Assembly (NCBI GenBank): GCA_900470445.1
Contig: UCAU01000036.1
Span: forward strand, 1-64,000
DNA length: 64,000 nucleotides
Source: Hyphomicrobiales bacterium
GTDB lineage: Bacteria > Pseudomonadota > Alphaproteobacteria > Rhizobiales > Devosiaceae
Reading direction: 5' to 3'
The notes beneath the pieces were generated by a model. It made no database searches. It was not told the DNA's origin and saw only the letters and a list, made by a program, of their open reading frames with translations. A program made the position numbers and the translations under genes. Of this stretch, positions 1-64,000 are shown one piece after another. Position 1 is the first letter of the stretch; each line of letters starts with the position of its first letter.

Positions 1-31
1 CGCCGGAATGACACCGTGGTACATCGCAAGC

Positions 32-778
32 TCACCGCCCCATATACGCCCGAGCCACGTCCCCCACATTCCGCCAAAACGCCAGATCATGCGGCCTGCC
101 CTCCGGCCGCCATTCCGGATGCCATTGCACCGCCAGAATCGGCGCCGCCGTCCCGCTCGATGACACGGCCTCCACCACCCCATCGGGAGCACGCGCATTG
201 ACCACCAGCCCCTTGCCCAAGGCACCAATGGTCTGGAAATGCACACTATTGACCGCAAAAGGCCCTTCGCCCGCAATAGCCGCCAAAGGCGTACCGGGCA
301 CCACGTCCACGCTATGCCCATGGGCAAACATCAGGTCCAGATCAACCCCATCGGGCGCATGGTGCGCCAATGCCTGGTTGTTCCCATCACGCTGGTCCAC
401 CAGCGTGCCGCCCAGCGCCACATTGATTTCCTGCAAGCCCCGGCAAATCCCGAACACCGGCTTGCCCGCCGCCATGGCCGCCGCAATCAGCGCCGCCGCC
501 ATGCCATCGCGCGCCGGATCGAACGGCGCGCGCCCCGCCGCCGCACCATAGCGGCCCGGCTCGATATTGGATGTGGCGCCGGTCAAAAGGATCGCATCGA
601 GCCGCGCGACAATAGCCGCCGCATCGCTGAGATCCTCCACACTCGGACAGATCAGCGGCACCGCATCGGCATAGCGCGCCACCGCATCGACATAGCGCGC
701 CTTGACGATATAGGCGCCTTCGTCCTCAACGACATGGTTGGAAATAACCCCGATAACGGGCTTGGGGGAGATGGTCAT
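32..778 (-). CDS. Class I glutamine amidotransferase-like gamma-glutamyl hydrolase (peptidase C26, PuuD-like)
   Basis: Predicted cytosolic hydrolase of gamma-glutamyl amides, in the style of PuuD, which releases GABA from gamma-glutamyl-GABA. The 248-residue protein shows the class I amidotransferase triad: nucleophile C112 in GICRG and H220/E222 in QWHPEW. I start it at the ATG at 778, giving N-terminus MTISPKPVIG; the frame is open 23 codons further upstream, but that part looks unrelated to the family. No strong Shine-Dalgarno is visible. It lies beside gabT/gabD and a LysR gene, which supports a role in GABA or polyamine catabolism. The exact substrate is inferred from family and context. 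Confidence 0.85.
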   Translation of the reverse strand: MTISPKPVIGVISNHVVEDEGAYIVKARYVDAVARYADAVPLICPSVEDLSDAAAIVARLDAILLTGATSNIEPGRYGAAAGRAPFDPARDGMAAALIAAAMAAGKPVFGICRGLQEINVALGGTLVDQRDGNNQALAHHAPDGVDLDLMFAHGHSVDVVPGTPLAAIAGEGPFAVNSVHFQTIGALGKGLVVNARAPDGVVEAVSSSGTAAPILAVQWHPEWRPEGRPHDLAFWRNVGDVARAYMGR

Positions 779-892
779 GATGCTGCAATACTTGGGGAAA
801 GGTGCCCTTAAGCTCGGTTTGCGCGCCCGCTTCGTCAACCCAAACAATTTGTCAAAGCGGGCTGGACAGGGACAGCGCGGCGGCGAAAATCA

Positions 893-912
893 CGCGCTCG
901 CGTATGAGCGCG
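893..912 (-). terminator. Probable rho-independent terminator of the LysR gene
   Basis: Perfect 7-bp inverted repeat CGCGCTC/GAGCGCG with a 6-nt loop, just past the LysR stop at 922. On the minus strand it is followed by TGATTTTC. It separates the regulator from the hydrolase gene downstream. Confidence 0.55.
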
Positions 913-921
913 CGGGCCCCG

Positions 922-1812
922 CTAATCCAGCGGCAAATTCTCCTCCAGCCACCGCTCGAACCGCGCCAGCACCGCATCCCCCGCCCGCTGCGGCGAGGCT
1001 AGCAGATAATACCCGCCCAGCCGCACCTTGCTGGTCAAAATCTCCACCAGCCGTCCATCGTCGATCTCGGTCCCGGCGGTCAGCCGTGTCACCAGCGCAA
1101 TCCCTTGCCCGGCCAGCGCCGCGTCAAACCCCAGATTGGCATCCCACAGCCGCGGCCCCCGCAATTCGCTCCGCAGCGGAAACCCCATCGCCTCGAACCA
1201 GTCCGTCCATTGCTGCCGGCTCTCCTCGTGGATTAGCGGCGCGCGGGACAGCTCGGCCAGATCGGCCGGCGCACCATGCTGGGCAATCCAGGCCGGGCTG
1301 GCCGCCGGAAACATGCGCGGCGAGATCAGCCGTTCCGCGCCCGTGGGCAGCCGGTCGAACGAGCCGAACCCGATCATCAGGTCAGCCTCGCCCGCCGCAA
1401 AATCCGGCAGCCGGTCGATTGCCCGCAAGCTGATATCCACATCGCCCATCGCGGCCTCGATCTGCGACAGGCGCGGCGTCAGCCAGCGCGTCGCCAGCCC
1501 CGGCATGCACCAGATGCGCAACCCCGTCCGCCGCGACGCCGGACGCAATTCCGCAGTCGTATTGGCGATGATGCGGAAGGCGCGACTGGTAGCAGCAAAC
1601 AGCGCCTCGCCCTGCGCCGTCAACACCACCCCGCGCGGCGTCGCCGTCACCAAAGGCTGGCCCAGCCAATGTTCGAGATTACGCACATGCCGGCTCACCA
1701 CCGTATGGCTCACCCCGATATCGTCGGCCGCTTTGCGCATGCTGCCCATGCGGGCAACCGCCTCGAAGGCGCGCAGCATGATCAGCGGTGGCAGGGACAG
1801 CTTTTCGCTCAT
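922..1812 (-). CDS. LysR-family transcriptional regulator (GcvA-like)
   Basis: DNA-binding regulator of 296 residues, a normal LysR length. The N-terminal winged HTH covers about residues 7-65 (LRAFEAVARMGSMRKAADDI, then the recognition segment SHTVVSRHVRNLE). The rest is a substrate-binding effector domain. It is transcribed away from gabT across a 105-bp shared promoter, the usual arrangement for a LysR protein controlling the divergent operon. I infer that it controls gabT-gabD; the ligand is unknown, with GABA or a related compound plausible. Confidence 0.9.
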   Translation of the reverse strand: MSEKLSLPPLIMLRAFEAVARMGSMRKAADDIGVSHTVVSRHVRNLEHWLGQPLVTATPRGVVLTAQGEALFAATSRAFRIIANTTAELRPASRRTGLRIWCMPGLATRWLTPRLSQIEAAMGDVDISLRAIDRLPDFAAGEADLMIGFGSFDRLPTGAERLISPRMFPAASPAWIAQHGAPADLAELSRAPLIHEESRQQWTDWFEAMGFPLRSELRGPRLWDANLGFDAALAGQGIALVTRLTAGTEIDDGRLVEILTSKVRLGGYYLLASPQRAGDAVLARFERWLEENLPLD

Positions 1813-1904
1813 GAGTGGAAGCTTTAATGCACCACTCTGCCCAAATCAATCTGCTACCCCAATGTCATGCTCAACGCTAACAGTCCGCTCACCAATTCGC
1901 CGTG

Positions 1905-1915
1905 TGAGTGACTCA
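1905..1915. promoter_or_regulatory. Palindrome abutting the gabT start codon
   Basis: TGAGTGACTCA is a perfect odd palindrome ending 2 nt before the gabT ATG, where a Shine-Dalgarno would normally lie. It could be a regulator half-site in the divergent LysR/gabT promoter. Function is not shown by sequence alone. Confidence 0.3.
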
Positions 1916-1917
1916 AA

Positions 1918-3201
1918 ATGCTATCCAATGCCAGTCTCCAGGCGCGCCGCATCGCCGCCATTCCCCGCGGCCTCGCCAATGCCTTTCCCATCTATGCCGA
2001 GCGCGCGGAAAACGCCGAAATCTGGGACATTGAGGGCAAACGCTACATCGATTTTGCCGGCGGCATCGCCGTGCTCAATACCGGCCACCGCCACCCCAAA
2101 GTGCTCAAAGCCGTCCGCGACCAGCTCGACCGCTTCACCCACACCGCCTTCCAGATTTTGCCCTATGAGCCCTATGTCGCGCTCTGCGAACGGCTCAACG
2201 CGCTGGCTCCATTCTCCGCTCCGGCCAAGTCCATCCTGCTCTCGACCGGCGCCGAAGCTGTTGAAAATGCAATAAAAATCGCCCGCGCTGCCACCGGTCG
2301 TCCCGGCGTCATCGCCTTCAGCGGCGGCTTCCACGGCCGCACCACCCTCACGATGGCACTGACCGGCAAGGTCGCCCCCTACAAGGTCAAATTCGGCGTC
2401 GCCCCACCCGCCATCTACCACTTGCCCTTCCCCGCCGAGAGCCACGGCGTCAGCACCGTCGACACGCTCAAAGCCCTCGAAACCCTGTTCCGCGCCGACA
2501 TCGCTCCCAGTGATGTTGCTGCCATCATCATCGAACCCGTCCAGGGCGAAGGCGGCTTCCTGCCCGCTCCCACCGAATTGCTCAAAGCCCTCCGCAAAAC
2601 CTGCGACACCCACGGCATTATCCTGATCGCCGACGAGGTCCAGACCGGCTTTGCCCGCACCGGAAAAATGTTTGGCATCGAGCATTCCGGCGTCGAACCG
2701 GACCTAGTGACGGTGGCCAAATCCCTGGCCGGCGGCTTCCCGCTGTCGGGCGTTATCGGCAAGGCAAACATCATGGATGCGGCCGAGCCCGGCGGGCTGG
2801 GCGGCACCTATGCGGGCAGTCCGATTGCCTGCGCAGCGGCGCTTGCCGTGCTCGATATCATCGCCGAGGAAGGCCTGCTGCAGCGCGCTGACGAGCTGGG
2901 CGGCCTCATTCGTAAGTCATTGGGCGATATCGTCATTCGCAAGGATGCATTGCCCATCACCGCCATTCGCGGCCCCGGCGCCATGATCGCTTTCGACATC
3001 GTCGACCGGCAGGGCAAGCCCGATGCCGCGGCGACCAAGCGGGTGATCGCGGCGGCGCTGGAGGATGGGCTCGTCTTGTTGTCCTGTGGCATCCATGGCA
3101 ACACCATCCGCGTTCTCAATCCGCTGACCATTTCCGACGCCGTGCTGGCCGAGGGCCTGGACAAGCTCACTAACGCCCTCGTCGCCTCCAATATCGAATA
3201 G
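1918..3201 (+). CDS. gabT: 4-aminobutyrate aminotransferase
   Basis: Class III PLP-dependent aminotransferase of 427 residues. It converts GABA plus 2-oxoglutarate to succinate semialdehyde plus glutamate in the cytosol. Family features are visible: the PLP-phosphate region LLSTGAEAVENAIK (about 107-120), FHGRTTL, the IADEVQTGFARTG block with D239, and the Schiff-base lysine K268 in VAKSLAGGFPLSG. The N-terminus aligns well with GabT proteins, so the ATG at 1918 is likely correct although no Shine-Dalgarno is evident. The gene is followed after 9 bp by gabD, the next enzyme of the GABA shunt. Confidence 0.95.
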   Translation: MLSNASLQARRIAAIPRGLANAFPIYAERAENAEIWDIEGKRYIDFAGGIAVLNTGHRHPKVLKAVRDQLDRFTHTAFQILPYEPYVALCERLNALAPFSAPAKSILLSTGAEAVENAIKIARAATGRPGVIAFSGGFHGRTTLTMALTGKVAPYKVKFGVAPPAIYHLPFPAESHGVSTVDTLKALETLFRADIAPSDVAAIIIEPVQGEGGFLPAPTELLKALRKTCDTHGIILIADEVQTGFARTGKMFGIEHSGVEPDLVTVAKSLAGGFPLSGVIGKANIMDAAEPGGLGGTYAGSPIACAAALAVLDIIAEEGLLQRADELGGLIRKSLGDIVIRKDALPITAIRGPGAMIAFDIVDRQGKPDAAATKRVIAAALEDGLVLLSCGIHGNTIRVLNPLTISDAVLAEGLDKLTNALVASNIE

Positions 3202-3210
3202 GAGTCCCGC

Positions 3211-4656
3211 ATGCGCGCCCTGACCGATCCGACCCTGTTGCGGTCGCAGAGCTTCATCGATGGCCAGTTTACCGGTGATGCCGCGCTGGCCGTGACCAAC
3301 CCGGCCAATGGCGAAATTCTGGGCCATGTCCCCAATCACGGCGCGGCAGAAGCCACGATTGCCGTGGACGCAGCAGCCAAGGCGTTCCACCCCTGGGCCG
3401 CCCGCACGGCCAAGGACCGCAGCGCCGTGCTGCGCAAATGGTTCGAGCTGATCATGGCTGCTCGCACAGATCTCGCCACCATTCTCACCAGCGAGCAGGG
3501 CAAGCCCTTTGCCGAGGCGCTGGGCGAAATCGACTACGCTGCCTCCTACATCGAATTCTACGCCGAAGAGGCCAAGCGTGTGGCGGGCGAATTGCTGCCC
3601 TCGCACCGCGCTGATGCTCGGATCATGGTGCTGCGCCAGCCGATCGGCGTGGTCGCGGCGATCACGCCGTGGAATTTCCCGGCCGCGATGATCACCCGCA
3701 AGGTTGCGCCTGCACTGGCTGCAGGCTGCACAGTGGTTCTCAAGCCCGCGCCCGAGACGCCGCTGACGGCGCTGGCATTGGCGGAACTCGCCCAGCGCGC
3801 CGGCTTCCCGGCCGGGACCATCAACGTCATCACCGGCGACGCCATCGCCATCGGCGGCGTACTGACCAGCCATCCCAAAGTGCGGTTGGTGGGGTTCACC
3901 GGCTCGACCGAAGTGGGCAAAATCCTGATGCGGCAGGCCGCCGGTACGGTCAAGAAAGTGGCGCTCGAACTGGGCGGCAATGCGCCGTTCATCGTGTTCG
4001 ACGATGCCGATATCGACGCGGCGGTCGAGGGCGCGATCCTCTCCAAATTCCGCAATATGGGCCAGACTTGCGTGTGCACCAACCGCATCTATGTGCAGGA
4101 CAAGGTGCATGACGTCTTTGTCGAAAAGCTCATCGCCAAGGTGCAGGCGCTCAAGGTCGGCGATGGTTTTGCCGAGGGCGTGGTGCAGGGACCGCTGATC
4201 ACCGAAGACGCGGTGGAAAAGGTCGAGACGCACATCGCAGACGCCCTCGCCAAGGGCGCCGAAATCGCGCTGGGCGGCAAAAGGCACGAATTAGGCCAGA
4301 CCTTCTTCGAACCCACAGTGCTGACCGGCGTAACCGGCGATATGCAGTTGGCGCAGGAGGAGACCTTTGGCCCGGTAGCGCCGGTTTTCCGCTTCACCAC
4401 CGAGGACGAAGTGATCGCGGCAGCCAATGCCACCGAAACCGGGCTCGCAGCCTATTTCTATTCCCAGAACGCCGCACGGCTGTTCCGGGTCATGGAGCGG
4501 CTGGAATATGGCATGGTCGGCATCAATACCGGGCTGATCTCCACCGAACTGGCGCCCTTTGGCGGCGTCAAGGAAAGCGGCAATTCCCGCGAAGGGTCTG
4601 CGCACGGGATATTGGAATTCACCGAGCTGAAATATGCCTGTGTAGGTGGGCTCTAG
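3211..4656 (+). CDS. gabD: Succinate-semialdehyde dehydrogenase (NAD(P)+)
   Basis: Aldehyde dehydrogenase of 481 residues that oxidises succinate semialdehyde to succinate, completing the GABA shunt. Catalytic residues are in place: N155 in TPWNFP, general base E253 in LELGG, nucleophile C287 in GQTCVC. The second cysteine two residues after the nucleophile matches the CVC arrangement of bacterial GabD. It sits 9 bp after gabT with a GGAG ribosome site in the gap (taggagtcccgc before the ATG), so the two are co-transcribed. Confidence 0.95.
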   Translation: MRALTDPTLLRSQSFIDGQFTGDAALAVTNPANGEILGHVPNHGAAEATIAVDAAAKAFHPWAARTAKDRSAVLRKWFELIMAARTDLATILTSEQGKPFAEALGEIDYAASYIEFYAEEAKRVAGELLPSHRADARIMVLRQPIGVVAAITPWNFPAAMITRKVAPALAAGCTVVLKPAPETPLTALALAELAQRAGFPAGTINVITGDAIAIGGVLTSHPKVRLVGFTGSTEVGKILMRQAAGTVKKVALELGGNAPFIVFDDADIDAAVEGAILSKFRNMGQTCVCTNRIYVQDKVHDVFVEKLIAKVQALKVGDGFAEGVVQGPLITEDAVEKVETHIADALAKGAEIALGGKRHELGQTFFEPTVLTGVTGDMQLAQEETFGPVAPVFRFTTEDEVIAAANATETGLAAYFYSQNAARLFRVMERLEYGMVGINTGLISTELAPFGGVKESGNSREGSAHGILEFTELKYACVGGL

Positions 4657-4990
4657 GTGCGCGCTTTGGCGCTTGGCCGGCTTCTCTGACCGACATTTCG
4701 GTTGCGCTTCGAAAATTGATAGTTCCCAGGTAGCGGTATCGTCCGTGACATAGGTGATATTGCCACGACGGGCGGAACCAGAGGCCCGCGGCCGTTTCGG
4801 GGGTGCATAATTAATCATCGAAAAATGCTGGATTCCGGTGAGTATCCGCGCCGCGGGGGAGCGGGCTTTATGACATGCCCTGGAGCATGTCGCTTGCCGG
4901 CCATTTTCACTGCTTTCGCCGCCTTTGAGCTGGCGTTGCGAGCACTGGACTCCAACCGTCCAAATCGCACGGAAAACGTGATCCTTGGGG
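4657..4990. other. Non-coding gap between gabD and a convergent LysR gene
   Basis: No convincing gene. The gap is moderately AT-rich around 4700-4830 and holds a hairpin at 4872-4891 (GACATGC, 6-nt loop, GCATGTC), placed where either flanking convergent gene could terminate but without a T-tract. A minus-strand frame from about 4818 runs into gabD antisense and resembles nothing I recognise. Confidence 0.5.
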
Positions 4991-5887
4991 TTAAGTCTGC
5001 CGGTAGCGCAAGGCCTCGATCAGCCTGGAGAACGCCGGAGACGTCTGCCGCCGGCTGGGATAATAGAGGTGATAGCCATCGAAAGTTGGCATCCAGCCTT
5101 CCAGCACGCGGATTAGTCGGCGTGCTTCGACATGATGCTGAACTATGTCTTCGGGAATGCAGGCCAAGCCCGCCCCGAAAAGAGCCGCGGACAGAATGTG
5201 GGTGCTGTTGCCGAAGGCCAGTTGGCCTTCGACGCGCACATTGAGACGGCGACCGTCCTGCTCGAACTCCCAGGCATAATGGCCGCCATAGGTTGGCAGG
5301 CGCAGATTGATGCAGACGTGGTCGGTCAAATCTTGCGGCGTCAACGGCAGTTGCCGGCCTTCGAAATAGCTTGGCGAGCCCACCACGGCCATGCGCCAAT
5401 CCGGTCCTATCCGCACGGCGATCATGTCTTTGGCGAGCTGTTCGCCCAGACGAACGCCCGCGTCGTAACGCTGGGCAACAATGTCCACGAAGCCGTTCTC
5501 GGCGATAATCTCCAACTGGATGTCGGGATAATCCCTGGTGAAATCCTGCAATCTTGGCCAGAGCACCGCATTGACGGCATGTTCGCCAGCGGTCAACCGG
5601 ATCGTACCAGCTGGCTTGTCGCGGAATTCACTGACCTGCTCGAGCGCGGTATCGACTTCCTGAAACCGGGGCTCGACCGTGGCCAGCAGCCGTTCGCCTG
5701 CGTCTGTCGGAGACACACTCCTCGTACTGCGCGTCAGTAACCTGACGCCCAGCCGCTTTTCCAACCGGATAAGGGCATGGCTGAGTGCTGATTGGGAAAC
5801 ACCAAGGCGTGCCGCGGCGCGCGTGAAGCTGCGCTCCTGCGCGATGGTGATGAAGGCTATGAGGTCGGCAACGTTCTCGCGGTTCAT
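4991..5887 (-). CDS. LysR-family transcriptional regulator
   Basis: 298-residue LysR protein. The HTH (ERSFTRAAARLGVSQSALSH) is at the N-terminus and a type 2 periplasmic-binding-like effector domain follows. I start it at the ATG at 5887 (MNRENVADL), although an in-frame ATG lies 3 codons upstream. It diverges from the cupin/aldo-keto reductase operon and probably controls it. It is clearly paralogous to the LysR at 29283-30176: both contain KDMIAVRIGPDWR and DAGVRLGE. The ligand is unknown. Confidence 0.9.
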   Translation of the reverse strand: MNRENVADLIAFITIAQERSFTRAAARLGVSQSALSHALIRLEKRLGVRLLTRSTRSVSPTDAGERLLATVEPRFQEVDTALEQVSEFRDKPAGTIRLTAGEHAVNAVLWPRLQDFTRDYPDIQLEIIAENGFVDIVAQRYDAGVRLGEQLAKDMIAVRIGPDWRMAVVGSPSYFEGRQLPLTPQDLTDHVCINLRLPTYGGHYAWEFEQDGRRLNVRVEGQLAFGNSTHILSAALFGAGLACIPEDIVQHHVEARRLIRVLEGWMPTFDGYHLYYPSRRQTSPAFSRLIEALRYRQT

Positions 5888-5901
5888 GGATGCCATCTAT
5901 C

Positions 5902-5916
5902 ATGAATCTCATTCAT
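5902..5916. promoter_or_regulatory. Candidate LysR operator
   Basis: ATGAAT-CTC-ATTCAT, a perfect 6-bp inverted repeat with a 3-nt spacer in the 106-bp divergent region between the LysR gene and the cupin operon. Position and symmetry suit a regulator site; this is unproven. Confidence 0.35.
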
Positions 5917-5993
5917 AGGCTCTAGCAGGGTGATCCCACTAATCACATGAGTGGAACAGGCCTACCTTGTGCTTGCAACAGGGGAGAGCTGTG

Positions 5994-6418
5994 ATGAAAA
6001 TTCAACGTGCGGGTTCGCAGCCTTCCGGCAAAGGGCCAGCGGAATGGTTCACCGGCGCCGTTCGGATCGATCCACTCTATGGGGTGGAGGCGCCCAATAC
6101 CATGGCAGGCAATATCGTCACCTTCGAACCCGGTGCCCGTACAGCCTGGCACACCTATCCGCTTGGACAGACGCTGATCATCATGGCGGGACGCGGCCTG
6201 GTGCAAAAACAGGACGGCCCGCTCGAAACTGTGCTGTCCGGTGATGTGGTGCGCTTCGGGTCAGGGGAAAAGCACTGGCACGGCGCCAGTGCCGAGACAG
6301 CCATGACCCATATCGCCATCCAGGAATCGCTCGACGGCAAAGCGGTCGATTGGCTCGAGCAGGTCAGCGACCCACACTATGCGGCGCATGCGAATAACAC
6401 CCTGAAGGATCATCTCTC

Positions 6419-6422
<4 letters not shown>
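5994..6422 (+). CDS. Cupin-domain protein of the GtHNL ((R)-hydroxynitrile lyase)-like family
   Basis: Small single-domain beta-barrel cupin of 142 residues. The start at 5994 is set by GGGGAG about 8 nt upstream. Alignment by eye with the manganese cupin GtHNL of Granulicella runs without gaps over the conserved core (GKGPA.WFTG, VTFEPGARTAWHT.PLGQT, GEKHWHG, LDGKAVDW). In that family the metal is held by H53, H55, Q59 and H94. Here H53, Q59 and H94 are kept, but position 55 is tyrosine (codon TAT at 6156-6158). Lyase activity is therefore doubtful, and most members of this family have no proven role. It overlaps the next gene by ATGA, so the two are translationally coupled. Confidence 0.85.
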
Positions 6423-8888
<2,466 letters not shown>

Positions 8889-8972
8889 CCTTAAGCCCGG
8901 CAATGCCGAGACGTCGTATAGGCAGCGTTGGCCTTGTTTAGAAGCGGATCCACAACACCAAGGAAAAAACTC

Positions 8973-9989
8973 ATGTTCGGAACCATAATGTACGCACCGG
9001 GCGATGTCCGGTACGAGGAATTGCCCGAGCCCACTATCCTCAAGCCGACCGACGCGATCATCAAGCTGTCGGCCACTTGCGTGTGCGGCTCTGATCTCTG
9101 GCCCTATCGTGGCGCCAACGAAATCACCGCGCCCATGCATATGGGCCATGAATATTGCGGCGTCGTGGTCGAAGTCGGCAGCGAAGTAAAAACCGTCAAG
9201 CCAGGCCAGTTCGTGGTCGGCTCATTTGTGCTGTCCGACAACACTTGCCCGCACTGCGCCCACGGCTTCCAGTCCTCCTGCGAACAGCGCGAGTTCATGA
9301 CTGGCGCGCAGGCGCAATTTGCCCGTGTGCCGCTCGCTGATGGCACACTGGTCGCCACGGACGAGCATCCGGCCGACGACCTGATCCCGAGTCTTCTGGC
9401 AGTGTCCGACGTGCTCGGCACGGGCTGGTATGCGGCCGACGCCGCGCGCGTTCAGGCCGGTTCGACCGTGGTCGTCGTTGGCGATGGCGCGGTGGGGCTG
9501 ATGGGCGTGCTGGCTGCCAAGCAGATGGGGGCCGGCCGCATCATTGCCATGAGCCGCCATAAGAGCCGCCAGGACCTCGCTCTGGAATATGGCGCCACCG
9601 ACATTGTCGCCGAGCGTGGTGAGGACGGCATCGCCAAGATCAAGCAGATGACCAACCGTATCGGTGCAGATTCAGTCCTTGAATGCGTCGGCACTCAGCA
9701 ATCCATGAATCAGGCGCTGCAGGTTGCCCGTCCCGGCTCGATGATCGGTTATGTCGGCGTGCCTCATGGCGTGACCTTCGATGGTCAGAACCTGTTCTTC
9801 ACCCAGGTGGGTATGCTGGGCGGCCCGGCGCCGGTGCGTCGTTTCCTGCCGCATCTGATGGACCTCGTGCTCACCCGCAAGATCAATCCAGGCAAGGTGT
9901 TCGACCTGCAAATCCCATTGGCCGATGTTGCCGAGGGCTACCAGGCCATGGACGAACGCCGCGCCATCAAGACGCTGCTGCGGGTCTAA
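8973..9989 (+). CDS. Zinc-dependent medium-chain alcohol dehydrogenase
   Basis: 338-residue MDR oxidoreductase. Catalytic zinc ligands are C38 (CVCGSD) and H59/E60 (GHE), and the Rossmann motif is VVVVGDGAVGLMG. The structural-zinc lobe keeps only three cysteines (C92, C95, C103), as in several bacterial threonine-dehydrogenase-like members. The start at 8973 follows AAGGA. It is separated from the preceding gene by 84 bp with no visible terminator, so it may share the operon. The substrate is unknown. Confidence 0.9.
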   Translation: MFGTIMYAPGDVRYEELPEPTILKPTDAIIKLSATCVCGSDLWPYRGANEITAPMHMGHEYCGVVVEVGSEVKTVKPGQFVVGSFVLSDNTCPHCAHGFQSSCEQREFMTGAQAQFARVPLADGTLVATDEHPADDLIPSLLAVSDVLGTGWYAADAARVQAGSTVVVVGDGAVGLMGVLAAKQMGAGRIIAMSRHKSRQDLALEYGATDIVAERGEDGIAKIKQMTNRIGADSVLECVGTQQSMNQALQVARPGSMIGYVGVPHGVTFDGQNLFFTQVGMLGGPAPVRRFLPHLMDLVLTRKINPGKVFDLQIPLADVAEGYQAMDERRAIKTLLRV

Positions 9990-9994
9990 ATCGA

Positions 9995-10084
9995 ATGGCC
10001 AACCTCATTGATATGGACTCCCAGCAGGTAGTTTCTGCGGACCAGCCCGATCTGGTCGCGGATATGCACAAGGCGACCCCATGA
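9995..10084 (+). CDS. Possible 29-residue leader ORF
   Basis: ATG at 9995 opens a 29-codon frame whose TGA overlaps the ATG of the downstream transporter (ATGA at 10081-10084), so it could couple translation. The product is acidic and hydrophilic (MANLIDMDSQQVV at its N-terminus) with no recognised domain. No clear Shine-Dalgarno precedes it. It may simply be spacer. Confidence 0.25.
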   Translation: MANLIDMDSQQVVSADQPDLVADMHKATP

Positions 10085-11295
10085 CTGTCTCCTCAGCAAG
10101 TACCAGTGCCCAAAACTATCGAGGTATCTGGCTGACGATATTGCTCAGCCTGCTGCTCGGCTTTGCCTCGATTTCAACAGATCTATACCTGCCGGCCATG
10201 CCCAGCATGGGCGCGCAGCTTGGCGCGAGCCAGGGGCAGCTTGAACTCACGGTTTCGGGTTATCTGATGGGATTTGCGCTCGGCCAGCTATTTTGGGGGC
10301 CGGTCAGCGACCGCTTCGGGCGCAAGGTCCCGCTTATGTTGGGGATTGCCATCTTCGTTGTTGGCGCTGCCGGCTGTGCCTTATCAACGGATGCGACCCA
10401 ATTGATCGCCGCGCGCATCGTGCAGGCCCTTGGTGCGAGTGCTGCGGTGGTTCTAGGCCGCGCCATGGTGCGGGACCTGTTCCACAGGGATGAGGCTGCA
10501 CGCATGCTCTCGACGCTGATGTTGATCATGGGAATTGCCCCCATGATCGGCCCGTCGGTGGGGGCACAAATCCTCGCCTTGTCATCCTGGCAGTCCATAT
10601 TTTGGGTTCTGGTTGGGGTAGGCGGGGTAACGCTGATCGGGTTGGCAAGGACGGCCGAGTCTCTGCCCAGGTCCATGCGTGGCGAGCGCAATCTGGCGCA
10701 GGCATTCCTGGCCTATGGGCCGCACTTCAAAAACGCCAAGCTGATGGCGCACGCGATGATCCTTGGCTGTTTTGGTGCCGGCGTATTCGCCTATGTCGCC
10801 GGATCGTCCTTCGTTTTCATCGAGTATTTCTCACTTTCGCCGCAGGCCTACGGCCTGATCTTTGCTTCCGGCATTGGCGGCATCATGCTCTCCAACGCTG
10901 TCAACTTGCGGCTTGTCGGCAGGTTTGGGAGCAACCGCATGTTGTTTATCGGAACCTCAATTGCCGCAGTGGCGGGACTTCTCATTTTGCTCGTGGCGTC
11001 GACAGGCTGGGGCGGCTGGATCGGGTTCTCCATCGCGCTCTTTGCCTATATCGGCATGAATGGCCTTATCGGTGCCAATGCCATTGCCGGCGGCCTCTCC
11101 AGTGTGGAGCAGGGAACGGGCTCGGCTTCGGCTCTGCTTGGGTTTGCCCAATATGGCGGGGGCATGGTTGGCTCTGCCCTGATCGGTTTGCTGGCCAATG
11201 GTACGCCTATGCCGATGGCATTGATCATCAGCGTCAGTACGACATGCGCGGTCGTGATCAGCCTGACTGTCAGTCGGCGGCAGGCTTCCCAATAA
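10081..11295 (+). CDS. Bcr/CflA-family MFS drug exporter
   Basis: 404-residue inner-membrane exporter with 12 predicted helices. The Bcr/CflA hallmarks are present: STDLYLPAMP in the first helix region, motif A (GPVSDRFGRKVPLM, about 72-85) and the motif C region GIAPMIGPSVGAQI. The family exports bicyclomycin, chloramphenicol or cysteine by proton antiport. Its place after the redox cassette suggests export of a toxic substrate or product. It converges on a LacI gene with 57 bp between the stops. Confidence 0.9.
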   Translation: MTVSSASTSAQNYRGIWLTILLSLLLGFASISTDLYLPAMPSMGAQLGASQGQLELTVSGYLMGFALGQLFWGPVSDRFGRKVPLMLGIAIFVVGAAGCALSTDATQLIAARIVQALGASAAVVLGRAMVRDLFHRDEAARMLSTLMLIMGIAPMIGPSVGAQILALSSWQSIFWVLVGVGGVTLIGLARTAESLPRSMRGERNLAQAFLAYGPHFKNAKLMAHAMILGCFGAGVFAYVAGSSFVFIEYFSLSPQAYGLIFASGIGGIMLSNAVNLRLVGRFGSNRMLFIGTSIAAVAGLLILLVASTGWGGWIGFSIALFAYIGMNGLIGANAIAGGLSSVEQGTGSASALLGFAQYGGGMVGSALIGLLANGTPMPMALIISVSTTCAVVISLTVSRRQASQ

Positions 11296-11352
11296 ACCTA
11301 TGCAATGCCCGCCCGCATCGGCTGCAGAGAAATCGACATTCAGTTTTTGAGG

Positions 11353-12408
11353 TCACAAGCGAGCTGGGCCCGTTGAGTCGCGCAAAACCAATCGCGTTGG
11401 CACCGTAACTTTTGGCAGCGGAGCGGCGGGGTCGTTTATTGCCGCAAGCGCTATTTCCACGGCCAGGCGTCCGAGTTCCCCAATCGGTTGGGCAATGCTG
11501 GAAAGGGCCGGGGTGAGGATGTCGGCAAGGGTGTCGTCGTAGCCGGTGATGGAGAGGTCGGTTGGCACGGTCAGGCCAGCCTCGGCGATAGCTTGCAGTG
11601 CCGCAGCGGCCAGCAGGTCCGAGCCGCAGACCACCGCGGTCGGCCGGGGCGTGAGCGACAGGATGTCCTTCATCAAGCGGTACCCCGTTTGCCGGCCGGC
11701 CCCATGGCTCTGGTAATAAGGGCCGCGGCGGACATAGGCCGGTGGCACGTGAATGTCATAGCGCGCCAGATTGTCGATAAATACCCGCTCGCGCGTGGCT
11801 TCGATGGCTTCGCCTAACGAGCTTTCCATCCGGCTGGAATCCACATCGCCACCGATATAGGCGAACTTGCGGTGGCCGAGATCAAACAGATGGTCGATGG
11901 TCTGGCGCATGCCGTCAGCGGGGTCAACGCCAACCAGGCCTCCCACTTGCGCGACCAGTCGCTCGACCTGCACGGTGGGGACGCCGCTACGATGGCCAAG
12001 GCGGACATTGGCCGGGTCGATGGCTGTACAGAAGATGATCGCATCGACATGGTGATCGAGGAAGCGCTGCATGCCGCGGGCTTCCATGGCGGGGTCGGAG
12101 TGATTGTTGAGGGTGAATACGGTGTAGCCCGATTTCAGCGCCTCGATCTGGATGACGTGGGCAACTGCTGCGGCGAACGTGTTGAGATTAGACTCGCTGA
12201 CCACCATGCCCAAGGTAAAACTGCGGCTGGTGCGCAGACCCCGGGCTACCATGTTTGGGCGGTAGCCGGTCAATTTGACGGCGGCCTCGACGACCTGGCG
12301 CGTTTCGTCTTTCACATAGCCATTTTTGTAGATGACCCGAGCCACCGTTGCCGCTGATACCCCGGCGCGCTCGGCGACATCCGCCATAGTGGCCTTATTC
12401 GGCTTCAT
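11353..12408 (-). CDS. LacI-family transcriptional regulator
   Basis: 351-residue repressor: N-terminal HTH (MADVAERAGVSAATVARVI, about residues 8-26), hinge (GYRPNMVARGLR) and a periplasmic-binding-like sugar sensor. It diverges from the ABC transporter operon starting at 12694, and the shared 285-bp promoter region carries two strong inverted repeats (12451-12468 and 12469-12500). I infer that it represses the sugar operon until its substrate is present. Confidence 0.92.
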   Translation of the reverse strand: MKPNKATMADVAERAGVSAATVARVIYKNGYVKDETRQVVEAAVKLTGYRPNMVARGLRTSRSFTLGMVVSESNLNTFAAAVAHVIQIEALKSGYTVFTLNNHSDPAMEARGMQRFLDHHVDAIIFCTAIDPANVRLGHRSGVPTVQVERLVAQVGGLVGVDPADGMRQTIDHLFDLGHRKFAYIGGDVDSSRMESSLGEAIEATRERVFIDNLARYDIHVPPAYVRRGPYYQSHGAGRQTGYRLMKDILSLTPRPTAVVCGSDLLAAAALQAIAEAGLTVPTDLSITGYDDTLADILTPALSSIAQPIGELGRLAVEIALAAINDPAAPLPKVTVPTRLVLRDSTGPARL

Positions 12409-12450
12409 AAGCTGTCCATTTCTGGTTTTTCATTACCCACAAATGCCCTC

Positions 12451-12468
12451 TTGCCAAACCGTTGGCAA
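12451..12468. promoter_or_regulatory. Candidate LacI-type operator
   Basis: TTGCCAA-accg-TTGGCAA: perfect 7-bp arms around a 4-nt centre, in the divergent region between the LacI gene and its presumed target operon. It directly abuts the larger palindrome at 12469. Confidence 0.5.
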
Positions 12469-12500
12469 TATGATGACGTGAACATGTTGACGTCATCATA
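12469..12500. promoter_or_regulatory. 32-bp near-perfect palindrome, probable operator
   Basis: Arms TATGATGACGT and ACGTCATCATA are exact reverse complements, and the 10-nt centre GAACATGTTG is itself palindromic but for its ends. Over all 32 bases only one symmetric pair mismatches. A TTGACG that could serve as a -35 for the operon lies inside it (12487-12492). This is probably the main regulator site of the sugar operon. Confidence 0.6.
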
Positions 12501-12693
12501 AAAAGACCTCGTATTTTTTAGGGGGCGGTGAGGGCGGGGACGCAGCCACATGGGCAAGACCCGCCGTGGCGGCAGGAGGCTATGGAGGAGGCAGGCAGAG
12601 CACGCCGGCCCTTCACGCATAATCACAGCAGGAACAGCGCCCGGACACCCGGAGCGCGACCGATATGACTTGCCCAGGGAGGGGCATTTATCC

Positions 12694-13956
12694 ATGAGCA
12701 GAACCCAATACACACGACGCCTTGCAGCCAAGCTGGCCCTTGCCGCAACCGCACTGGGCCTGAGCCTGCCACATGCCATGGCGCAGCCGGTGACGCTTGA
12801 TTTCTGGGACATGAACTGGGCCGGCACGGAATATCCCGTGGCCGCGCAGGCGCTGGTCGACCGCTATAATGCCGAGCACCCAGACGTGCAGGTGGTGTAT
12901 CGGTCGGTGCCATGGACCAATTGGTACGAGACCTTCGTCACCGCGATCGCTTCGGGCAGCGCGCCGGACCTGTCCACCGGCGCCGGCTTCCAGGCCGTGC
13001 AACTCTATGACCAGGGCGCCATTCTGCCGGTGGATGAGGTCGTGGCCCAACTCGACCCCGATGATTTTGCGCCGGGCACGCTGGAGGCGCTGCGCTATGA
13101 CGACCACTATGTCGGCCTGCCCTGGGGCGTCGATATCCGCGTGCTGTTCTATCGCAAGGACCTGCTCGAGGCCGCCGGGGTGGCCGTGCCGACAAACTGG
13201 CAGGAATTCCGCGATGCCGCCAAGACACTGACCGGCGACGGCAAGTATGGGCTGGTGACCGCGGGCGACTCGATGGGCGTGCACTGGGTGCTGTTCAGCG
13301 CGATCAACAATGGCGGCGGGCTGTTCGATGCCGAGGGCAAGCCGGATCTGAACGGAAAGCGCAGCACCGAGGCGTTGCAATACCTGTCGGACCTGGTGGC
13401 GGATGGCTCGGTCAATCCGGCGAGCGCCGGCTATGTCGGGGACGATGCGCGCGGCGCCTTCTTCCGTGGCGAAGCGGCCTTTGTCCTCGGCGGACCCCTG
13501 CTGCCGGACCAGTCTGGCGATGCCAAGCCGCAGATCGGCATCGTGCCGCCGCTCAAGGGGCCGCACGGGGATATCGGCACGATCAACTGGGTCAACAACC
13601 TGATGGTCTATAACCAGACCGAGCATCCTGCCGAAACCATGGCCTTCCTCAAATGGTGGAGCGACAACGCGCTGACGCTGTGGACCGAGGGCCATGCCGG
13701 CAACCTGCCGGCCCGCAAGTCGATCGCCGCCGATGCGCATTTCCAGGGCAATCCCAACGTCAAATACGTCATCGACAGCGTGATGCCGATCGCCAAGCCG
13801 ATGTCCGCGGCGGTGGGCGGTACTTTCCCGCAGCTCAATGAGATCGATGGCGACGGCTTCCTGCGGGCGCTGAGCCAGTCGATCTGGCAGGGCCAGCCGC
13901 TGGCGGACAATCTCGCCGCCGCCCAGGCTCACCTCGAAGAGATCATGGCAGACTGA
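12694..13956 (+). CDS. Sugar ABC transporter, extracellular solute-binding protein
   Basis: 420-residue periplasmic binding protein of the family 1 (MalE/UgpB) type. A signal peptide occupies residues 1-30 with an AMA/Q cleavage site. The start at 12694 follows AGGGAGGGG. The body has the family features (PWTNWYETFVTAIASGSAPDL, PWGVDIRVLFYRKDLLE). Its TGA overlaps the ATG of the first permease. With the MalK-type ATPase downstream it makes a carbohydrate importer, probably for a disaccharide or glycoside; specificity cannot be read from sequence. Confidence 0.92.
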   Translation: MSRTQYTRRLAAKLALAATALGLSLPHAMAQPVTLDFWDMNWAGTEYPVAAQALVDRYNAEHPDVQVVYRSVPWTNWYETFVTAIASGSAPDLSTGAGFQAVQLYDQGAILPVDEVVAQLDPDDFAPGTLEALRYDDHYVGLPWGVDIRVLFYRKDLLEAAGVAVPTNWQEFRDAAKTLTGDGKYGLVTAGDSMGVHWVLFSAINNGGGLFDAEGKPDLNGKRSTEALQYLSDLVADGSVNPASAGYVGDDARGAFFRGEAAFVLGGPLLPDQSGDAKPQIGIVPPLKGPHGDIGTINWVNNLMVYNQTEHPAETMAFLKWWSDNALTLWTEGHAGNLPARKSIAADAHFQGNPNVKYVIDSVMPIAKPMSAAVGGTFPQLNEIDGDGFLRALSQSIWQGQPLADNLAAAQAHLEEIMAD

Positions 13957-14870
13957 TGAGCATTGTCCTCAATACCTCCGAAGCCCCGGCCTGGCGCACC
14001 CGCGCCAGGCAGCTGGCGGCGCCAGAATTCGTCACGCCGGCCATTTTGCTGGCGCCCTCGATCCTGTTGCTGGTGGTGGTCGTCGCCTATCCCATGCTTC
14101 AAGGGCTGTTCTTCAGCTTCACGGATGGTTCGCTGATGAAGGCGGGCAAATGGGTGGGCATCGACAATTACACCAAGCTGCTCAGCTCGCCGGCTTTCTA
14201 CCACTCACTGCGCTTCAGCGCGGTATTCGCGGTCTGCAACATCGTCGGCTGTTATCTGCTGGGGTTGGGCCTGGCCCTGCTGTTGCAGAAGGACATGCCG
14301 GGACGGGGCGTTTTCCGCGTGCTGCTGCTACTGCCATGGATTGTGCCATCGCTGGTGTCGATCGTGTCGTGGCGCTGGATGATTGCTGACGAAGGAGCGC
14401 TGTTCAACCAGATCATCAAGCTGTTCGGCGGCAGTCCAATCTATTTCCTGTCCGACAGCACCTGGGCCGTGATCGTGGTGATCCTGATCAAGATCTGGCG
14501 CAGCTTTCCCTTCATGATGCTGTCGCTGCTGGCGGCACTGCAAAGCATCGATCGCAGTCTTTACGAGGCCGCGGCGATCGATGGGGCGACGCGCTGGCAA
14601 TCCTTCTGGAACGTCACGCTGCCGCAGATCAAGAATATCTCGATCGTGCTCTGCCTGTTGATGACGATCTGGACGGTCAATGATTTCGACACCCCCTGGC
14701 TCCTGGCACAGGGCGGACCGGCCAATGCCACCGAGAATCTGGTGGTGCTTGCCTATCGCTTCACCTTTGCGCGCAACGATGTCGGCATGGGTTCTGCAAC
14801 GTCCTTCATCACTCTCTTCGTGCTGATGACGCTGGTGTTCTTCCTGCTTCGTTGGCAGCGGAGGAGCTGA
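13956..14870 (+). CDS. Sugar ABC transporter permease (MalF-like)
   Basis: 304-residue inner-membrane permease with six predicted helices and the EAA coupling loop YEAAAIDGATRWQSFWNVTLP, which docks on the ATPase. Its ATG shares the terminal A of the binding-protein stop, so translation is coupled. It pairs with the second permease downstream in a MalFG-type heterodimer. Confidence 0.92.
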   Translation: MSIVLNTSEAPAWRTRARQLAAPEFVTPAILLAPSILLLVVVVAYPMLQGLFFSFTDGSLMKAGKWVGIDNYTKLLSSPAFYHSLRFSAVFAVCNIVGCYLLGLGLALLLQKDMPGRGVFRVLLLLPWIVPSLVSIVSWRWMIADEGALFNQIIKLFGGSPIYFLSDSTWAVIVVILIKIWRSFPFMMLSLLAALQSIDRSLYEAAAIDGATRWQSFWNVTLPQIKNISIVLCLLMTIWTVNDFDTPWLLAQGGPANATENLVVLAYRFTFARNDVGMGSATSFITLFVLMTLVFFLLRWQRRS

Positions 14871-14874
14871 GGTC

Positions 14875-15702
14875 ATGGACAATTCCACACACATGCAGCG
14901 TTGGAGCCTGACGGGCTTGATGATCGTCATCTGCCTGCTGGTGAACCTTCCAATCATCCTGATGGCGCTCAATTCGTTCCAGACCACCGAACAGATTCTG
15001 GCCTCGCGCAGTCTCATTCCTCAGCAGTTCTCGCTGAGCAATTACCAGTCGCTGACCAATACGCCGTTTTTCACCTATCTGAGGAATTCCCTGATCGTAT
15101 CGCTGGGCGCCACCGCTTTCAGCGTCACGGCGGCAGTGCTGGCGGGCTATGCGCTATCGCGCTTCCGCAATGGATTGCTGGATGCCTATTCATCGACGCT
15201 GTTCGCGGTGCAGATGTTCCCGATTATCCTGGCGCTCATTCCGCTTTTCCTACTGTTCCGCCCGCTTGGGCTGATCAACACGCCTATGTCGGTGATTATC
15301 GTCTATGCGGTGGTGAACCTGCCTTTCGTTACCTGGATGGCACGCAGCTATTTCGACACCATTCCGCGCGAGCTGGAGGAAGCCGCGCTGATCGACGGGT
15401 GCAGCCATATCGGCGCTTTCGTCAGGATCGTACTGCCCCTGTCGGGGCCGGGACTGGCGGCGGTTTCGATCTTTGCCTTCCTGTTTTCCTACAATGAATT
15501 CTTCATCGCCAGTGTCTTCCTGCGCACTACCGAGGCGATGACCCTGCCGGTGGGCATCCAGATGTTCATGCAGCAATTCTCGACCGATTGGGGGAGCCTG
15601 ATGGCAGCGGCAACGCTGACCATGCTGCCAACCCTGGTCTTGTTCCTCTTCGTCCAGAAATTCATCACGCACGGCGCGATTGCCGGCGGCGTGAAGGGGT
15701 AA
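14875..15702 (+). CDS. Sugar ABC transporter permease (MalG-like)
   Basis: 275-residue permease with six predicted helices and the EAA loop ELEEAALIDGCSHIGAFVRI, a standard MalG partner. It lies 4 bp after the first permease and 4 bp before the ATPase. A Shine-Dalgarno-like GGAGG precedes the ATG at 14875. Confidence 0.92.
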   Translation: MDNSTHMQRWSLTGLMIVICLLVNLPIILMALNSFQTTEQILASRSLIPQQFSLSNYQSLTNTPFFTYLRNSLIVSLGATAFSVTAAVLAGYALSRFRNGLLDAYSSTLFAVQMFPIILALIPLFLLFRPLGLINTPMSVIIVYAVVNLPFVTWMARSYFDTIPRELEEAALIDGCSHIGAFVRIVLPLSGPGLAAVSIFAFLFSYNEFFIASVFLRTTEAMTLPVGIQMFMQQFSTDWGSLMAAATLTMLPTLVLFLFVQKFITHGAIAGGVKG

Positions 15703-15706
15703 TCAC

Positions 15707-16774
15707 ATGGCTTCACTGAGCGTTCAGTCCGTTACCAAGAATTATGGCGCCGTGCCGGTTTTGCATGGGGTGGATGTCGATATTCAGGATGGCGAATTCC
15801 TGATCCTGGTCGGTCCATCGGGCTGCGGAAAATCCACCCTGCTACGCATGATTGCAGGGCTGGAATCCATTACTGGCGGCACGATCAAGATCGGCGACCG
15901 GCTGGTCAACAATCTGCCACCCAAGGCGCGCGATATCGCCATGGTGTTCCAGTCCTATGCGCTCTATCCGCATATGAGCGTGGCCCAGAACATGGGATTC
16001 TCGCTCAAGCTGGCGGGTCGTTCCAAGACGGAAATCGATGCCGCCGTGCGCAAGGCGGCCGATATCCTGGCGCTGGGCGAGTTGCTGGATCGCACCCCCA
16101 AGCAGCTTTCGGGCGGTCAGCGTCAGCGCGTGGCCATGGGCCGCGCCATCGTGCGCGATCCGGCAGTGTTTCTGTTCGATGAGCCCTTGTCCAATCTCGA
16201 CGCCAAGCTGCGGGTGCAGATGCGGGCCGAGATCAAGGAATTGCACCAGCGGCTGGGCACCACCATCGTCTATGTGACGCATGACCAGATCGAGGCCATG
16301 ACCATGGCTGACCGGATCGTGGTGATGCATGGCGGGTTGGTCGAGCAGATCGGCAGGCCGCTCGATCTCTATGACAAGCCAGCCAATCTGTTCGTCGCCG
16401 GGTTCATCGGGTCGCCATCGATGAACCTGATCGCCGGCACCGTCGAGACGGCCGGTGTGTTCACCACCAACTCAGGCGCGGCGATCGAGGTGCCGCATTT
16501 GGCGGCCCATGGCGACCAGGCGTTGGTGCTGGGCGTTCGCCCCGAGCATCTCGAACTGATTGGCGCCGAAGCACCGGGCGCCATTGCGGGACAGGTCGTC
16601 GTGGTCGAGCCGACGGGCTCGGAGACCCAGGTCAGCCTGCGGATCGGCGGGGATGATCTGTTGGCTCTGTTCCATAGCCGCATTGATGCCGTGCCGGGCG
16701 ACACGCTGCATGTGCGGCCAATGGCGGGCAGTGTGCATCTCTTCGATCAGGCTAGCGGCAAACGCATCGCCTGA
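15707..16774 (+). CDS. Sugar ABC transporter ATP-binding protein (MalK/UgpC type)
   Basis: 355-residue ATPase. Walker [10 protein letters not shown] (36-44), signature [14 protein letters not shown], Walker B VFLFDEP and the downstream LSNLDAKLR typical of the MalK group, followed by a C-terminal OB/TOBE regulatory domain. It completes the importer encoded by the three preceding genes. Confidence 0.95.
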   Translation: MASLSVQSVTKNYGAVPVLHGVDVDIQDGEFLILVGPSGCGKSTLLRMIAGLESITGGTIKIGDRLVNNLPPKARDIAMVFQSYALYPHMSVAQNMGFSLKLAGRSKTEIDAAVRKAADILALGELLDRTPKQLSGGQRQRVAMGRAIVRDPAVFLFDEPLSNLDAKLRVQMRAEIKELHQRLGTTIVYVTHDQIEAMTMADRIVVMHGGLVEQIGRPLDLYDKPANLFVAGFIGSPSMNLIAGTVETAGVFTTNSGAAIEVPHLAAHGDQALVLGVRPEHLELIGAEAPGAIAGQVVVVEPTGSETQVSLRIGGDDLLALFHSRIDAVPGDTLHVRPMAGSVHLFDQASGKRIA

Positions 16775-16784
16775 CCCCATCGGT

Positions 16785-16840
16785 CCGCCGTTTGGCGGCG
16801 GGCCGTATCGTGGGGCGTGTCTTTCTCCCGGGCACGCCCC
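16785..16840 (+). promoter_or_regulatory. Two intercistronic hairpins after the ATPase gene
   Basis: CCGCC-gttt-GGCGG at 16785-16798 and GGGGCGTG/CACGCCCC at 16812-16840 (8-bp stem, 13-nt loop) fill the 102-bp gap between transport and catabolic genes. There is no T-tract, so mRNA processing or partial attenuation is more likely than full termination. Confidence 0.4.
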
Positions 16841-16876
16841 GCAGATTTCCACCATGGCGTTTACCAGAGAAATTTC

Positions 16877-17764
16877 ATGACCACTCGCATGGCCTATAAT
16901 CCCCTGTCTTTCGTACTGACCGCCGAGGGCTTCCAGCCCGAATTGGCGCCGCCATTGCCACAGATTTTGAACATTGTGCGCGAGGCCGGCTATGATGGCA
17001 TTCACGCCGACATCCCCGCGGGCACCACGCCTAGGGCCTATCTCGATCTGCTGGCCGAACATCACCTCGTGCCTGCGCCGGGCTATTTCCAGTCGCAGTT
17101 CGATGACAGGGATAACCTGGCCACAACGATCGAGACGGCGCGGCGGCTGGCGGCTGACCACGCGCAACTGGGCCTCGACCGGGTTTTCATTGCCGAACAA
17201 TTCGGTGCCGATCCACGCCGCATCGACACGCCGGCCCAGGGCGTGGGTGCCGACAGCCAGCGATTGTCTCGTATTGCCGATGGTCTGGCACAGGTTGCGC
17301 AGGCCATGGCGGCGGAGGGCGTCGTGCCGTGCCTGCATGCCCATGTCGGCACGCGGATCGAAACGGTCGAGGAGACCGAGTTCGTGCTGGACCGCATTGG
17401 CAGCGACATTCTGCTGGTTGGCCCCGATACCGGACATTTGAGCTGGGCCGGCGCCGATCTCAACGCGTTTCTCGCGCGCCATGTTGGCCGGGTCGGCGCG
17501 GTGCATATCAAGGATTACCGGCGTGACGTCGCCGCGCGCGTCCAGGCCGAGGGGCAGGGCTACCATGCAGCCGGCGCCGCTCATATCTGGACCGAGCCGG
17601 GCCGTGGCAGCATTGATCTTGAAGCAGCGCTTGCGGCGCTGGCCGGGTTCGACGGCTGGTTTATCGTCGAGGTTGACATTGCCGACCAGCCCACCGTGCC
17701 CGAAAGTGCACGCGTTGCGGCTGAGTGGCTGCGGCCGCGCCTTGATGCGCGGAGGGCAGCATGA
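16877..17764 (+). CDS. Sugar phosphate isomerase/epimerase-like TIM-barrel protein (xylose isomerase-like fold)
   Basis: 295-residue AP endonuclease 2-type TIM barrel. Likely metal ligands are seen in LHAHVG, GPDTGHL, VHIKDY and WFIVEVD. The start at 16877 (MTTRMAYN) follows AGAGA. Relatives include IolE and IolH, 3-keto-sugar hydratases and hydroxypyruvate isomerase-like proteins. It overlaps the Gfo/Idh/MocA gene by ATGA. Given the DUF1080 gene in the same operon, a role in converting a 3-keto sugar intermediate is a reasonable inference. Confidence 0.85.
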   Translation: MTTRMAYNPLSFVLTAEGFQPELAPPLPQILNIVREAGYDGIHADIPAGTTPRAYLDLLAEHHLVPAPGYFQSQFDDRDNLATTIETARRLAADHAQLGLDRVFIAEQFGADPRRIDTPAQGVGADSQRLSRIADGLAQVAQAMAAEGVVPCLHAHVGTRIETVEETEFVLDRIGSDILLVGPDTGHLSWAGADLNAFLARHVGRVGAVHIKDYRRDVAARVQAEGQGYHAAGAAHIWTEPGRGSIDLEAALAALAGFDGWFIVEVDIADQPTVPESARVAAEWLRPRLDARRAA

Positions 17765-18792
17765 GCCGCCCGATAGGTATCGGCTTTGTTGGTGGCGGCC
17801 CGGTCACCCAGGCCATTCACCTGCCGGCCATCGCGACTTTGCCAGGGCAGTTCCGCACCGTCCGGGTCATGGACGTCAATCCGCTCGTGGCTGAGACGGT
17901 GGCGGCTCGCTATGGCGCCATAGCATCCACCGAGGCGGAACCGGTCTTTGCCGATCCGGCAGTCGAGGTTGTCGCCATTTGCAGCCCGAATGCCTTCCAT
18001 GCCGAGCAGGTCATCGCGGCCTGCCGGGCAGGCAAAAAGGCCGTGCTGTGCGAAAAACCGCTGGCGGTGAGCAAGGACGAAGCCGCCCGGATCAAGGCGG
18101 CTTCGGTCGCGAGCGGCACGGCGATTTTTGTCGGGACCATGCATGCCTATGACCCGGCCTATCGGGCGGCGTTCGCGGCCTGGCAGGCGAGTGGCGATAC
18201 GGCGCTACAGGTGCGCAATGCCATTTTCCTGCCGAGCAATGACGAGTTTACCAATCGAGCCACCGAATTGGTGCCTGTGCCGACCATAGAGCGTGGCGCG
18301 CCCAGCGCAGATGCGGCGTTTCGGAAGCTAATGCTGCGCAATGCCATGCTGGGTTTGTCCATCCACGATGTGCCGTTGATACGTGATTTCCAGCCCATAA
18401 TGGGGCGCCTGCTGCTGGCCCGCTATCTGCCACCCTTTGGCTATGCACTGCTGGCCGAACATAATGGCTGCACGGCGGAGCTGACGGCGCTCATGCCGGG
18501 GCAATGGCCGGCAAAATGGACTTTCGAAGCAACCGGCCGAACACATCGCCTGCGAGCGAGCATGCCGCCCTCCTATGTCATGGCGGGATCGGCCGTGGTC
18601 GAGCTGGAGGGACCAGACAGCAGCCAGGTGTTCCATTTTACCCAGAATGGCTACCAGGCGTTGTGGCAAGCCGTGAATGACACGGTGCGCAATGGGGCGG
18701 CATCGCCCATTCCTCTCGATACTGCCATCGCCGATCTGGCCTTTGCGCTCGATTTGGCTGACGGCATCGACCAGATACTGGATGCCGCGTGA
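17761..18792 (+). CDS. Gfo/Idh/MocA-family oxidoreductase
   Basis: 343-residue NAD(P)-dependent sugar or inositol dehydrogenase-like protein. N-terminal Rossmann motif GFVGGGPVTQAIHLPAI (slightly unusual GxGxxx) and the family EKP motif in LCEKPLAVS. The C-terminal alpha/beta substrate domain is present. In 3-keto-glycoside pathways this family supplies the dehydrogenase that oxidises C3 of the sugar. It is translationally coupled to genes on both sides. Confidence 0.88.
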   Translation: MSRPIGIGFVGGGPVTQAIHLPAIATLPGQFRTVRVMDVNPLVAETVAARYGAIASTEAEPVFADPAVEVVAICSPNAFHAEQVIAACRAGKKAVLCEKPLAVSKDEAARIKAASVASGTAIFVGTMHAYDPAYRAAFAAWQASGDTALQVRNAIFLPSNDEFTNRATELVPVPTIERGAPSADAAFRKLMLRNAMLGLSIHDVPLIRDFQPIMGRLLLARYLPPFGYALLAEHNGCTAELTALMPGQWPAKWTFEATGRTHRLRASMPPSYVMAGSAVVELEGPDSSQVFHFTQNGYQALWQAVNDTVRNGAASPIPLDTAIADLAFALDLADGIDQILDAA

Positions 18793-19556
18793 TGGACAAT
18801 CCGCTTCAGATCCGCGTCTTTTGTGCACCCGAGCAGGCAGAAGCGCATCTGGCCATATTGGGCAGTCTTCCGGCCAGCTTCCAAACCGTTCCGGAGGGGC
18901 AACCCGACATTGCCCTTGTTGGCCCTGATGCAGCAAGCATATCCACCGGACTGGCCAGTGCTGCTCGCATGCTTGTCCTAGTCGACCCGTGGATGATCGA
19001 CGATATTGAGGAGTTGACGCGCGCTGCTGTACCGGTCGTGCCAGTGGGACGATTGTTCCCGCTCATGGCCGGGCTTGACGCCGGTATGGTTGGGCAGGCG
19101 GCGCTGGTGCGCTGTTCGATAGCCAGCCGGCAATCGCTGGCCGCGAGCGTGTACGAGCAATTGAGTGCTTTGCAGATTCTGCTTGGACCGCTTGCCGGCG
19201 TAAAAATGCTGTCGCAAATCGGGTCCGCCTATAGCGGGACGGCGCGCGCCGGCAAAGGCGTCGAACTAGTGTGGAGCGGGCAGGCGGGGGCTATCCACGA
19301 CAGCTTGGAGCTGGACGTCATGGGCATTGCCCAGCGGCTCGAAATCCTGGCGATACCTGACGACACGGCGCGACCCGCCACGGTTCATTTTGGCAATGTC
19401 GACGGGCTCACCCAATCCCGTGGCGTTTATGAAAGCGGGTTGCGCCTGTTTTGGCGATCTGTGGCAGCGGATCTTGCTGGGGGACCCAAAACCACGCGGC
19501 TTTCCGATTTCCTGGACCTGCTTATGCAGGTCCGTCAACTCACTCATATTGCCTAG
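18792..19556 (+). CDS. Protein of unknown function in a sugar-catabolic operon
   Basis: 254 residues and no family I recognise. The ATG at 18792 shares its A with the previous stop (TGATG); a GTG one codon earlier is also possible. The first third alternates hydrophobic strands with loops (IRVFCAPEQAEAHLAIL, LVLVDPWMIDDIEEL), suggesting a Rossmann-like half. The rest is mixed, with MGIAQRLEILAIPDD and a helical C-terminus. There is no signal peptide or membrane segment. Its fixed place after a Gfo/Idh/MocA gene suggests an accessory subunit or a diverged oxidoreductase. Confidence 0.7.
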   Translation: MDNPLQIRVFCAPEQAEAHLAILGSLPASFQTVPEGQPDIALVGPDAASISTGLASAARMLVLVDPWMIDDIEELTRAAVPVVPVGRLFPLMAGLDAGMVGQAALVRCSIASRQSLAASVYEQLSALQILLGPLAGVKMLSQIGSAYSGTARAGKGVELVWSGQAGAIHDSLELDVMGIAQRLEILAIPDDTARPATVHFGNVDGLTQSRGVYESGLRLFWRSVAADLAGGPKTTRLSDFLDLLMQVRQLTHIA

Positions 19557-19567
19557 AAAGCAGTTCA

Positions 19568-20392
19568 ATGCCCGGTCAATTCAAACGCATTTTCGATGGT
19601 CAATCCCTCGTCGGCTGGCACGCCGTTCCGCGCCGTCTGGCTCCGATCAAGCCGGGCGGGCCACAATGGGATGTGACGCCCGAGCGATTGGCCGCCATCA
19701 TGGCCCATACTGGTCGCTGGACGGTGGAGGAGGGGGCAATCTGCGGCCGGCAGGAGCCGGCTGGCAGCGGATTGGGCGCCTATCTGCTCAGCGACGAAGT
19801 TTATGGTGATTACGAGCTGGTGTTCGAGGCCAAGCCCGATTGGCCTGCGGACACTGGTGTGGTGCTGCGCGCCACCGATATCGGCTCGCAAGGCTTCCAG
19901 GTGCTGATGGACCACCGGAAATCAGGCAATATCGGCGGCTACTACGGCAATGGCATTGGCGGCTTCCACGCCATCAATTTCGCTCTCGACGTGGCGCGGG
20001 ATGCGGCAGGCCGGCCAACCGGGCTACAGCTGGAAGACCCGGCGACCACGATCGAGCCGCTGACGCCTCTCAAGCGGTCGCTTCTCAGCTATGCCGCATC
20101 AGGCGAGGACTTCCTCAAGGTTTGGCATTGGGGCGATTGGAACGAGTTCCGCATTTCCATCAAGGGCGAAGTGCCGGTGCTCAGCACCACGATCAATGGT
20201 GTCAAGATTGCCGAACTGGATGTGAGCACATTGCCGGCAGACCTGTTCGACCGCCAGGGCGTTGCCGCCTTGCTCGGCCGGCATGGCCGCATTGCCCTGG
20301 AAGTGCACGACAATGACCCCATCGTGGGGGGCGATCGCTGGGGCTATGATGCGGCGAGCCGTTGGCGCAATCTGCAGATACGTGAATTCTGA
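19568..20392 (+). CDS. DUF1080 (3-keto-disaccharide hydrolase-like) protein
   Basis: 274-residue concanavalin-like lectin/glucanase-fold protein: FKRIFDGQSLVGWHA at the N-terminus, GVVLRATD, DHRKSGNIGGYYGNGIGGFHA and the late DLFDRQGVAALLGRHGRIALEVHD. The family (PF06439) includes enzymes that cleave the glycosidic bond of 3-keto-glycosides. No signal peptide is seen, so it acts in the cytosol after import. The start is set by homology to family N-termini; the ribosome site is weak. Confidence 0.85.
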   Translation: MPGQFKRIFDGQSLVGWHAVPRRLAPIKPGGPQWDVTPERLAAIMAHTGRWTVEEGAICGRQEPAGSGLGAYLLSDEVYGDYELVFEAKPDWPADTGVVLRATDIGSQGFQVLMDHRKSGNIGGYYGNGIGGFHAINFALDVARDAAGRPTGLQLEDPATTIEPLTPLKRSLLSYAASGEDFLKVWHWGDWNEFRISIKGEVPVLSTTINGVKIAELDVSTLPADLFDRQGVAALLGRHGRIALEVHDNDPIVGGDRWGYDAASRWRNLQIREF

Positions 20393-20394
20393 CA

Positions 20395-20874
20395 ATGGTA
20401 GCAGCGACAATGAGCATTCCGACCGCTACCGACCTGGCCGATGAGTTGAACCAGCTTCAGCTCAAAATCTTCAACTACGACTTTGCCTGGGAACTGGGTT
20501 CTCGCCTGCGCGCCCGGGCGCAGGACGCAAAGGCGCCGGTCGCCATCGAAGTCCGGCACGGAACGGACGTGGTTTTTGCCACCTTGCTGAGCGGAGCAAC
20601 AATCGACAATTTCGACTGGACACGGCGCAAATGCGCCGTAGCCCACCGCTTCCACCGCAGCTCATTGTCGATGCGGCTTGAGGCCGAAGCGCAGGGCTAT
20701 AATTTCAACTCCAGGTTCCGCCTGCCCGAAGCGGACTATGTCGCGAGCGGGGGCGGGGTTCCGCTCATGCTCGCGTCGGGGACTTTTGCGGGTTCGGTAG
20801 GCGTCAGTGGATTACCCGATATCGAGGACCATCAACTGATAGTCGCGACGTTGCGGAATATGCTGACTGCCTGA
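20395..20874 (+). CDS. UPF0303 / HbpS-like family protein
   Basis: 159 residues, matching the UPF0303 (YBR137W-like) group related to the GlcG/HbpS fold: FNYDFAWELGSRLRARA, KAPVAIEVRHG, FDWTRRKCAVAHRFHRSS and a C-terminal GSVGVSGLPDIEDHQLI. The function of the family is unsettled. ATG at 20395 or 20410 could start it; neither has a clear Shine-Dalgarno. It is the last gene of the sugar operon and converges on the DUF4432 gene. Confidence 0.75.
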   Translation: MVAATMSIPTATDLADELNQLQLKIFNYDFAWELGSRLRARAQDAKAPVAIEVRHGTDVVFATLLSGATIDNFDWTRRKCAVAHRFHRSSLSMRLEAEAQGYNFNSRFRLPEADYVASGGGVPLMLASGTFAGSVGVSGLPDIEDHQLIVATLRNMLTA

Positions 20875-20924
20875 CGCGCGGAGTTCGGGCGGCGCATCTC
20901 CAACGAGTTCGAGACAGACGTGTT

Positions 20925-22016
20925 TCATCGCCCTCCCTTACTCTCGGCCAATGCGAGCAAGTCCTGACCTGCAACGCCGTGCAGGAGTTCGAGGTCGATC
21001 CCCAGAGACACCGACTCCGCGGGCTCCAGGATCGGAAACGGATTGCTGGAACCCACGGGGCGGATGGTGGACGGCTCAAATGCCAGTGCGTAATTGCCCG
21101 CCGGCAGGTTCATTTGCCAATGCAGCAGCGTGGGCAACATGGCCGGGTTCCACGAGACCACAAGACCGGCCGACTGATTGGCGCCGATACTGGCGTTGGC
21201 GATACCGGCTCGGGCCATGCCTTCGGGGCCCTGATCGGCCCCGAACATCCAGGTTCTTGACGAGCCATTTGCAGAGGGCGCGGCAATCGGCGCATAGTTA
21301 TGGGCGCCATCGAGCAGGCGATGCGGCATGGTCAATATTGCATCCGGGGAGAGTACGGGCCAGCCAACGTTCACATGATATAGCATCGCCAGGGGCGTCG
21401 GCCTGAGGCCATGGTTTGTTACGGTGTCGGCCACCCGTATGGTCGCGCTGCCATAGGCAATGCTGATGCGTCGATGCAGTGTCAGATGCTCATCGAACAC
21501 CGCAACCTGCGAGACGGTTCCTTCAACGAACGCTTCGAGCCCGCCATCGGCAGTGGATTGCACCCCATAGCCATGCAGCCGTCCCGGCGCACCGCTGATC
21601 CTTCCGTGCATGGGGTATTCACCATTCGCCTGCCGCCCGCCGGAAATGTCGGTTTTTACGGGCAGGCCGATGTGATCCAGCCCGCAGGTCTTCAACAGGC
21701 CGCCGAAAAAGCTTCTATGCGGTCCAAACCCGGTGTTTTCGACATACCAGGGCGCCACGATCTCGGTTGCAGAACGCCAGCCGATTGGTACCTGCCGCAC
21801 TCGTGCTCCGGCGATATCAAAGCAGCGGTCCACGACAACTTCGAAGGCCACAAGATCGTTTTGGAGCAGGACGGAGCGAACCCCGCGTTCCCATCCGTCC
21901 CCACGCGTAACGAGGTCTGCACCCATGAGCTGGCGCGCCAAGCCCAATTCACTGGCCCGCTCTCCTGTCGGATTTATCTGATCAAGATGGTAGTGAGCAG
22001 TGGATGGTTCAGTCAC
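20925..22016 (-). CDS. DUF4432 family aldose epimerase-like protein
   Basis: 363 residues of the galactose-mutarotase-like fold (DUF4432): KTCGLDHIG, YPMHGRISGAPGRLHGYG, PLAMLYHVNVGWPVL and LHWQMNLPAGNYALAFEPST. I start it at GTG 22016 because this overlaps the stop of the upstream SDR (GTGA); the frame is open further up, but that would lie inside the SDR gene. It probably interconverts sugar anomers or a related intermediate brought in by the importer of the same operon. Confidence 0.85.
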   Translation of the reverse strand: MTEPSTAHYHLDQINPTGERASELGLARQLMGADLVTRGDGWERGVRSVLLQNDLVAFEVVVDRCFDIAGARVRQVPIGWRSATEIVAPWYVENTGFGPHRSFFGGLLKTCGLDHIGLPVKTDISGGRQANGEYPMHGRISGAPGRLHGYGVQSTADGGLEAFVEGTVSQVAVFDEHLTLHRRISIAYGSATIRVADTVTNHGLRPTPLAMLYHVNVGWPVLSPDAILTMPHRLLDGAHNYAPIAAPSANGSSRTWMFGADQGPEGMARAGIANASIGANQSAGLVVSWNPAMLPTLLHWQMNLPAGNYALAFEPSTIRPVGSSNPFPILEPAESVSLGIDLELLHGVAGQDLLALAESKGGR

Positions 22017-22834
22017 AATCCGGCACCCGCTCCGGCCGGACGCAGGTCGTCTGCGGCCATGATCGCGGGCAGCAAGGCCCCGCCATCGGCAAAAATCGTC
22101 TGTCCGGTGATGTAGGAAGCAGCATCGGAGGCCAGAAAGACACAAATTCCGGCGATTTCAGATGGCCGAGCCGTTCGCCCCATCGCGATAAGGGGGGCAG
22201 CGAGATTGTCACCGGCGTCGTAACGGGCCTGTTCTTCCGGCGTCTCGGAAGTGTTGATGTAGCCCGGCGCAACGGCGTTGGCGCGAATGCCGTGGCGGGC
22301 CCATTCGACAGCCATGCTTTTGGTCAGGCGGTTAAGCCCTGCCTTGGCGACCCCATAGGCCGCGCTGTCGAACCAGACATGGCTGGAATGGATGGACGAT
22401 ATATTGATGATCGAGCCACCGCTGCGGCGAGCAATCATCTGCTTTGCCGCAACCTGGCTGGTCAGCAGGGGCGCGCGCAGATTGAGGTTCAATCCGTTCT
22501 CCCAGCTTTCAAGGGAAAGGTCTGTCAGTCCTCCGGCCGAATATTGCCCGCCGCCGGCGTTGTTCACTAGGATGTCGATCTGCCCGAAGACGTCGATTGT
22601 GTTGGTGACGATGCTTTTGCAGTCTTCGACATTCATCAATTCGGCAGGCATCATGAAAGCCCTGCGGCCCTTATCCTCGATGCACCGGGCGACCTCACAC
22701 GCTCCGTCATCGGCCCCTCGATAGGTGAATGCCACATGCGCCCCGGCGTCGGCAAAGGCCAGAGCAGTAGCCTTTCCGATGCCATGGCTGGCACCGGTTA
22801 TAAGGGCAAACTTGTTGGCGAGCGGCAGAGTCAA
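22013..22834 (-). CDS. Short-chain dehydrogenase/reductase (glucose 1-dehydrogenase-like)
   Basis: 273-residue classical SDR: TGASHGIG cofactor motif, NNAGG, catalytic Ser in INISS and the Y-x3-K of AAYGVAKAG, ending with ASYITGQTIFADGG. I place the start at TTG 22834, preceded by AAGGA at 8 nt; other upstream TTG codons give a non-conserved extension. Likely an NAD(P)-dependent sugar or sugar-alcohol dehydrogenase working with the LacI-controlled importer. Confidence 0.88.
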   Translation of the reverse strand: MTLPLANKFALITGASHGIGKATALAFADAGAHVAFTYRGADDGACEVARCIEDKGRRAFMMPAELMNVEDCKSIVTNTIDVFGQIDILVNNAGGGQYSAGGLTDLSLESWENGLNLNLRAPLLTSQVAAKQMIARRSGGSIINISSIHSSHVWFDSAAYGVAKAGLNRLTKSMAVEWARHGIRANAVAPGYINTSETPEEQARYDAGDNLAAPLIAMGRTARPSEIAGICVFLASDAASYITGQTIFADGGALLPAIMAADDLRPAGAGAGL

Positions 22835-22880
22835 ATTGTCAATCCTTGTCAGGTGAGAGCTATCGGCTCCCGTCGTGGAA

Positions 22881-22905
22881 ACGGCGGCAGGCAGAACCTG
22901 CCTCC
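22881..22905 (-). promoter_or_regulatory. Intercistronic hairpin between ATPase and SDR genes
   Basis: CGG-c-GGCAGG, 5-nt loop, CCTGCC-t-CCG: nine pairs with one mismatch, in the 114-bp gap between transport and enzyme genes. No T-tract. Likely an mRNA-stability element. Confidence 0.35.
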
Positions 22906-22948
22906 GTTCGCCTCGGTCCCGGGAGGGGTGGCGAGGCAAAATTGGGCA

Positions 22949-23764
22949 CTAACCGGCTTGGGCAAACAAGCGCCGTTGCAGCCGCCGTGCGCGCTGCTTT
23001 TTGGGATCGGCAAGTGGGGCAGCGAGTTGGAGGCGCCTGGTGTAGGGATGGTTGGGCGCACCGGATACCTGAGCGGCGTCGCCAATCTCCATGATCTCGC
23101 CCTGATAGAGCACGGCGATCCGATCGCTAATGCTGTTCACCACACCCAGGTCGTGGCTGATAAAGATATAGGCCACCCCGGTCGCGTCCTGCAGGTCCTT
23201 GAACAGCTTGAGCACCGTTGCCTGTGTGCTCACGTCCAGAGCGCTGGTCGGCTCGTCGCAAACGATGATTGATGGCCTGAGGGCGAGAGCGCGGGCAATG
23301 GCGATGCGCTGGCGTTGACCACCGGAGAACTCCCGCGGATAGCGAGAACCGGCATCGCTGGGCAGTCCAACCGCATCGAGGAGTTCGCGAACGCGCGCCT
23401 GTCCGTCCTTGATGCCCGCCGCCGCGAGCGGCTCCACGAGTATGCTTTCTACCGTCATCGCCGGATTGAGCGATGAATAGGGGTCCTGAAAGACCGCTTG
23501 AACGTCCTTGGCAACCCGGCGGCGCATCGTGCGGCTCACATTGCTGATGACCTGCCCGCGATATGAAATGGTGCCGCCACGGACCGGAGCGAGTCCGAGT
23601 ATGGCACGGCCGATCGTGGTTTTTCCCGACCCTGACTCGCCCACCATGCCGAGGGTTTCGCCTGAGGCAAGCTCGAAGCTCACGCCACGAATAACATTGG
23701 TGTGGCCGCCTTGGCGGGGGAAGCCGACGACGAGATTTTCGACCCTGAGGAGGGGCTCGGTCAT
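22949..23764 (-). CDS. Dpp/Opp-type ABC transporter ATP-binding protein (DppF-like)
   Basis: 271-residue ATPase: Walker A GESGSGKTT, FQDPYSSLNP after the Q-loop, signature FSGGQRQRIAIARA, Walker B SIIVCDEP, H-loop SHDLG. Its ATG overlaps the stop of the upstream fused permease-ATPase (ATGA). It is the second nucleotide-binding subunit of the importer. Confidence 0.93.
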   Translation of the reverse strand: MTEPLLRVENLVVGFPRQGGHTNVIRGVSFELASGETLGMVGESGSGKTTIGRAILGLAPVRGGTISYRGQVISNVSRTMRRRVAKDVQAVFQDPYSSLNPAMTVESILVEPLAAAGIKDGQARVRELLDAVGLPSDAGSRYPREFSGGQRQRIAIARALALRPSIIVCDEPTSALDVSTQATVLKLFKDLQDATGVAYIFISHDLGVVNSISDRIAVLYQGEIMEIGDAAQVSGAPNHPYTRRLQLAAPLADPKKQRARRLQRRLFAQAG

Positions 23765-25533
23765 GGTGCCAACTCCATCAATTCGACGCTGCGGGAGGAT
23801 TGCAGCAATTGCTTGGTGTAGGCGTGACGCGGTGCCTCGAACAAATCATCGACGCTCGCCTGCTCGACGAAATGGCCATCCTTCATAACCGTTACGGTGT
23901 GGCAGAGGTCTGCCACTACTCCAAGATTGTGCGTCACCAAAATCATTGCCAGACCGCGCTCCTCGCTCAGTTCGCGCAGCAGGTCGAGCACTTCGGCCTG
24001 CACGGTGACGTCGAGAGCGGTGGTCGGTTCGTCCGCGACGATGATGTCCGGATCGGATGCGACCGCGCCGCAGATGAGCACACGCTGCGCCATGCCTCCC
24101 GATATTTCATGCGGATACATTTTCATGATGCGCTCGGGCTCGTTGATGCCCACGCGTGCCAGCAGCTTGATGAGAATGGCATATGCCTCTGCCTTGGCCA
24201 TTGGCCGCGACGCGCGCAGCCCGTAGATCAGTTGCGCGCCGACGGTGAAGGACGGATCGAGATTGGACATCGGCTCCTGCGGGATATAGGCGATGCGCCG
24301 GCCTCGCGCGGCGCGCATTTTTTGCGGATCGGCCATCAGATCCTCGCTCCCCAGCCATATGCTACCGCCCAGGAGCAGGGCTTCGCGTGGCAGGATGCCG
24401 AGACAGGAAAACGCAATCTGGGATTTGCCGGAGCCGGATTCTCCAACCAGGCCATGAATCTCGCCGCGGCGCAGATCGAAATCCACACCATGAACGACTT
24501 CACGGACGCTGCCATCGGCCGACATGTAGCCGATGCGCAAAGCCCGGATGCTGAGAATGGCATCGTCCCGGGACTTGGCCGTGGCGGGTCCGTTCCCCTG
24601 CACAGCAGCGGCGATGATTTGCCGGCGTTGGCGGGGGGACAGTACCTTGCTGCGGGCCGACGATTGCAGCACGTCGCTCAGTGCATTGCCGAGCAGCACG
24701 AAAGCCAGGATGGTGACGCTGATCAGCAGCGATGGCCAGACCACGCCCCAGGGATTGTTGTAGATGCCGCTGAAGGAACGCTGCAGCGTCGTGCCCCATG
24801 AGGCCGCTGCAGGGTCGCCCAGGCCGATGAAGGAGACACCGGATTCGATGCCGATGCCCGCTGCCATGATGAAGGAGCTGTGGATGATGATCGGCGCCCG
24901 TACCGCCCAGAGCACATGCCGGCCGACAATGCGCAGATCCGACAGGCCGGACACCCGCGCCGCATCGATATAGAGTTCCTTGCGGACGGTAATTACGATC
25001 GAGCGGACCAGGCGATAATAAGTCGGCGCCACGATAATGCCGAGCACCACCATCGCGGCGGACAGGTTGGGACCAGTCACCGCATAAAGGGCGATCAGCA
25101 GCACCACGCCGGGAAGCGACATAATGGCGTCGGAGACGAAGCTGGCGACGGTCTCGAACGTGCCGCGGTAAAAGCCAGCGACGAGGCCGCTTGTAGCCCC
25201 GATGACCGAAGACACGGAAACGATGATCAGCACGGCAATGAGGGTCTGCCGGGTTCCCCAGACGAGGCGGGAATAGATGTCATATCCGGCGCCGTCACCC
25301 CCGAGCGGATGCCCAGGCGTGAAAGGTCGGGCATTGGTAGCCGCCAGGTCGGTGACATTGACGTCGTAGAGAGCCAGCACAGGCGCCAGGATGGCGACGA
25401 CGATGAGGAGCGCGAGATAGGCGCTCCAGATCACGGCCGGCGGGCGACCCAACAATTGCGCCAGCACAGAGCGTCTGCCCGTCGTCAGAGCCGTCATGTC
25501 CGATGGTGCGATGATCGGTGAAGTGTCTGCCAT
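23761..25533 (-). CDS. Fused ABC permease and ATPase (DppC-DppD fusion)
   Basis: 590-residue protein joining two subunits that are usually separate. Residues about 30-290 are a DppC-type permease with the coupling loop ELYIDAARVSGLSDLRIVG (about 186-204). A basic linker, about 291-325, follows. Residues about 327-590 are a DppD-type ATPase: Walker A GESGSGKS (364-371), Q419, signature ISGGMAQR (477-484), Walker B IIVADEP, H535. All catalytic motifs are intact and no internal stop occurs, so it looks functional. Its ATG overlaps the upstream permease stop (TGATG on the minus strand). Confidence 0.93.
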   Translation of the reverse strand: MADTSPIIAPSDMTALTTGRRSVLAQLLGRPPAVIWSAYLALLIVVAILAPVLALYDVNVTDLAATNARPFTPGHPLGGDGAGYDIYSRLVWGTRQTLIAVLIIVSVSSVIGATSGLVAGFYRGTFETVASFVSDAIMSLPGVVLLIALYAVTGPNLSAAMVVLGIIVAPTYYRLVRSIVITVRKELYIDAARVSGLSDLRIVGRHVLWAVRAPIIIHSSFIMAAGIGIESGVSFIGLGDPAAASWGTTLQRSFSGIYNNPWGVVWPSLLISVTILAFVLLGNALSDVLQSSARSKVLSPRQRRQIIAAAVQGNGPATAKSRDDAILSIRALRIGYMSADGSVREVVHGVDFDLRRGEIHGLVGESGSGKSQIAFSCLGILPREALLLGGSIWLGSEDLMADPQKMRAARGRRIAYIPQEPMSNLDPSFTVGAQLIYGLRASRPMAKAEAYAILIKLLARVGINEPERIMKMYPHEISGGMAQRVLICGAVASDPDIIVADEPTTALDVTVQAEVLDLLRELSEERGLAMILVTHNLGVVADLCHTVTVMKDGHFVEQASVDDLFEAPRHAYTKQLLQSSRSVELMELAP

Positions 25534-26471
25534 CAGGATCGCGCTTTCGGATTGAGCAAGGCCACGCCGATATCGGCGAGCAGATTGGTGGCGAGCACCA
25601 GCACGATGGTGATCAGGACCGTCCCCATGACCATAGGGACATCGCTGATCTGGGCCGAAGCGTTGGCCAATTGCCCCATGCCGGGAAGTGCGAAGATGAG
25701 TTCGATGAAGACGGCGCCCCCGAGCAGGCCAATCATGGTGAGGCTCAACGCCGTCAGACCGGGCGCCGCGGAATTGCGCAGCACATGCCGGAACAGAATC
25801 TGGCGTTCGTCGATGCCGCGGGCCCGCAGCGTGCGGACGAAGTCGCGATCGAGCGTGTCGAGGACAGCAGTCCGGATCTGGGTCGCAACGCCTGCAACAC
25901 TACCGATGAGAAGGGCCGAAACCGGCAGCACCAAGGACATGAACCAGAGTGTAAGCCCTCGCTGCGGCGGCACATAGCCGGTGGCGGGAAAAGCCCGCCA
26001 CGCCACCGCAAAGGTAAAGACGAGCACGATGGCGATCACGTATCCCGGCACGGCAGCGCCCAATACCGACAGCCATTGGACGAGCCGATCGACCCAGCCG
26101 CCCTTTACCGCTGCGGTGACGCCCAGCAGGACGCTGAGCACCGCCGTCAATCCCAGCGTCATCAAGACGAGCGTCAACGTCACCGGCACGCGGTTCGACA
26201 GCGCTTTGCTCACGAACTCGCTGGTATAATACGAGCGGCCCAGATCGCCGGTAACGACGCCGGCGATCCAGTCCCCGTATTGGATGAGCAATGGGCGGTC
26301 GAGGCCGAGTTGGGCGACCTTCTGCTGGATACTCTCGGGTGTGGCGCTCAAGCCCAGCACTGATCGCGCAATGCCCGGTCCATTGCCGTACATCAGGGCG
26401 AATGTCGCAAAGGTCACAACCAGCACCACACCGATGGAGCGCAACAGGCTCCTGGTCACTGAGGAAATCAT
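25533..26471 (-). CDS. Dpp/Opp-type ABC transporter permease (DppB-like)
   Basis: 312-residue inner-membrane permease with six predicted helices: N-terminal TFATFALMYGNGPG, the coupling region DFVRTLRARGIDERQILFRHVLRN and the terminal LADIGVALLNPK. It pairs with the permease half of the fused protein and follows the binding protein after 28 bp. Confidence 0.93.
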   Translation of the reverse strand: MISSVTRSLLRSIGVVLVVTFATFALMYGNGPGIARSVLGLSATPESIQQKVAQLGLDRPLLIQYGDWIAGVVTGDLGRSYYTSEFVSKALSNRVPVTLTLVLMTLGLTAVLSVLLGVTAAVKGGWVDRLVQWLSVLGAAVPGYVIAIVLVFTFAVAWRAFPATGYVPPQRGLTLWFMSLVLPVSALLIGSVAGVATQIRTAVLDTLDRDFVRTLRARGIDERQILFRHVLRNSAAPGLTALSLTMIGLLGGAVFIELIFALPGMGQLANASAQISDVPMVMGTVLITIVLVLATNLLADIGVALLNPKARS

Positions 26472-26499
26472 CGCTATTGTCCCGCCCTGAGCGTGTGCA

Positions 26500-28014
26500 C
26501 TACTGGAAGTCGCGCAGCTTGGGAGTCAAAGCTTCCACATCCGATTGGGTCGGGATGCCGAGCTTTTGCGGGTTATAGGCGTAGGCCGAGCCCATATAGA
26601 CGAAGGGCGCGAACCAGGCCTGGTCGATGATGTAGCGGTTGATCTCCTGCTGGAGAGCTGCACTTTCGTCGGGTGTCGCGGTGGCAATTCTGGCCCAGCG
26701 CGAGTCGATGAACTCGTCGGGCTGGTGCTGCAGGTTCCACCAGCCATCGACAGTGGATTCGACATAGATTTGGAAGGCGGAATCGCCGGCATTGCCGAGC
26801 TGCCACAGGACCACCGGGAATTTGCCGCTGAGCAGGTCGGTGATGGCATTGGCGCCTGAAAGCGGGACTTCGGTGACCCGGATGTTGATCAGGCCCAATT
26901 GCTGGCGCACATAGGGCAGCAGCGTTTCGAAGTTCTGGCCGGTCATGGTGGGGAATTGGAGATCGAAGCCCTCCGCATAGCCCGCTTCGGCCATGAGCGC
27001 CTTGGCCTTTTCGACGTGAAACGGATAGGGGTCTTCGAGCCCCTCGATATAGGCGGCCGTTCCCTTGCGGAACACCTGGGCCGTGGGTTCCGCATTGCCC
27101 AGATAGAGATGTTGCGCCATGGCCGCCTTGTCGAAGACCATGTTCATCGCCTGGCGCACCCGTACATCACCAAGGGCCGCCACTTTCGCGCCGGTACGGT
27201 CCGAAATAATGAGCCGGGGCGTCTGCCCCTGGAACTGGATCACATCCATTCCGGCGCCTTTGACGGTCTCGACGCTGCCCGCAGCGACGAGGGTGGCGTC
27301 GATTTGTCCGGTGGTCAGGGCTGAGACGGCGGCGCCGTCATTGGTGATCACCCGCACGACCAGATTGTCATAGGCGTAATGGGCCGCATTCCAATGATCG
27401 GGATTCCTGGTGAACACATATTCCGAGCCGGTCGTCGTAGAGGCCGGGTCGAGCACATATGGACCTGAGCCGACCGGAACGTCCCAATTGCCTGCCTCCA
27501 GATAAGAGGCAGGCGCGATATAGGGGCTGCAGATTTTATTGTTCAGGATCGGTTGCGGGTCAGGCCAGGATATGGAGATGGTCTGCGGATCGGTAATTTC
27601 GATCGTGATGTCCTTGTAGTCTGCGGCTCGGCCGCTGGTCGCCGCGAACTCGAAGGAGGCCCTTACGGCCTCGGCATTCACCGGGGTGCCGTCGCTGAAT
27701 TTGAGGCCCTCGCGGAGCTTGGCGGTGAAAGTCCGATTTTCATTGGTGATTTCCCAGGAGGCGGCAATATCCGGCTCCAGACCACCAACGGAATCACATT
27801 TTACAAGGTTGTCCCAGACCGCCTCTGCGGCCCAATTCTGGTAACCCGGCTGGTCGCTGGGATTCCAGCCATACATATCCAGGGTGGAGCCAAGGGTGAG
27901 CAATTCCTTAGCCGAGGCGACGCTGGCGCCAAGGCCGGTTGCAAGGGTTGTGCCGGCCATGGCTGCGGCCAGAATGAAGCGCGAAACTCGACGACGTCGT
28001 GATGGTTTGGACAT
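26500..28014 (-). CDS. ABC transporter substrate-binding protein, family 5 (Dpp/Opp type)
   Basis: 504-residue periplasmic protein with an N-terminal signal peptide (basic start, hydrophobic core about 11-33, ASA/K or SAK cleavage). Family 5 features: SWEITNENRTFTAKLREGLKFSDGTPVNAEAV and VRQAMNMVFDKAAMAQ. A strong AGGGAGGAAAC precedes the ATG. Many Dpp-type proteins in this bacterial group bind oligosaccharides or glycosides. The LacI regulator next door and the sugar enzymes downstream favour a carbohydrate here. Confidence 0.92.
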   Translation of the reverse strand: MSKPSRRRRVSRFILAAAMAGTTLATGLGASVASAKELLTLGSTLDMYGWNPSDQPGYQNWAAEAVWDNLVKCDSVGGLEPDIAASWEITNENRTFTAKLREGLKFSDGTPVNAEAVRASFEFAATSGRAADYKDITIEITDPQTISISWPDPQPILNNKICSPYIAPASYLEAGNWDVPVGSGPYVLDPASTTTGSEYVFTRNPDHWNAAHYAYDNLVVRVITNDGAAVSALTTGQIDATLVAAGSVETVKGAGMDVIQFQGQTPRLIISDRTGAKVAALGDVRVRQAMNMVFDKAAMAQHLYLGNAEPTAQVFRKGTAAYIEGLEDPYPFHVEKAKALMAEAGYAEGFDLQFPTMTGQNFETLLPYVRQQLGLINIRVTEVPLSGANAITDLLSGKFPVVLWQLGNAGDSAFQIYVESTVDGWWNLQHQPDEFIDSRWARIATATPDESAALQQEINRYIIDQAWFAPFVYMGSAYAYNPQKLGIPTQSDVEALTPKLRDFQ

Positions 28015-28040
28015 GTTTCCTCCCTAGTCCTTGGTTGCTA

Positions 28041-28069
28041 TATACAACGTTGTACATGATTACTGTCAA
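28041..28069 (-). promoter_or_regulatory. Promoter with embedded LacI-type operator
   Basis: On the minus strand, TTGACA (28064-28069) and TGTATA (28041-28046) are 17 nt apart, a good sigma-70 promoter for the binding-protein operon. The perfect palindrome TACAACGTTGTA (28043-28054), with the central CG typical of LacI-family sites, lies across the spacer and -10. Binding there would block RNA polymerase. Confidence 0.65.
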
Positions 28070-28187
28070 GCTAGCTTCTATCGGCATACGCGCCAGAGCC
28101 GGATTGCGCCAAAGCGCGTGGATTACGTTTGACGTTGTGGCCGAAGATGCTAGGAAACGATGATCCAAAACGAGGAAGAATTCCGCC

Positions 28188-29237
28188 GTGGTCACTCGAA
28201 AACGCAGCAGCGGCGCCACCTTGCACGATGTAGCGCGGGACGCGGGCGTGTCGTTCTCCGCCGTCTCCAAGGCCCTGCGCAACGTCTATGGCGTGAGCGA
28301 GGCGATGCGGCTGCGGGTTCAGGCTTCCGCTGAGAAGTTGGGCTACAGGCCGCATGCCGCGGCACGGGGGATGCGGGGTAAAACCTATACGCTGGGCATC
28401 TTGGTGTCGGACCTGCACAATTCGTTCTTCTCGGAGATTTTTGCGGGGGTCGCAGAAGTAGCCGGCCGTGCCCGGTACCAGGCAATGCTGGGGGTGGGCT
28501 CCGCCAAGCCGGTCACCGAGAATGCGGTGATCGATGCGATGATCGACCGGCAAATGGACGGCCTGCTGCTCGTGGCGCCAAGCATGTCGCCCGCCGACTT
28601 GCAGGTGGTCGCCGAAGAGATACCCACCGTGCTGATCGGCGTGCACCTGCCGACTTCGACAACATTTGACACGGTGAACAATGACGATGAGCTCGGCGCG
28701 CGCCTGATCGTCCGTCATCTGCACGAACAGGGCTTTTCCAACGTTGCATTTCTGACCCTGGATGCATTGCCCGAGGCCCAAGGTACGACGCTGGAATTTC
28801 GCGAACGCGGCTATCGGGACGAGATGCAGCGCCTGGGCCTGGGCGGGCACGTACAAGTCGTTGGCGCTTCAATGGAGTCCGGGGACATTCGAAGCACGGC
28901 CCTTAGACTGCTGACCAGCAAACGGCGGCCGCAAGCCGTGTTCTGCTGGACGGACTACGTGGCCTTCGAGGTAATCGGTGTGGCGCATGAATTGGGCCTG
29001 CGCGTTCCCGACGAGCTGGCCGTCATTGGCTATGACAACACGCCCTATTGCGCCCTGCCGCAGCACTCGCTGACCAGTGTGGATCAGTCCGGGCGCCTGC
29101 TCGGCCAAAAAGCCACACAGCTTCTATTGGATCGCATCAGCGGCCGCAGCGAGCCGGAGCATTTCGTCGTTACGCCCACTCTTGTGGCGCGCGACAGCAC
29201 CGTGGGAGCGCGCCAACTGTTACGGACCGGTCTGTAG
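28188..29237 (+). CDS. LacI-family transcriptional regulator
   Basis: 349-residue repressor with HTH ATLHDVARDAGVSFSAVSKAL (about 10-30), hinge YRPHAAARGMR and a sugar-binding-like core (ILVSDLHNSFFSEIFAG, VIGYDNTPYCALPQHSLTSV). It starts at GTG 28188 after CGAGGAAG. It diverges from the Dpp-type importer operon and probably binds the palindrome at 28043-28054. It converges on a LysR gene with 45 bp between the stops. Confidence 0.93.
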   Translation: MVTRKRSSGATLHDVARDAGVSFSAVSKALRNVYGVSEAMRLRVQASAEKLGYRPHAAARGMRGKTYTLGILVSDLHNSFFSEIFAGVAEVAGRARYQAMLGVGSAKPVTENAVIDAMIDRQMDGLLLVAPSMSPADLQVVAEEIPTVLIGVHLPTSTTFDTVNNDDELGARLIVRHLHEQGFSNVAFLTLDALPEAQGTTLEFRERGYRDEMQRLGLGGHVQVVGASMESGDIRSTALRLLTSKRRPQAVFCWTDYVAFEVIGVAHELGLRVPDELAVIGYDNTPYCALPQHSLTSVDQSGRLLGQKATQLLLDRISGRSEPEHFVVTPTLVARDSTVGARQLLRTGL

Positions 29238-29282
29238 GACTAGACCATCTGCTTGCGTGCAATACATGCCCCCGTTTGTCCG

Positions 29283-30176
29283 TCACGACAACGCGCGCAA
29301 GGCACCGGCGACTACGGAAAAGGCCGGCGAGTTCTGACGTTTGCTGGGATAGTAGAGATAATAGCCGGCGAACATTGGCGACCAATCATCCAGAACCTGG
29401 ATCAGTCGGCCGGATGCAATGTGATGCTGGACCAGACTTTCGGGGACATAGGCCAGGCCCAGGCCACTGAGGGTGGCGTCAATCATGGCAATGGATGAGT
29501 TGAAGGTCAGCTGGCCGTCCACGCGGACGCGCAACTCGCGGCCATCCTTGGAAAATTCCCACGCATAAAGCCCTCCCGATCGCAACTGGCGGTGATTGAT
29601 GCAGTCATGCGCCACCAGGTCTTGCGGCGTTTGCGGGGTGGGGTAACGCGAAAAGTAGCTCGGTGACGCCACGGCCACCAGGCGCCAATCCGGCCCGATG
29701 CGCACGGCAATCATGTCCTTGTCGAGGCTCTCCCCCAGCCGAACCCCGGCATCGAACCGCTCCTCCACGATATTGGTAAAGCCATTGTCGATATTAAGCT
29801 CGACCTTGATCTCTGGATAATCAAGCAGAATCGGTTTCAGCTTGGGCCAGACGATCCAATCCAGCGCATGGTCCGACAAGGAGATCCGCACCGTTCCGGA
29901 TGGGCGCGATTGCGACGCCATCAGTGCGCTTATCTCGCTTTCGATATCGCTGAAATGGGGCACCAGCGTGCGCAGCAGCCGCTCTCCCGCTTCGGTGGGC
30001 GACACGTTTCGCGTCGTGCGCGACAGCAGGCGCAATCCCAGCCGGGCCTCCAGCTGCTTGATGGCGTGGCTGAGGTTTGACTGTGACGTGCCCAGCTTGG
30101 CCGCGGCCTTTGTGAAGCTGCGCTCCTGCGCCACTTCCATGAACCACAGCATTTCGTTGATGTCCTGACGCCGCAT
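29283..30176 (-). CDS. LysR-family transcriptional regulator, paralogue of the one at 4991-5887
   Basis: 297 residues: N-terminal HTH (ERSFTKAAAKLGTSQSNLSHAIKQLEARLG) and effector domain. The start at 30176 is supported by GAGGA 6 nt upstream. It shares KDMIAVRIGPDWR, DAGVRLGE and YYPSKRQ/YYPSRRQ with the first LysR, so the two came from one ancestor. It diverges from the MFS gene and likely regulates the MFS-SDR operon. Confidence 0.9.
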   Translation of the reverse strand: MRRQDINEMLWFMEVAQERSFTKAAAKLGTSQSNLSHAIKQLEARLGLRLLSRTTRNVSPTEAGERLLRTLVPHFSDIESEISALMASQSRPSGTVRISLSDHALDWIVWPKLKPILLDYPEIKVELNIDNGFTNIVEERFDAGVRLGESLDKDMIAVRIGPDWRLVAVASPSYFSRYPTPQTPQDLVAHDCINHRQLRSGGLYAWEFSKDGRELRVRVDGQLTFNSSIAMIDATLSGLGLAYVPESLVQHHIASGRLIQVLDDWSPMFAGYYLYYPSKRQNSPAFSVVAGALRALS

Positions 30177-30199
30177 GAGGCTTCCTCGCATTCATATGC

Positions 30200-30211
30200 C
30201 TTATCGATAAG
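30200..30211. promoter_or_regulatory. Candidate operator in LysR/MFS intergenic region
   Basis: CTTATCGATAAG is a perfect 12-bp palindrome 24 bp upstream of the LysR start, in the 175-bp divergent promoter region. It may be the regulator's site; unproven. Confidence 0.3.
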
Positions 30212-30351
30212 TCCATGCGAATTTGAGGTACTAATCAATTTTTCATCAGGTGACTACGTTAGCGCCATGGTCGGCAGTGCTGGGATCGTTTGGTCCGGCG
30301 TGCCGATGGCTGCGCTTGAGCACGCTCGCGTGCTGGAAAGGACATCCTGCA

Positions 30352-31560
30352 ATGACTGCGACTTTTGCCCCCGCCGGCACCGGCAACCAGAGCGGCACCA
30401 CCGTCTGGAGCGCCATTCTTTGCATGTCGCTGCTGACCTTCGTGCTGATTGCCTCGGAATTCATGCCGGTGAGCCTGCTCACCCCCATTGCGCAGGATCT
30501 GGGCACGAGTGAAGGCCAGGCGGGCCAGGCTATCGCGATCTCGGGCCTGTTCGCCATAATCACCAGCCTGTTCGGCAATGCGCTCCTGTCCCGGATGGAC
30601 CGGCGAAATGTCGTGCTGCTTTACACGGGCATCCTGATCGTGTCGGGCCTATGTGTCGCGCTCGCACCCAATTATGCCGTGTTCATGATCGGTCGAGCCT
30701 TGGTCGGCGTTGCCATTGGCGGGTTTTGGTCGCTGTCCACCTCCATCCTGGCGCGCCTGGCAACGGCCGAAGACCTGCCCAAGGCCATGGCTATGCTGCA
30801 GGGAGGTACCGCGCTGGCGGCCGTCATCGCGGCGCCGCTGGGGAGTTTTCTGGGCGGGCTGATCGGCTGGCGCGGCGCTTTCCTCACCGTGGTGCCGGTG
30901 GGCCTGGCGGGGCTGGCCTGGCAATATCTGGCCATTCCGCATATGCCGCCGCAACGGCTCGTCTCGGCCCGCGCCATGCTCGGGCTGTTCCGCAAACCGA
31001 TAGTGGCCATGGGCATGGCGGCCACTACGCTTGCCTTCATGGGTCAGTTTGCGCTGTCCACCTATCTGCGCCCCTATCTGGAAAACGTCACTGGCCTCGA
31101 TATCAATGCCCTTTCGCTCGTCCTGCTCGGCGTGGGACTGGGTGGACTGGCCGGCACCTCGATCATCGGTTTCGTGCTGCGTACCCATCTTCGGGCGGTG
31201 GTGATCGGGTTTCCCATCATCATGGCGGCATTGGCCGTGCTGCTGCTCCTCTCCGGGCATGTGGCTATGGCCGTTGCGGCAATCCTGCTGCTGTGGGGCC
31301 TGTTCAGCACGCCGATCCCGGTGGCCTGGGGCACCTGGATGACGCGGGTCATTCCCGGTGATCTGGAAGCCGGCGGCGGGCTGCAGGTGGCGCTGATCCA
31401 GCTGGCTATCACCCTGGGCGCCTTCGCCGGGGGGCTGCTCTATGACACGACCGGCTGGCAGAGCACCTTCATTTTCGCAGCAGCGCTTTTGTGTGCCTCG
31501 GCGTTGCTCGCTCTGATTACAACGCGCCGGCCGGTCCACGCCCAGCCAGTTCACGCCTGA
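30352..31560 (+). CDS. MFS transporter, DHA1 type (YdhP/NepI-like)
   Basis: 402-residue membrane protein with 12 predicted helices. The N-terminal VLIASEFMPVSLLTPIAQDL and the Ser-rich GFWSLSTSILARL are typical of the NepI/YdhP/AraJ branch, exporters of nucleosides, sugars or small toxic compounds. The ATG at 30352 follows AAGGA at 9 nt; an upstream extension of 34 residues is unlikely. First gene of the operon diverging from the LysR paralogue. Confidence 0.88.
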   Translation: MTATFAPAGTGNQSGTTVWSAILCMSLLTFVLIASEFMPVSLLTPIAQDLGTSEGQAGQAIAISGLFAIITSLFGNALLSRMDRRNVVLLYTGILIVSGLCVALAPNYAVFMIGRALVGVAIGGFWSLSTSILARLATAEDLPKAMAMLQGGTALAAVIAAPLGSFLGGLIGWRGAFLTVVPVGLAGLAWQYLAIPHMPPQRLVSARAMLGLFRKPIVAMGMAATTLAFMGQFALSTYLRPYLENVTGLDINALSLVLLGVGLGGLAGTSIIGFVLRTHLRAVVIGFPIIMAALAVLLLLSGHVAMAVAAILLLWGLFSTPIPVAWGTWMTRVIPGDLEAGGGLQVALIQLAITLGAFAGGLLYDTTGWQSTFIFAAALLCASALLALITTRRPVHAQPVHA

Positions 31561-31600
31561 CCAACCGGCCCTCTCGGGCACCCGGGGGCGGGGCCCCCGA

Positions 31601-31672
31601 ACCATCGCATTGCAACATGCCAACGATGGCAAGGCCGTCGATTGGCTGGAACACATCACCGGCGCCGATTAG
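31601..31672 (+). pseudogene. 3' remnant of a GtHNL-like cupin gene
   Basis: The 135-bp gap between the MFS and SDR genes carries a 23-codon frame ending in TAG at 31670-31672 that reads TIALQHANDGKAVDWLEHIT and three more residues. It matches residues 107-126 of the intact cupin at 5994-6422 (IAIQESLDGKAVDWLEQVSD). The sequence just upstream is a GC-rich inverted stretch (CGGGGGCGGGGCCCCCG region) with no cupin homology. The rest of the gene has been deleted, leaving a scar in a locus that otherwise parallels the one at 5 kb. Confidence 0.75.
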
Positions 31673-31695
31673 GGCGCGTAACAAGGAGACTAACC

Positions 31696-32439
31696 ATGAT
31701 CAAGGACAAGGTCGTCATCATCACCGGCGCATCGTCGGGCATTGGTGAAGCAACGGCAAGGCTACTGGCTAGCAAGGGCGCCAAGGTCGTGCTCGGTGCA
31801 CGCCGCACGGACAAGTTGAAGCAGATTGCCGACGATATCGCGGCAGCGGGCGGCGAAGCCGCCTATCAGGAACTCGACGTCACCCGCCAATCGGACAATG
31901 ACGCCATCGTGGCGCTGGCCAAATCTACCTTCGGCCGGCTCGACGTCAGCTTCCTCAATGCGGGGCTGATGCCCAATTCCATGCTGTCGGCGCTGCGCAC
32001 GGATGACTGGCACCAGATGGTCGATGTCAACATCAAGGGCGTGCTCAATGGCGTCGCCGCCGTGTTGCCCACTTTCTCGGCCCAAAAATCGGGGCATGTC
32101 ATCGCCACCTCGTCGGTCGCCGGCCTCAAGGCCTATCCGGGCGGCGCCGTCTATGGCGGCACCAAATGGTTCCTGCGCGACTTCATGGAAGTGCTGCGCA
32201 TGGAATCGGCCATGGAAGGCAGCAATATCCGGACCGCAACGATCTATCCCGCGGCGATCAATACCGAACTGCTCACCACCATCGCCGATGCCGGCGCGGC
32301 CGAGGCGATGCAGGGCATCTATGACAAATACGGCATCGCGCCGGATCGCATTGCCGACGTGGTGGCCTTTGCCATCGACGCACCCGAGGACACCAATATC
32401 AACGAATTCACGGTCGGACCGGCCAGCCAGCCCTGGTAA
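31696..32439 (+). CDS. Short-chain dehydrogenase/reductase
   Basis: 247-residue classical SDR: TGASSGIG, NAGLM, catalytic Ser in IATSSVAG and the YGGTK active-site block (Y-x3-K kept). The tail INEFTVGPASQPW is typical of the YdfG-like group that acts on hydroxy-acids or small keto compounds. The start at 31696 follows AAGGAG. It sits right after the cupin remnant. Confidence 0.9.
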   Translation: MIKDKVVIITGASSGIGEATARLLASKGAKVVLGARRTDKLKQIADDIAAAGGEAAYQELDVTRQSDNDAIVALAKSTFGRLDVSFLNAGLMPNSMLSALRTDDWHQMVDVNIKGVLNGVAAVLPTFSAQKSGHVIATSSVAGLKAYPGGAVYGGTKWFLRDFMEVLRMESAMEGSNIRTATIYPAAINTELLTTIADAGAAEAMQGIYDKYGIAPDRIADVVAFAIDAPEDTNINEFTVGPASQPW

Positions 32440-32477
32440 ACCTGGCCAACAAGCGAGCGAAAGAGCAAGGACACCCC

Positions 32478-33620
32478 ATGGCACTGCGTCTTAAAATGCT
32501 GGCGGCAACAGCGCTGGCATCCAGCTTGATGCTGGCCAATGCGGCCTACGCCCAAAGCGTTAATGCCGGCGATCGGGCCCCCTCAACGGACCGCCCTTTC
32601 ACCAGCGAGGCTATTGCCGAATTCGACACGCCCTGGGCCCTGGCATTCCTGCCGGATGGGCGGATGCTCGTCACCGAAAAGCCCGGTCGGGCTTTCCTGG
32701 TAGCGCAGGACGGCCAGAAGCTGGAAATCGGCAATGTCCCCGAAGTTCTGGCCGCCGGGCAGAATGGCCTGCTCGATATCGCCGTCGCCCCAGACTTTGC
32801 CGACAGTAGCCAAGTCTATTTCACCTATGTCGCTCCCGGCAACGGTGGCGCCCTGACGCTGAGCCGCGCCAATCTGACTATCGAGGATGATGCCGTCGGT
32901 TTCGCAGACCCGCAGGTGCTCTGGCAGCAGGCACCGGCAGGCGGCGGTGGCCAGCCTGGCGGCATTATCGCCTTCGATCCGGATGGCGAGCATCTGTTCC
33001 TGTCGGTCGGCGACCGCATGGAGCCTGCCAGCGCGCAGGATCCTGATCAGGCCCGCGGCAAAGTGCTCCGCCTCAATCTCGATGGCGGCACGCCGCGGGA
33101 CAATCCGCTCTTTGCCGAAGGCGGGGTGCGGGCGCAAACCTGGTCCACCGGCCATCGCAATCCCTATGGCCTGGCGTTCGACGCTACCGGCAATCTTTGG
33201 CTGCACGAAATGGGACCGCGTGGCGGCGACGAGCTGAATTTGATCGAGCAGGGCCAGAATTACGGCTGGCCCATCGTCTCCAATGGCAACGAGTATGGCG
33301 GCGAACCCATTCCCGATCATGACACCAGGCCCGAATTTGCCGCCCCCGCGGTCTATTGGACCCCGGTGATCGCGCCGGCCGGCCTGGCCTTCTATGAAGG
33401 CACGATGTTCCCGCAATGGCAGGGTTCGGCTCTGATCGGCGGCCTTGCCGTCCGCTCGCTCGTCCGCGTGGGTTTTGATGGCTCGGCGGCGGACGAAGTC
33501 GACCGCTGGGACATGGGCGCGCGCATTCGCGATGTCGCCGTGGCGCCCGATGGCGCGGTCTGGATCATTGAGGATAGCGGGCAGGGCCACCTATCGCGGC
33601 TGACGCCGCTGGCTCGGTAG
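32478..33620 (+). CDS. Periplasmic PQQ-dependent sugar dehydrogenase (soluble aldose dehydrogenase-like)
   Basis: 380-residue six-bladed beta-propeller of the sorbosone/glucose dehydrogenase family. Signal peptide at residues 1-25 (cleavage near AYA/Q). Family motifs: DTPWALAFLPDGRMLVTEKPG, GQNGLLDIAVAPDF, STGHRNPYGLAFDATGNLWLHEMGPRGGDELN and NYGWP. Relatives oxidise aldoses in the periplasm with PQQ and calcium. No PQQ biosynthesis gene lies in the window, so the cofactor must come from elsewhere. Co-transcribed with the SDR upstream. Confidence 0.9.
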   Translation: MALRLKMLAATALASSLMLANAAYAQSVNAGDRAPSTDRPFTSEAIAEFDTPWALAFLPDGRMLVTEKPGRAFLVAQDGQKLEIGNVPEVLAAGQNGLLDIAVAPDFADSSQVYFTYVAPGNGGALTLSRANLTIEDDAVGFADPQVLWQQAPAGGGGQPGGIIAFDPDGEHLFLSVGDRMEPASAQDPDQARGKVLRLNLDGGTPRDNPLFAEGGVRAQTWSTGHRNPYGLAFDATGNLWLHEMGPRGGDELNLIEQGQNYGWPIVSNGNEYGGEPIPDHDTRPEFAAPAVYWTPVIAPAGLAFYEGTMFPQWQGSALIGGLAVRSLVRVGFDGSAADEVDRWDMGARIRDVAVAPDGAVWIIEDSGQGHLSRLTPLAR

Positions 33621-33646
33621 CGCAAACCTTTACTGGAGACAGATCG

Positions 33647-34105
33647 ATGCAATTTTCACGGGATAGCCTGAGGACGATCCTGGTTGCCGGAGCCTTGTCC
33701 GTTCTGGCACCACTTCCCTCCCATGCCCAGACTGCAGGCGGCGTCGTCGGCACGATCGTCCGGTTTTCCAACGGCGCCAACCAGGTGGACGTGACTATTG
33801 GCGAGGACAATCCCACCGTCAGGGATTTCCTATCGCGCCTGCCGCTCACCATGCCGCTCGAAGAATATGCCGGCCGAGAGAAGATCGGCTATTTCGAGCC
33901 CAAGTTGGCAATCCAGGGTTCTCCCGGCTCCGATCCCGAAGACGGCGATCTCATCTATTTCGTGCCCTGGGGCAATTTCGGCTTCTATTACAATGCCAGC
34001 GGCATCGGCTATTCCGACCAGACCATCCATCTGGGCACCTACAATGCCACGCGCGAAGAGCTCTCGCGGCTGGAGGGCGCCGTCACCATAGCGATCGCGC
34101 GTTAG
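33647..34105 (+). CDS. Secreted cyclophilin-like domain protein
   Basis: 152 residues with a signal peptide (1-27, SHA/Q). The mature part has the cyclophilin-like fold of the PF18050 group: NPTVRDFLSRLPLTMPLEEYAGREKIGYF, GDLIYFVPWGNFGFYYN, QTIHLGTYNA. The family often accompanies oxidoreductases and cupins; whether it is a peptidyl-prolyl isomerase is unproven. It follows the PQQ dehydrogenase after 26 bp. Confidence 0.8.
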   Translation: MQFSRDSLRTILVAGALSVLAPLPSHAQTAGGVVGTIVRFSNGANQVDVTIGEDNPTVRDFLSRLPLTMPLEEYAGREKIGYFEPKLAIQGSPGSDPEDGDLIYFVPWGNFGFYYNASGIGYSDQTIHLGTYNATREELSRLEGAVTIAIAR

Positions 34106-34130
34106 CCGCGGCCCAAACAGGGTGTTGAAT

Positions 34131-34174
34131 ACAGTGATGGGGTGAACGGCTTGGGTCGTTCACCCCATCACTGT
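34131..34174. terminator. Strong bidirectional hairpin terminator
   Basis: Perfect 18-bp inverted repeat (left arm ACAGTGATGGGGTGAACG, right arm its exact complement) with an 8-nt loop, midway between the convergent cyclophilin-like and hydrolase genes. No long T-tract, but the stem is the strongest in the window. Confidence 0.65.
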
Positions 34175-34237
34175 TGGAGGGAGCCCCGACCTAGCACCCC
34201 ACGAGGGAAGGGCGGTAGACCGGAACTCTCGAAAGCA

Positions 34238-35338
34238 TCAGGCGCTCAGGTGTTCGTCGAAGAAGGACTGCAGCTTGTCGAAGGGAATGACATCCACCCG
34301 ATCGTAGAGATCGACGTGATTGGCTCCCTCGACGATCAGCAACTCCTTCGGCTCGGCTGCCGCCGCATAGGCGTCCTGGCTAAAATACAGCGAATGGGCC
34401 TCGGATCCGGCGATCAGCAGCATCGGGCGTGGCGAGATTTCCGCGACATAGCTCAGCAGCGGCATATTCATGAAGGACAGTGCATTGGTCACGGTCCAGC
34501 CGGCATTGGAATTGACCGAGCGTTCATGATAGCCGCGCGGCGTCTTGTAATAGTCGAAGTACATCTGCACCACCGGATCGGTCACCCCGTCCAGCGTGTC
34601 GGGCAGCCCGCCAGCCAGCGCCGTAGTGCCGCTTTCGGCATCGGCCCAGCGTTGCTCGCTCATCTGGGTCATGGCTTGCAGGCGCTGCTCGGGGGTGAGC
34701 GCATCGTAATAGCCCCGCGCCATGACGCGTGACATATCGTACATGCTCGTGGTGGCGACTGCCTTGACGCGCTTGTCGGCGGCAACGGCATTCAATCCCA
34801 TTCCGGCAAAGCCGCAAATGCCGATCACCCCGATACGCCCGCGATCCACCGAGGCCTGCAGGCCAAGACAATCGATAGCGGCGCTGAAATCCTCGGTATT
34901 GATGTCTGGGGAGGCGACGCTGCGCACTTCCCCGCCACTTTCACCGACAAAGGACGGATCGAAGGCCAGCGTCACAAAGCCGCGCTCGGCCATGATCTGG
35001 GCGTAGAGACCGGCAGACTGTTCCTTGACGGCGCCGAACGGGCCGGCGATGGCCAGGGCCGGCAGCACGGCGTCACCACGATTGGCAGGCGTATAGAGGT
35101 CGCCGACTAGGGGTATGCCATAGCGGTTGGTAAACGTGACCTTCTGGTGATCGACGGCATCGCTCTTGGGGAACACCTTGTCCCACTCATCCGCCTGCGC
35201 AAAGGCAGGTGTCCCGATCACCGAAGCCACGCCCAGTGCTCCGGCGCCTATGCCGGCAAACTTGAGCAGGTTGCGCCGATTGGCGTCGGGCGCGTCGGGG
35301 TGGCTAGGGTTAGTCTCACTAGCGTGCTGATCATTCAT
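34238..35338 (-). CDS. Tat-exported alpha/beta hydrolase (dienelactone hydrolase-like)
   Basis: 366 residues. Start at 35338 with AAGGAGA upstream. Residues 21-47 form a twin-arginine signal (RRNLLKFAG, hydrophobic core, AFA/Q), so it is exported folded. The hydrolase core follows (PALAIAGPFGAVKEQSAGLYAQ). The nucleophile elbow reads GICGFAG with C175 and no Ser in a G-x-S-x-G pattern, and a late histidine lies in EGANHVDLYD. This could be a cysteine hydrolase as in dienelactone hydrolase, or a changed active site. Monocistronic, converging on the PQQ operon. Confidence 0.82.
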   Translation of the reverse strand: MNDQHASETNPSHPDAPDANRRNLLKFAGIGAGALGVASVIGTPAFAQADEWDKVFPKSDAVDHQKVTFTNRYGIPLVGDLYTPANRGDAVLPALAIAGPFGAVKEQSAGLYAQIMAERGFVTLAFDPSFVGESGGEVRSVASPDINTEDFSAAIDCLGLQASVDRGRIGVIGICGFAGMGLNAVAADKRVKAVATTSMYDMSRVMARGYYDALTPEQRLQAMTQMSEQRWADAESGTTALAGGLPDTLDGVTDPVVQMYFDYYKTPRGYHERSVNSNAGWTVTNALSFMNMPLLSYVAEISPRPMLLIAGSEAHSLYFSQDAYAAAAEPKELLIVEGANHVDLYDRVDVIPFDKLQSFFDEHLSA

Positions 35339-35427
35339 GCCGGTCTCCTTGCGATTGGTTTCACCGCAAAGGTAGTGACCGTAGCGCAGGGTGATTAGAT
35401 CACCGATTTCGCAAGTACCTATCGACC

Positions 35428-35575
35428 TCATTCATAAGTGGCATCCTGCCGCCGGCGCTTTTTGCTGATAGCGAGCAGCCCCACGCCGATGGCGATGCTC
35501 ATCAGCGGCATCATCAGGCCAAGTGGCGCGATCAGACTGGGGGATGGCGGCGCTGAAGACCGTCATGCGATTGTC
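35428..35575 (-). pseudogene. Possible 3' fragment of a membrane protein gene
   Basis: In the 253-bp gap upstream of the hydrolase, a minus-strand frame encodes a hydrophobic helix and basic tail (LIAPLGLMMPLMSIAIGVGL, then AISKKRRRQDATYE) and stops at 35428. Upstream the sense continues one base out of frame (MTVFSAAIPQ) across a run of five Cs, so it looks like a decayed gene end. No start or Shine-Dalgarno in frame. Low certainty. Confidence 0.3.
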
Positions 35576-35591
35576 CGCAATTGGCTTGAGT

Positions 35592-36823
35592 TTACCTGTG
35601 GCTCGCGGCGGATGAAAGTTGCCCCGCCGATCCATTTGCGAGCGCCCGCGCTACACCCCTCAGTTCCGCCAATCCCTTTAGTCGGCCAATCAGCGGATAG
35701 CCCGGCTGCCCGCCACGGTTCAGGTCGTCGAGAATGTCCTGGCCATGATCGGGCCGCATCGGGATTATCGCGTCGGAGCGTCCGGCGGCCTTGCGCCGCG
35801 CTTCCTCGTCGACAATGGCTCTGATCAGCGCGATCATATCGACGCTGCCGTCCAGATGCTCGCTTTCATAGAAGGAGCCGCCCACGCCGTCGCCTTCCAG
35901 CTGCACATTGCGCAGATGCAGGAAATGCACGCGGTCGCCCAGGCGTCGCATGATGCCGGCGAGATCGTTATCCGGCCGCGCCCCGAGCGCGCCGGAACAC
36001 AGGGTCATACCGTTTGCCGCATCCGGCAGATGGTCGAGCATGGCGCGATAGTCGGCTTCGGTCGACATGATGCGCGGCAGGCCCATCAGGGAAAACGGGG
36101 GATCGTCCGGATGGCAGCAGAGGCGTATGCCGAGCCCGGCCGCAACCGGCACCACTTCTTCGAGAAAATCGAACAAATGCCGGCGCAATCGCTCGCTCGA
36201 TATGTCGCCATACCGCGCCAGATGTTCCTGCACGGTGCCGACCGACAATCGGTCAGCGGCTCCGGGCAATCCCGCCAGCACGCTTGCTGCCAGCTTTTGT
36301 TTGTCGGCGTCGCTCATGCGCTTGAAGCGTGCCGTGGCTTCGGCTGAGACAGCTTGCGAAACGCTCTCGGCCGCGCCTTTGCGCTGCAAGAGGTGAATAT
36401 CGAAAGCCGCGAAGTCGATCGCGTCGAACCGCATGCAGGTGCCGCCATGCGGCAGGCGCCAGGCCAGGTCGGTTCGGGTCCAGTCGATGACCGGCATGAA
36501 ATTGTAGCAGATCGTAGAAATGCCGGCTGCTGCCAGGTTTGCGAGGCTCAGTTTGTAATTGGCGATGTGCTCGCGCCAGGCGCCGGTCTGCCGTTTGATG
36601 TCCTCCGAAACCGGCAGGCTTTCCACGACAAGCCAGACGAGGCCCGAAGCGCGGCCGTCGCGTGTCGTGCTTATCTGAGCCTGGCGTTTGGCGATCTCGC
36701 TTGCGGGCCAGACTGCGCCGTCGGGGATATGGTGTAAGGCAGAGACGATACCGGTGGCACCCGTCTGCATGATGTCGGAAATGGTGGTGACGTCGGACGG
36801 GCCGAACCAGCGCCAGGTTTCGA

Positions 36824-36827
<4 letters not shown>
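35592..36827 (-). CDS. uxuA: Mannonate dehydratase
   Basis: 411-residue TIM-barrel enzyme that dehydrates D-mannonate to 2-keto-3-deoxygluconate in glucuronate catabolism. UxuA features: [35 protein letters not shown] at the N-terminus, [41 protein letters not shown] near HLR, and the MRPDHGQ motif. The ATG at 36827 overlaps the ATPase stop (ATGA), so it is translated with the importer. Enzymes for the preceding steps are not in the window except possibly the divergent Gfo/Idh/MocA proteins. Confidence 0.92.
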
Positions 36828-37912
<1,085 letters not shown>

Positions 37913-37923
37913 CAATATGGTCC

Positions 37924-39009
37924 TTACTTGATACCGGTCGAGGCAATGCCGCTGGTAATGTAGCGTTGCAGGAAGATGAAGGCGAAGGCGAGCGGCAGGG
38001 CCGTCAGCGTCGTCATCGCCAACAGGATTTCGTAGCGCACACCATATTCGGTCTGAAACGAGGCCAGGGCCAGTTGCAGCGTGTAGGACTCGCGCCGGGT
38101 CAGCACGACCAGTGGCAACAGGAAGTCGTTCCAGCGCGACAAGATTGAGAAGATCGCGACCACGGCCAAAGCCGGCGAGGACAGTGGCAGGATGATGCGC
38201 CAGAAAATACGCCATTCGCTGGCGTGATCCATGCGCGCCGCCTCGATCAATTCATCCGGAATGGTCAGCATATATTGTCGCAACAGGAAGACGCCGGTCG
38301 GCGTGGCCACAGTCGGCAGGATGACGCCCCAGAGATTTCCGACCAGCCCAAGCTGGGCAACGATCATATAGGTGGGGACCAGCACCACTGTTGCCGGGAT
38401 CATCAGGGTGGCAAGGATCGAGACCAGCGCGACATTGGAGCCGCGGAAGCGGTATTTGGACAGCGCAAAGGCCGCCATGGAATTCATCACCAGCGTGATG
38501 ATGGTTGCCACCACCGTGATGAAGAGACTGTTGAACAAATAGCGCCACATCTGCCCGCCGGAACTGCTTAGCAGATTGGTGTAATTCTCGGTGGCAAGGT
38601 GCAATTGCCGGACTGGCGTCGCATTGCCCACCGGCACCACGATCCGCTCCTGCGGATTGGCGGGATCGATCATCTGCGCCTGGATGCCGACCCGGCGCAA
38701 TTGCGCCAGCTGACGGGTCTGGCCATCCTCGCCCACCACGTCAAACAAGGGCAGGGGTTCGTCGTGGCCGTCCACCACTACCGTCTGGGCCGCATAGGGC
38801 AGCAGCGTCGGCGGAAATTCGGTGAGGTTTGCCGGGGTCTTCAGCGACGAAATGGCCACCCACAGCACTGGCGTAAACATCACCAGCAGCCCGAGGAACA
38901 GGTAGAGATAGGTCAGCCAGTCGGTCCAATCGAGCCGCTTGCGGCCGCGCCGGCGCGTGGCGAATTCAACGATCGACACTGTCGGTTTGGCTTGGCTGAG
39001 ATCAGTCAT
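37924..39009 (-). CDS. Sugar ABC transporter permease (MalG-like) with an extra periplasmic loop
   Basis: 361 residues, about 80 longer than a usual MalG protein. Between the first helix (about 31-56) and the remaining helices lies an insert of roughly 90 residues ([41 protein letters not shown]), expected in the periplasm. The EAA loop [23 protein letters not shown] is normal. ATG 39009, with GAGGTGG upstream, overlaps the preceding permease by 8 bp. Confidence 0.9.
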
Positions 39010-40000
39010 TATTGCCACCTCGCGAAATGCGCATCTGGATACCGGTGAAAATCAGGAGCGCCAGCCCCAGGAACAGCGACGCGGCAGCGGCCAGGCCGAA
39101 ATTGCGGGGCTGAGTGGCGAAGCCGACTTCGTAAATGTACTGGACCATCAGCATGGTGGCCGAGCCGGGGCCACCACCGGTCAGCACATAGAGCTCGTCG
39201 AAAGTCTGCACCGAGCGGATCACCGCCAGGATGAAAACCACCAGCATGACGGGCTTGAGCAGCGGCAGCGTGATCCGGGTGAACACCCGCCACGGGGAGG
39301 CAGAGTCCATCTTGGCCGCCTCGTAGACATCGCGTGGAATGGCCTGCAGCCCGGCCAGCAGGATGATCGTGTAAAAGCCCATATGGGCCCAGACGGTCAC
39401 GAAGACCGACCAGAAGAACGCCGTATTGGGGAAGATCAGCCAATTGACCGGCGTCAGGCCGGCCGCCGAGATCAGCCCGTTGAGCGCCCCGTCGCGCTGC
39501 AGAATCCACTGCCAGGTCAGTGCCACCACAACGGGGGAGAGCATGACGGGGAAAAAGAAAATGCCGCGGAAGAAACCTCGGCCGACAATGTCGCGGTTCA
39601 GGCAGATCGCGGTCAGCAGGGCGACGGCAATCATGCAGATCACCTGCACCGGCACGAACACCATCGTATTGCCCAATGCCCGCCAGAACAGATCGCGCGA
39701 GCAGGTGGAGGGATCGAGATAATTGCCGCAATCGAGCAGGCTCTGGTAATTGGCGCCGCCGACAAAAGGACGATCCCAGGGGAACAGCCGGTCGCTGCCG
39801 CTCACCGAATAGAAGATGTTGATGAAGACCGGCAGCAGGGCGAACAGCACGACGGCAACCAGGTTGGGCAGCAGGAAGACCCACGGCATCCGCTTGATGC
39901 CGACCCCTCGCTGAATGCCTGACATTGCCGGCTCAATGAGGCGCGCCGGCAGTGACAGGATCGCGCCAGCGGCCGAGGCGAGTTGAACCCTTGCGCTCAT
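39002..40000 (-). CDS. Sugar ABC transporter permease (MalF-like)
   Basis: 332-residue permease with six main helices and the coupling loop DVYEAAKMDSASPWRVFTRITLP. The first periplasmic loop has an unusual insertion with two cysteines (LLDCGNYLDPSTCSRDLFW) that could form a disulfide. It forms a heterodimer with the downstream permease. Confidence 0.92.
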   Translation of the reverse strand: MSARVQLASAAGAILSLPARLIEPAMSGIQRGVGIKRMPWVFLLPNLVAVVLFALLPVFINIFYSVSGSDRLFPWDRPFVGGANYQSLLDCGNYLDPSTCSRDLFWRALGNTMVFVPVQVICMIAVALLTAICLNRDIVGRGFFRGIFFFPVMLSPVVVALTWQWILQRDGALNGLISAAGLTPVNWLIFPNTAFFWSVFVTVWAHMGFYTIILLAGLQAIPRDVYEAAKMDSASPWRVFTRITLPLLKPVMLVVFILAVIRSVQTFDELYVLTGGGPGSATMLMVQYIYEVGFATQPRNFGLAAAASLFLGLALLIFTGIQMRISRGGNND

Positions 40001-40028
40001 GAGACTGTTCCTTGAATTGGATGGATAA

Positions 40029-40055
40029 GGCCGCCCCGCACAGAACGGGGCGGCC
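40029..40055 (-). promoter_or_regulatory. Intercistronic hairpin after the binding-protein gene
   Basis: Perfect 10-bp stem GGCCGCCCCG/CGGGGCGGCC with a 7-nt loop, 8 bp past the stop of the binding-protein gene and before its permeases. Such stems commonly protect the 3' end of binding-protein mRNA so that it is made in excess. Confidence 0.6.
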
Positions 40056-40062
40056 GCTGCGA

Positions 40063-41346
40063 TCAGGGCTGTCCGCCGGCCGCTTGAATGGCGAGATTGA
40101 CGTCTTCCTTGATGCGTTCCATCGCGGCATCCACCGTCAGCTCATTGTTGAGCACCTGGCTGATGCGGGTGGTCAGCGCGTTCATCATCGCCCGCTGATA
40201 GCGCCAGCCCTGGAAGCGGTAGGCCGCGGCATCCATCTTCGGAATCTGGTTGATGAATGTGGCCAGCGCCTCCGAGGTGCGGGCCGAGGCCGTTGGATAT
40301 TCCACCCCATTGGCGATTTGCGAGGCCGCGGACGGAATCTCGACTTCAGTTGAGATATAGTGATCGAGATTTTCCGGTTGGGCAAAAAAGTTGATCAGTT
40401 TCCCGGCAATCTCGGCATTCTGAGTGTGGGAGAACACGGTCATGGCGCCGCCGCCTGGCATGACGGTGCATGACGATGGCCCGCAGGGCGCCGGAACCAC
40501 GGCCCAGTCGAACAGATCGCCGACTTCGCTATCCATCTGCGCCAGCGTCCAGGAGCCGCCGAAATAGAGGACGGTGTTGGCATTGAGGAAATCGGAAAAC
40601 AGCTCGCGATGGGTCGCGCCGCCGACGGCGCCCCAGAGGTCCATCGGCATGGTGCCGTCCTGGTGCCAGGTGACGAATTGCTCGATGGCGGCACGCAGGC
40701 CATCGTCGACCACGGGGTGCCCCGCCTCATCGACCAATTGCGCGCCATAGCTGATGGCAAGGCTGGCAAAGCGGTGGCCTGAACGGTCCATTTCCATGGC
40801 AAATTCGGTATTGGTGGCTTGCGCCACTTGCCGCGTTGCCTCCGCCCATTCCTGCCAGGTTGCGCCCTCGGCGGGAACCGGCACGCCAGCCTGCTCGAAC
40901 AGGGTCAGATTCACATAGGCGCCGTTGACGGTGAGCGTCGTCGGCATGCCGTAAATGGCCGTGCTCGCCGCATCGCCGCCGCGCAGCCATTGCAACGTCT
41001 GGCCCCATTCCTGCTCGAAATAGGCCGCGTCAACATAGGGTGTGATGTCCTGATAGAAGCGGCTCAGCCCACCCAGATCGGTGATGATGGCGATGTCCGG
41101 CCCTTCGCCGGCTTCCAGTTGCACCGGCAAGCTTTCTACCAGGGTTTGGTAGCTCACTTCCTCCACATTGACGGTGACGCCGGGATTTTCGGCTTCGAAG
41201 GTTTTCGCCATTTCGGCGAAGATTTTGCCCCCGCTGCCGGTATCCCCGGCCCAAACAGTGATCTGCTGCCCGTAGGCCAGGCTAATCGGCGCGGCGGCAA
41301 TTACCAAAGCCAGCGCGGTCGTGGTCCTCAATCCAGTGCGTTTCAA
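40063..41346 (-). CDS. Sugar ABC transporter, extracellular solute-binding protein
   Basis: 427-residue family 1 binding protein. Start assigned to TTG 41346, which has a strong GGAGGAGG at 8 nt, and not to codons further upstream that would cross the operators. Signal peptide covers residues 1-27 (cleavage near AYG/Q). Body features: FEAENPGVTVNVEEVSYQTL, EAGEGPDIAIITDLGGL. A Cys pair CGPSSC sits in the mature part. First gene of the importer-uxuA operon. Confidence 0.9.
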   Translation of the reverse strand: MKRTGLRTTTALALVIAAAPISLAYGQQITVWAGDTGSGGKIFAEMAKTFEAENPGVTVNVEEVSYQTLVESLPVQLEAGEGPDIAIITDLGGLSRFYQDITPYVDAAYFEQEWGQTLQWLRGGDAASTAIYGMPTTLTVNGAYVNLTLFEQAGVPVPAEGATWQEWAEATRQVAQATNTEFAMEMDRSGHRFASLAISYGAQLVDEAGHPVVDDGLRAAIEQFVTWHQDGTMPMDLWGAVGGATHRELFSDFLNANTVLYFGGSWTLAQMDSEVGDLFDWAVVPAPCGPSSCTVMPGGGAMTVFSHTQNAEIAGKLINFFAQPENLDHYISTEVEIPSAASQIANGVEYPTASARTSEALATFINQIPKMDAAAYRFQGWRYQRAMMNALTTRISQVLNNELTVDAAMERIKEDVNLAIQAAGGQP

Positions 41347-41407
41347 TTCCAGTTCCTCCTCCAGGAATGCGCTGCGTTTGAAACAGCCGCTGAGCCCAAG
41401 CTTGTTT

Positions 41408-41444
41408 TGGTAAGACCACAATGTCAAGCCTTCTGGTATGACCA
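41408..41444. promoter_or_regulatory. Two GntR/FadR-type operators flanking a -35 box
   Basis: TGGTAAGACCA (41408-41418) and TGGTATGACCA (41434-41444) both fit TGGT-N3-ACCA, the FadR-subfamily consensus. Between them lies TTGACA on the minus strand (41422-41427), a -35 for the binding-protein operon. The -10 is not obvious. Confidence 0.65.
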
Positions 41445-41571
41445 GATTGGATGGCGGCATGATGCAGACCGAAGATTTCCAGCATTTCTGCGCGATAATT
41501 ACGCAAAAAGGCAACAATATCGGTCTATCTGGTCAGCCATTGGTGCTTGACAGGAAAACGGAATGCCTGTC

Positions 41572-41582
41572 TGGTTCGACCA
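41572..41582. promoter_or_regulatory. Third GntR/FadR-type operator
   Basis: TGGTTCGACCA, again TGGT-N3-ACCA, 48 bp before the Gfo/Idh/MocA start at 41630. It would put the rightward operon under the same regulator (43746-44486). A degenerate copy, TGGTCAGCCA, lies at 41530-41539. Confidence 0.6.
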
Positions 41583-41629
41583 ATTAATGAGCCTGCACTG
41601 GCTCGCCAGTAGTGGAGGAAATGCCTGAA

Positions 41630-42646
41630 ATGGTTAGATTTGCGGTCGTCGGCATCGACCACGGACATATTTTTGATCATGCCAAGGGGCTGATCAAGGC
41701 CGGCGCCGAGTTTGTCGGCTATTGCCCCCAAACCTCGATTCCAAGCCTGGTCGAGAGCTTTGCGCAAGCCTATCCGGAAGTTCCCCAGATCGATCGAGAA
41801 ACGCTGTTTGCCGATTCCAGCATTGACGTGATCTGCATTGCCGCCATTCCGAAAGACCGTGCGGGCCTGGCGATCCAGGCCATGCGTGCGGGCAAGGATG
41901 TCATGGTCGATAAGCCCGGCCTTACCACCTACGCCCAGCTCGAGGCGGTGCAGCAGGCCGTGAGCGAAACCGGGCGCATCTTCTCGATCTGCTTCACCGA
42001 GCGGCATAGCGTTCGCTCGGCAGTCAAGGCTGGCAAGCTGGTCGCGGAGGGCGCCATCGGCAGGGTCATCCAGACCTTGGGCACCGGGCCGCATCGCCTG
42101 GGCAATTCCCGGCCCGACTGGTTTTGGCAACGTGACGCATTCGGCGGCATCATCGTAGATATCGCCTCCCACCAGATCGATCAGTTCCTGTTCTACACCG
42201 GCTCCGACACTGCGGAGGTCGTCACGTCCCAGGTCGCCAATTTCGCCAATCCGCAGGCGCCCGAATTCGAGGATTTCGGCGATCTGCTGCTGCGCAGCGA
42301 CAAGGCTTCCGGCTATGTCCGTGTCGATTGGTTCACCCCGGATGGCCTTCCGACCTGGGGCGATGGCCGGCTGACCATATTGGGCACCGAGGGCTATATC
42401 GAGCTGCGCAAATATGTCGATATCGCTGGCCGCGACGGCAAGGACCACCTTTTCCTCGTCAACAAGCATGGCGTAGAACATATCGATTGCTCCAACGAAG
42501 AACTCGACTACTTCGCCAGCTTTGCCGCCGATGTGCGCGACCGCACCGCGACCGCAATGTCCCAGCAACATGTCTACGAGGTCTGCCGGCTGTCCCTCGA
42601 TGCGCAGAGCCGAGCCGTCAACATTTCTTCCCAGCCTAAAGGATAG
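41630..42646 (+). CDS. Gfo/Idh/MocA-family oxidoreductase
   Basis: 338 residues. The Rossmann motif is altered (FAVVGIDHGHIFDHAKGL) and the family EKP is DKP (VDKPGLTT). The C-terminal domain has FGGIIVDIASHQIDQFLFYTG. I choose ATG 41630, 10 nt after GGAGGA; an ATG three codons earlier is too close to that site. Likely a sugar or uronate-derived substrate dehydrogenase, coupled to the next oxidoreductase. Confidence 0.88.
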   Translation: MVRFAVVGIDHGHIFDHAKGLIKAGAEFVGYCPQTSIPSLVESFAQAYPEVPQIDRETLFADSSIDVICIAAIPKDRAGLAIQAMRAGKDVMVDKPGLTTYAQLEAVQQAVSETGRIFSICFTERHSVRSAVKAGKLVAEGAIGRVIQTLGTGPHRLGNSRPDWFWQRDAFGGIIVDIASHQIDQFLFYTGSDTAEVVTSQVANFANPQAPEFEDFGDLLLRSDKASGYVRVDWFTPDGLPTWGDGRLTILGTEGYIELRKYVDIAGRDGKDHLFLVNKHGVEHIDCSNEELDYFASFAADVRDRTATAMSQQHVYEVCRLSLDAQSRAVNISSQPKG

Positions 42647-42651
42647 ATCCC

Positions 42652-43716
42652 ATGACCCGGAAACTGCGCGTCGGCCTGATTGGCGCCGGCATCGCCCAGC
42701 GGCACTTGGCCGGCTACAACTGGAACAAGGACCTGTTCGAGGTTCCCGTGCTCTGCTCCCTCGATGAGGACCGCGGCCGCCAGGCCGTCGCTGAATTCGG
42801 CGTCGGCGAATATACCAGCGACGTCGAAACCCTGTTCGCTCGCGACGATCTCGATGTCATCGATATCTGCACGCCGCCCGATTCCCATTTCGCGCTCTCA
42901 AAACGCGCCATCGAGGCGGGCAAGCACGTCATCTGCGAAAAGCCGCTTTTCGGCTCGATCGCCGATGTCGACGCGATGAGCGAAATCGTCGGCAAGACCG
43001 ATCGGAAATTCATGCCCATCTTCCAGTATCGCTACGGTACCGGGTTGCAGAAACTCAAGCGGCTGATTGAACTGGGTCTGGCCGGCCGGCCGTTCCTCAC
43101 CACGGTCGAGACACATTGGTGGCGTGGTCCGGCCTATTACGAAGTGCCGTGGCGCGGCAAATGGGCCAGCGAACTGGGCGGGGGGCTATTGGGCCACGCC
43201 ATCCACGCCCATGACATGCTCAACTATGTCCACGGCGCCTGCGCCGAGATTTTCGCCCATGGCGCGACCCTGGTGAACAAGATCGAGGTCGAGGACACCA
43301 TGACCCTCTCGGTCAAGATGGCCAACGGCTCGCTCGCTGCCCTGTCCATGACTTTGGGGTCGCGCAAGGAAATCTCCCGCCTGCGCTTCTGCTTCAGCGA
43401 CATGGTGGCCGAGAGTATTCTGGAGCCCTATACCATGGGCCGTGACCCATGGACCTTCATCGCCGGCACACCGGAGCACCAGGCCAGGATCGATGCAGCG
43501 CTCGCTGACCACCAGGTCACCGAGGATGGCTATACCAGGCAGTTCGAGCTGTTCCATCAAGCGGTGATGACCGGCGGGGAGCCGCCCGTGACCCTGGAAG
43601 ATGCGCGCAATTCGCTTGCTTTGGTGACCGCCGCGTATCATTCCCAGAGAACGGGCCAGCCGTCACAATTGCCAATCACGCCAGCGCATCCGCTTTATGG
43701 CTCCTGGCTCCCTTGA
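42652..43716 (+). CDS. Gfo/Idh/MocA-family oxidoreductase
   Basis: 354 residues with canonical GLIGAGIAQRHLAGY, the EKP motif in ICEKPLFGS, and GGGLLGHAIHAHDMLNYVHG in the substrate domain. It differs clearly from its neighbour 5 bp upstream, so the pair probably does successive or partner steps (compare paired oxidation and reduction in keto-sugar pathways). Substrate unknown. Confidence 0.9.
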   Translation: MTRKLRVGLIGAGIAQRHLAGYNWNKDLFEVPVLCSLDEDRGRQAVAEFGVGEYTSDVETLFARDDLDVIDICTPPDSHFALSKRAIEAGKHVICEKPLFGSIADVDAMSEIVGKTDRKFMPIFQYRYGTGLQKLKRLIELGLAGRPFLTTVETHWWRGPAYYEVPWRGKWASELGGGLLGHAIHAHDMLNYVHGACAEIFAHGATLVNKIEVEDTMTLSVKMANGSLAALSMTLGSRKEISRLRFCFSDMVAESILEPYTMGRDPWTFIAGTPEHQARIDAALADHQVTEDGYTRQFELFHQAVMTGGEPPVTLEDARNSLALVTAAYHSQRTGQPSQLPITPAHPLYGSWLP

Positions 43717-43745
43717 TCGGCGGGCCGACGGCTGGGAGGTCAAAG

Positions 43746-44486
43746 ATGCAAAAGGACCGGAGCTACCCGCGGCTGCAGGGCAATCAACGGCTGTATCAGG
43801 TCGTTGCGCGCCAGATCGCCAAGCTGATCGAGCAGAACGCTGCCGACAAATCCTGGCGCATGCCATCCGAGCGGGAACTGGCCGAAGAACTCTCGGTCAG
43901 CCGCCCGGTGGTCCGCGAGGCGGTGATCGCGCTGGAAATGCGCGGCATCGTCGAAGTGCGCGGCCGGGCCGGGATCATGGTCCTACCCAGCAGGCTGTCG
44001 CAGGTGAACTTCGACCTCTCCGTAAGCGACATCGGGCCCGGACCGTTCGAGCTGCTGGAGGCGCGTCTCGCCATCGAATCGAGCGCGGCGGCACTCGCTG
44101 CCGAGCGGGCGACCAATTATGATATCCTGGTGCTTGAGGAATGCATCGCCCAGATGGAGCAGGAAACCGAAGTGGTCCTGCTGCAGGAAAAGGGCGATCG
44201 GGACTTCCACATGACGATTGCCAGGATGACCAACAATGCCATCATCGTCTCGATGATCGAGGCCCTATGGGCGCAGCGCGATGAATCATTGATGTGGAAG
44301 AAGCTGCACGAGCACATCCACGCCGAAAGCGTGCGCCCGCTCTGGATTGGTGATCATCACGCGATCCTTTCGGCCCTGCGCATGCGCCATCCCGACGCCG
44401 CCTATAAGGCGATGGCGCGCCATATCCGCAACGTCACCAATGAACTGCTCGAAGCAGACGAACGCGGCCGCGTGGTCACGGAGTAG
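43746..44486 (+). CDS. GntR-family regulator, FadR subfamily
   Basis: 246 residues: N-terminal winged HTH (WRMPSERELAEELSVSRPVVREAVIALEMRGIVEVRGRAGIMV) and an all-helical FCD ligand domain with conserved metal-site histidines (DRDFHMTIARM, GDHHAILSAL, MARHIRNV). ATG 43746 follows GGGAGGTCAAAG. FadR-type UxuR/ExuR proteins control uronate genes. Three matching operators at 41.4-41.6 kb and uxuA in the divergent operon support that role here. Confidence 0.92.
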   Translation: MQKDRSYPRLQGNQRLYQVVARQIAKLIEQNAADKSWRMPSERELAEELSVSRPVVREAVIALEMRGIVEVRGRAGIMVLPSRLSQVNFDLSVSDIGPGPFELLEARLAIESSAAALAAERATNYDILVLEECIAQMEQETEVVLLQEKGDRDFHMTIARMTNNAIIVSMIEALWAQRDESLMWKKLHEHIHAESVRPLWIGDHHAILSALRMRHPDAAYKAMARHIRNVTNELLEADERGRVVTE

Positions 44487-44541
44487 GGGCTGACCAAGCG
44501 ATCAGGTTGCCGTGGTCGGCGCAACGATCGGGAGACTGGCA

Positions 44542-45456
44542 TTATAAAGGCGGCGCGATGCTGCGATTGCTTTGCTGATGCTGTGACAGCATGGCAACGA
44601 AGGCGATGACCTTGGGCGGCCGGAAGCGCGCCGCCGGATAGACCGCATATATGCCGCCGGCCGGCAAATCCCAGGCCGGCAGGAGTTGGACCAGCCTATT
44701 GGCTTGCAAATGGTCCGCGGCCAGAAAGTCCGGCAAGACTGATATGCCCCCGCCGGCCAGAGTGGCGGCCATGGCGGCTGGCGTGGAATTGGTCAGGATG
44801 CTCTGGCGGAGCCTGACCGTTGTGGGGTCGAAGTCATTCTTGGTGAAGCGCCAGACCAATGGCTCCTTGAGGGAGGCATTGGCAATGAAGGGCAGGCTGA
44901 CCAGATCCTCCGGTATGATTGCAGTCCCCGCCTGCGGCAATTCGGGCGAAGCCACCAGCAATTGCCGGAACGAACCGATACGCCGGGCCTGATAACTGGA
45001 ATCGTCCAGCCAGCCGACGCGGATGGATAGATCGAAATGATCGGCAATGAGATCGACCTTGGTATCGGAAAGCCGTAATTCGACATTACAGGCCGGATAT
45101 TTCCGGGTGAACGCGGCGATGAGCGGGGCAATCGTTGCTGCGCCGTAATCGCTCGGCGCCGCTATGCGCAGGGTCCCGGTGGGCTCAGAATTGATCTGCG
45201 CGATCTCGCTGATGGCGTCTTCCACCGCGCCGAAGATCATCACGCATCGAGCGTGTAGCAGCCGTCCGGCCTCAGTTGGTTCGACCCGTCGGGTGGTCCT
45301 GACCAGCAGGCTGGTCTGCAGCTCTTCTTCGAGACGGCTGACCTGCTGGCTGACCACCGCTTTGGTGATCCCCAGCCGCTCGGCCGCCTTGGTGAAGGAG
45401 CCGGTTTCGGCCACGGCGGAGAAATAGGCGAGCCGGTTGAGTCTGATGGCCTGCAT
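44542..45456 (-). CDS. LysR-family transcriptional regulator
   Basis: 304 residues: HTH TGSFTKAAERLGITKAVVSQQVSRLEEELQ, then an effector domain of the DsdC/AaeR-like group (GTLRIAAPSDYGAATIAPLIAAF). It diverges from the DsbA-like/MBL/SnoaL genes across 110 bp and probably regulates them. Converges on the GntR gene with 55 bp between the stops. Confidence 0.92.
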   Translation of the reverse strand: MQAIRLNRLAYFSAVAETGSFTKAAERLGITKAVVSQQVSRLEEELQTSLLVRTTRRVEPTEAGRLLHARCVMIFGAVEDAISEIAQINSEPTGTLRIAAPSDYGAATIAPLIAAFTRKYPACNVELRLSDTKVDLIADHFDLSIRVGWLDDSSYQARRIGSFRQLLVASPELPQAGTAIIPEDLVSLPFIANASLKEPLVWRFTKNDFDPTTVRLRQSILTNSTPAAMAATLAGGGISVLPDFLAADHLQANRLVQLLPAWDLPAGGIYAVYPAARFRPPKVIAFVAMLSQHQQSNRSIAPPL

Positions 45457-45566
45457 CGTCTGTCCTATTGTATGCCAGAGGAAAACATTCTGTCAGGTTT
45501 GATGCTCTCGATCAATCAATGGCGGAGGCATAGCTTCCAGCCAACAATATTGAGGACATCAGGCCC

Positions 45567-46199
45567 ATGCACATCACCTACCTGTTCGACCCCCTTTGCG
45601 GCTGGTGCTATGGCGCCACCAGCGCGCTTGAGCAAATCAGCCGGCTGGGCGGCGTCACCATCCAATTGTCGCCCACCGGCCTGTTTGCCGGTGAAGGCGC
45701 CCGCCCGATGGATCAATCCTTCGCCGCCTATGCGTGGCAGAACGATCAGCGCATCGCCCGGCTGACCGGGCAGGCTTTCAGCGAGACCTACCGCCAGCAG
45801 GTACTTGGCGCGGCCGGCGCCACGCTCGACTCCGCGCCGGCAACTTTGGCCATTGTCGCCGTGGGCCTGCAGGCGCCCTCCCAGGAGATGGCGGCGCTCA
45901 AGGCGCTCCAGCAGGCCCGCTATGTCGATGGCCGGGACAACGGGAGCATGGACGTTGTGATCGATATCCTCGCGGCGGCCGGTTTCAGCGATGCCGCTGA
46001 TCGTCTTCGGGGAGCGGATCAGCAATTGCTGGCAGCCTACCGGACGCGGATCGAGGCTGCCCGTGCCGACATGACGCGTTTCGGCGCCAATGGTGTGCCG
46101 GCGTTGATCATTGGCAAAGGCGACAAACGTCGCCTGCTGCCCAGCGGCACTTTGTTTGGCGACCCGCAAATCCTGGCGGCTCAGCTCGAAGCCGCCTGA
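45567..46199 (+). CDS. DsbA-family thioredoxin-fold protein (FrnE-like)
   Basis: 210-residue thioredoxin-fold protein. A C-x-x-C redox pair lies at the N-terminus (DPLCGWCYGA, residues 11-14) and the cis-Pro loop GVPALIIG near the end. No signal peptide, so it is cytosolic, like FrnE and 2-hydroxychromene isomerase-type relatives. The ATG follows GAGGA. It is followed by the MBL-fold gene and could serve a thiol or detoxification function. Confidence 0.88.
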   Translation: MHITYLFDPLCGWCYGATSALEQISRLGGVTIQLSPTGLFAGEGARPMDQSFAAYAWQNDQRIARLTGQAFSETYRQQVLGAAGATLDSAPATLAIVAVGLQAPSQEMAALKALQQARYVDGRDNGSMDVVIDILAAAGFSDAADRLRGADQQLLAAYRTRIEAARADMTRFGANGVPALIIGKGDKRRLLPSGTLFGDPQILAAQLEAA

Positions 46200-46240
46200 A
46201 GCCTCGCAATGATTACGACTTTCATCAAGGAGTGACCACC

Positions 46241-47055
46241 ATGACAACTACCCTGAATTGGACCATTTTCCTGCCGGCGGGAACGGCTTCTTCCGGGCAC
46301 CGGTGCTGCTGTCCGGGCCGAGTGAGGCGCTGTTGATCGATGGCGGCTTCACCTATCCCGATGGGCGCGCGCTGGCGCAGGCCATAGCGGCGACGGGCAA
46401 GACGCTGACCACGATCTATATCAGCCAGTCCGATCCGGACTATTATTTCAGCCTGAAGCCGGTGCTGGAAGCTTTTCCCAACGCCAGGGTCATTGCCGCT
46501 TCCGCCACGGTGGAGGCCATCAAGGGAAATGTGGACAAGAAACTGGCCGCGTGGGGCCCCAAGCTCAACGAGAATGGGCCGCAGACGCAGGCCGATATCA
46601 TTTTCCCCGAGGCCTTCGACGGCCCAACACTAAGCGTGAATGGTGAAACAGTCGAAATCGTTGCGGCTGCCGGCCTCGCCAATCGCCGCTATCTGTGGGT
46701 TCCGACACTGAATGCCGTCTTTGGTGGTGTGCTGATTTTCTCGGGCGTGCATGTCTGGACTGCCGATACCCCCACCAAAGAGCAGCGTGCAGCCTGGATC
46801 GCCAATCTCGACGCGATTGCCGCCCGCCATCCTGCCATCGTCATTCCGGGCCACATGGATTCGGCGGCCGCGACAGGGCTTGCCGCGATCGAGCATACCA
46901 AGGCTTATCTGCTGGCGTTCGAAGAGGAACTGGCCAAGGGCGGAGACTCCGCCAAGCTCAAGACCGCAATGGAAGACCGCTTCCCCGATCTGGGCATGGG
47001 CGTGGCTCTCGATATTGGCTCCAAGGTCGCCACCGGCGAAATGCAGTGGGGTTGA
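46241..47055 (+). pseudogene. MBL-fold metallohydrolase-like gene with an N-terminal frameshift
   Basis: A good start (ATG 46241 after AAGGAG) encodes MTTTLNWTIF, then the frame is lost. The family continuation PAGGNGFFRAPVLLSGPSEALLIDGGF is one base out of phase. Adding one T to the run at 46266-46269 would join them into a normal protein of about 270 residues. A TTG at 46258 could still start the rest, so a slightly shortened product is possible. The metal motif region reads SQSDPDYYFS rather than HxHxDH, with a late PGHMDS histidine, as in degenerate MBL relatives. Sequencing error, mutation or slippage cannot be told apart here. Confidence 0.7.
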
Positions 47056-47056
47056 A

Positions 47057-47446
47057 ATGAGCACCAATCTCGAGCTGATCAGAAGCACTTATGAAGGAAC
47101 CTCGGCGGACAATGGCCGCAACCTGCGGGCCGTACTATCCCCCGATGTCGAATGGACCGAGGCAGAAGGCTTTCCCTATGCGGGAACCTATGTCGGGCCG
47201 GAGGCGGTGATCGCCGGTGTATTCCACCGTCTTCAGACGGAATGGACGGGCTATCGCGCCCAGGTCCACACCTACCTTGCCGATGGCGACCGCGTTGCCG
47301 CGTGCGGCGTCTATTCCGGCACCTATAACGCAACGGGTAAGTCCATGACCTCGCCCTTTGCCCATCTCTACCAGCTCAAGGACGGCAAGATCATGCGCAT
47401 GGCCCAGTACGTCGACACCGTCCTGGTATCCCGCGCACTCAGCTAA
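47057..47446 (+). CDS. SnoaL-like / NTF2-fold ketosteroid isomerase-related protein
   Basis: 129-residue cone-shaped NTF2-fold protein: ELIRSTYEGTSADNGRNLRAVLSPDVEWTEAEGFPYAGTYVGPEAV and a C-terminal PFAHLYQLKDGKIMRMAQYVDT. ATG 47057 lies 1 bp past the MBL stop, so it is co-translated. Function is unknown; such proteins are often small-molecule isomerases, hydrolases or binding modules. Confidence 0.85.
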   Translation: MSTNLELIRSTYEGTSADNGRNLRAVLSPDVEWTEAEGFPYAGTYVGPEAVIAGVFHRLQTEWTGYRAQVHTYLADGDRVAACGVYSGTYNATGKSMTSPFAHLYQLKDGKIMRMAQYVDTVLVSRALS

Positions 47447-47476
47447 ACCTCGCAAAGATCTAAAGGAGACAAGGCA

Positions 47477-47596
47477 ATGCCTTGTGGCAGCCTCCGTCGC
47501 GGGATCGGCCGTGCCGGTGTATGCCAGGACACTGCCCTGACCCATATCGTCGGGGCACTGCCAGACTGCGACCTGCAAAGCGGCGTATCGGGTTAA
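47477..47596 (+). pseudogene. Remnant of a secreted-protein gene
   Basis: AAAGGAGA sits 7 nt before ATG 47477, which opens a 39-codon frame. A second frame encodes a classic signal-peptide end (LVAASVAGSAVPVYA), and the first frame then resumes with QDTALTHIVGALPDCDLQSG. Good sense alternates between frames over a very short length, so this looks like a decayed gene for a secreted protein. No family recognised. Confidence 0.4.
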
Positions 47597-47943
47597 GTTC
47601 GCCCGCTCTTCAACGCCGCTTGGTAGGCGCGCTCTGCCCACTCCCGGAGACTGTCGTCATCTTCGAGTATGTCGGCGGGAACGGCCCAGTAGGACTTGAG
47701 CGCGTGATCCTGGCCTTCTGTCGTATAGCCGAGCGCTTGGGAGCCCGCTTCCTCGTATTCCGGGCGTGAGTCGGCATCGACCTTGAAGTAAAGCGCGCCC
47801 TGCCAGACCATGGCAAAGACATGCTCGTTGCGATAGAGCGCCACCGCACCGAACAGCGGCTTTGTGGTGATTTTGGCCCAATCTGATAGCTGGTCGACAT
47901 AGTGCTCGGCAAGATGCTTGGTCTGTTCGGATTGCTTCGACAT
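47593..47943 (-). CDS. TfoX/Sxy N-terminal domain protein
   Basis: 116 residues, a stand-alone TfoX N-terminal domain: LSDWAKITTKPLFGAVALYRNEHVFAMVWQGALYFKVDADSRPEY and YWAVPADILEDDDSLREWAERA. The domain is linked to competence control in gamma-proteobacteria. The single-domain forms of alphaproteobacteria have no proven role. Its stop overlaps the end of the remnant on the other strand. Confidence 0.87.
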   Translation of the reverse strand: MSKQSEQTKHLAEHYVDQLSDWAKITTKPLFGAVALYRNEHVFAMVWQGALYFKVDADSRPEYEEAGSQALGYTTEGQDHALKSYWAVPADILEDDDSLREWAERAYQAALKSGRT

Positions 47944-48062
47944 CTGCTTTGTCCTCTGCTGGGATGATAGGCGCGTGAGTGAGATTGGTCGAGAACGACC
48001 TCATATTTACCCAGCCCAGTCAGGTAGCGAAACAGATCGAGTTGGTCCACGCCGGTCGCGCG

Positions 48063-48090
48063 AGTGCCGCCGAGTAGACTCAGCGGCACT
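48063..48090 (-). terminator. Hairpin downstream of the RraA-like gene
   Basis: AGTGCCGC/GCGGCACT, a perfect 8-bp stem extended by GAG/CTC past one mismatch, about 24 bp beyond the RraA-like stop at 48114. No T-tract follows on the minus strand, so terminator strength is uncertain. Confidence 0.45.
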
Positions 48091-48113
48091 TGCACGGCCG
48101 ATTGTGCGAGCAA

Positions 48114-48827
48114 CTAAGCGCGACTAGCCAGCCAGGCCTTGTAGCGTTCCTGGGTTTCGGCGTTGGGAGGGTAGACGCCAACGGTCGGCTTGCCCGACTC
48201 TATCTCGAGCTTGAGGAATTCTTCCTGCCGGTCCATTGCCACCGCCTCGTCGGCGATCTCGTCGGCCCACTTGCGCGGGATAACAATGACGGCTTCGGCA
48301 TCGCCGAACATGATGTCATCCGGATAGACGGCAACGCCACCACAAGCGATCGGCTGGTTCATGTCGGAGGCGTGGTGCGCGACCAGGTTTGCCGGTGCGG
48401 CGGCACCAGTGCAGAAGGTGGGCAGGCCCAGCTCGGCAATGTCCATGGAATCGCGCACACCGCCATCCAGCACCACGCCGGCGACCTGTCGGAAAATCAG
48501 CCGGCGCATCAGTACCGCACCAATGCCCGCAATCTCGGGGATGCTGCGGCAGTCGAGCACCAGCACATGGCCGGCCTCGATCGTATCGATCGCCTTGCGC
48601 TGGAAATTGTCCGGGCTGGAACTGTATTCGGAACCGTCGATGTCCTCACGGGCCGGGATATAACGCACCGTCAGGGCCGGTCCCACCATGGGTTCGAGAT
48701 CGGTCCGCAGAGGGCGCACGCCGCGGATGGCAGTGTTGCGCAATCCGCGCTTGAGCAGCAGCGTGCTCAGTGTGGCCGAATTGGTCGTCTTCAGTTTTGC
48801 GATCGTCTCGGCGCTAAGACCCGTCAT
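48114..48827 (-). CDS. RraA-like family protein (class II aldolase / oxaloacetate decarboxylase-like)
   Basis: 237 residues. The RraA fold with the metal-site block GVVLDGGVRDSMDI (Arg and Asp of the G-G-x-R-D motif intact), as in HMG/CHA aldolases and oxaloacetate decarboxylases. Length and motif fit the catabolic aldolase branch rather than the E. coli RNase E inhibitor (about 160 residues). It follows the IclR gene on the same strand after 70 bp, next to an importer operon, so a role in breaking down the imported acid or sugar acid is likely. Confidence 0.87.
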   Translation of the reverse strand: MTGLSAETIAKLKTTNSATLSTLLLKRGLRNTAIRGVRPLRTDLEPMVGPALTVRYIPAREDIDGSEYSSSPDNFQRKAIDTIEAGHVLVLDCRSIPEIAGIGAVLMRRLIFRQVAGVVLDGGVRDSMDIAELGLPTFCTGAAAPANLVAHHASDMNQPIACGGVAVYPDDIMFGDAEAVIVIPRKWADEIADEAVAMDRQEEFLKLEIESGKPTVGVYPPNAETQERYKAWLASRA

Positions 48828-48897
48828 GCGCTCCTCCTCTGTCGCCAGTCACATAGCAGGCTGGTGCAGAAAAGTTCAATAGGGGTCTGTAGGTTTC

Positions 48898-49683
48898 TTA
48901 TTTGGATTTGTGCGTGGCGCTGCCAAGAAGCTGGGTCAGGCTGTCGGCTACTTCGGTCACTTCCTTGCGGATAGTGCGCTTGCGATCCGGCGTGGCGTCG
49001 CCGATGAACGGAACGCTTACAGCGGCAACCAGCGCGCCGGCGGCGTCGAAGACGGGAGCCGCGATGGCGCGTAGGCCCTGACTGGATTCCAGGTTGTCTT
49101 CGGCATAGCCGTCGTCACGGATGCGACGTAACTCATCCATCAGCACATCGGGATCCGTAATGGTATGGGCCGTGCGGGCGGGTAGGCCCTTGGCGCAATA
49201 TTCGGCAATGGCTTGGTCGCTGGAATGGGCCAAAGCGAGCTTGCCGGAGGCGCCGACATGCTTGGGTGAGCGGCTGCCAACACGAACGGAAATTGCATAT
49301 TCCGCGGGGCTTTGCGTCGCTAGGATGGTCAACATTTCATCGCCCTCGGGCGCTGACAGCTTGAACGATTCACGGATGCGATCGGCCGCCGATTGCATGA
49401 TGGGATGGGCGGCTTCGGCCATGGTGGCGCGATCGGCGCCCGGCGAAATGCGCCGTGCCAATTCGATGAAGCGCGGCCCGAGTTGATAAGTCGCGCCGCC
49501 ATTGACGCGGGCGACGAGGCCGTGAGCGGCCAACGAATTGAGGATGCGGTAGACCGTGGACCGGGCGACGCCAAGCTGTTCGACCAGGTCGGAAAGCGAG
49601 ATGCCATGCTTGGCCTCGGCGATGGCGCCTAGCAGATGGGCGGTCTTTTCAACGACTGGTGATCCATGTCTAAGTTCATCCAT
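48898..49683 (-). CDS. IclR-family transcriptional regulator
   Basis: 261 residues: N-terminal winged HTH (ISLSDLVEQLGVARSTVYRILNSLAAHGLVARVNG) and the C-terminal GAF-like IclR effector domain (SVRVGSRSPKHVGASGKLALAH, GLRAIAAPVFDAAGALVAAVSV). It diverges from the Dpp-type importer at 49810. Two 19-bp direct repeats in the 126-bp promoter are its probable sites. Confidence 0.92.
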   Translation of the reverse strand: MDELRHGSPVVEKTAHLLGAIAEAKHGISLSDLVEQLGVARSTVYRILNSLAAHGLVARVNGGATYQLGPRFIELARRISPGADRATMAEAAHPIMQSAADRIRESFKLSAPEGDEMLTILATQSPAEYAISVRVGSRSPKHVGASGKLALAHSSDQAIAEYCAKGLPARTAHTITDPDVLMDELRRIRDDGYAEDNLESSQGLRAIAAPVFDAAGALVAAVSVPFIGDATPDRKRTIRKEVTEVADSLTQLLGSATHKSK

Positions 49684-49692
49684 GAAACTTGC

Positions 49693-49774
49693 ATGTCCTA
49701 TTTGGAACTAAACTTGACAGGGGAATAGCGATGTGATGTGTCTTGTCTATACCCGATGTCGTATTTGAAACTAA
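49693..49774. promoter_or_regulatory. Pair of 19-bp direct repeats, probable IclR sites, with a -35 box
   Basis: ATGTCCTATTTGGAACTAA at 49693-49711 and ATGTCGTATTTGAAACTAA at 49756-49774 match at 17 of 19 positions, 63 bp apart (six helical turns). TTGACA at 49714-49719 follows the first copy. The arrangement suits a regulator that bends or loops the divergent promoter. Confidence 0.6.
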
Positions 49775-49809
49775 TCCATCTGTGAGCATCGGTACAGGGA
49801 GGAATATCA

Positions 49810-51330
49810 ATGCTGCACAAGTCCACGCTCCGCGGGAGCGCGCTTCTCATCGCCACCATGCTCAGCACTGCGCTGGTCCAGCCTGCATTGGCGCAATCCG
49901 ATCTGGTGACAGTGGTGGTGACCGATGAGCCCAAGTCGCTGGACCCCTGCGACACCGATCTGTCGAACAATGCTCGCATCCTGCGCAATAATGTCACCGA
50001 AACCCTGGTCAATCTGGACCCCGCCAATGGCACGGTTCTGCCTAGCCTGGCCACCGAGTGGCGCCAGATCGATGACCTGACATGGGAATTCAAGCTGCGC
50101 GAAGGCGTCACGTTCCATGATGGCAGCGCCTTCGACGCGGCAGCCGTCGTTGCCGCACTGGCGCGCGCCACCAATGCCGATCTCGGCTGCGAAGTTGGCC
50201 TCGCGACGCTGCAGGGCAATACGTTCACCGGCGAAGCGGTCGATGCCACAACGCTGGTGATCAAGACAGGAACCGTCGAGCCGATCCTGCCCAACAAGCT
50301 GTCAGCGCTCGATATCGGTGCACCTGTCACGCCGGCTGATGCCAAGACGCGCGAGCCAATCGGCACGGGTCCCTATGCCCTAAAGGCCTGGACCGCCGGC
50401 CAGTCCGTTAGCCTGCAAGCCTTTGACGGTTATTGGGGCGACAAGCCGGCCATCGCCAATGCCAATATCGTCTGGCGTGGCGAATCTGCAGTGCGTGCGG
50501 CCATGGTCGATACGGGGGAGGCGCAGATCGCCTTCGAAATCGCACCCCAGGACGCCACCAGCGCCAATGACATTGCCTTCCCCAATGCGGAAACCTCACT
50601 GCTGCGTATCGACCAGGCCATCGCCCCGCTCGACGACAAACGCGTGCGAGAAGCGCTGAACCTTGCCATCGACCGCGACGGGCTGATCGGCACGGTGTTC
50701 AACGAGGGCGCCACCAAAGCCATGCAGGTCGTGCTGCCGTCGGTGTTCGGCTACAATCCGGATATTCCGGTCTGGCCTTATGATCCCGATCGGGCTCGTG
50801 CGCTGCTGGATGAGGCGCGTGCCGCCGGCGTGCCGGTCGATACCGAGATCGTGCTTTACGGTCGCATCGGTATCTATCCGAACTCGGCCGAGAGCATGGA
50901 AGCCATTCAGGCCATGCTGCTCGACGTCGGTTTCAACGCTCGCCTCGAAATGATGGAAACCACGCCCTGGCTGGAAAAGCTGATCGGGCCCTTTCCGGCA
51001 GAGCGCCAACCGTCCCTCCTGCAGACCCAGATCGATAATACCGAAGGTGACGCCGTGTTCACCCTGCCGAACCGCTTTACCTCGGGCGGCAACACCTCGA
51101 CGCTTGCCGATCCAACAGTGGACGATCTTATCGCCAGGGCCTCGGCAGCCACCGGTGACGAGCGCCAGTCGCTGTTCCAGCAGGCCTTCGCCAATATTGC
51201 GGTGGAAGCGATCAACATCGTGCCGCTGTTCCATATGGTGACGATCGCTCGCGTCTCGCCTGATCTCAATTATGTGCCGGACGTTCAGGCAGGCAACGAG
51301 ATCAAGCTGCGCTCGATCAGCTACAAGTAG
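49810..51330 (+). CDS. ABC transporter substrate-binding protein, family 5 (Dpp/Opp type)
   Basis: 506-residue periplasmic binding protein with a signal peptide (1-29, ALA/Q). Features: EPKSLDPCDTDLSNNARILRNNVTETLVNLDP, LTWEFKLREGVTFHDGSAFDAAAVV and the VREALNLAIDRDGLIG block. GGGAGGAA precedes the ATG. First gene of a complete importer. With an IclR regulator and an RraA-like aldolase divergent, the substrate may be an organic acid, peptide or glycan fragment. Confidence 0.93.
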   Translation: MLHKSTLRGSALLIATMLSTALVQPALAQSDLVTVVVTDEPKSLDPCDTDLSNNARILRNNVTETLVNLDPANGTVLPSLATEWRQIDDLTWEFKLREGVTFHDGSAFDAAAVVAALARATNADLGCEVGLATLQGNTFTGEAVDATTLVIKTGTVEPILPNKLSALDIGAPVTPADAKTREPIGTGPYALKAWTAGQSVSLQAFDGYWGDKPAIANANIVWRGESAVRAAMVDTGEAQIAFEIAPQDATSANDIAFPNAETSLLRIDQAIAPLDDKRVREALNLAIDRDGLIGTVFNEGATKAMQVVLPSVFGYNPDIPVWPYDPDRARALLDEARAAGVPVDTEIVLYGRIGIYPNSAESMEAIQAMLLDVGFNARLEMMETTPWLEKLIGPFPAERQPSLLQTQIDNTEGDAVFTLPNRFTSGGNTSTLADPTVDDLIARASAATGDERQSLFQQAFANIAVEAINIVPLFHMVTIARVSPDLNYVPDVQAGNEIKLRSISYK

Positions 51331-51343
51331 CTGCAATTCTAAA

Positions 51344-51369
51344 GTCCGCCGGCCGTCGGGGCGGCGGAC
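51344..51369 (+). promoter_or_regulatory. Intercistronic hairpin after the binding-protein gene
   Basis: GTCCGCCG/CGGCGGAC, a perfect 8-bp stem with a 10-nt loop, in the 61-bp gap between the binding-protein gene and the first permease. No T-tract. Likely protects the upstream mRNA. Confidence 0.5.
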
Positions 51370-51391
51370 ACCACCCAAAGCATCCAGGTCC

Positions 51392-52312
51392 ATGTCACCC
51401 AAAATCCTCCTCAGACGCACGGCGCTTGCGGCACTTGCCCTGCTGGCGTTGATGGCGGCGACGTTCTTTCTCGTGCGGTTGACGGGCGATCCGGTCAATC
51501 TTTACCTGCCGGTGGACGCTTCCCAGGCGGCACGCGACGCCATGCGGATTCAGCTGGGTCTGGACCGGCCGCTCGTGGTTCAGTTCTTCGAATTCCTGTT
51601 CAATGTCCTGCGGCTCGATTTTGGCACTTCGCTCTGGCACAACCGGCCCGCGATGGAGGTCGTGCTTGAGGCACTGCCTCGTACCTTGGCACTGGGCGCC
51701 ATTGCGCTCGCACTGGCCTTTGTGATCTCGGCTCTTGTCGGCGTCATTGCCGCGGCCAATGCCGGCAGCGCCGTTGATCGCGTCATCAATGTCGTAAGCC
51801 AGGCCGCCGCCAGTGTCCCCGATTTCTGGCTTGGCCTGATGTGCGTGCTGGTCTTTGCCGTCAATCTGCGACTGCTGCCCACCTCCGGCTTTGGCGGGCC
51901 GGCCTATTGGGTGCTTCCCGTCGTCTGCCTGATGGCGCGGCCTTTTGGCATGCTGGTGCAGATTATCCGCGGCTCGATGATCGAGGCGCTCAATGCCAGT
52001 TATGTGCGCACTGCGCGTGCCAAGGGGGCTCGTGAGGGGCGCGTCGGCTTCGTGCATGCCTTGCGCAATGCGCTGCTGCCCGCCGTTACCGTAACGGGCG
52101 ACCTCGCCGCCCAATTTGCCGGCGGGGGCGGCGTGGTGGAAGTGGTGTTCGGCTTCCCCGGCATCGGCAAGCTGCTGATCGATGGCATCCTGCGCCGCGA
52201 TTTCGCGATCGTGCAAAGCTCGATCTTTGCGGTCGCTGTGGTCATCTTCCTCATCAACATCCTGGTCGACATTCTCTATGCCACCATCGATCCGCGCGTG
52301 AGGGTGGAATGA
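51392..52312 (+). CDS. Dpp/Opp-type ABC transporter permease (DppB-like)
   Basis: 306-residue permease with six predicted helices. Starts at ATG 51392 (MSPKILLRRT); the frame is open further upstream, but that overlaps the binding-protein gene. The coupling region is NASYVRTARAKGAREGRVGFVHALRNALLPAVT. It overlaps the next permease by ATGA. Confidence 0.92.
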   Translation: MSPKILLRRTALAALALLALMAATFFLVRLTGDPVNLYLPVDASQAARDAMRIQLGLDRPLVVQFFEFLFNVLRLDFGTSLWHNRPAMEVVLEALPRTLALGAIALALAFVISALVGVIAAANAGSAVDRVINVVSQAAASVPDFWLGLMCVLVFAVNLRLLPTSGFGGPAYWVLPVVCLMARPFGMLVQIIRGSMIEALNASYVRTARAKGAREGRVGFVHALRNALLPAVTVTGDLAAQFAGGGGVVEVVFGFPGIGKLLIDGILRRDFAIVQSSIFAVAVVIFLINILVDILYATIDPRVRVE

Positions 52313-53217
52313 CCGAGATTTCTGGGACTTCTCCCGTACGCAAGGCAAGTCGCTTCGCATGGTTTGCCCGTGCCCTGGCCGGCGACCCGATGGCGCTGTG
52401 CTCGGTCATTTGGCTGGCGCTGGTTCTCGCGCTGATCCTGGCCGATACATTCGGCGCCTTCAGCGGGAGCCGCATCGCGCTCAAGGCACGCAATCTGCCG
52501 CCGTTCGACTTTACCCAGGACTGGCGGTTGTGGATTGGCGCCGACTCCCTGGGCCGCTCGCTACTGGGTCGCCTTGCGGAAGCGGCGCTGACCTCGATCG
52601 GCATTGCATTGCTGACCGTTCTGCTCAGTCTCGTCATGGGTACCATGCTTGGCCTGATCGCGGGCTATTTCGGCGGCCCGGTGGGCGCGCTGATCATGCG
52701 CATTTCCGACGTCGTCATGGGTTTTCCGACCCTGCTGGTCGCGTTGGTCGGGCTCTATCTCTTCGGTCCGAGCGTCACCAACCTCGTCATCGTGCTCGCG
52801 ATTACCCGCATGCCTTCCTACATCCGCGTCGCCAGGGCGGAGACGCTGGAGGTGCGCGAACGGCTCTTTGTCGATGCGTCACGTGTGTTTGGCGGCGGGC
52901 CGATCTGGATCATCCGCAATCACATCCTGCCCATCGTCGCACCGACAATGCTGACCCTGGCCTCGGTGAATGTTGCCATGGTCATGCTGTTTGAATCCGG
53001 GCTCAGCTATCTGGGCCTGGGCGTGCAGCCGCCTGCGGTCAGTTGGGGCCTGATGATTGCCCAGGGGCAGGGGTATCTCTCTTCGGCATGGTGGCTGGGT
53101 TTTTTCCCGGGGCTTGCCGTCATGCTGACCACTATGAGTTTCAACCTGCTCGCCAATTGGTTCCGCATCGTCAACGATCCGTCCCAGCATTGGCGGCTTA
53201 TCCGCCGGAAGCGATGA
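52309..53217 (+). CDS. Dpp/Opp-type ABC transporter permease (DppC-like)
   Basis: 302-residue permease. N-terminal cytosolic segment, first helix at about 24-46, GADSLGRSLLGRL before the core helices, coupling loop RLFVDASRVFGGGPIWIIRNHILP and the LGVQPPAVSWGLMIAQGQ motif. Partner of the preceding permease; its stop overlaps the ATPase start. Confidence 0.93.
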   Translation: MTEISGTSPVRKASRFAWFARALAGDPMALCSVIWLALVLALILADTFGAFSGSRIALKARNLPPFDFTQDWRLWIGADSLGRSLLGRLAEAALTSIGIALLTVLLSLVMGTMLGLIAGYFGGPVGALIMRISDVVMGFPTLLVALVGLYLFGPSVTNLVIVLAITRMPSYIRVARAETLEVRERLFVDASRVFGGGPIWIIRNHILPIVAPTMLTLASVNVAMVMLFESGLSYLGLGVQPPAVSWGLMIAQGQGYLSSAWWLGFFPGLAVMLTTMSFNLLANWFRIVNDPSQHWRLIRRKR

Positions 53218-54191
53218 CCATGACCCTTCTGGACATTCGCGATCTTGCCGTTTCCTTCGACACCGCTGCCGGTCGCATCAAGGCGCTCAATGGCGTGTCG
53301 TTCTCGCTGCAACGCGGCGAAGTCCTGGCGCTGCTTGGCGAAAGCGGCTCCGGCAAGTCGGTGACAGCGTCGGCAATCATGGATCTGGTGCCCAATCCAC
53401 CGGGTGCCATCGATGGCGGTTCGATCACTTTCGATGGCACCAACCTGCTTGATCTGCCGCATCGGGAGCGGCGGGCGATCTGTGGCACCCGTATTGCCCT
53501 CATTTTCCAGGATGCGCTGGCTGCGCTCAACCCGGTCTATTCGATTGGCTGGCAGATCGGCGAAATGTTCCGCATCCACCACAAGAAGCCAGCGGGCGAG
53601 GTCGAGGGCGCGGTCATCGACCTGCTCGACGCGGTGGGTATTCCCGATGCAGCCAAACGGGCCCGGCAGTACCCGCATGAATTCTCCGGTGGCATGCGCC
53701 AGCGCATCATGATTGCGATGGCCGTGGCGCTCGAACCTGACATTATCATCGCCGACGAGCCCACAACGGCGCTGGATGTCACCATCCAGGCGCAGATTGT
53801 CGATCTGCTCAATACCATCCGTAAGCGCAGCGGCGCCGGGATGATCTTCATCACCCACGATCTCGGCGTGGTGGCCGAACTCGCCGATCGCGTCGCCGTC
53901 ATGTATGCGGGACGCATAGTGGAACAGGCCAGCGTCTATGAGTTGTTTGCCGATCCACGCCATCCCTACAGCATCGGGCTTTTGGCCTCGCAGCCCCGTA
54001 TCGATGTGGCGACATCCGAACTGGTGCCCATACCAGGATCGGCGCCCAATCCCGCCGATTTGCCATCCGGCTGCGCGTTTCGCACCCGCTGTCCGCGGGC
54101 AAAGGAGCTTTGCGCCGAGGTAGTCCCGATCCTCGCTAATGCCGGACCAGGACGTCTGACCGCCTGTCACTTTCCGGGGAATGCCGCATGA
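53214..54191 (+). CDS. Dpp/Opp-type ABC transporter ATP-binding protein (DppD-like)
   Basis: 325-residue ATPase: Walker A GESGSGKSV, FQDALAALNPVYS, signature FSGGMRQRIMIAMA, Walker B IIIADEPTTALDVT. The C-terminal domain has the cysteine cluster of Dpp/Opp ATPases (GCAFRTRCPRAKELC), which can hold an iron-sulfur cluster. ATG 53214 overlaps the permease stop; an in-frame ATG two codons on is an alternative. Confidence 0.93.
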   Translation: MTMTLLDIRDLAVSFDTAAGRIKALNGVSFSLQRGEVLALLGESGSGKSVTASAIMDLVPNPPGAIDGGSITFDGTNLLDLPHRERRAICGTRIALIFQDALAALNPVYSIGWQIGEMFRIHHKKPAGEVEGAVIDLLDAVGIPDAAKRARQYPHEFSGGMRQRIMIAMAVALEPDIIIADEPTTALDVTIQAQIVDLLNTIRKRSGAGMIFITHDLGVVAELADRVAVMYAGRIVEQASVYELFADPRHPYSIGLLASQPRIDVATSELVPIPGSAPNPADLPSGCAFRTRCPRAKELCAEVVPILANAGPGRLTACHFPGNAA

Positions 54192-55165
54192 GCGCGCCAC
54201 TGCTTGAAGTCGACAATCTCAGCAAGCACTTTGGTGGCGGATCCGCGCCAGTCCGCGCCGTCGATGGCGTGAGCTTTTCCATTGCCAAGGGCGAGACATT
54301 GGGCCTGGTTGGCGAGAGCGGTTGTGGCAAAACCAGCCTGGTCCGCACGCTGTTGCGCCTCAACGCTGCCACGGCGGGCCACGCCATGCTGGATGGTGTC
54401 GACATCGCCCAGGCCAAGGGTGCTGAATTGCGCGCCATCCGGCGCAAGATGCAGGTCGTCTTCCAGGATCCCTATCAATCGCTCAATCCGCGCATGCGCG
54501 TCGACCGGCTATTGTCCGAACCATGGGCGCTGCATCCCGATGTCCTGCCGCGCGCCCAATGGTCGACCGAGATCGCACGGTTGCTTGAGGCGGTCGGGTT
54601 GCGCCCGGAACACGCCTTACGCTACCCCAACGAGTTCTCTGGCGGCCAGCGCCAGCGGCTCGGCATTGCTCGCGCGCTGGCGCTCAATCCGTCGCTGCTG
54701 GTATGCGACGAACCGGTCTCGGCGCTCGACGTATCGGTCCAGGCGCAGGTGATCAATCTGCTCGCTCGCCTGCGCAAGGAGCGAAACCTGGCCATGCTGT
54801 TCGTCGCCCATGATCTGGCCGTGGTGCGACACGTCTCGGATCGCGTCATGGTCATGTATTTGGGGCGAATTATCGAGACCGGGCCGACCGAAGAGATTTT
54901 TTCGGCTCCGCGGCACCCCTATACCCAGGCCTTGCTTTCCGCAGTGCCAACCCCCGATCCGACGCTCCGCGGCAAGCGCCGCCGCATCGTGCTGCAAGGC
55001 GACTTGCCCAGCCCATCCAATCCGCCCAGCGGCTGCCATTTCCGCACCAGATGCTGGAAAGCAACTGACAAATGCGCCGTGGAAGCACCTGAGCTGGTGG
55101 CCCATGGCAACACCAATCTTCTCACTGCCTGCCACTACGCCGAAACCGTGCCTGATTTGGCGTAG
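54188..55165 (+). CDS. Dpp/Opp-type ABC transporter ATP-binding protein (DppF-like)
   Basis: 325-residue ATPase: Walker A GESGCGKTS, FQDPYQSLNPRMRV, signature FSGGQRQRLGIARA, Walker B LLVCDEPVSALDVS, and the C-terminal GCHFRTRCWKATDKC cysteine region. ATGA overlap with the partner ATPase. It ends the importer operon, 21 bp before a convergent glycosidase gene. Confidence 0.93.
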   Translation: MSAPLLEVDNLSKHFGGGSAPVRAVDGVSFSIAKGETLGLVGESGCGKTSLVRTLLRLNAATAGHAMLDGVDIAQAKGAELRAIRRKMQVVFQDPYQSLNPRMRVDRLLSEPWALHPDVLPRAQWSTEIARLLEAVGLRPEHALRYPNEFSGGQRQRLGIARALALNPSLLVCDEPVSALDVSVQAQVINLLARLRKERNLAMLFVAHDLAVVRHVSDRVMVMYLGRIIETGPTEEIFSAPRHPYTQALLSAVPTPDPTLRGKRRRIVLQGDLPSPSNPPSGCHFRTRCWKATDKCAVEAPELVAHGNTNLLTACHYAETVPDLA

Positions 55166-55186
55166 GGCAAGATGAAAACTGTCTCC

Positions 55187-56776
55187 TCACGCACGCCGGA
55201 GTAGCAGCGCCTGGTATGGCTTGGGCTGGAAGTGTAGCAATTGGCCGCGCTCGACATCTCTGGCGATCTCGGTTTCGGTCATCTCCCAGGTGTCGATCAG
55301 GGTGGCGGTGTAACGCTCGTCCGGCGGCACGTTGGCGGCGACTTCGCCCGGCTGGTTCTCGCCAAAATAGCTCAGATAGTAGCGGTGCGGCTGTCCGGCG
55401 GTGGCGAAATGCATGCCGACGCGGCTCCAGCCTTCCTGGCCGGGAAATGGCGCGATCAGCTTGCGCAGGTCGGCATGGTCCAGCCCGCCGGCAATTTCGA
55501 TCTGGTAGTGGCCGGTGCTGGGCACCGGGTCCAGCCCCTCGTCCGGCCCTGCCTCAAGGATGCGGCGGAGGAAGGCGATGCGGCTGACGCTATCGCCAAT
55601 CAGCTTGCCGCCCTTGGCCCACCATAGCGTCTCGCTGTCATTGTAATAGGTTTCGCCATGGGTAACGTAGCCCCCATTGACCGTTCCCTTCCAGAAGCGG
55701 TGCACCAGCTCGCGGCCCGAAATATTGCCCCAGGCTTCGGCGATATCGCCCTCGTAGCAGACCTCGTCGAGTGAGACCGGCTTACCGAATTGCTCCCGCC
55801 AGATCATGCTGCGCTCGGTATTGGGACGTTGGATGCTGACATGGGTCAGCTTGGGATGGCTGTAGTCGAACGGGGCAAAGCCATTGTGCACCGACACCAG
55901 ATGCCCATGCGGATCAGCCTCGGCGACGATGTCGATCCATCGGTTCCAGTCGTCGAGCGTCTTGGTGAACATGAAGTCATATTCATTGGCCATCGACCAC
56001 CACACATTGGGGAAGGCGGCCAGGCGCGCGATCAGATAGCGCAGGTAAGTGTCGTCCTGCTCGGACGACATGCGCGCAAAGCCCCAGCGGTCATAAGGGT
56101 GGAAGATGATGAGATCGGCTTCGACGCCGATTGCCGCCAGATCATTGATGCGTTTTTCCAGATGCCGGAAATAGGCCGGCTCGAAACGGTCGAAATCGAA
56201 TTCCCAACCATAATCGCCGTTGAAGCTGCCGCCCCATTTGCTGATGCCCTGCTTGATGAGCGGGAAGGGATAAAGCTCGGGTTCGACCTCGTTGTAGCGA
56301 TAGTGCTTGGGGAACACGCACATGCGGATTTTGGTGAAGGGCGCTTCGGCCAGCGTGGCCAGCGTCTGCTCTTCTAGCGCATCGCCTTGCAGGTTCCACA
56401 CATAGGCGGTGGTGCCGATATTGATATAGCGCGTGCCGTCGGCGTAGCGGAAGTGATGGCGGTTCGAAACGCGGATCGGGCCATGGTGCCCAGGCTTGGC
56501 CGGCCCGACCTCGACCGTTCCGCTGATGCCGTCGAGCGCCGGGCTATTGCTCGACGTCGCATAGCGCCAGCTCCCCGTTGCATCAGGCAGAAAGCGGATT
56601 TTGTACTTGCCGTCGCCGTCATAAAAGCCGGTGACAGGGACCTGCCGATCGCCCTGGCGAAAGCTGGCGCGCAGCTCGACATCCTTGAACGGGTTGCCTT
56701 CCATGGGGCCAGAAAGGGTCAGCTCGAGCGTCGCCCACAGCGTTGCGGCACCATTGGCCGTTGCAGAATTGGTCAT
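55187..56776 (-). CDS. DUF5060/DUF4038 (apiosidase-like) glycoside hydrolase
   Basis: 529-residue cytosolic glycosidase without a signal peptide. Three parts: N-terminal DUF5060-like beta domain (about 12-90), a TIM-barrel DUF4038 domain (about 105-390) and a C-terminal DUF5605-like beta domain (about 415-525). Likely catalytic acids are E265 in SMANEYDFM (acid/base after Asn) and E338 in SLDEVCYEGD (nucleophile). DUF4038 includes the GH140 apiosidases. It is the last gene of the importer operon running down from 62.4 kb, so it should cut an imported oligosaccharide. Apiose as the released sugar is a hypothesis. Confidence 0.85.
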   Translation of the reverse strand: MTNSATANGAATLWATLELTLSGPMEGNPFKDVELRASFRQGDRQVPVTGFYDGDGKYKIRFLPDATGSWRYATSSNSPALDGISGTVEVGPAKPGHHGPIRVSNRHHFRYADGTRYINIGTTAYVWNLQGDALEEQTLATLAEAPFTKIRMCVFPKHYRYNEVEPELYPFPLIKQGISKWGGSFNGDYGWEFDFDRFEPAYFRHLEKRINDLAAIGVEADLIIFHPYDRWGFARMSSEQDDTYLRYLIARLAAFPNVWWSMANEYDFMFTKTLDDWNRWIDIVAEADPHGHLVSVHNGFAPFDYSHPKLTHVSIQRPNTERSMIWREQFGKPVSLDEVCYEGDIAEAWGNISGRELVHRFWKGTVNGGYVTHGETYYNDSETLWWAKGGKLIGDSVSRIAFLRRILEAGPDEGLDPVPSTGHYQIEIAGGLDHADLRKLIAPFPGQEGWSRVGMHFATAGQPHRYYLSYFGENQPGEVAANVPPDERYTATLIDTWEMTETEIARDVERGQLLHFQPKPYQALLLRRA

Positions 56777-56828
56777 GATCTATCCTGTCGTCTAAATGAA
56801 GGCGCCCAGCGCCCGCGATGAAACTGGG

Positions 56829-57653
56829 TCAGGCGGCCGCGGGCGTGCGTGGACGCCAGCGGCTGCGGGTGGTGGGAATGGAGTCGAGCAGCAGCCGCGT
56901 ATAGGCGTGCTGGGGATCGCTCATCACCTCGCGCGCCGCGCCAAATTCCACTACCTGTCCCTTGTTCATCACCGCGACGTAATCGGAGATGTAATACGCG
57001 GTGGCGAGGTCGTGGGTGATGTAGAGAAAGCTGCGTCCCTCTTCGTCGCGCAACCGCTTGAACAGGTTGATGATGATCATGCGCCGGGAGGCGTCGATCA
57101 TGCTGACCGGCTCGTCCGCCACGATCAGCTTGGGCTGCGGAATGAGCGCTCTCGCGACCGAGATGCGCTGCAATTCGCCGCCCGAGAACTGGTTGGTATA
57201 TTTGCCCCGGATTTCCGCATAGTTGAGGCCCACGCTGTTGAGGGCCTCGGCCACCGCAGCTTGGGCCTGGGCCTCGTCCATGCCGGCAACGCGTCGCGCT
57301 GTTTCGTGAAGATAGGCGTCCACCGGCCGATAGCGGCTGAAGGCCTCGAACGGATTCTGGAAGATGGGTTGCACAAGCCCCAGGAATTCACGCTTGGAGG
57401 GTGTCGCCCCCGCGCCTGCCACCACGCTGTCATAGACGATGGCCCGGCCCGACGTGGGTGTCTCCAGCCGCAGCAATGTCTTGGCCAGGGTGGTCTTGCC
57501 GCTGCCCGATTCGCCCACGACAGCGATCACCACCGGCTTGTCGCTTTCAACCGTGATGTTGACGTCGCTCAGTGCACGGATGTGCCGGGCCCCGACCAGT
57601 CCGCCCCGGCGATAAACCTTGTTGAGCCCTTCGGTCTTGAGGATGGTCGTCAT
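56829..57653 (-). CDS. Dpp/Opp-type ABC transporter ATP-binding protein (DppF-like)
   Basis: 274-residue ATPase: Walker A GESGSGKTT, LVQPIFQNPFEAFSRYRPV around the Q-loop, signature FSGGELQRISVARA, Walker B LIVADEP and THDLA. ATGA overlap with the preceding ATPase. The C-terminus ends soon after the ABC core and has no cysteine cluster, as is common in oligosaccharide-type members. Confidence 0.92.
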   Translation of the reverse strand: MTTILKTEGLNKVYRRGGLVGARHIRALSDVNITVESDKPVVIAVVGESGSGKTTLAKTLLRLETPTSGRAIVYDSVVAGAGATPSKREFLGLVQPIFQNPFEAFSRYRPVDAYLHETARRVAGMDEAQAQAAVAEALNSVGLNYAEIRGKYTNQFSGGELQRISVARALIPQPKLIVADEPVSMIDASRRMIIINLFKRLRDEEGRSFLYITHDLATAYYISDYVAVMNKGQVVEFGAAREVMSDPQHAYTRLLLDSIPTTRSRWRPRTPAAA

Positions 57654-58564
57654 GCCGCGACTCCCGCGTTCTGCACGGCTGGCCGCGCCACGAAATGGTT
57701 GGGTTTGACCTCGACCAGCACGGGTTCGACGCGAAAGGCTCGATCGCCGCCCGTTGCGGCGGCGCTTGCCATCACGCCGCGCATGCTGTCGTCGCCAATG
57801 GCCGGCAGGGAGTCGATCAGCATCCTGGTATAGGGATGCTGCGGATCGGCGAAAACGCTGTCGGTATCGCCATATTCGACGACGCGGCCGGCATACATGA
57901 TCAGCATTTTGTGGGTGGTCTGATAGTGAACGCCCATGTCATGCGACACCACCAGAATGGTGTTGCCCATCTGCTCCTGCAGGTCCATCAGCAGCATCAG
58001 GATTTCCTTCTGCACCACCACATCGAGCGCGGTGGTCGGCTCGTCGGCAATGATCAGTTCCGGCTGGAAGAAGGTAGCGAGCCCGATCATGACGCGTTGC
58101 CGCATGCCCCCCGACAATTGGTGCGGGTAGGAATCGAGGGTTTCCGGCGCCAGTCCGAGCTTGCCGATATAATCCCGCGCCCGCTCGAGGACCCGCCGCT
58201 TATTGCTGTCGGTGCCCGGGAAATCGATGAACTGGTCACGAATGCGGATGACCGGATTGAGGGAGTTCATCGAACTCTGCGGAATGTACGAGATGGACTT
58301 GAACCATTCCTGGCGCACGCTCGCACTGGTCACCGGCCGGCCATCGGCGCCCTTGAGGCCATATTCGATATTGCCGCGCGAGAGATACATCGGCGCCTGA
58401 ATGTCGCCGTAGATCGCTTTCATCAGGGTCGACTTGCCGCATCCCGATTCACCGGCAATGCCCACGATGCAGCCATCGGGAATGGTCAGCGTCACGCCGT
58501 CCACGGCGTCGATCACCCGGCTGCCGATGTGATAGCTGATCTTGAGATCGGACAGACGGATCAT
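57650..58564 (-). CDS. Dpp/Opp-type ABC transporter ATP-binding protein (DppD-like)
   Basis: 304-residue ATPase: Walker A GESGCGKST, SYIPQSSMNSLNPVIRI, signature LSGGMRQRVMIGLA, Walker B LIIADEPTTALDVV, SHDMG. The DppD-style SYIPQ-SLNP pattern fits oligosaccharide importers of Rhizobiales. Overlaps both neighbours by ATGA. Confidence 0.92.
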   Translation of the reverse strand: MIRLSDLKISYHIGSRVIDAVDGVTLTIPDGCIVGIAGESGCGKSTLMKAIYGDIQAPMYLSRGNIEYGLKGADGRPVTSASVRQEWFKSISYIPQSSMNSLNPVIRIRDQFIDFPGTDSNKRRVLERARDYIGKLGLAPETLDSYPHQLSGGMRQRVMIGLATFFQPELIIADEPTTALDVVVQKEILMLLMDLQEQMGNTILVVSHDMGVHYQTTHKMLIMYAGRVVEYGDTDSVFADPQHPYTRMLIDSLPAIGDDSMRGVMASAAATGGDRAFRVEPVLVEVKPNHFVARPAVQNAGVAA

Positions 58565-59472
58565 GATACACCGCGCTTGCTGGCAAAGGCCTGGTTGAAG
58601 CCTGTGGAGGTAAGGAACAGGCCGAGGAACAGCGTGATCGTGGCGATGATTGGCGCCACCAGCCAGACATATTGCCCGGTGAACAGGGCATTGTAGTTCA
58701 GCGCCCAGAAGATGATGGAGCCCAGCGTGGGCACCTCCACCTTGGAGAGCCCGATCACCGCCAGCGTGGCCTCGGTATTGATGGCGAACAGCACGGTGTT
58801 GATGAAACCGACCACCATATAGGCCGACACATAGGGGAAGATTTCCCGCAGCAGGATCTGCATGGTGTTGGCGCCGGAAAAGCGCGCCATATTGATGAAT
58901 TCACGCTCGCGCAGCGATAGCGCCATGGCCCGCACGGTGCGCGCATCCCAGGCCCAGCCGAACAGCACGATGATGAAGCCCACCGTGAGGAACGAGGTAT
59001 TTCCGCGGATCAGCGCCCCCATGATGATCAGGATGGGCAGCAGCGGCACGGTGATGAAAGTATCGACGAACAGCATGACGATGCGCTCGAAGCGCCCGCC
59101 GATATAGCCGGCGCTGAGCCCGACCACGGTGGCGATGATGGTGACTCCGACAGCGACCACAATGCCCAGGGTCAGCGAATTGCGGATGGCAAAGACCAGG
59201 AACCAGAAAATGTCCTGCCCCAGCGCATTGGTGCCGAGCAGGTGCACGCCGGAAACCGGCAGGTTGCGCATATAGCTGGCCTGGATCGACGGGTCGACCG
59301 GCGCGAAACCGGGCAGGATGAAGCTGCCCAGCCCCAAGACGAACAGGATGATCAGCCCCAAGGTCAGCCGGACATTGAGCAGCCAGATCAGGCTGCCCTT
59401 GCGGCTGGTGGATGCCGGGGTGGGTGCCACCACGATGGCCACCGGGTCGATATTGTTGACGTCGATGCTCAT
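58561..59472 (-). CDS. Dpp/Opp-type ABC transporter permease (DppC-like)
   Basis: 303-residue permease with six predicted helices: first helix at about 30-52, NALGQDIFWFLVFAIRNSLTLG, GYIGGRFERIVMLFVDTFITVPLLPI and coupling loop REFINMARFSGANTMQILLREIFP. ATGA overlap with the upstream permease. Confidence 0.92.
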   Translation of the reverse strand: MSIDVNNIDPVAIVVAPTPASTSRKGSLIWLLNVRLTLGLIILFVLGLGSFILPGFAPVDPSIQASYMRNLPVSGVHLLGTNALGQDIFWFLVFAIRNSLTLGIVVAVGVTIIATVVGLSAGYIGGRFERIVMLFVDTFITVPLLPILIIMGALIRGNTSFLTVGFIIVLFGWAWDARTVRAMALSLREREFINMARFSGANTMQILLREIFPYVSAYMVVGFINTVLFAINTEATLAVIGLSKVEVPTLGSIIFWALNYNALFTGQYVWLVAPIIATITLFLGLFLTSTGFNQAFASKRGVS

Positions 59473-60470
59473 TTGTGGCGGATCCGCGGATCGAGGAGAG
59501 GATAGAGCAGGTCGATGACCAGCCCGGCGGTCGCCACGGCGATGATGGAAATGGTGATGGCGCCGTAGAGCACGTTGTAGTCGCCACCATTGGCGGCGGT
59601 GCGCATGACCAGCCCGATGCCGGGATAGGAGAAGATCATCTCGGTCAGCAGCGCGCCATTGAACACCATGCCCAGCGATAGGGCCAACGCGGTCACCTGG
59701 GGCAGCAGCGCATTGCGGAAGACATAGCGCGTCATCCGCGTCCAGTTCGAGGTGCCCTTGAGCCTCGCATAGGTAACGTATGGCTCTTCGGTCGTCGCCA
59801 CCGTCAGCGCCTTCATCGACAGGATATTCCAGCCGAACCCGGCCAGCACCAGCGTGATGCCGGGCAACAGGGAATTGTAGATGACCATGCCGAATTTCTC
59901 CGGCGTCATCTGCCCCACCGGAAAGGTCGCCGACAGCGGAAAAACCGGGAAGATATAGGCCAGCAACAGCAGCATGGTGACGGCCAGGATGTAATAGGGG
60001 ATGGGGTAGAGCAGGATGCCAACGAATTCGAGGAGCGAGGCGGCCTTCTGCTTGTGGAAGTAGCCGGCGACCAGCCCGACCATATTGCCGAGCAGCCAGG
60101 CGATGACTGTCGAGGTCAGCAGCAGGCCCAGCGTCCAGGGCAATGCATTGAGGATCATCGCCGAGACGGGCTGGGGGTAATAGGTGAAGGAAGGGCCGAA
60201 ATCGAAGCTGAGGACGATGCGCTTGAGGTAGGACACATATTGCGTGAACACGTCGCCCTTGAGCCCGTAAAGCTGCTCCAGATTAACCCGCAGTTCGGCT
60301 ATGGCCTCGGCCGTCAGCGTGCCATTGGCCCGGCTCTGGATCTGGCCGATATAGCCATCCACCGGATTGATCGGCATCAGGCGCGGCAGCATGAAGGTAA
60401 TGGTCAGGCCGATGAACAGCACGGCCAGATAAAGGCCGATGCGTTTGGCCACGAAGCTAACGACACCCAT
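59469..60470 (-). CDS. Dpp/Opp-type ABC transporter permease (DppB-like)
   Basis: 333-residue permease. N-terminal helix (LYLAVLFIGLTITFMLPRLMP), a periplasmic segment, five more helices, and coupling region YARLKGTSNWTRMTRYVFRNALLPQVTALAL. It follows the binding-protein gene after 68 bp holding a hairpin. Confidence 0.92.
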   Translation of the reverse strand: MGVVSFVAKRIGLYLAVLFIGLTITFMLPRLMPINPVDGYIGQIQSRANGTLTAEAIAELRVNLEQLYGLKGDVFTQYVSYLKRIVLSFDFGPSFTYYPQPVSAMILNALPWTLGLLLTSTVIAWLLGNMVGLVAGYFHKQKAASLLEFVGILLYPIPYYILAVTMLLLLAYIFPVFPLSATFPVGQMTPEKFGMVIYNSLLPGITLVLAGFGWNILSMKALTVATTEEPYVTYARLKGTSNWTRMTRYVFRNALLPQVTALALSLGMVFNGALLTEMIFSYPGIGLVMRTAANGGDYNVLYGAITISIIAVATAGLVIDLLYPLLDPRIRHK

Positions 60471-60497
60471 GGATCAAACCTCAAGACTGAAGAGGGA

Positions 60498-60528
60498 GGC
60501 GAGACGGCCGGGAGAATGCCGCCTCGCC
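60498..60528 (-). promoter_or_regulatory. Intercistronic hairpin after the binding-protein gene
   Basis: GGCGAGACGGC and GCCGCCTCGCC form 11 pairs with one mismatch and a 9-nt loop, 10 bp past the binding-protein stop. No T-tract. Probably a 3'-protecting stem before the permease genes. Confidence 0.5.
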
Positions 60529-60538
60529 CACAGGCCGG

Positions 60539-62446
60539 CTATTGCTGGCCGGTTGGCTCGATGTTCACCACCGTCTGCTTGAACGAACTCCACCAGGTGT
60601 AGGGCGCAGCGTAGAAGTTGTTCTGCTTGGGGAAGTTCGTCCAATAGGTGCTGTTGGTCGGGATCGTGGTGGGGATGTTCATCAGGTTGATGATTTGCAT
60701 CTCGCTGGCGATCCGCATGGCGATCTCCTGTCCGTTCTGGACGAATTTGGGATCGTCGAGCGGCAGCGCCGCGCCCTCAGCCACCAAGTCCAGCACTTGC
60801 TGGTCAGTGATGCGGGCATAATTGCCGCTCAAGGGATCGGTGGAATCCGCCGGTTTGATATTGCTCTCGCGGAACTGGTTCCAATTGCCCAGCCAGTTGC
60901 TGTTATAGACGCAGGTATTGGACCAGTTGATCTGCAGTTCATTGCGCGAATTGGTGTTCTGCACGGTGGTGTATTCGCCATTGTCCACCTGGCGCGCATT
61001 GACGTTGAAACCAGCCTGGCGCCAGCTGTCCGCGATGGAAAAGCCGAGGCGTTGCAGCACCTTGTTCCAGTCGCCGGGGATGACGAACTCGATCACCCAT
61101 GGTGAGCCGTCCGGCAGGGCGTAAAAACCATCCGCACCCTTTTTGATGCCAACCGAGCCGAGGAGCTTTTCGGCTTCCGCCGGATCGTGCTTCCACCAGC
61201 CGGCACCGAAGCCCGAGCGGATTGCGTCGCCGGTCGGCAGCAAGGAAGGATCAATGCCCTGGGTCTTGAGCGTCTCGACCAGCTGGGTGCTGAATTCTGC
61301 ATCGAATGGCTTGTAGCCATCGCCGATCGTCAGGTCCTTGAGCGCCTGCAGATTGGCTTCGTAAAAGATCGGGCCGGTAATCGGGGTGTCGGGCAGGGGC
61401 AAGGCCGCAGCCTTGAACTGGCCGCTCATGGCGCTGATGCCGATCTGGGAAAGGTCCAGCGACAGGGCCAGTGCCCAGCGCACCTCCGGCTTGTCATAAG
61501 GGGCACGTTGCTGGTTGATATAGACGCCGTAGGAGCAGGCATCGTTCATGTCGTGATAGGGGAAGGTCGCCGAGAAGGTCTCGACCTTGGGATTGCGGGC
61601 CTTGGCAGCATCGATGCTGTCCGGGCTCATGAAGGTGTCGACATCGTACTGGTTCTGCACGAAGGCCAGGGCGCGCGTCTCTTCGGCACCGAAATCCTTG
61701 TAGAGAATGAATTTGGGCTTTGGCGTACCGAGATTGCCCCAGCTCGACTTTTGCCAGTCTTCGCGCAATTCCCATAGCTGCCAGAAGCCATTGGGGTCGA
61801 ATTCCCTGACCTTATAGGGCCCCAGCGTCACCGGCGGCGCGTTCTGGAAGCTGACGACCTGGTCGCCCTGCGGTTCGAATATGTGCTTGGGGACCCAGTT
61901 GAATGGCGTACCCCAGGTATAGACGCCCAAGCGGGTCGTCAGGTCGTAGGACGGGTTCACCGTCTCGACTTCGAAAGTGTAGTCGTCGATCTTCTTGTAG
62001 CTCTTGAGATAGACGGTGACGCTGGCGACATTGGTCAGCTGCTCGCGATATTTGAAGGCGGTGTCGAGCGAGTAGATGATGTCGTCGGTCGTGAACTCGA
62101 CGCCGTCGCTCCACAGGATTCCCGGGCGAATCTTGATGCGGAACTGGGTATGGGCGTCGTTCAGCACTTCGGGGAAACCGTCGGCCATTTCGGGATAGGA
62201 TTTGCCGGTGGCGGTGTCCATTTCCCAGAGATAGCCCCAGCCGAGCTCGCGGAAACCGCGCCAGATGGCGTAGGAGTTCAGCGGGTTCTGTGCCGACGGG
62301 TTGGCGGAGCGCCCGTCGAAGGTTTGCACGATGAGAGTTTCGCTGCGTGGCGTTCCCACATCGGTCATGGCGCCTTGCGCGAAGGCGGCGGTGGTCATCA
62401 GGCCGCCCATTGCGGACGTCAGCAGAAATCGGCCAAGCCGGGTCAT
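60539..62446 (-). CDS. ABC transporter substrate-binding protein, family 5 (large, oligosaccharide type)
   Basis: 635-residue periplasmic binding protein, about 100 longer than DppA and in the size range of oligosaccharide-binding family 5 proteins. Signal peptide 1-23 (AFA/Q). Features: FRIKIRPGILWSDGVEFTTDDIIYSLDTAFKYR and EVRWALALSLDLSQIGI. It heads an operon of two permeases, two ATPases and the apiosidase-like hydrolase, so it probably captures a plant-derived oligosaccharide. Confidence 0.92.
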   Translation of the reverse strand: MTRLGRFLLTSAMGGLMTTAAFAQGAMTDVGTPRSETLIVQTFDGRSANPSAQNPLNSYAIWRGFRELGWGYLWEMDTATGKSYPEMADGFPEVLNDAHTQFRIKIRPGILWSDGVEFTTDDIIYSLDTAFKYREQLTNVASVTVYLKSYKKIDDYTFEVETVNPSYDLTTRLGVYTWGTPFNWVPKHIFEPQGDQVVSFQNAPPVTLGPYKVREFDPNGFWQLWELREDWQKSSWGNLGTPKPKFILYKDFGAEETRALAFVQNQYDVDTFMSPDSIDAAKARNPKVETFSATFPYHDMNDACSYGVYINQQRAPYDKPEVRWALALSLDLSQIGISAMSGQFKAAALPLPDTPITGPIFYEANLQALKDLTIGDGYKPFDAEFSTQLVETLKTQGIDPSLLPTGDAIRSGFGAGWWKHDPAEAEKLLGSVGIKKGADGFYALPDGSPWVIEFVIPGDWNKVLQRLGFSIADSWRQAGFNVNARQVDNGEYTTVQNTNSRNELQINWSNTCVYNSNWLGNWNQFRESNIKPADSTDPLSGNYARITDQQVLDLVAEGAALPLDDPKFVQNGQEIAMRIASEMQIINLMNIPTTIPTNSTYWTNFPKQNNFYAAPYTWWSSFKQTVVNIEPTGQQ

Positions 62447-62621
62447 CTGTATCCTCCTCGACCGGCCGTGCGCTTATGCGAGCATCGACCGGTTAAATCA
62501 GGCATTCCGGGCACGGATCGGCCACAACCTGGCGTCGGCTGCTGCGTCAGCAACATGCCTGTCAGGCCAGGGATGACGACCTCCGTCCCACGCGCTTACC
62601 TGCGGGGCGCATCGCAGTAAT

Positions 62622-62660
62622 TGTTTTTATTTTCGTTATTTTTGCGATTTCTAACGAATA
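62622..62660 (-). promoter_or_regulatory. AT-rich promoter region with a candidate DeoR operator
   Basis: An AT-rich island in GC-rich surroundings upstream of the binding-protein gene. TTCGTTA (62632-62638) and TAACGAA (62652-62658) are exact inverted repeats 13 nt apart. TTTTCGTTAT and TTTTGCGATT also form a 10-bp imperfect direct repeat, as DeoR-family sites often do. Confidence 0.5.
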
Positions 62661-62735
62661 TGGTCGAAGCTTACTGCTGTCAATGCCCTTTTGGCGGAAC
62701 ACGCAGCTAAACGTTAGGAGGCGAAAATGAGGCGC

Positions 62736-63560
62736 TTAGTGGGCGACGAGCACTTCGACGCCGCGGCGCTCGAAGGCTTCGCGGTCGGCCTTGGTGATGC
62801 CGTTGTCGGTAATCAGGGTATGCACTAGCTCGACCCCGCCGAGCGAGGAGAACGAGACCTTGCCGATCTTGGTCGAGTCAGCCAGCAGATAGACGCGCGA
62901 GGCGGCTTTCACCATGGCCCGCTTCACATAGATGTCCCCGATGGCCGGATAGGTCAGGCCCGCCTCGAACGAGATGCCGGCGGTGGCCAGGAACAGCTTT
63001 TCGGCATAGATGCCGACGAAAAATTCCGCCGACTTTTCTCCGCTCAGCGACAGGGTGGGCGCCTTGAACTGGCCGGCCGGCATATGCACCGTATTGGTGG
63101 GAATTGCCCCCAGGATCAACGCGATGTTTAGGGCATTGGTGATGATGTTAAGTTCTTGCCGAGACTTCAAATTCTCGGCAAATTGCGTCGTCGTCGTGCC
63201 GGAATCGATGATGATGGTTTCGTTGTTGCGGACCAGCGATGCGGCGGCCGCGCCGATCAGCTTCTTGCGGTCCATGTTCTGGCCATGCTGCAGGGACATA
63301 GACTGAACCTGCTGCGGGATGGAGCGCAGATAGGCGCCGCCATGTTCGCGCGAGATATAGCCATCGGCATCCAGCCGCTCCAGGTCCTGGCGGATCGTTG
63401 CCTCGGACACGGCGAAGGCCGCCGACAGATCGCGTACCCGGGCGCTGCCTTCTTCTTGCAGCCATTCGAGAATTTTCATGCGGCGCGGCTCGGCTAGCAA
63501 ATGCTGCCGCCCGCCCTCAACACTCCCGCGCCCGGCTTTGGATGATCTTGGTTTCTGCAT
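62736..63560 (-). CDS. DeoR-family transcriptional regulator
   Basis: 274 residues. N-terminal HTH after a 20-residue basic lead (RRMKILEWLQEEGSARVRDLSAAFAVSEATIRQDLERLDADGYISREHGGAYL), then the sugar-phosphate isomerase-like sensor domain (DSGTTTTQFAENL, GISFEAGLTYP). DeoR proteins typically sense a phosphorylated sugar. It lies upstream of, and on the same strand as, the importer operon, and diverges from a transketolase gene, so it may control both. Confidence 0.92.
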   Translation of the reverse strand: MQKPRSSKAGRGSVEGGRQHLLAEPRRMKILEWLQEEGSARVRDLSAAFAVSEATIRQDLERLDADGYISREHGGAYLRSIPQQVQSMSLQHGQNMDRKKLIGAAAASLVRNNETIIIDSGTTTTQFAENLKSRQELNIITNALNIALILGAIPTNTVHMPAGQFKAPTLSLSGEKSAEFFVGIYAEKLFLATAGISFEAGLTYPAIGDIYVKRAMVKAASRVYLLADSTKIGKVSFSSLGGVELVHTLITDNGITKADREAFERRGVEVLVAH

Positions 63561-63891
63561 TCCGCATCCCTCACACAGGGGTAAAGTGCTAGCATCTGGT
63601 TATCCGTTTGAAGCACCAAAACGCGCTTGTCACCCGAAAAAGCGCAAAACAGGTGCACAGGCAAAGTTAGAAAAAACACATAAATCGAAACTTTTCGCCA
63701 TTGCATGAAAGCAAAACGCAGGATAGCAATCATGCAAACAAAGAGGTGCAGCAACCGCACCCTGTCTGTGAGGAAGCATTTTCGCTGTGATGGTGGCCGG
63801 CGTCCATTGGAGGCGTCTGCATCTCTGCAACAATCTGCTCGCCACGCCCGACAGGGGCGGCCCGTGCCGGCCCGACCCGCTGGAGACCAGA
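63561..63891. promoter_or_regulatory. Divergent promoter region, DeoR / transketolase
   Basis: 331 bp without a gene. The AT-rich part around 63660-63740 holds CGAAA-ct-TTTCG-type symmetry (63686-63697), a possible second DeoR site. I see no RNA gene. The short frames here (for example 63630-63947 minus) lack codon character. Confidence 0.4.
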
Positions 63892-64000
63892 TTGTCATCA
63901 CCTGCGCCAACGCTAAGAAATGACCTCGTTTCGCTCATTGCCAGCAAGGCCCTGTGGATTCGCCGGCGCAGCTTCCAGATGGTGTATGAGGCCCAGCAGG
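63892..64000 (+). CDS. Transketolase, N-terminal subunit (partial, runs off the window)
   Basis: A frame open to the window edge from TTG 63892, with GGAGA 5 nt upstream, encodes LVSLIASKALWIRRRSFQMV then YEAQQ. This is the start of a split-type transketolase N-terminal (TPP-binding) subunit, whose family begins with a helix of this pattern before the HPGG TPP site. The HPGG motif would fall beyond the end. Divergent from DeoR, so it may be the first gene of a pentose-type catabolic operon. Confidence 0.65.
   Translation, partial: MSSPAPTLRNDLVSLIASKALWIRRRSFQMVYEAQQ

Follow-up and report, generated by a model that had tools for sequence, protein, structure and literature searches.

According to the parts of PMC4494728 on which we draw, most transcription factors of the FadR subfamily recognise a TKGT/ACMA palindrome with a 3-nt distance between GT and AC, and divergons that contain the regulator gene and two such sites have been described. 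In the same parts of that paper, the sites of ExuR, an enterobacterial member of the subfamily, have the 3-nt distance, and a 2-nt spacing is reported for the enterobacterial regulator UxuR. A further precedent, taken from portions of PMC7797058, is Atu1419 of Agrobacterium fabrum, an FCD repressor of the VanR group, which is a tetramer, recognises ATGTATACAT and has two palindromes separated by 190 bp within a single promoter region: one covers the -10 element, the other lies between -10 and -35. As far as these excerpts go, the consensus and the two-site divergons (PMC4494728) and a comparable two-palindrome FCD repressor (PMC7797058) are already known. A search of a literature collection of partial coverage, judged by titles and the start of abstracts, gave no paper on the cassette described below among the matches listed; the motif string and GntR occur together in PMC9600882, a paper on Caproicibacterium.

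Here we analyse a divergent promoter region in the window, that is, the whole 64-kb stretch of DNA. It resembles the FadR-subfamily divergons of PMC4494728 in that two operons diverge, one of them with the regulator gene, from an intergenic region with TKGT/ACMA palindromes; it differs from them, as described in those parts of the paper, in holding three exact sites and a tentative fourth, and in that a distal site outlives the divergent operon in some relatives. With ExuR it shares the 3-nt distance (PMC4494728, in part) and the linkage to a mannonate dehydratase gene, but the locus links ABC-transporter genes and two Gfo/Idh/MocA oxidoreductases as well. The 2-nt spacing of UxuR sites is shared by the tentative fourth site; the three main sites have 3-nt spacers. 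The likeness to Atu1419 lies in an FCD regulator with separated palindromes in one promoter region; the recognised sequence is different, and the window regulator may belong to either the FadR or the VanR group.

Divergent operons and predicted operators

The intergenic region extends from a solute-binding protein gene (SBP) on the minus strand to the ATG of gfo1 on the plus strand. The genes of the two operons are as follows.

35592-36818, minus strand: mannonate dehydratase (UxuA); NCBIfam uxuA, 464 bits, cut-off 200
36824-37912, minus strand: UgpC/MalK-type ABC ATPase; NCBIfam PRK11650, 473 bits, cut-off 432
37924-39018, minus strand: ABC permease 2; Pfam BPD_transp_1
39002-40000, minus strand: ABC permease 1; Pfam BPD_transp_1
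40063-41358, minus strand: SBP, carbohydrate ABC solute-binding protein, first gene of the leftward operon; Pfam SBP_bac_1 and SBP_bac_8
41630-42646, plus strand: gfo1, Gfo/Idh/MocA oxidoreductase, first gene of the rightward operon; Pfam GFO_IDH_MocA families (scanned from 41612)
42652-43716, plus strand: gfo2, Gfo/Idh/MocA oxidoreductase; Pfam GFO_IDH_MocA families
43746-44486, plus strand: gntR, GntR/FCD regulator, presumed to bind the operators; Pfam GntR and FCD (scanned from 43713)

The open reading frame listing starts gfo1 at a GTG at 41612; the ATG at 41630 aligns with the starts of its orthologues, sits 10 bp after GGAGGA, and corresponds to ATG in 28 of 29 loci and to GTG in the remaining one (L063). 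Sequence searches of the PDB gave no function for either oxidoreductase: the close matches of gfo1, 2p2s and 3u3x, are both named merely oxidoreductases, and those of gfo2 are less close.

The palindrome TGGT-N3-ACCA occurs three times between the operons and nowhere else in the window. The predicted elements of the region are listed below.

41408-41418, no strand: operator 1 (distal, predicted), TGGTAAGACCA, exact match
41422-41427, minus strand: leftward -35-like TTGACA (TGTCAA on the plus strand), from its sequence and its conserved offset to the distal operator
41434-41444, no strand: operator 2 (predicted), TGGTATGACCA, exact match
41530-41539, no strand: tentative fourth site, TGGTCAGCCA, with a 2-nt spacer and one imperfect arm, preceding the rightward -35
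41547-41552, plus strand: rightward -35-like TTGACA, from its sequence and its fixed distance to the proximal operator
41572-41582, no strand: operator 3 (proximal, predicted), TGGTTCGACCA, exact match

The preliminary description had claimed an exact fit of three sites to the FadR-subfamily consensus, two of them flanking a leftward TTGACA and the third preceding the operon that encodes the regulator, and each of these statements is borne out. All three sites are exact copies of TGGTNNNACCA, within the subfamily's operator form of a TKGT-ACMA palindrome with a GT-AC distance of 2-3 nt. Operator 1 lies just downstream of the leftward -35, before the place where a -10 element would lie; operator 2 lies upstream of the same -35, 26 bp from operator 1. 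Operator 3 overlaps the expected -10 of the rightward promoter, in front of an operon whose third gene is gntR. The rightward TTGACA had been absent from that description. A scan of 41358-41640 for sigma-70-type promoters gave no hits, and no matching -10 was recognised for either -35-like box, so that the promoter assignments rest on the -35-like boxes and their conservation. At roughly 100 bp upstream of gfo1, the fourth site recurs as TGGTCA(G/A)CCA in 6 of the 11 Devosia loci and in 0 of the 18 others; we regard it as tentative because its ten-base form occurs twice in the window and the looser TGGTNNRCCA six times.

Conservation in orthologous loci

Orthologous loci were found in 10 other Devosia genomes and in records titled Pelagibacterium, Rhizobium, Chelativorans, Aureimonas, Martelella and Marinicella. 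We counted 29 gfo1-gfo2-gntR loci, 11 from Devosia (window included) and 18 from the six other record genera. Left out of this set were L074, where the contig begins after gfo1; L093 and L094 (Caballeronia, GntR 40%, no gfo1 match); L067-L071, L082 and L083, seven duplicates of Devosia genomes already counted; and L053-L060, which hold regulators 35-41% identical at other loci. The counts and ranks over the 29 loci are not independent, because the loci are related: they include two R. mongolense strains, four Chelativorans records, a Martelella-like group and a Devosia genome of the same species. Within the genus the orthologues are patchy, a regulator at least 66% identical being present in 8 of 61 genomes, the own genome included.

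The gene order gfo1-gfo2-gntR is kept in all 29 loci, and the divergent operator architecture is conserved in Devosia and in the six other record genera. An exact site lies within the 330 bp upstream of gfo1 in 27 loci (49 sites in total), L084 and L088 having one-mismatch sites instead. Among 2304 palindromes (256 four-base arms with nine spacers) counted in the 29 upstream regions, TGGT-N3-ACCA ranks first; the runner-up, CTGG-N5-CCAG, in 16 of 29 loci, is the same site read one base further out. With at most one mismatch, the distal site is found in every locus, and a counterpart of operator 2, a second distal site spaced 24-26 bp from the first one, in ten: exact in the window, L061, L062, L046, L047 and L049 and with one mismatch in L063 within Devosia, exact in Pelagibacterium L072 and L073, and with one mismatch in Martelella L085. 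In pairwise alignments the operators persist while the DNA between them diverges.

The distances between operators and -35-like boxes are likewise kept. The start of the proximal site follows that of the rightward TTGACA by 25 bp in 25 of 29 loci and by 26 bp in L084, 26 in total; the spacing is missing in L047, which has no proximal site with one mismatch or fewer, and in L051 and L052. On the other side, a leftward -35 exactly 14 bp from the distal site is present in 17 of the 23 loci with a divergent ABC operon and in none of the six without one (Fisher p=0.002, uncorrected for relatedness). It is missing in the other 6 of the 23, and L051 and L052 lack both geometries.

Some loci show features of their own. 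Five genes of L049 (G038, Devosia sp. A8/3-2), namely uxuA, ugpC, the gene for permease 2, gfo2 and gntR, are each split into two partial matches whose frames mostly differ, as if the assembly contained insertion/deletion errors. The Devosia genomes G016 (L051:11187-13034) and G011 (L052:9406-11278) carry, beside the operon's own GntR (69-71%) and converging on it, a second GntR paralogue that shares 66-67% identity with the window regulator. Directly after gntR, a small gene of the glyoxalase fold is found at L079:10765-11157, L087:10773-11165, L088:10745-11173 and L089:10746-11174, and in these Chelativorans and Martelella-like loci it is probably a further member of the operon.

Chance occurrence and clustering in the genome

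TGGT-N3-ACCA has 55 matches in the 4,795,736 bases of the own genome. Dinucleotide shuffles of the window (n=100) gave a mean of 0.57 matches per 64 kb and at most 4, from which about 43 would be expected by extrapolation to the genome. With the count this near to chance, an isolated match is uninformative, and to this extent the sites might be read as chance occurrences of an eight-base palindrome: the motif is about as common genome-wide as chance would have it (55 in 4.8 Mb), one of the 100 shuffles also held three or more matches, and among the matches listed (50 of 55), 42 of the 47 places outside the window lie inside genes. This last figure comprises 41 places called by a crude, home-made codon model, which found no gene in L095, and L104, where that model missed a LysR-like gene and the place falls within the LysR-like match; five places were uncalled.

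The cluster is another matter. The three sites span 175 bp. For three matches whose starts fall within 164 bp, the expectation is 1e-4 per genome, and one of 20,000 simulations contained such a cluster; among the matches listed (50 of 55), only these three are clustered in an intergenic region. The rightward pattern of -35 and operator has three matches in the genome, and only the one in the window has the ACC arm. Chance is contradicted by these cluster statistics, by the first rank of the palindrome in the 29 orthologous regions, by the fixed distance to TTGACA and by conservation, and we regard it as exceedingly improbable. It had been proposed beforehand that a motif equally frequent at random would speak against the sites; this holds roughly for single sites and fails once clustering and conservation are considered. 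What is observed directly is the sites themselves, that they cluster non-randomly and are conserved, and that they keep fixed distances to the -35-like boxes; we take them to be, very probably, a real operator set because of the cluster expectation, the palindrome ranking and the TTGACA geometry, conservation being decisive.

A wider regulon in the own genome was considered and rejected, since most of the other listed places lie in genes and the five remaining ones hold no second cluster. When the regulator was compared by tblastn with the 45 stretches that contain the other listed places, one match was obtained, of 26% over 158 residues, in L102. Elsewhere in the genome, three consecutive predicted genes (L066:3092, 4279 and 5426, contig C46) contain one TGGTTCAACCA each; they are of similar length and look like tandem copies. 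The reversed control pattern ACCANNNTGGT has 173 matches in the own genome, three times the number for TGGTNNNACCA.

The GntR/FCD regulator

The protein encoded at 43746-44486 has the domains of the FCD subfamily, Pfam GntR scoring 51.5 bits (cut-off 27) and FCD 84.4 bits (cut-off 24.3). In an alignment of 12 regulators, E42, R53 and R57 are invariant and were matched by eye to Glu34, Arg45 and Arg49, which contact DNA in FadR and Atu1419 according to portions of PMC7797058; by eye, Thr46, a contact residue of FadR, aligns with a proline, P54. Also invariant are D151, H155, H204, H205 and H226, compatible with the site of three His and one Asp/Asn that, in the same portions of PMC7797058, marks the metal-binding subset of FCD proteins. 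An AlphaFold2 model (pLDDT 83) has seven helices in the effector domain if the short one at 182-191 is counted, and a low-confidence linker (80-99) without a helix; its superposition on the effector domain of DhdR gives a TM-score on the target of about 0.8 and an rmsd of about 3 Å, and full-length TM-scores are about 0.5. The best and second-best NCBIfam matches are ExuR (PRK11523, 164.8 bits, cut-off 396) and UxuR (PRK10225, 159.8 bits, cut-off 442); these scores, far below the cut-offs, led us to reject an identification with either.

Another FadR-type regulator of the genome might act at the sites, or this regulator might act as an activator. At E<=0.001 the regulator has at least 20 matches in the own genome, counting itself (27 of 40 candidates were scored), and the consensus is common to the subfamily. 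Moreover, in six of eight stretches from other loci of the genus or order, the gene of a regulator with 35-41% identity has one TGGTNNNACCA 30-102 bp ahead of it (L053:11437, L054:3095, L055:8426, L056:8930, L059:8840 and L060:8196; not in L057 and L058), which suggests a second autoregulated family of FadR type in the genus and means that the motif does not single out the window regulator. Since the motif is common to the subfamily, we assign the sites to this regulator by linkage. That linkage holds in 29 of the 29 loci counted, and the placement of the sites beside or over presumed promoter elements would fit repression better than activation; a different regulator, or activation, is improbable in our estimate.

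A proposed model for repression

Very probably, the three sites are the operators of the FadR-subfamily regulator encoded at 43746-44486, which would repress both operons, and itself with them, until a ligand binds. With a dimer bound at operator 1, where the leftward -35 and the presumed -10 lie on either side, and a second one at operator 2 in support, the operon for the ABC transporter and uxuA would be blocked; another dimer at operator 3 would cover the presumed rightward -10 and block gfo1-gfo2-gntR, the regulator's own gene included. Release of the regulator from DNA by a small ligand would then switch on uptake and catabolism together. Binding, repression, autoregulation and ligand release are what we infer from the arrangement of sites and genes, and the region looks like a real but ordinary on/off switch for the uptake and breakdown of a sugar-like compound.

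The most likely ligand is a sugar acid or a catabolite derived from the sugar that is imported. Hexuronate-type ligands, as put forward in the preliminary description, receive weak support from uxuA, located behind the ABC genes in 8 of the 11 Devosia loci; against them stand its occurrence in 0 of the 18 other loci, as far as the fetched stretches reach, and the low scores of the regulator against ExuR and UxuR. Homologues of uxuA (45-48%) are found near three Rhizobium loci (L075-L077), and no match above the search thresholds was present in the other 15 non-Devosia stretches counted. From its presence in Devosia and near the Rhizobium loci, a sugar acid is a plausible ligand.

Loci without the divergent ABC operon

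In L077, L081, L086, L088, L089 and L092 the search gave no divergent SBP match, and the distal site is nevertheless kept in all six, exactly in five and with one mismatch in one. In L077, L081, L089 and L092 (CNNM, GST, OEP and ALO families), the closest upstream gene called with confidence points towards gfo1; the corresponding gene of L086 is of RpiR type, lies on the minus strand and is about 310 bp away from the distal site, and L088 has no clear upstream gene. A weak minus-strand gene call of 61 codons lies beside the distal site in L092, and L077 and L086 hold other ABC genes at a different place, with ugpC matches of 47%. Two pairs of related loci, L080/L092 (GntR 83% identical) and L090/L077 (85%), allow a direct comparison: the distal operator is kept and the leftward -35 is gone in the second member, and both operators stand out of diverged DNA in the alignments. 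Separately, a TRAP transporter (DctM, DctQ, DctP) adjoins the gfo-gntR operon in the Martelella locus L089 (11484-14312), and L086 has genes of similar size and order.

These loci bear on how the operators divide their work. Operators 1 and 2 might control the leftward operon only and operator 3 the rightward one only, each acting alone, as the preliminary description implied, and we consider the prospects of this reading to be about even. The leftward -35 sits between operators 1 and 2, the rightward one is next to operator 3, and in the parts of PMC4494728 drawn on here each site presumably controls its own operon in 71 of 100 double-site FadR divergons with a regulator gene. The retention of the distal operator in six of six loci without a divergent ABC operon tells against it and suggests that the distal operator may serve the rightward operon too.

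In that case distal and proximal dimers might cooperate, possibly by looping over about 164 bp, to make one complex switch, a reading that we hold with less than even confidence. It would account for a distal site that is kept where the leftward -35 is found at its fixed offset in 0 of 6 loci, where the upstream gene reads towards gfo1 in 4 of 6, and in the second members of both pairs; and a DNA loop has been observed with Atu1419 and its palindromes 190 bp apart (PMC7797058, in the portions used). Several points weigh on the other side. The six loci may represent about three independent losses, four of them being Martelella-like, and the distal sites could be recent relics; in L092 the weak gene call adjoins the distal site. 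Distal and proximal sites show weak helical phasing, R being 0.44 for a period of 10.5 bp with 17 spacings and a nominal p of about 0.04 (five periods computed), and the set includes one spacing, from L087, that was taken from a spurious site. The GntR regulators studied before Atu1419, according to the same portions of PMC7797058, are dimeric. A stricter form, in which the distal operator is an obligatory partner for repression of gfo-gntR, perhaps by looping, with a two-arm complex spanning the divergent region, is somewhat unlikely; under it, the distal operator would persist without the transporter operon because rightward repression requires it.

Implications

Under the preferred reading, in which the GntR/FCD regulator represses both operons from the three sites, the locus provides a well-supported set of operators, together with a candidate regulator, for a cassette of transporter and oxidoreductase genes that occurs in Devosia and six further record genera. 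The distal operator that survives without a divergent promoter is a natural experiment, which makes cooperation between operators of FadR type directly testable. If the obligatory two-arm arrangement were true, looping, described for the tetramer Atu1419, would be conserved in a second FCD lineage, one with a wide distribution. The ligand of the regulator, in turn, would reveal the substrate of the cassette.
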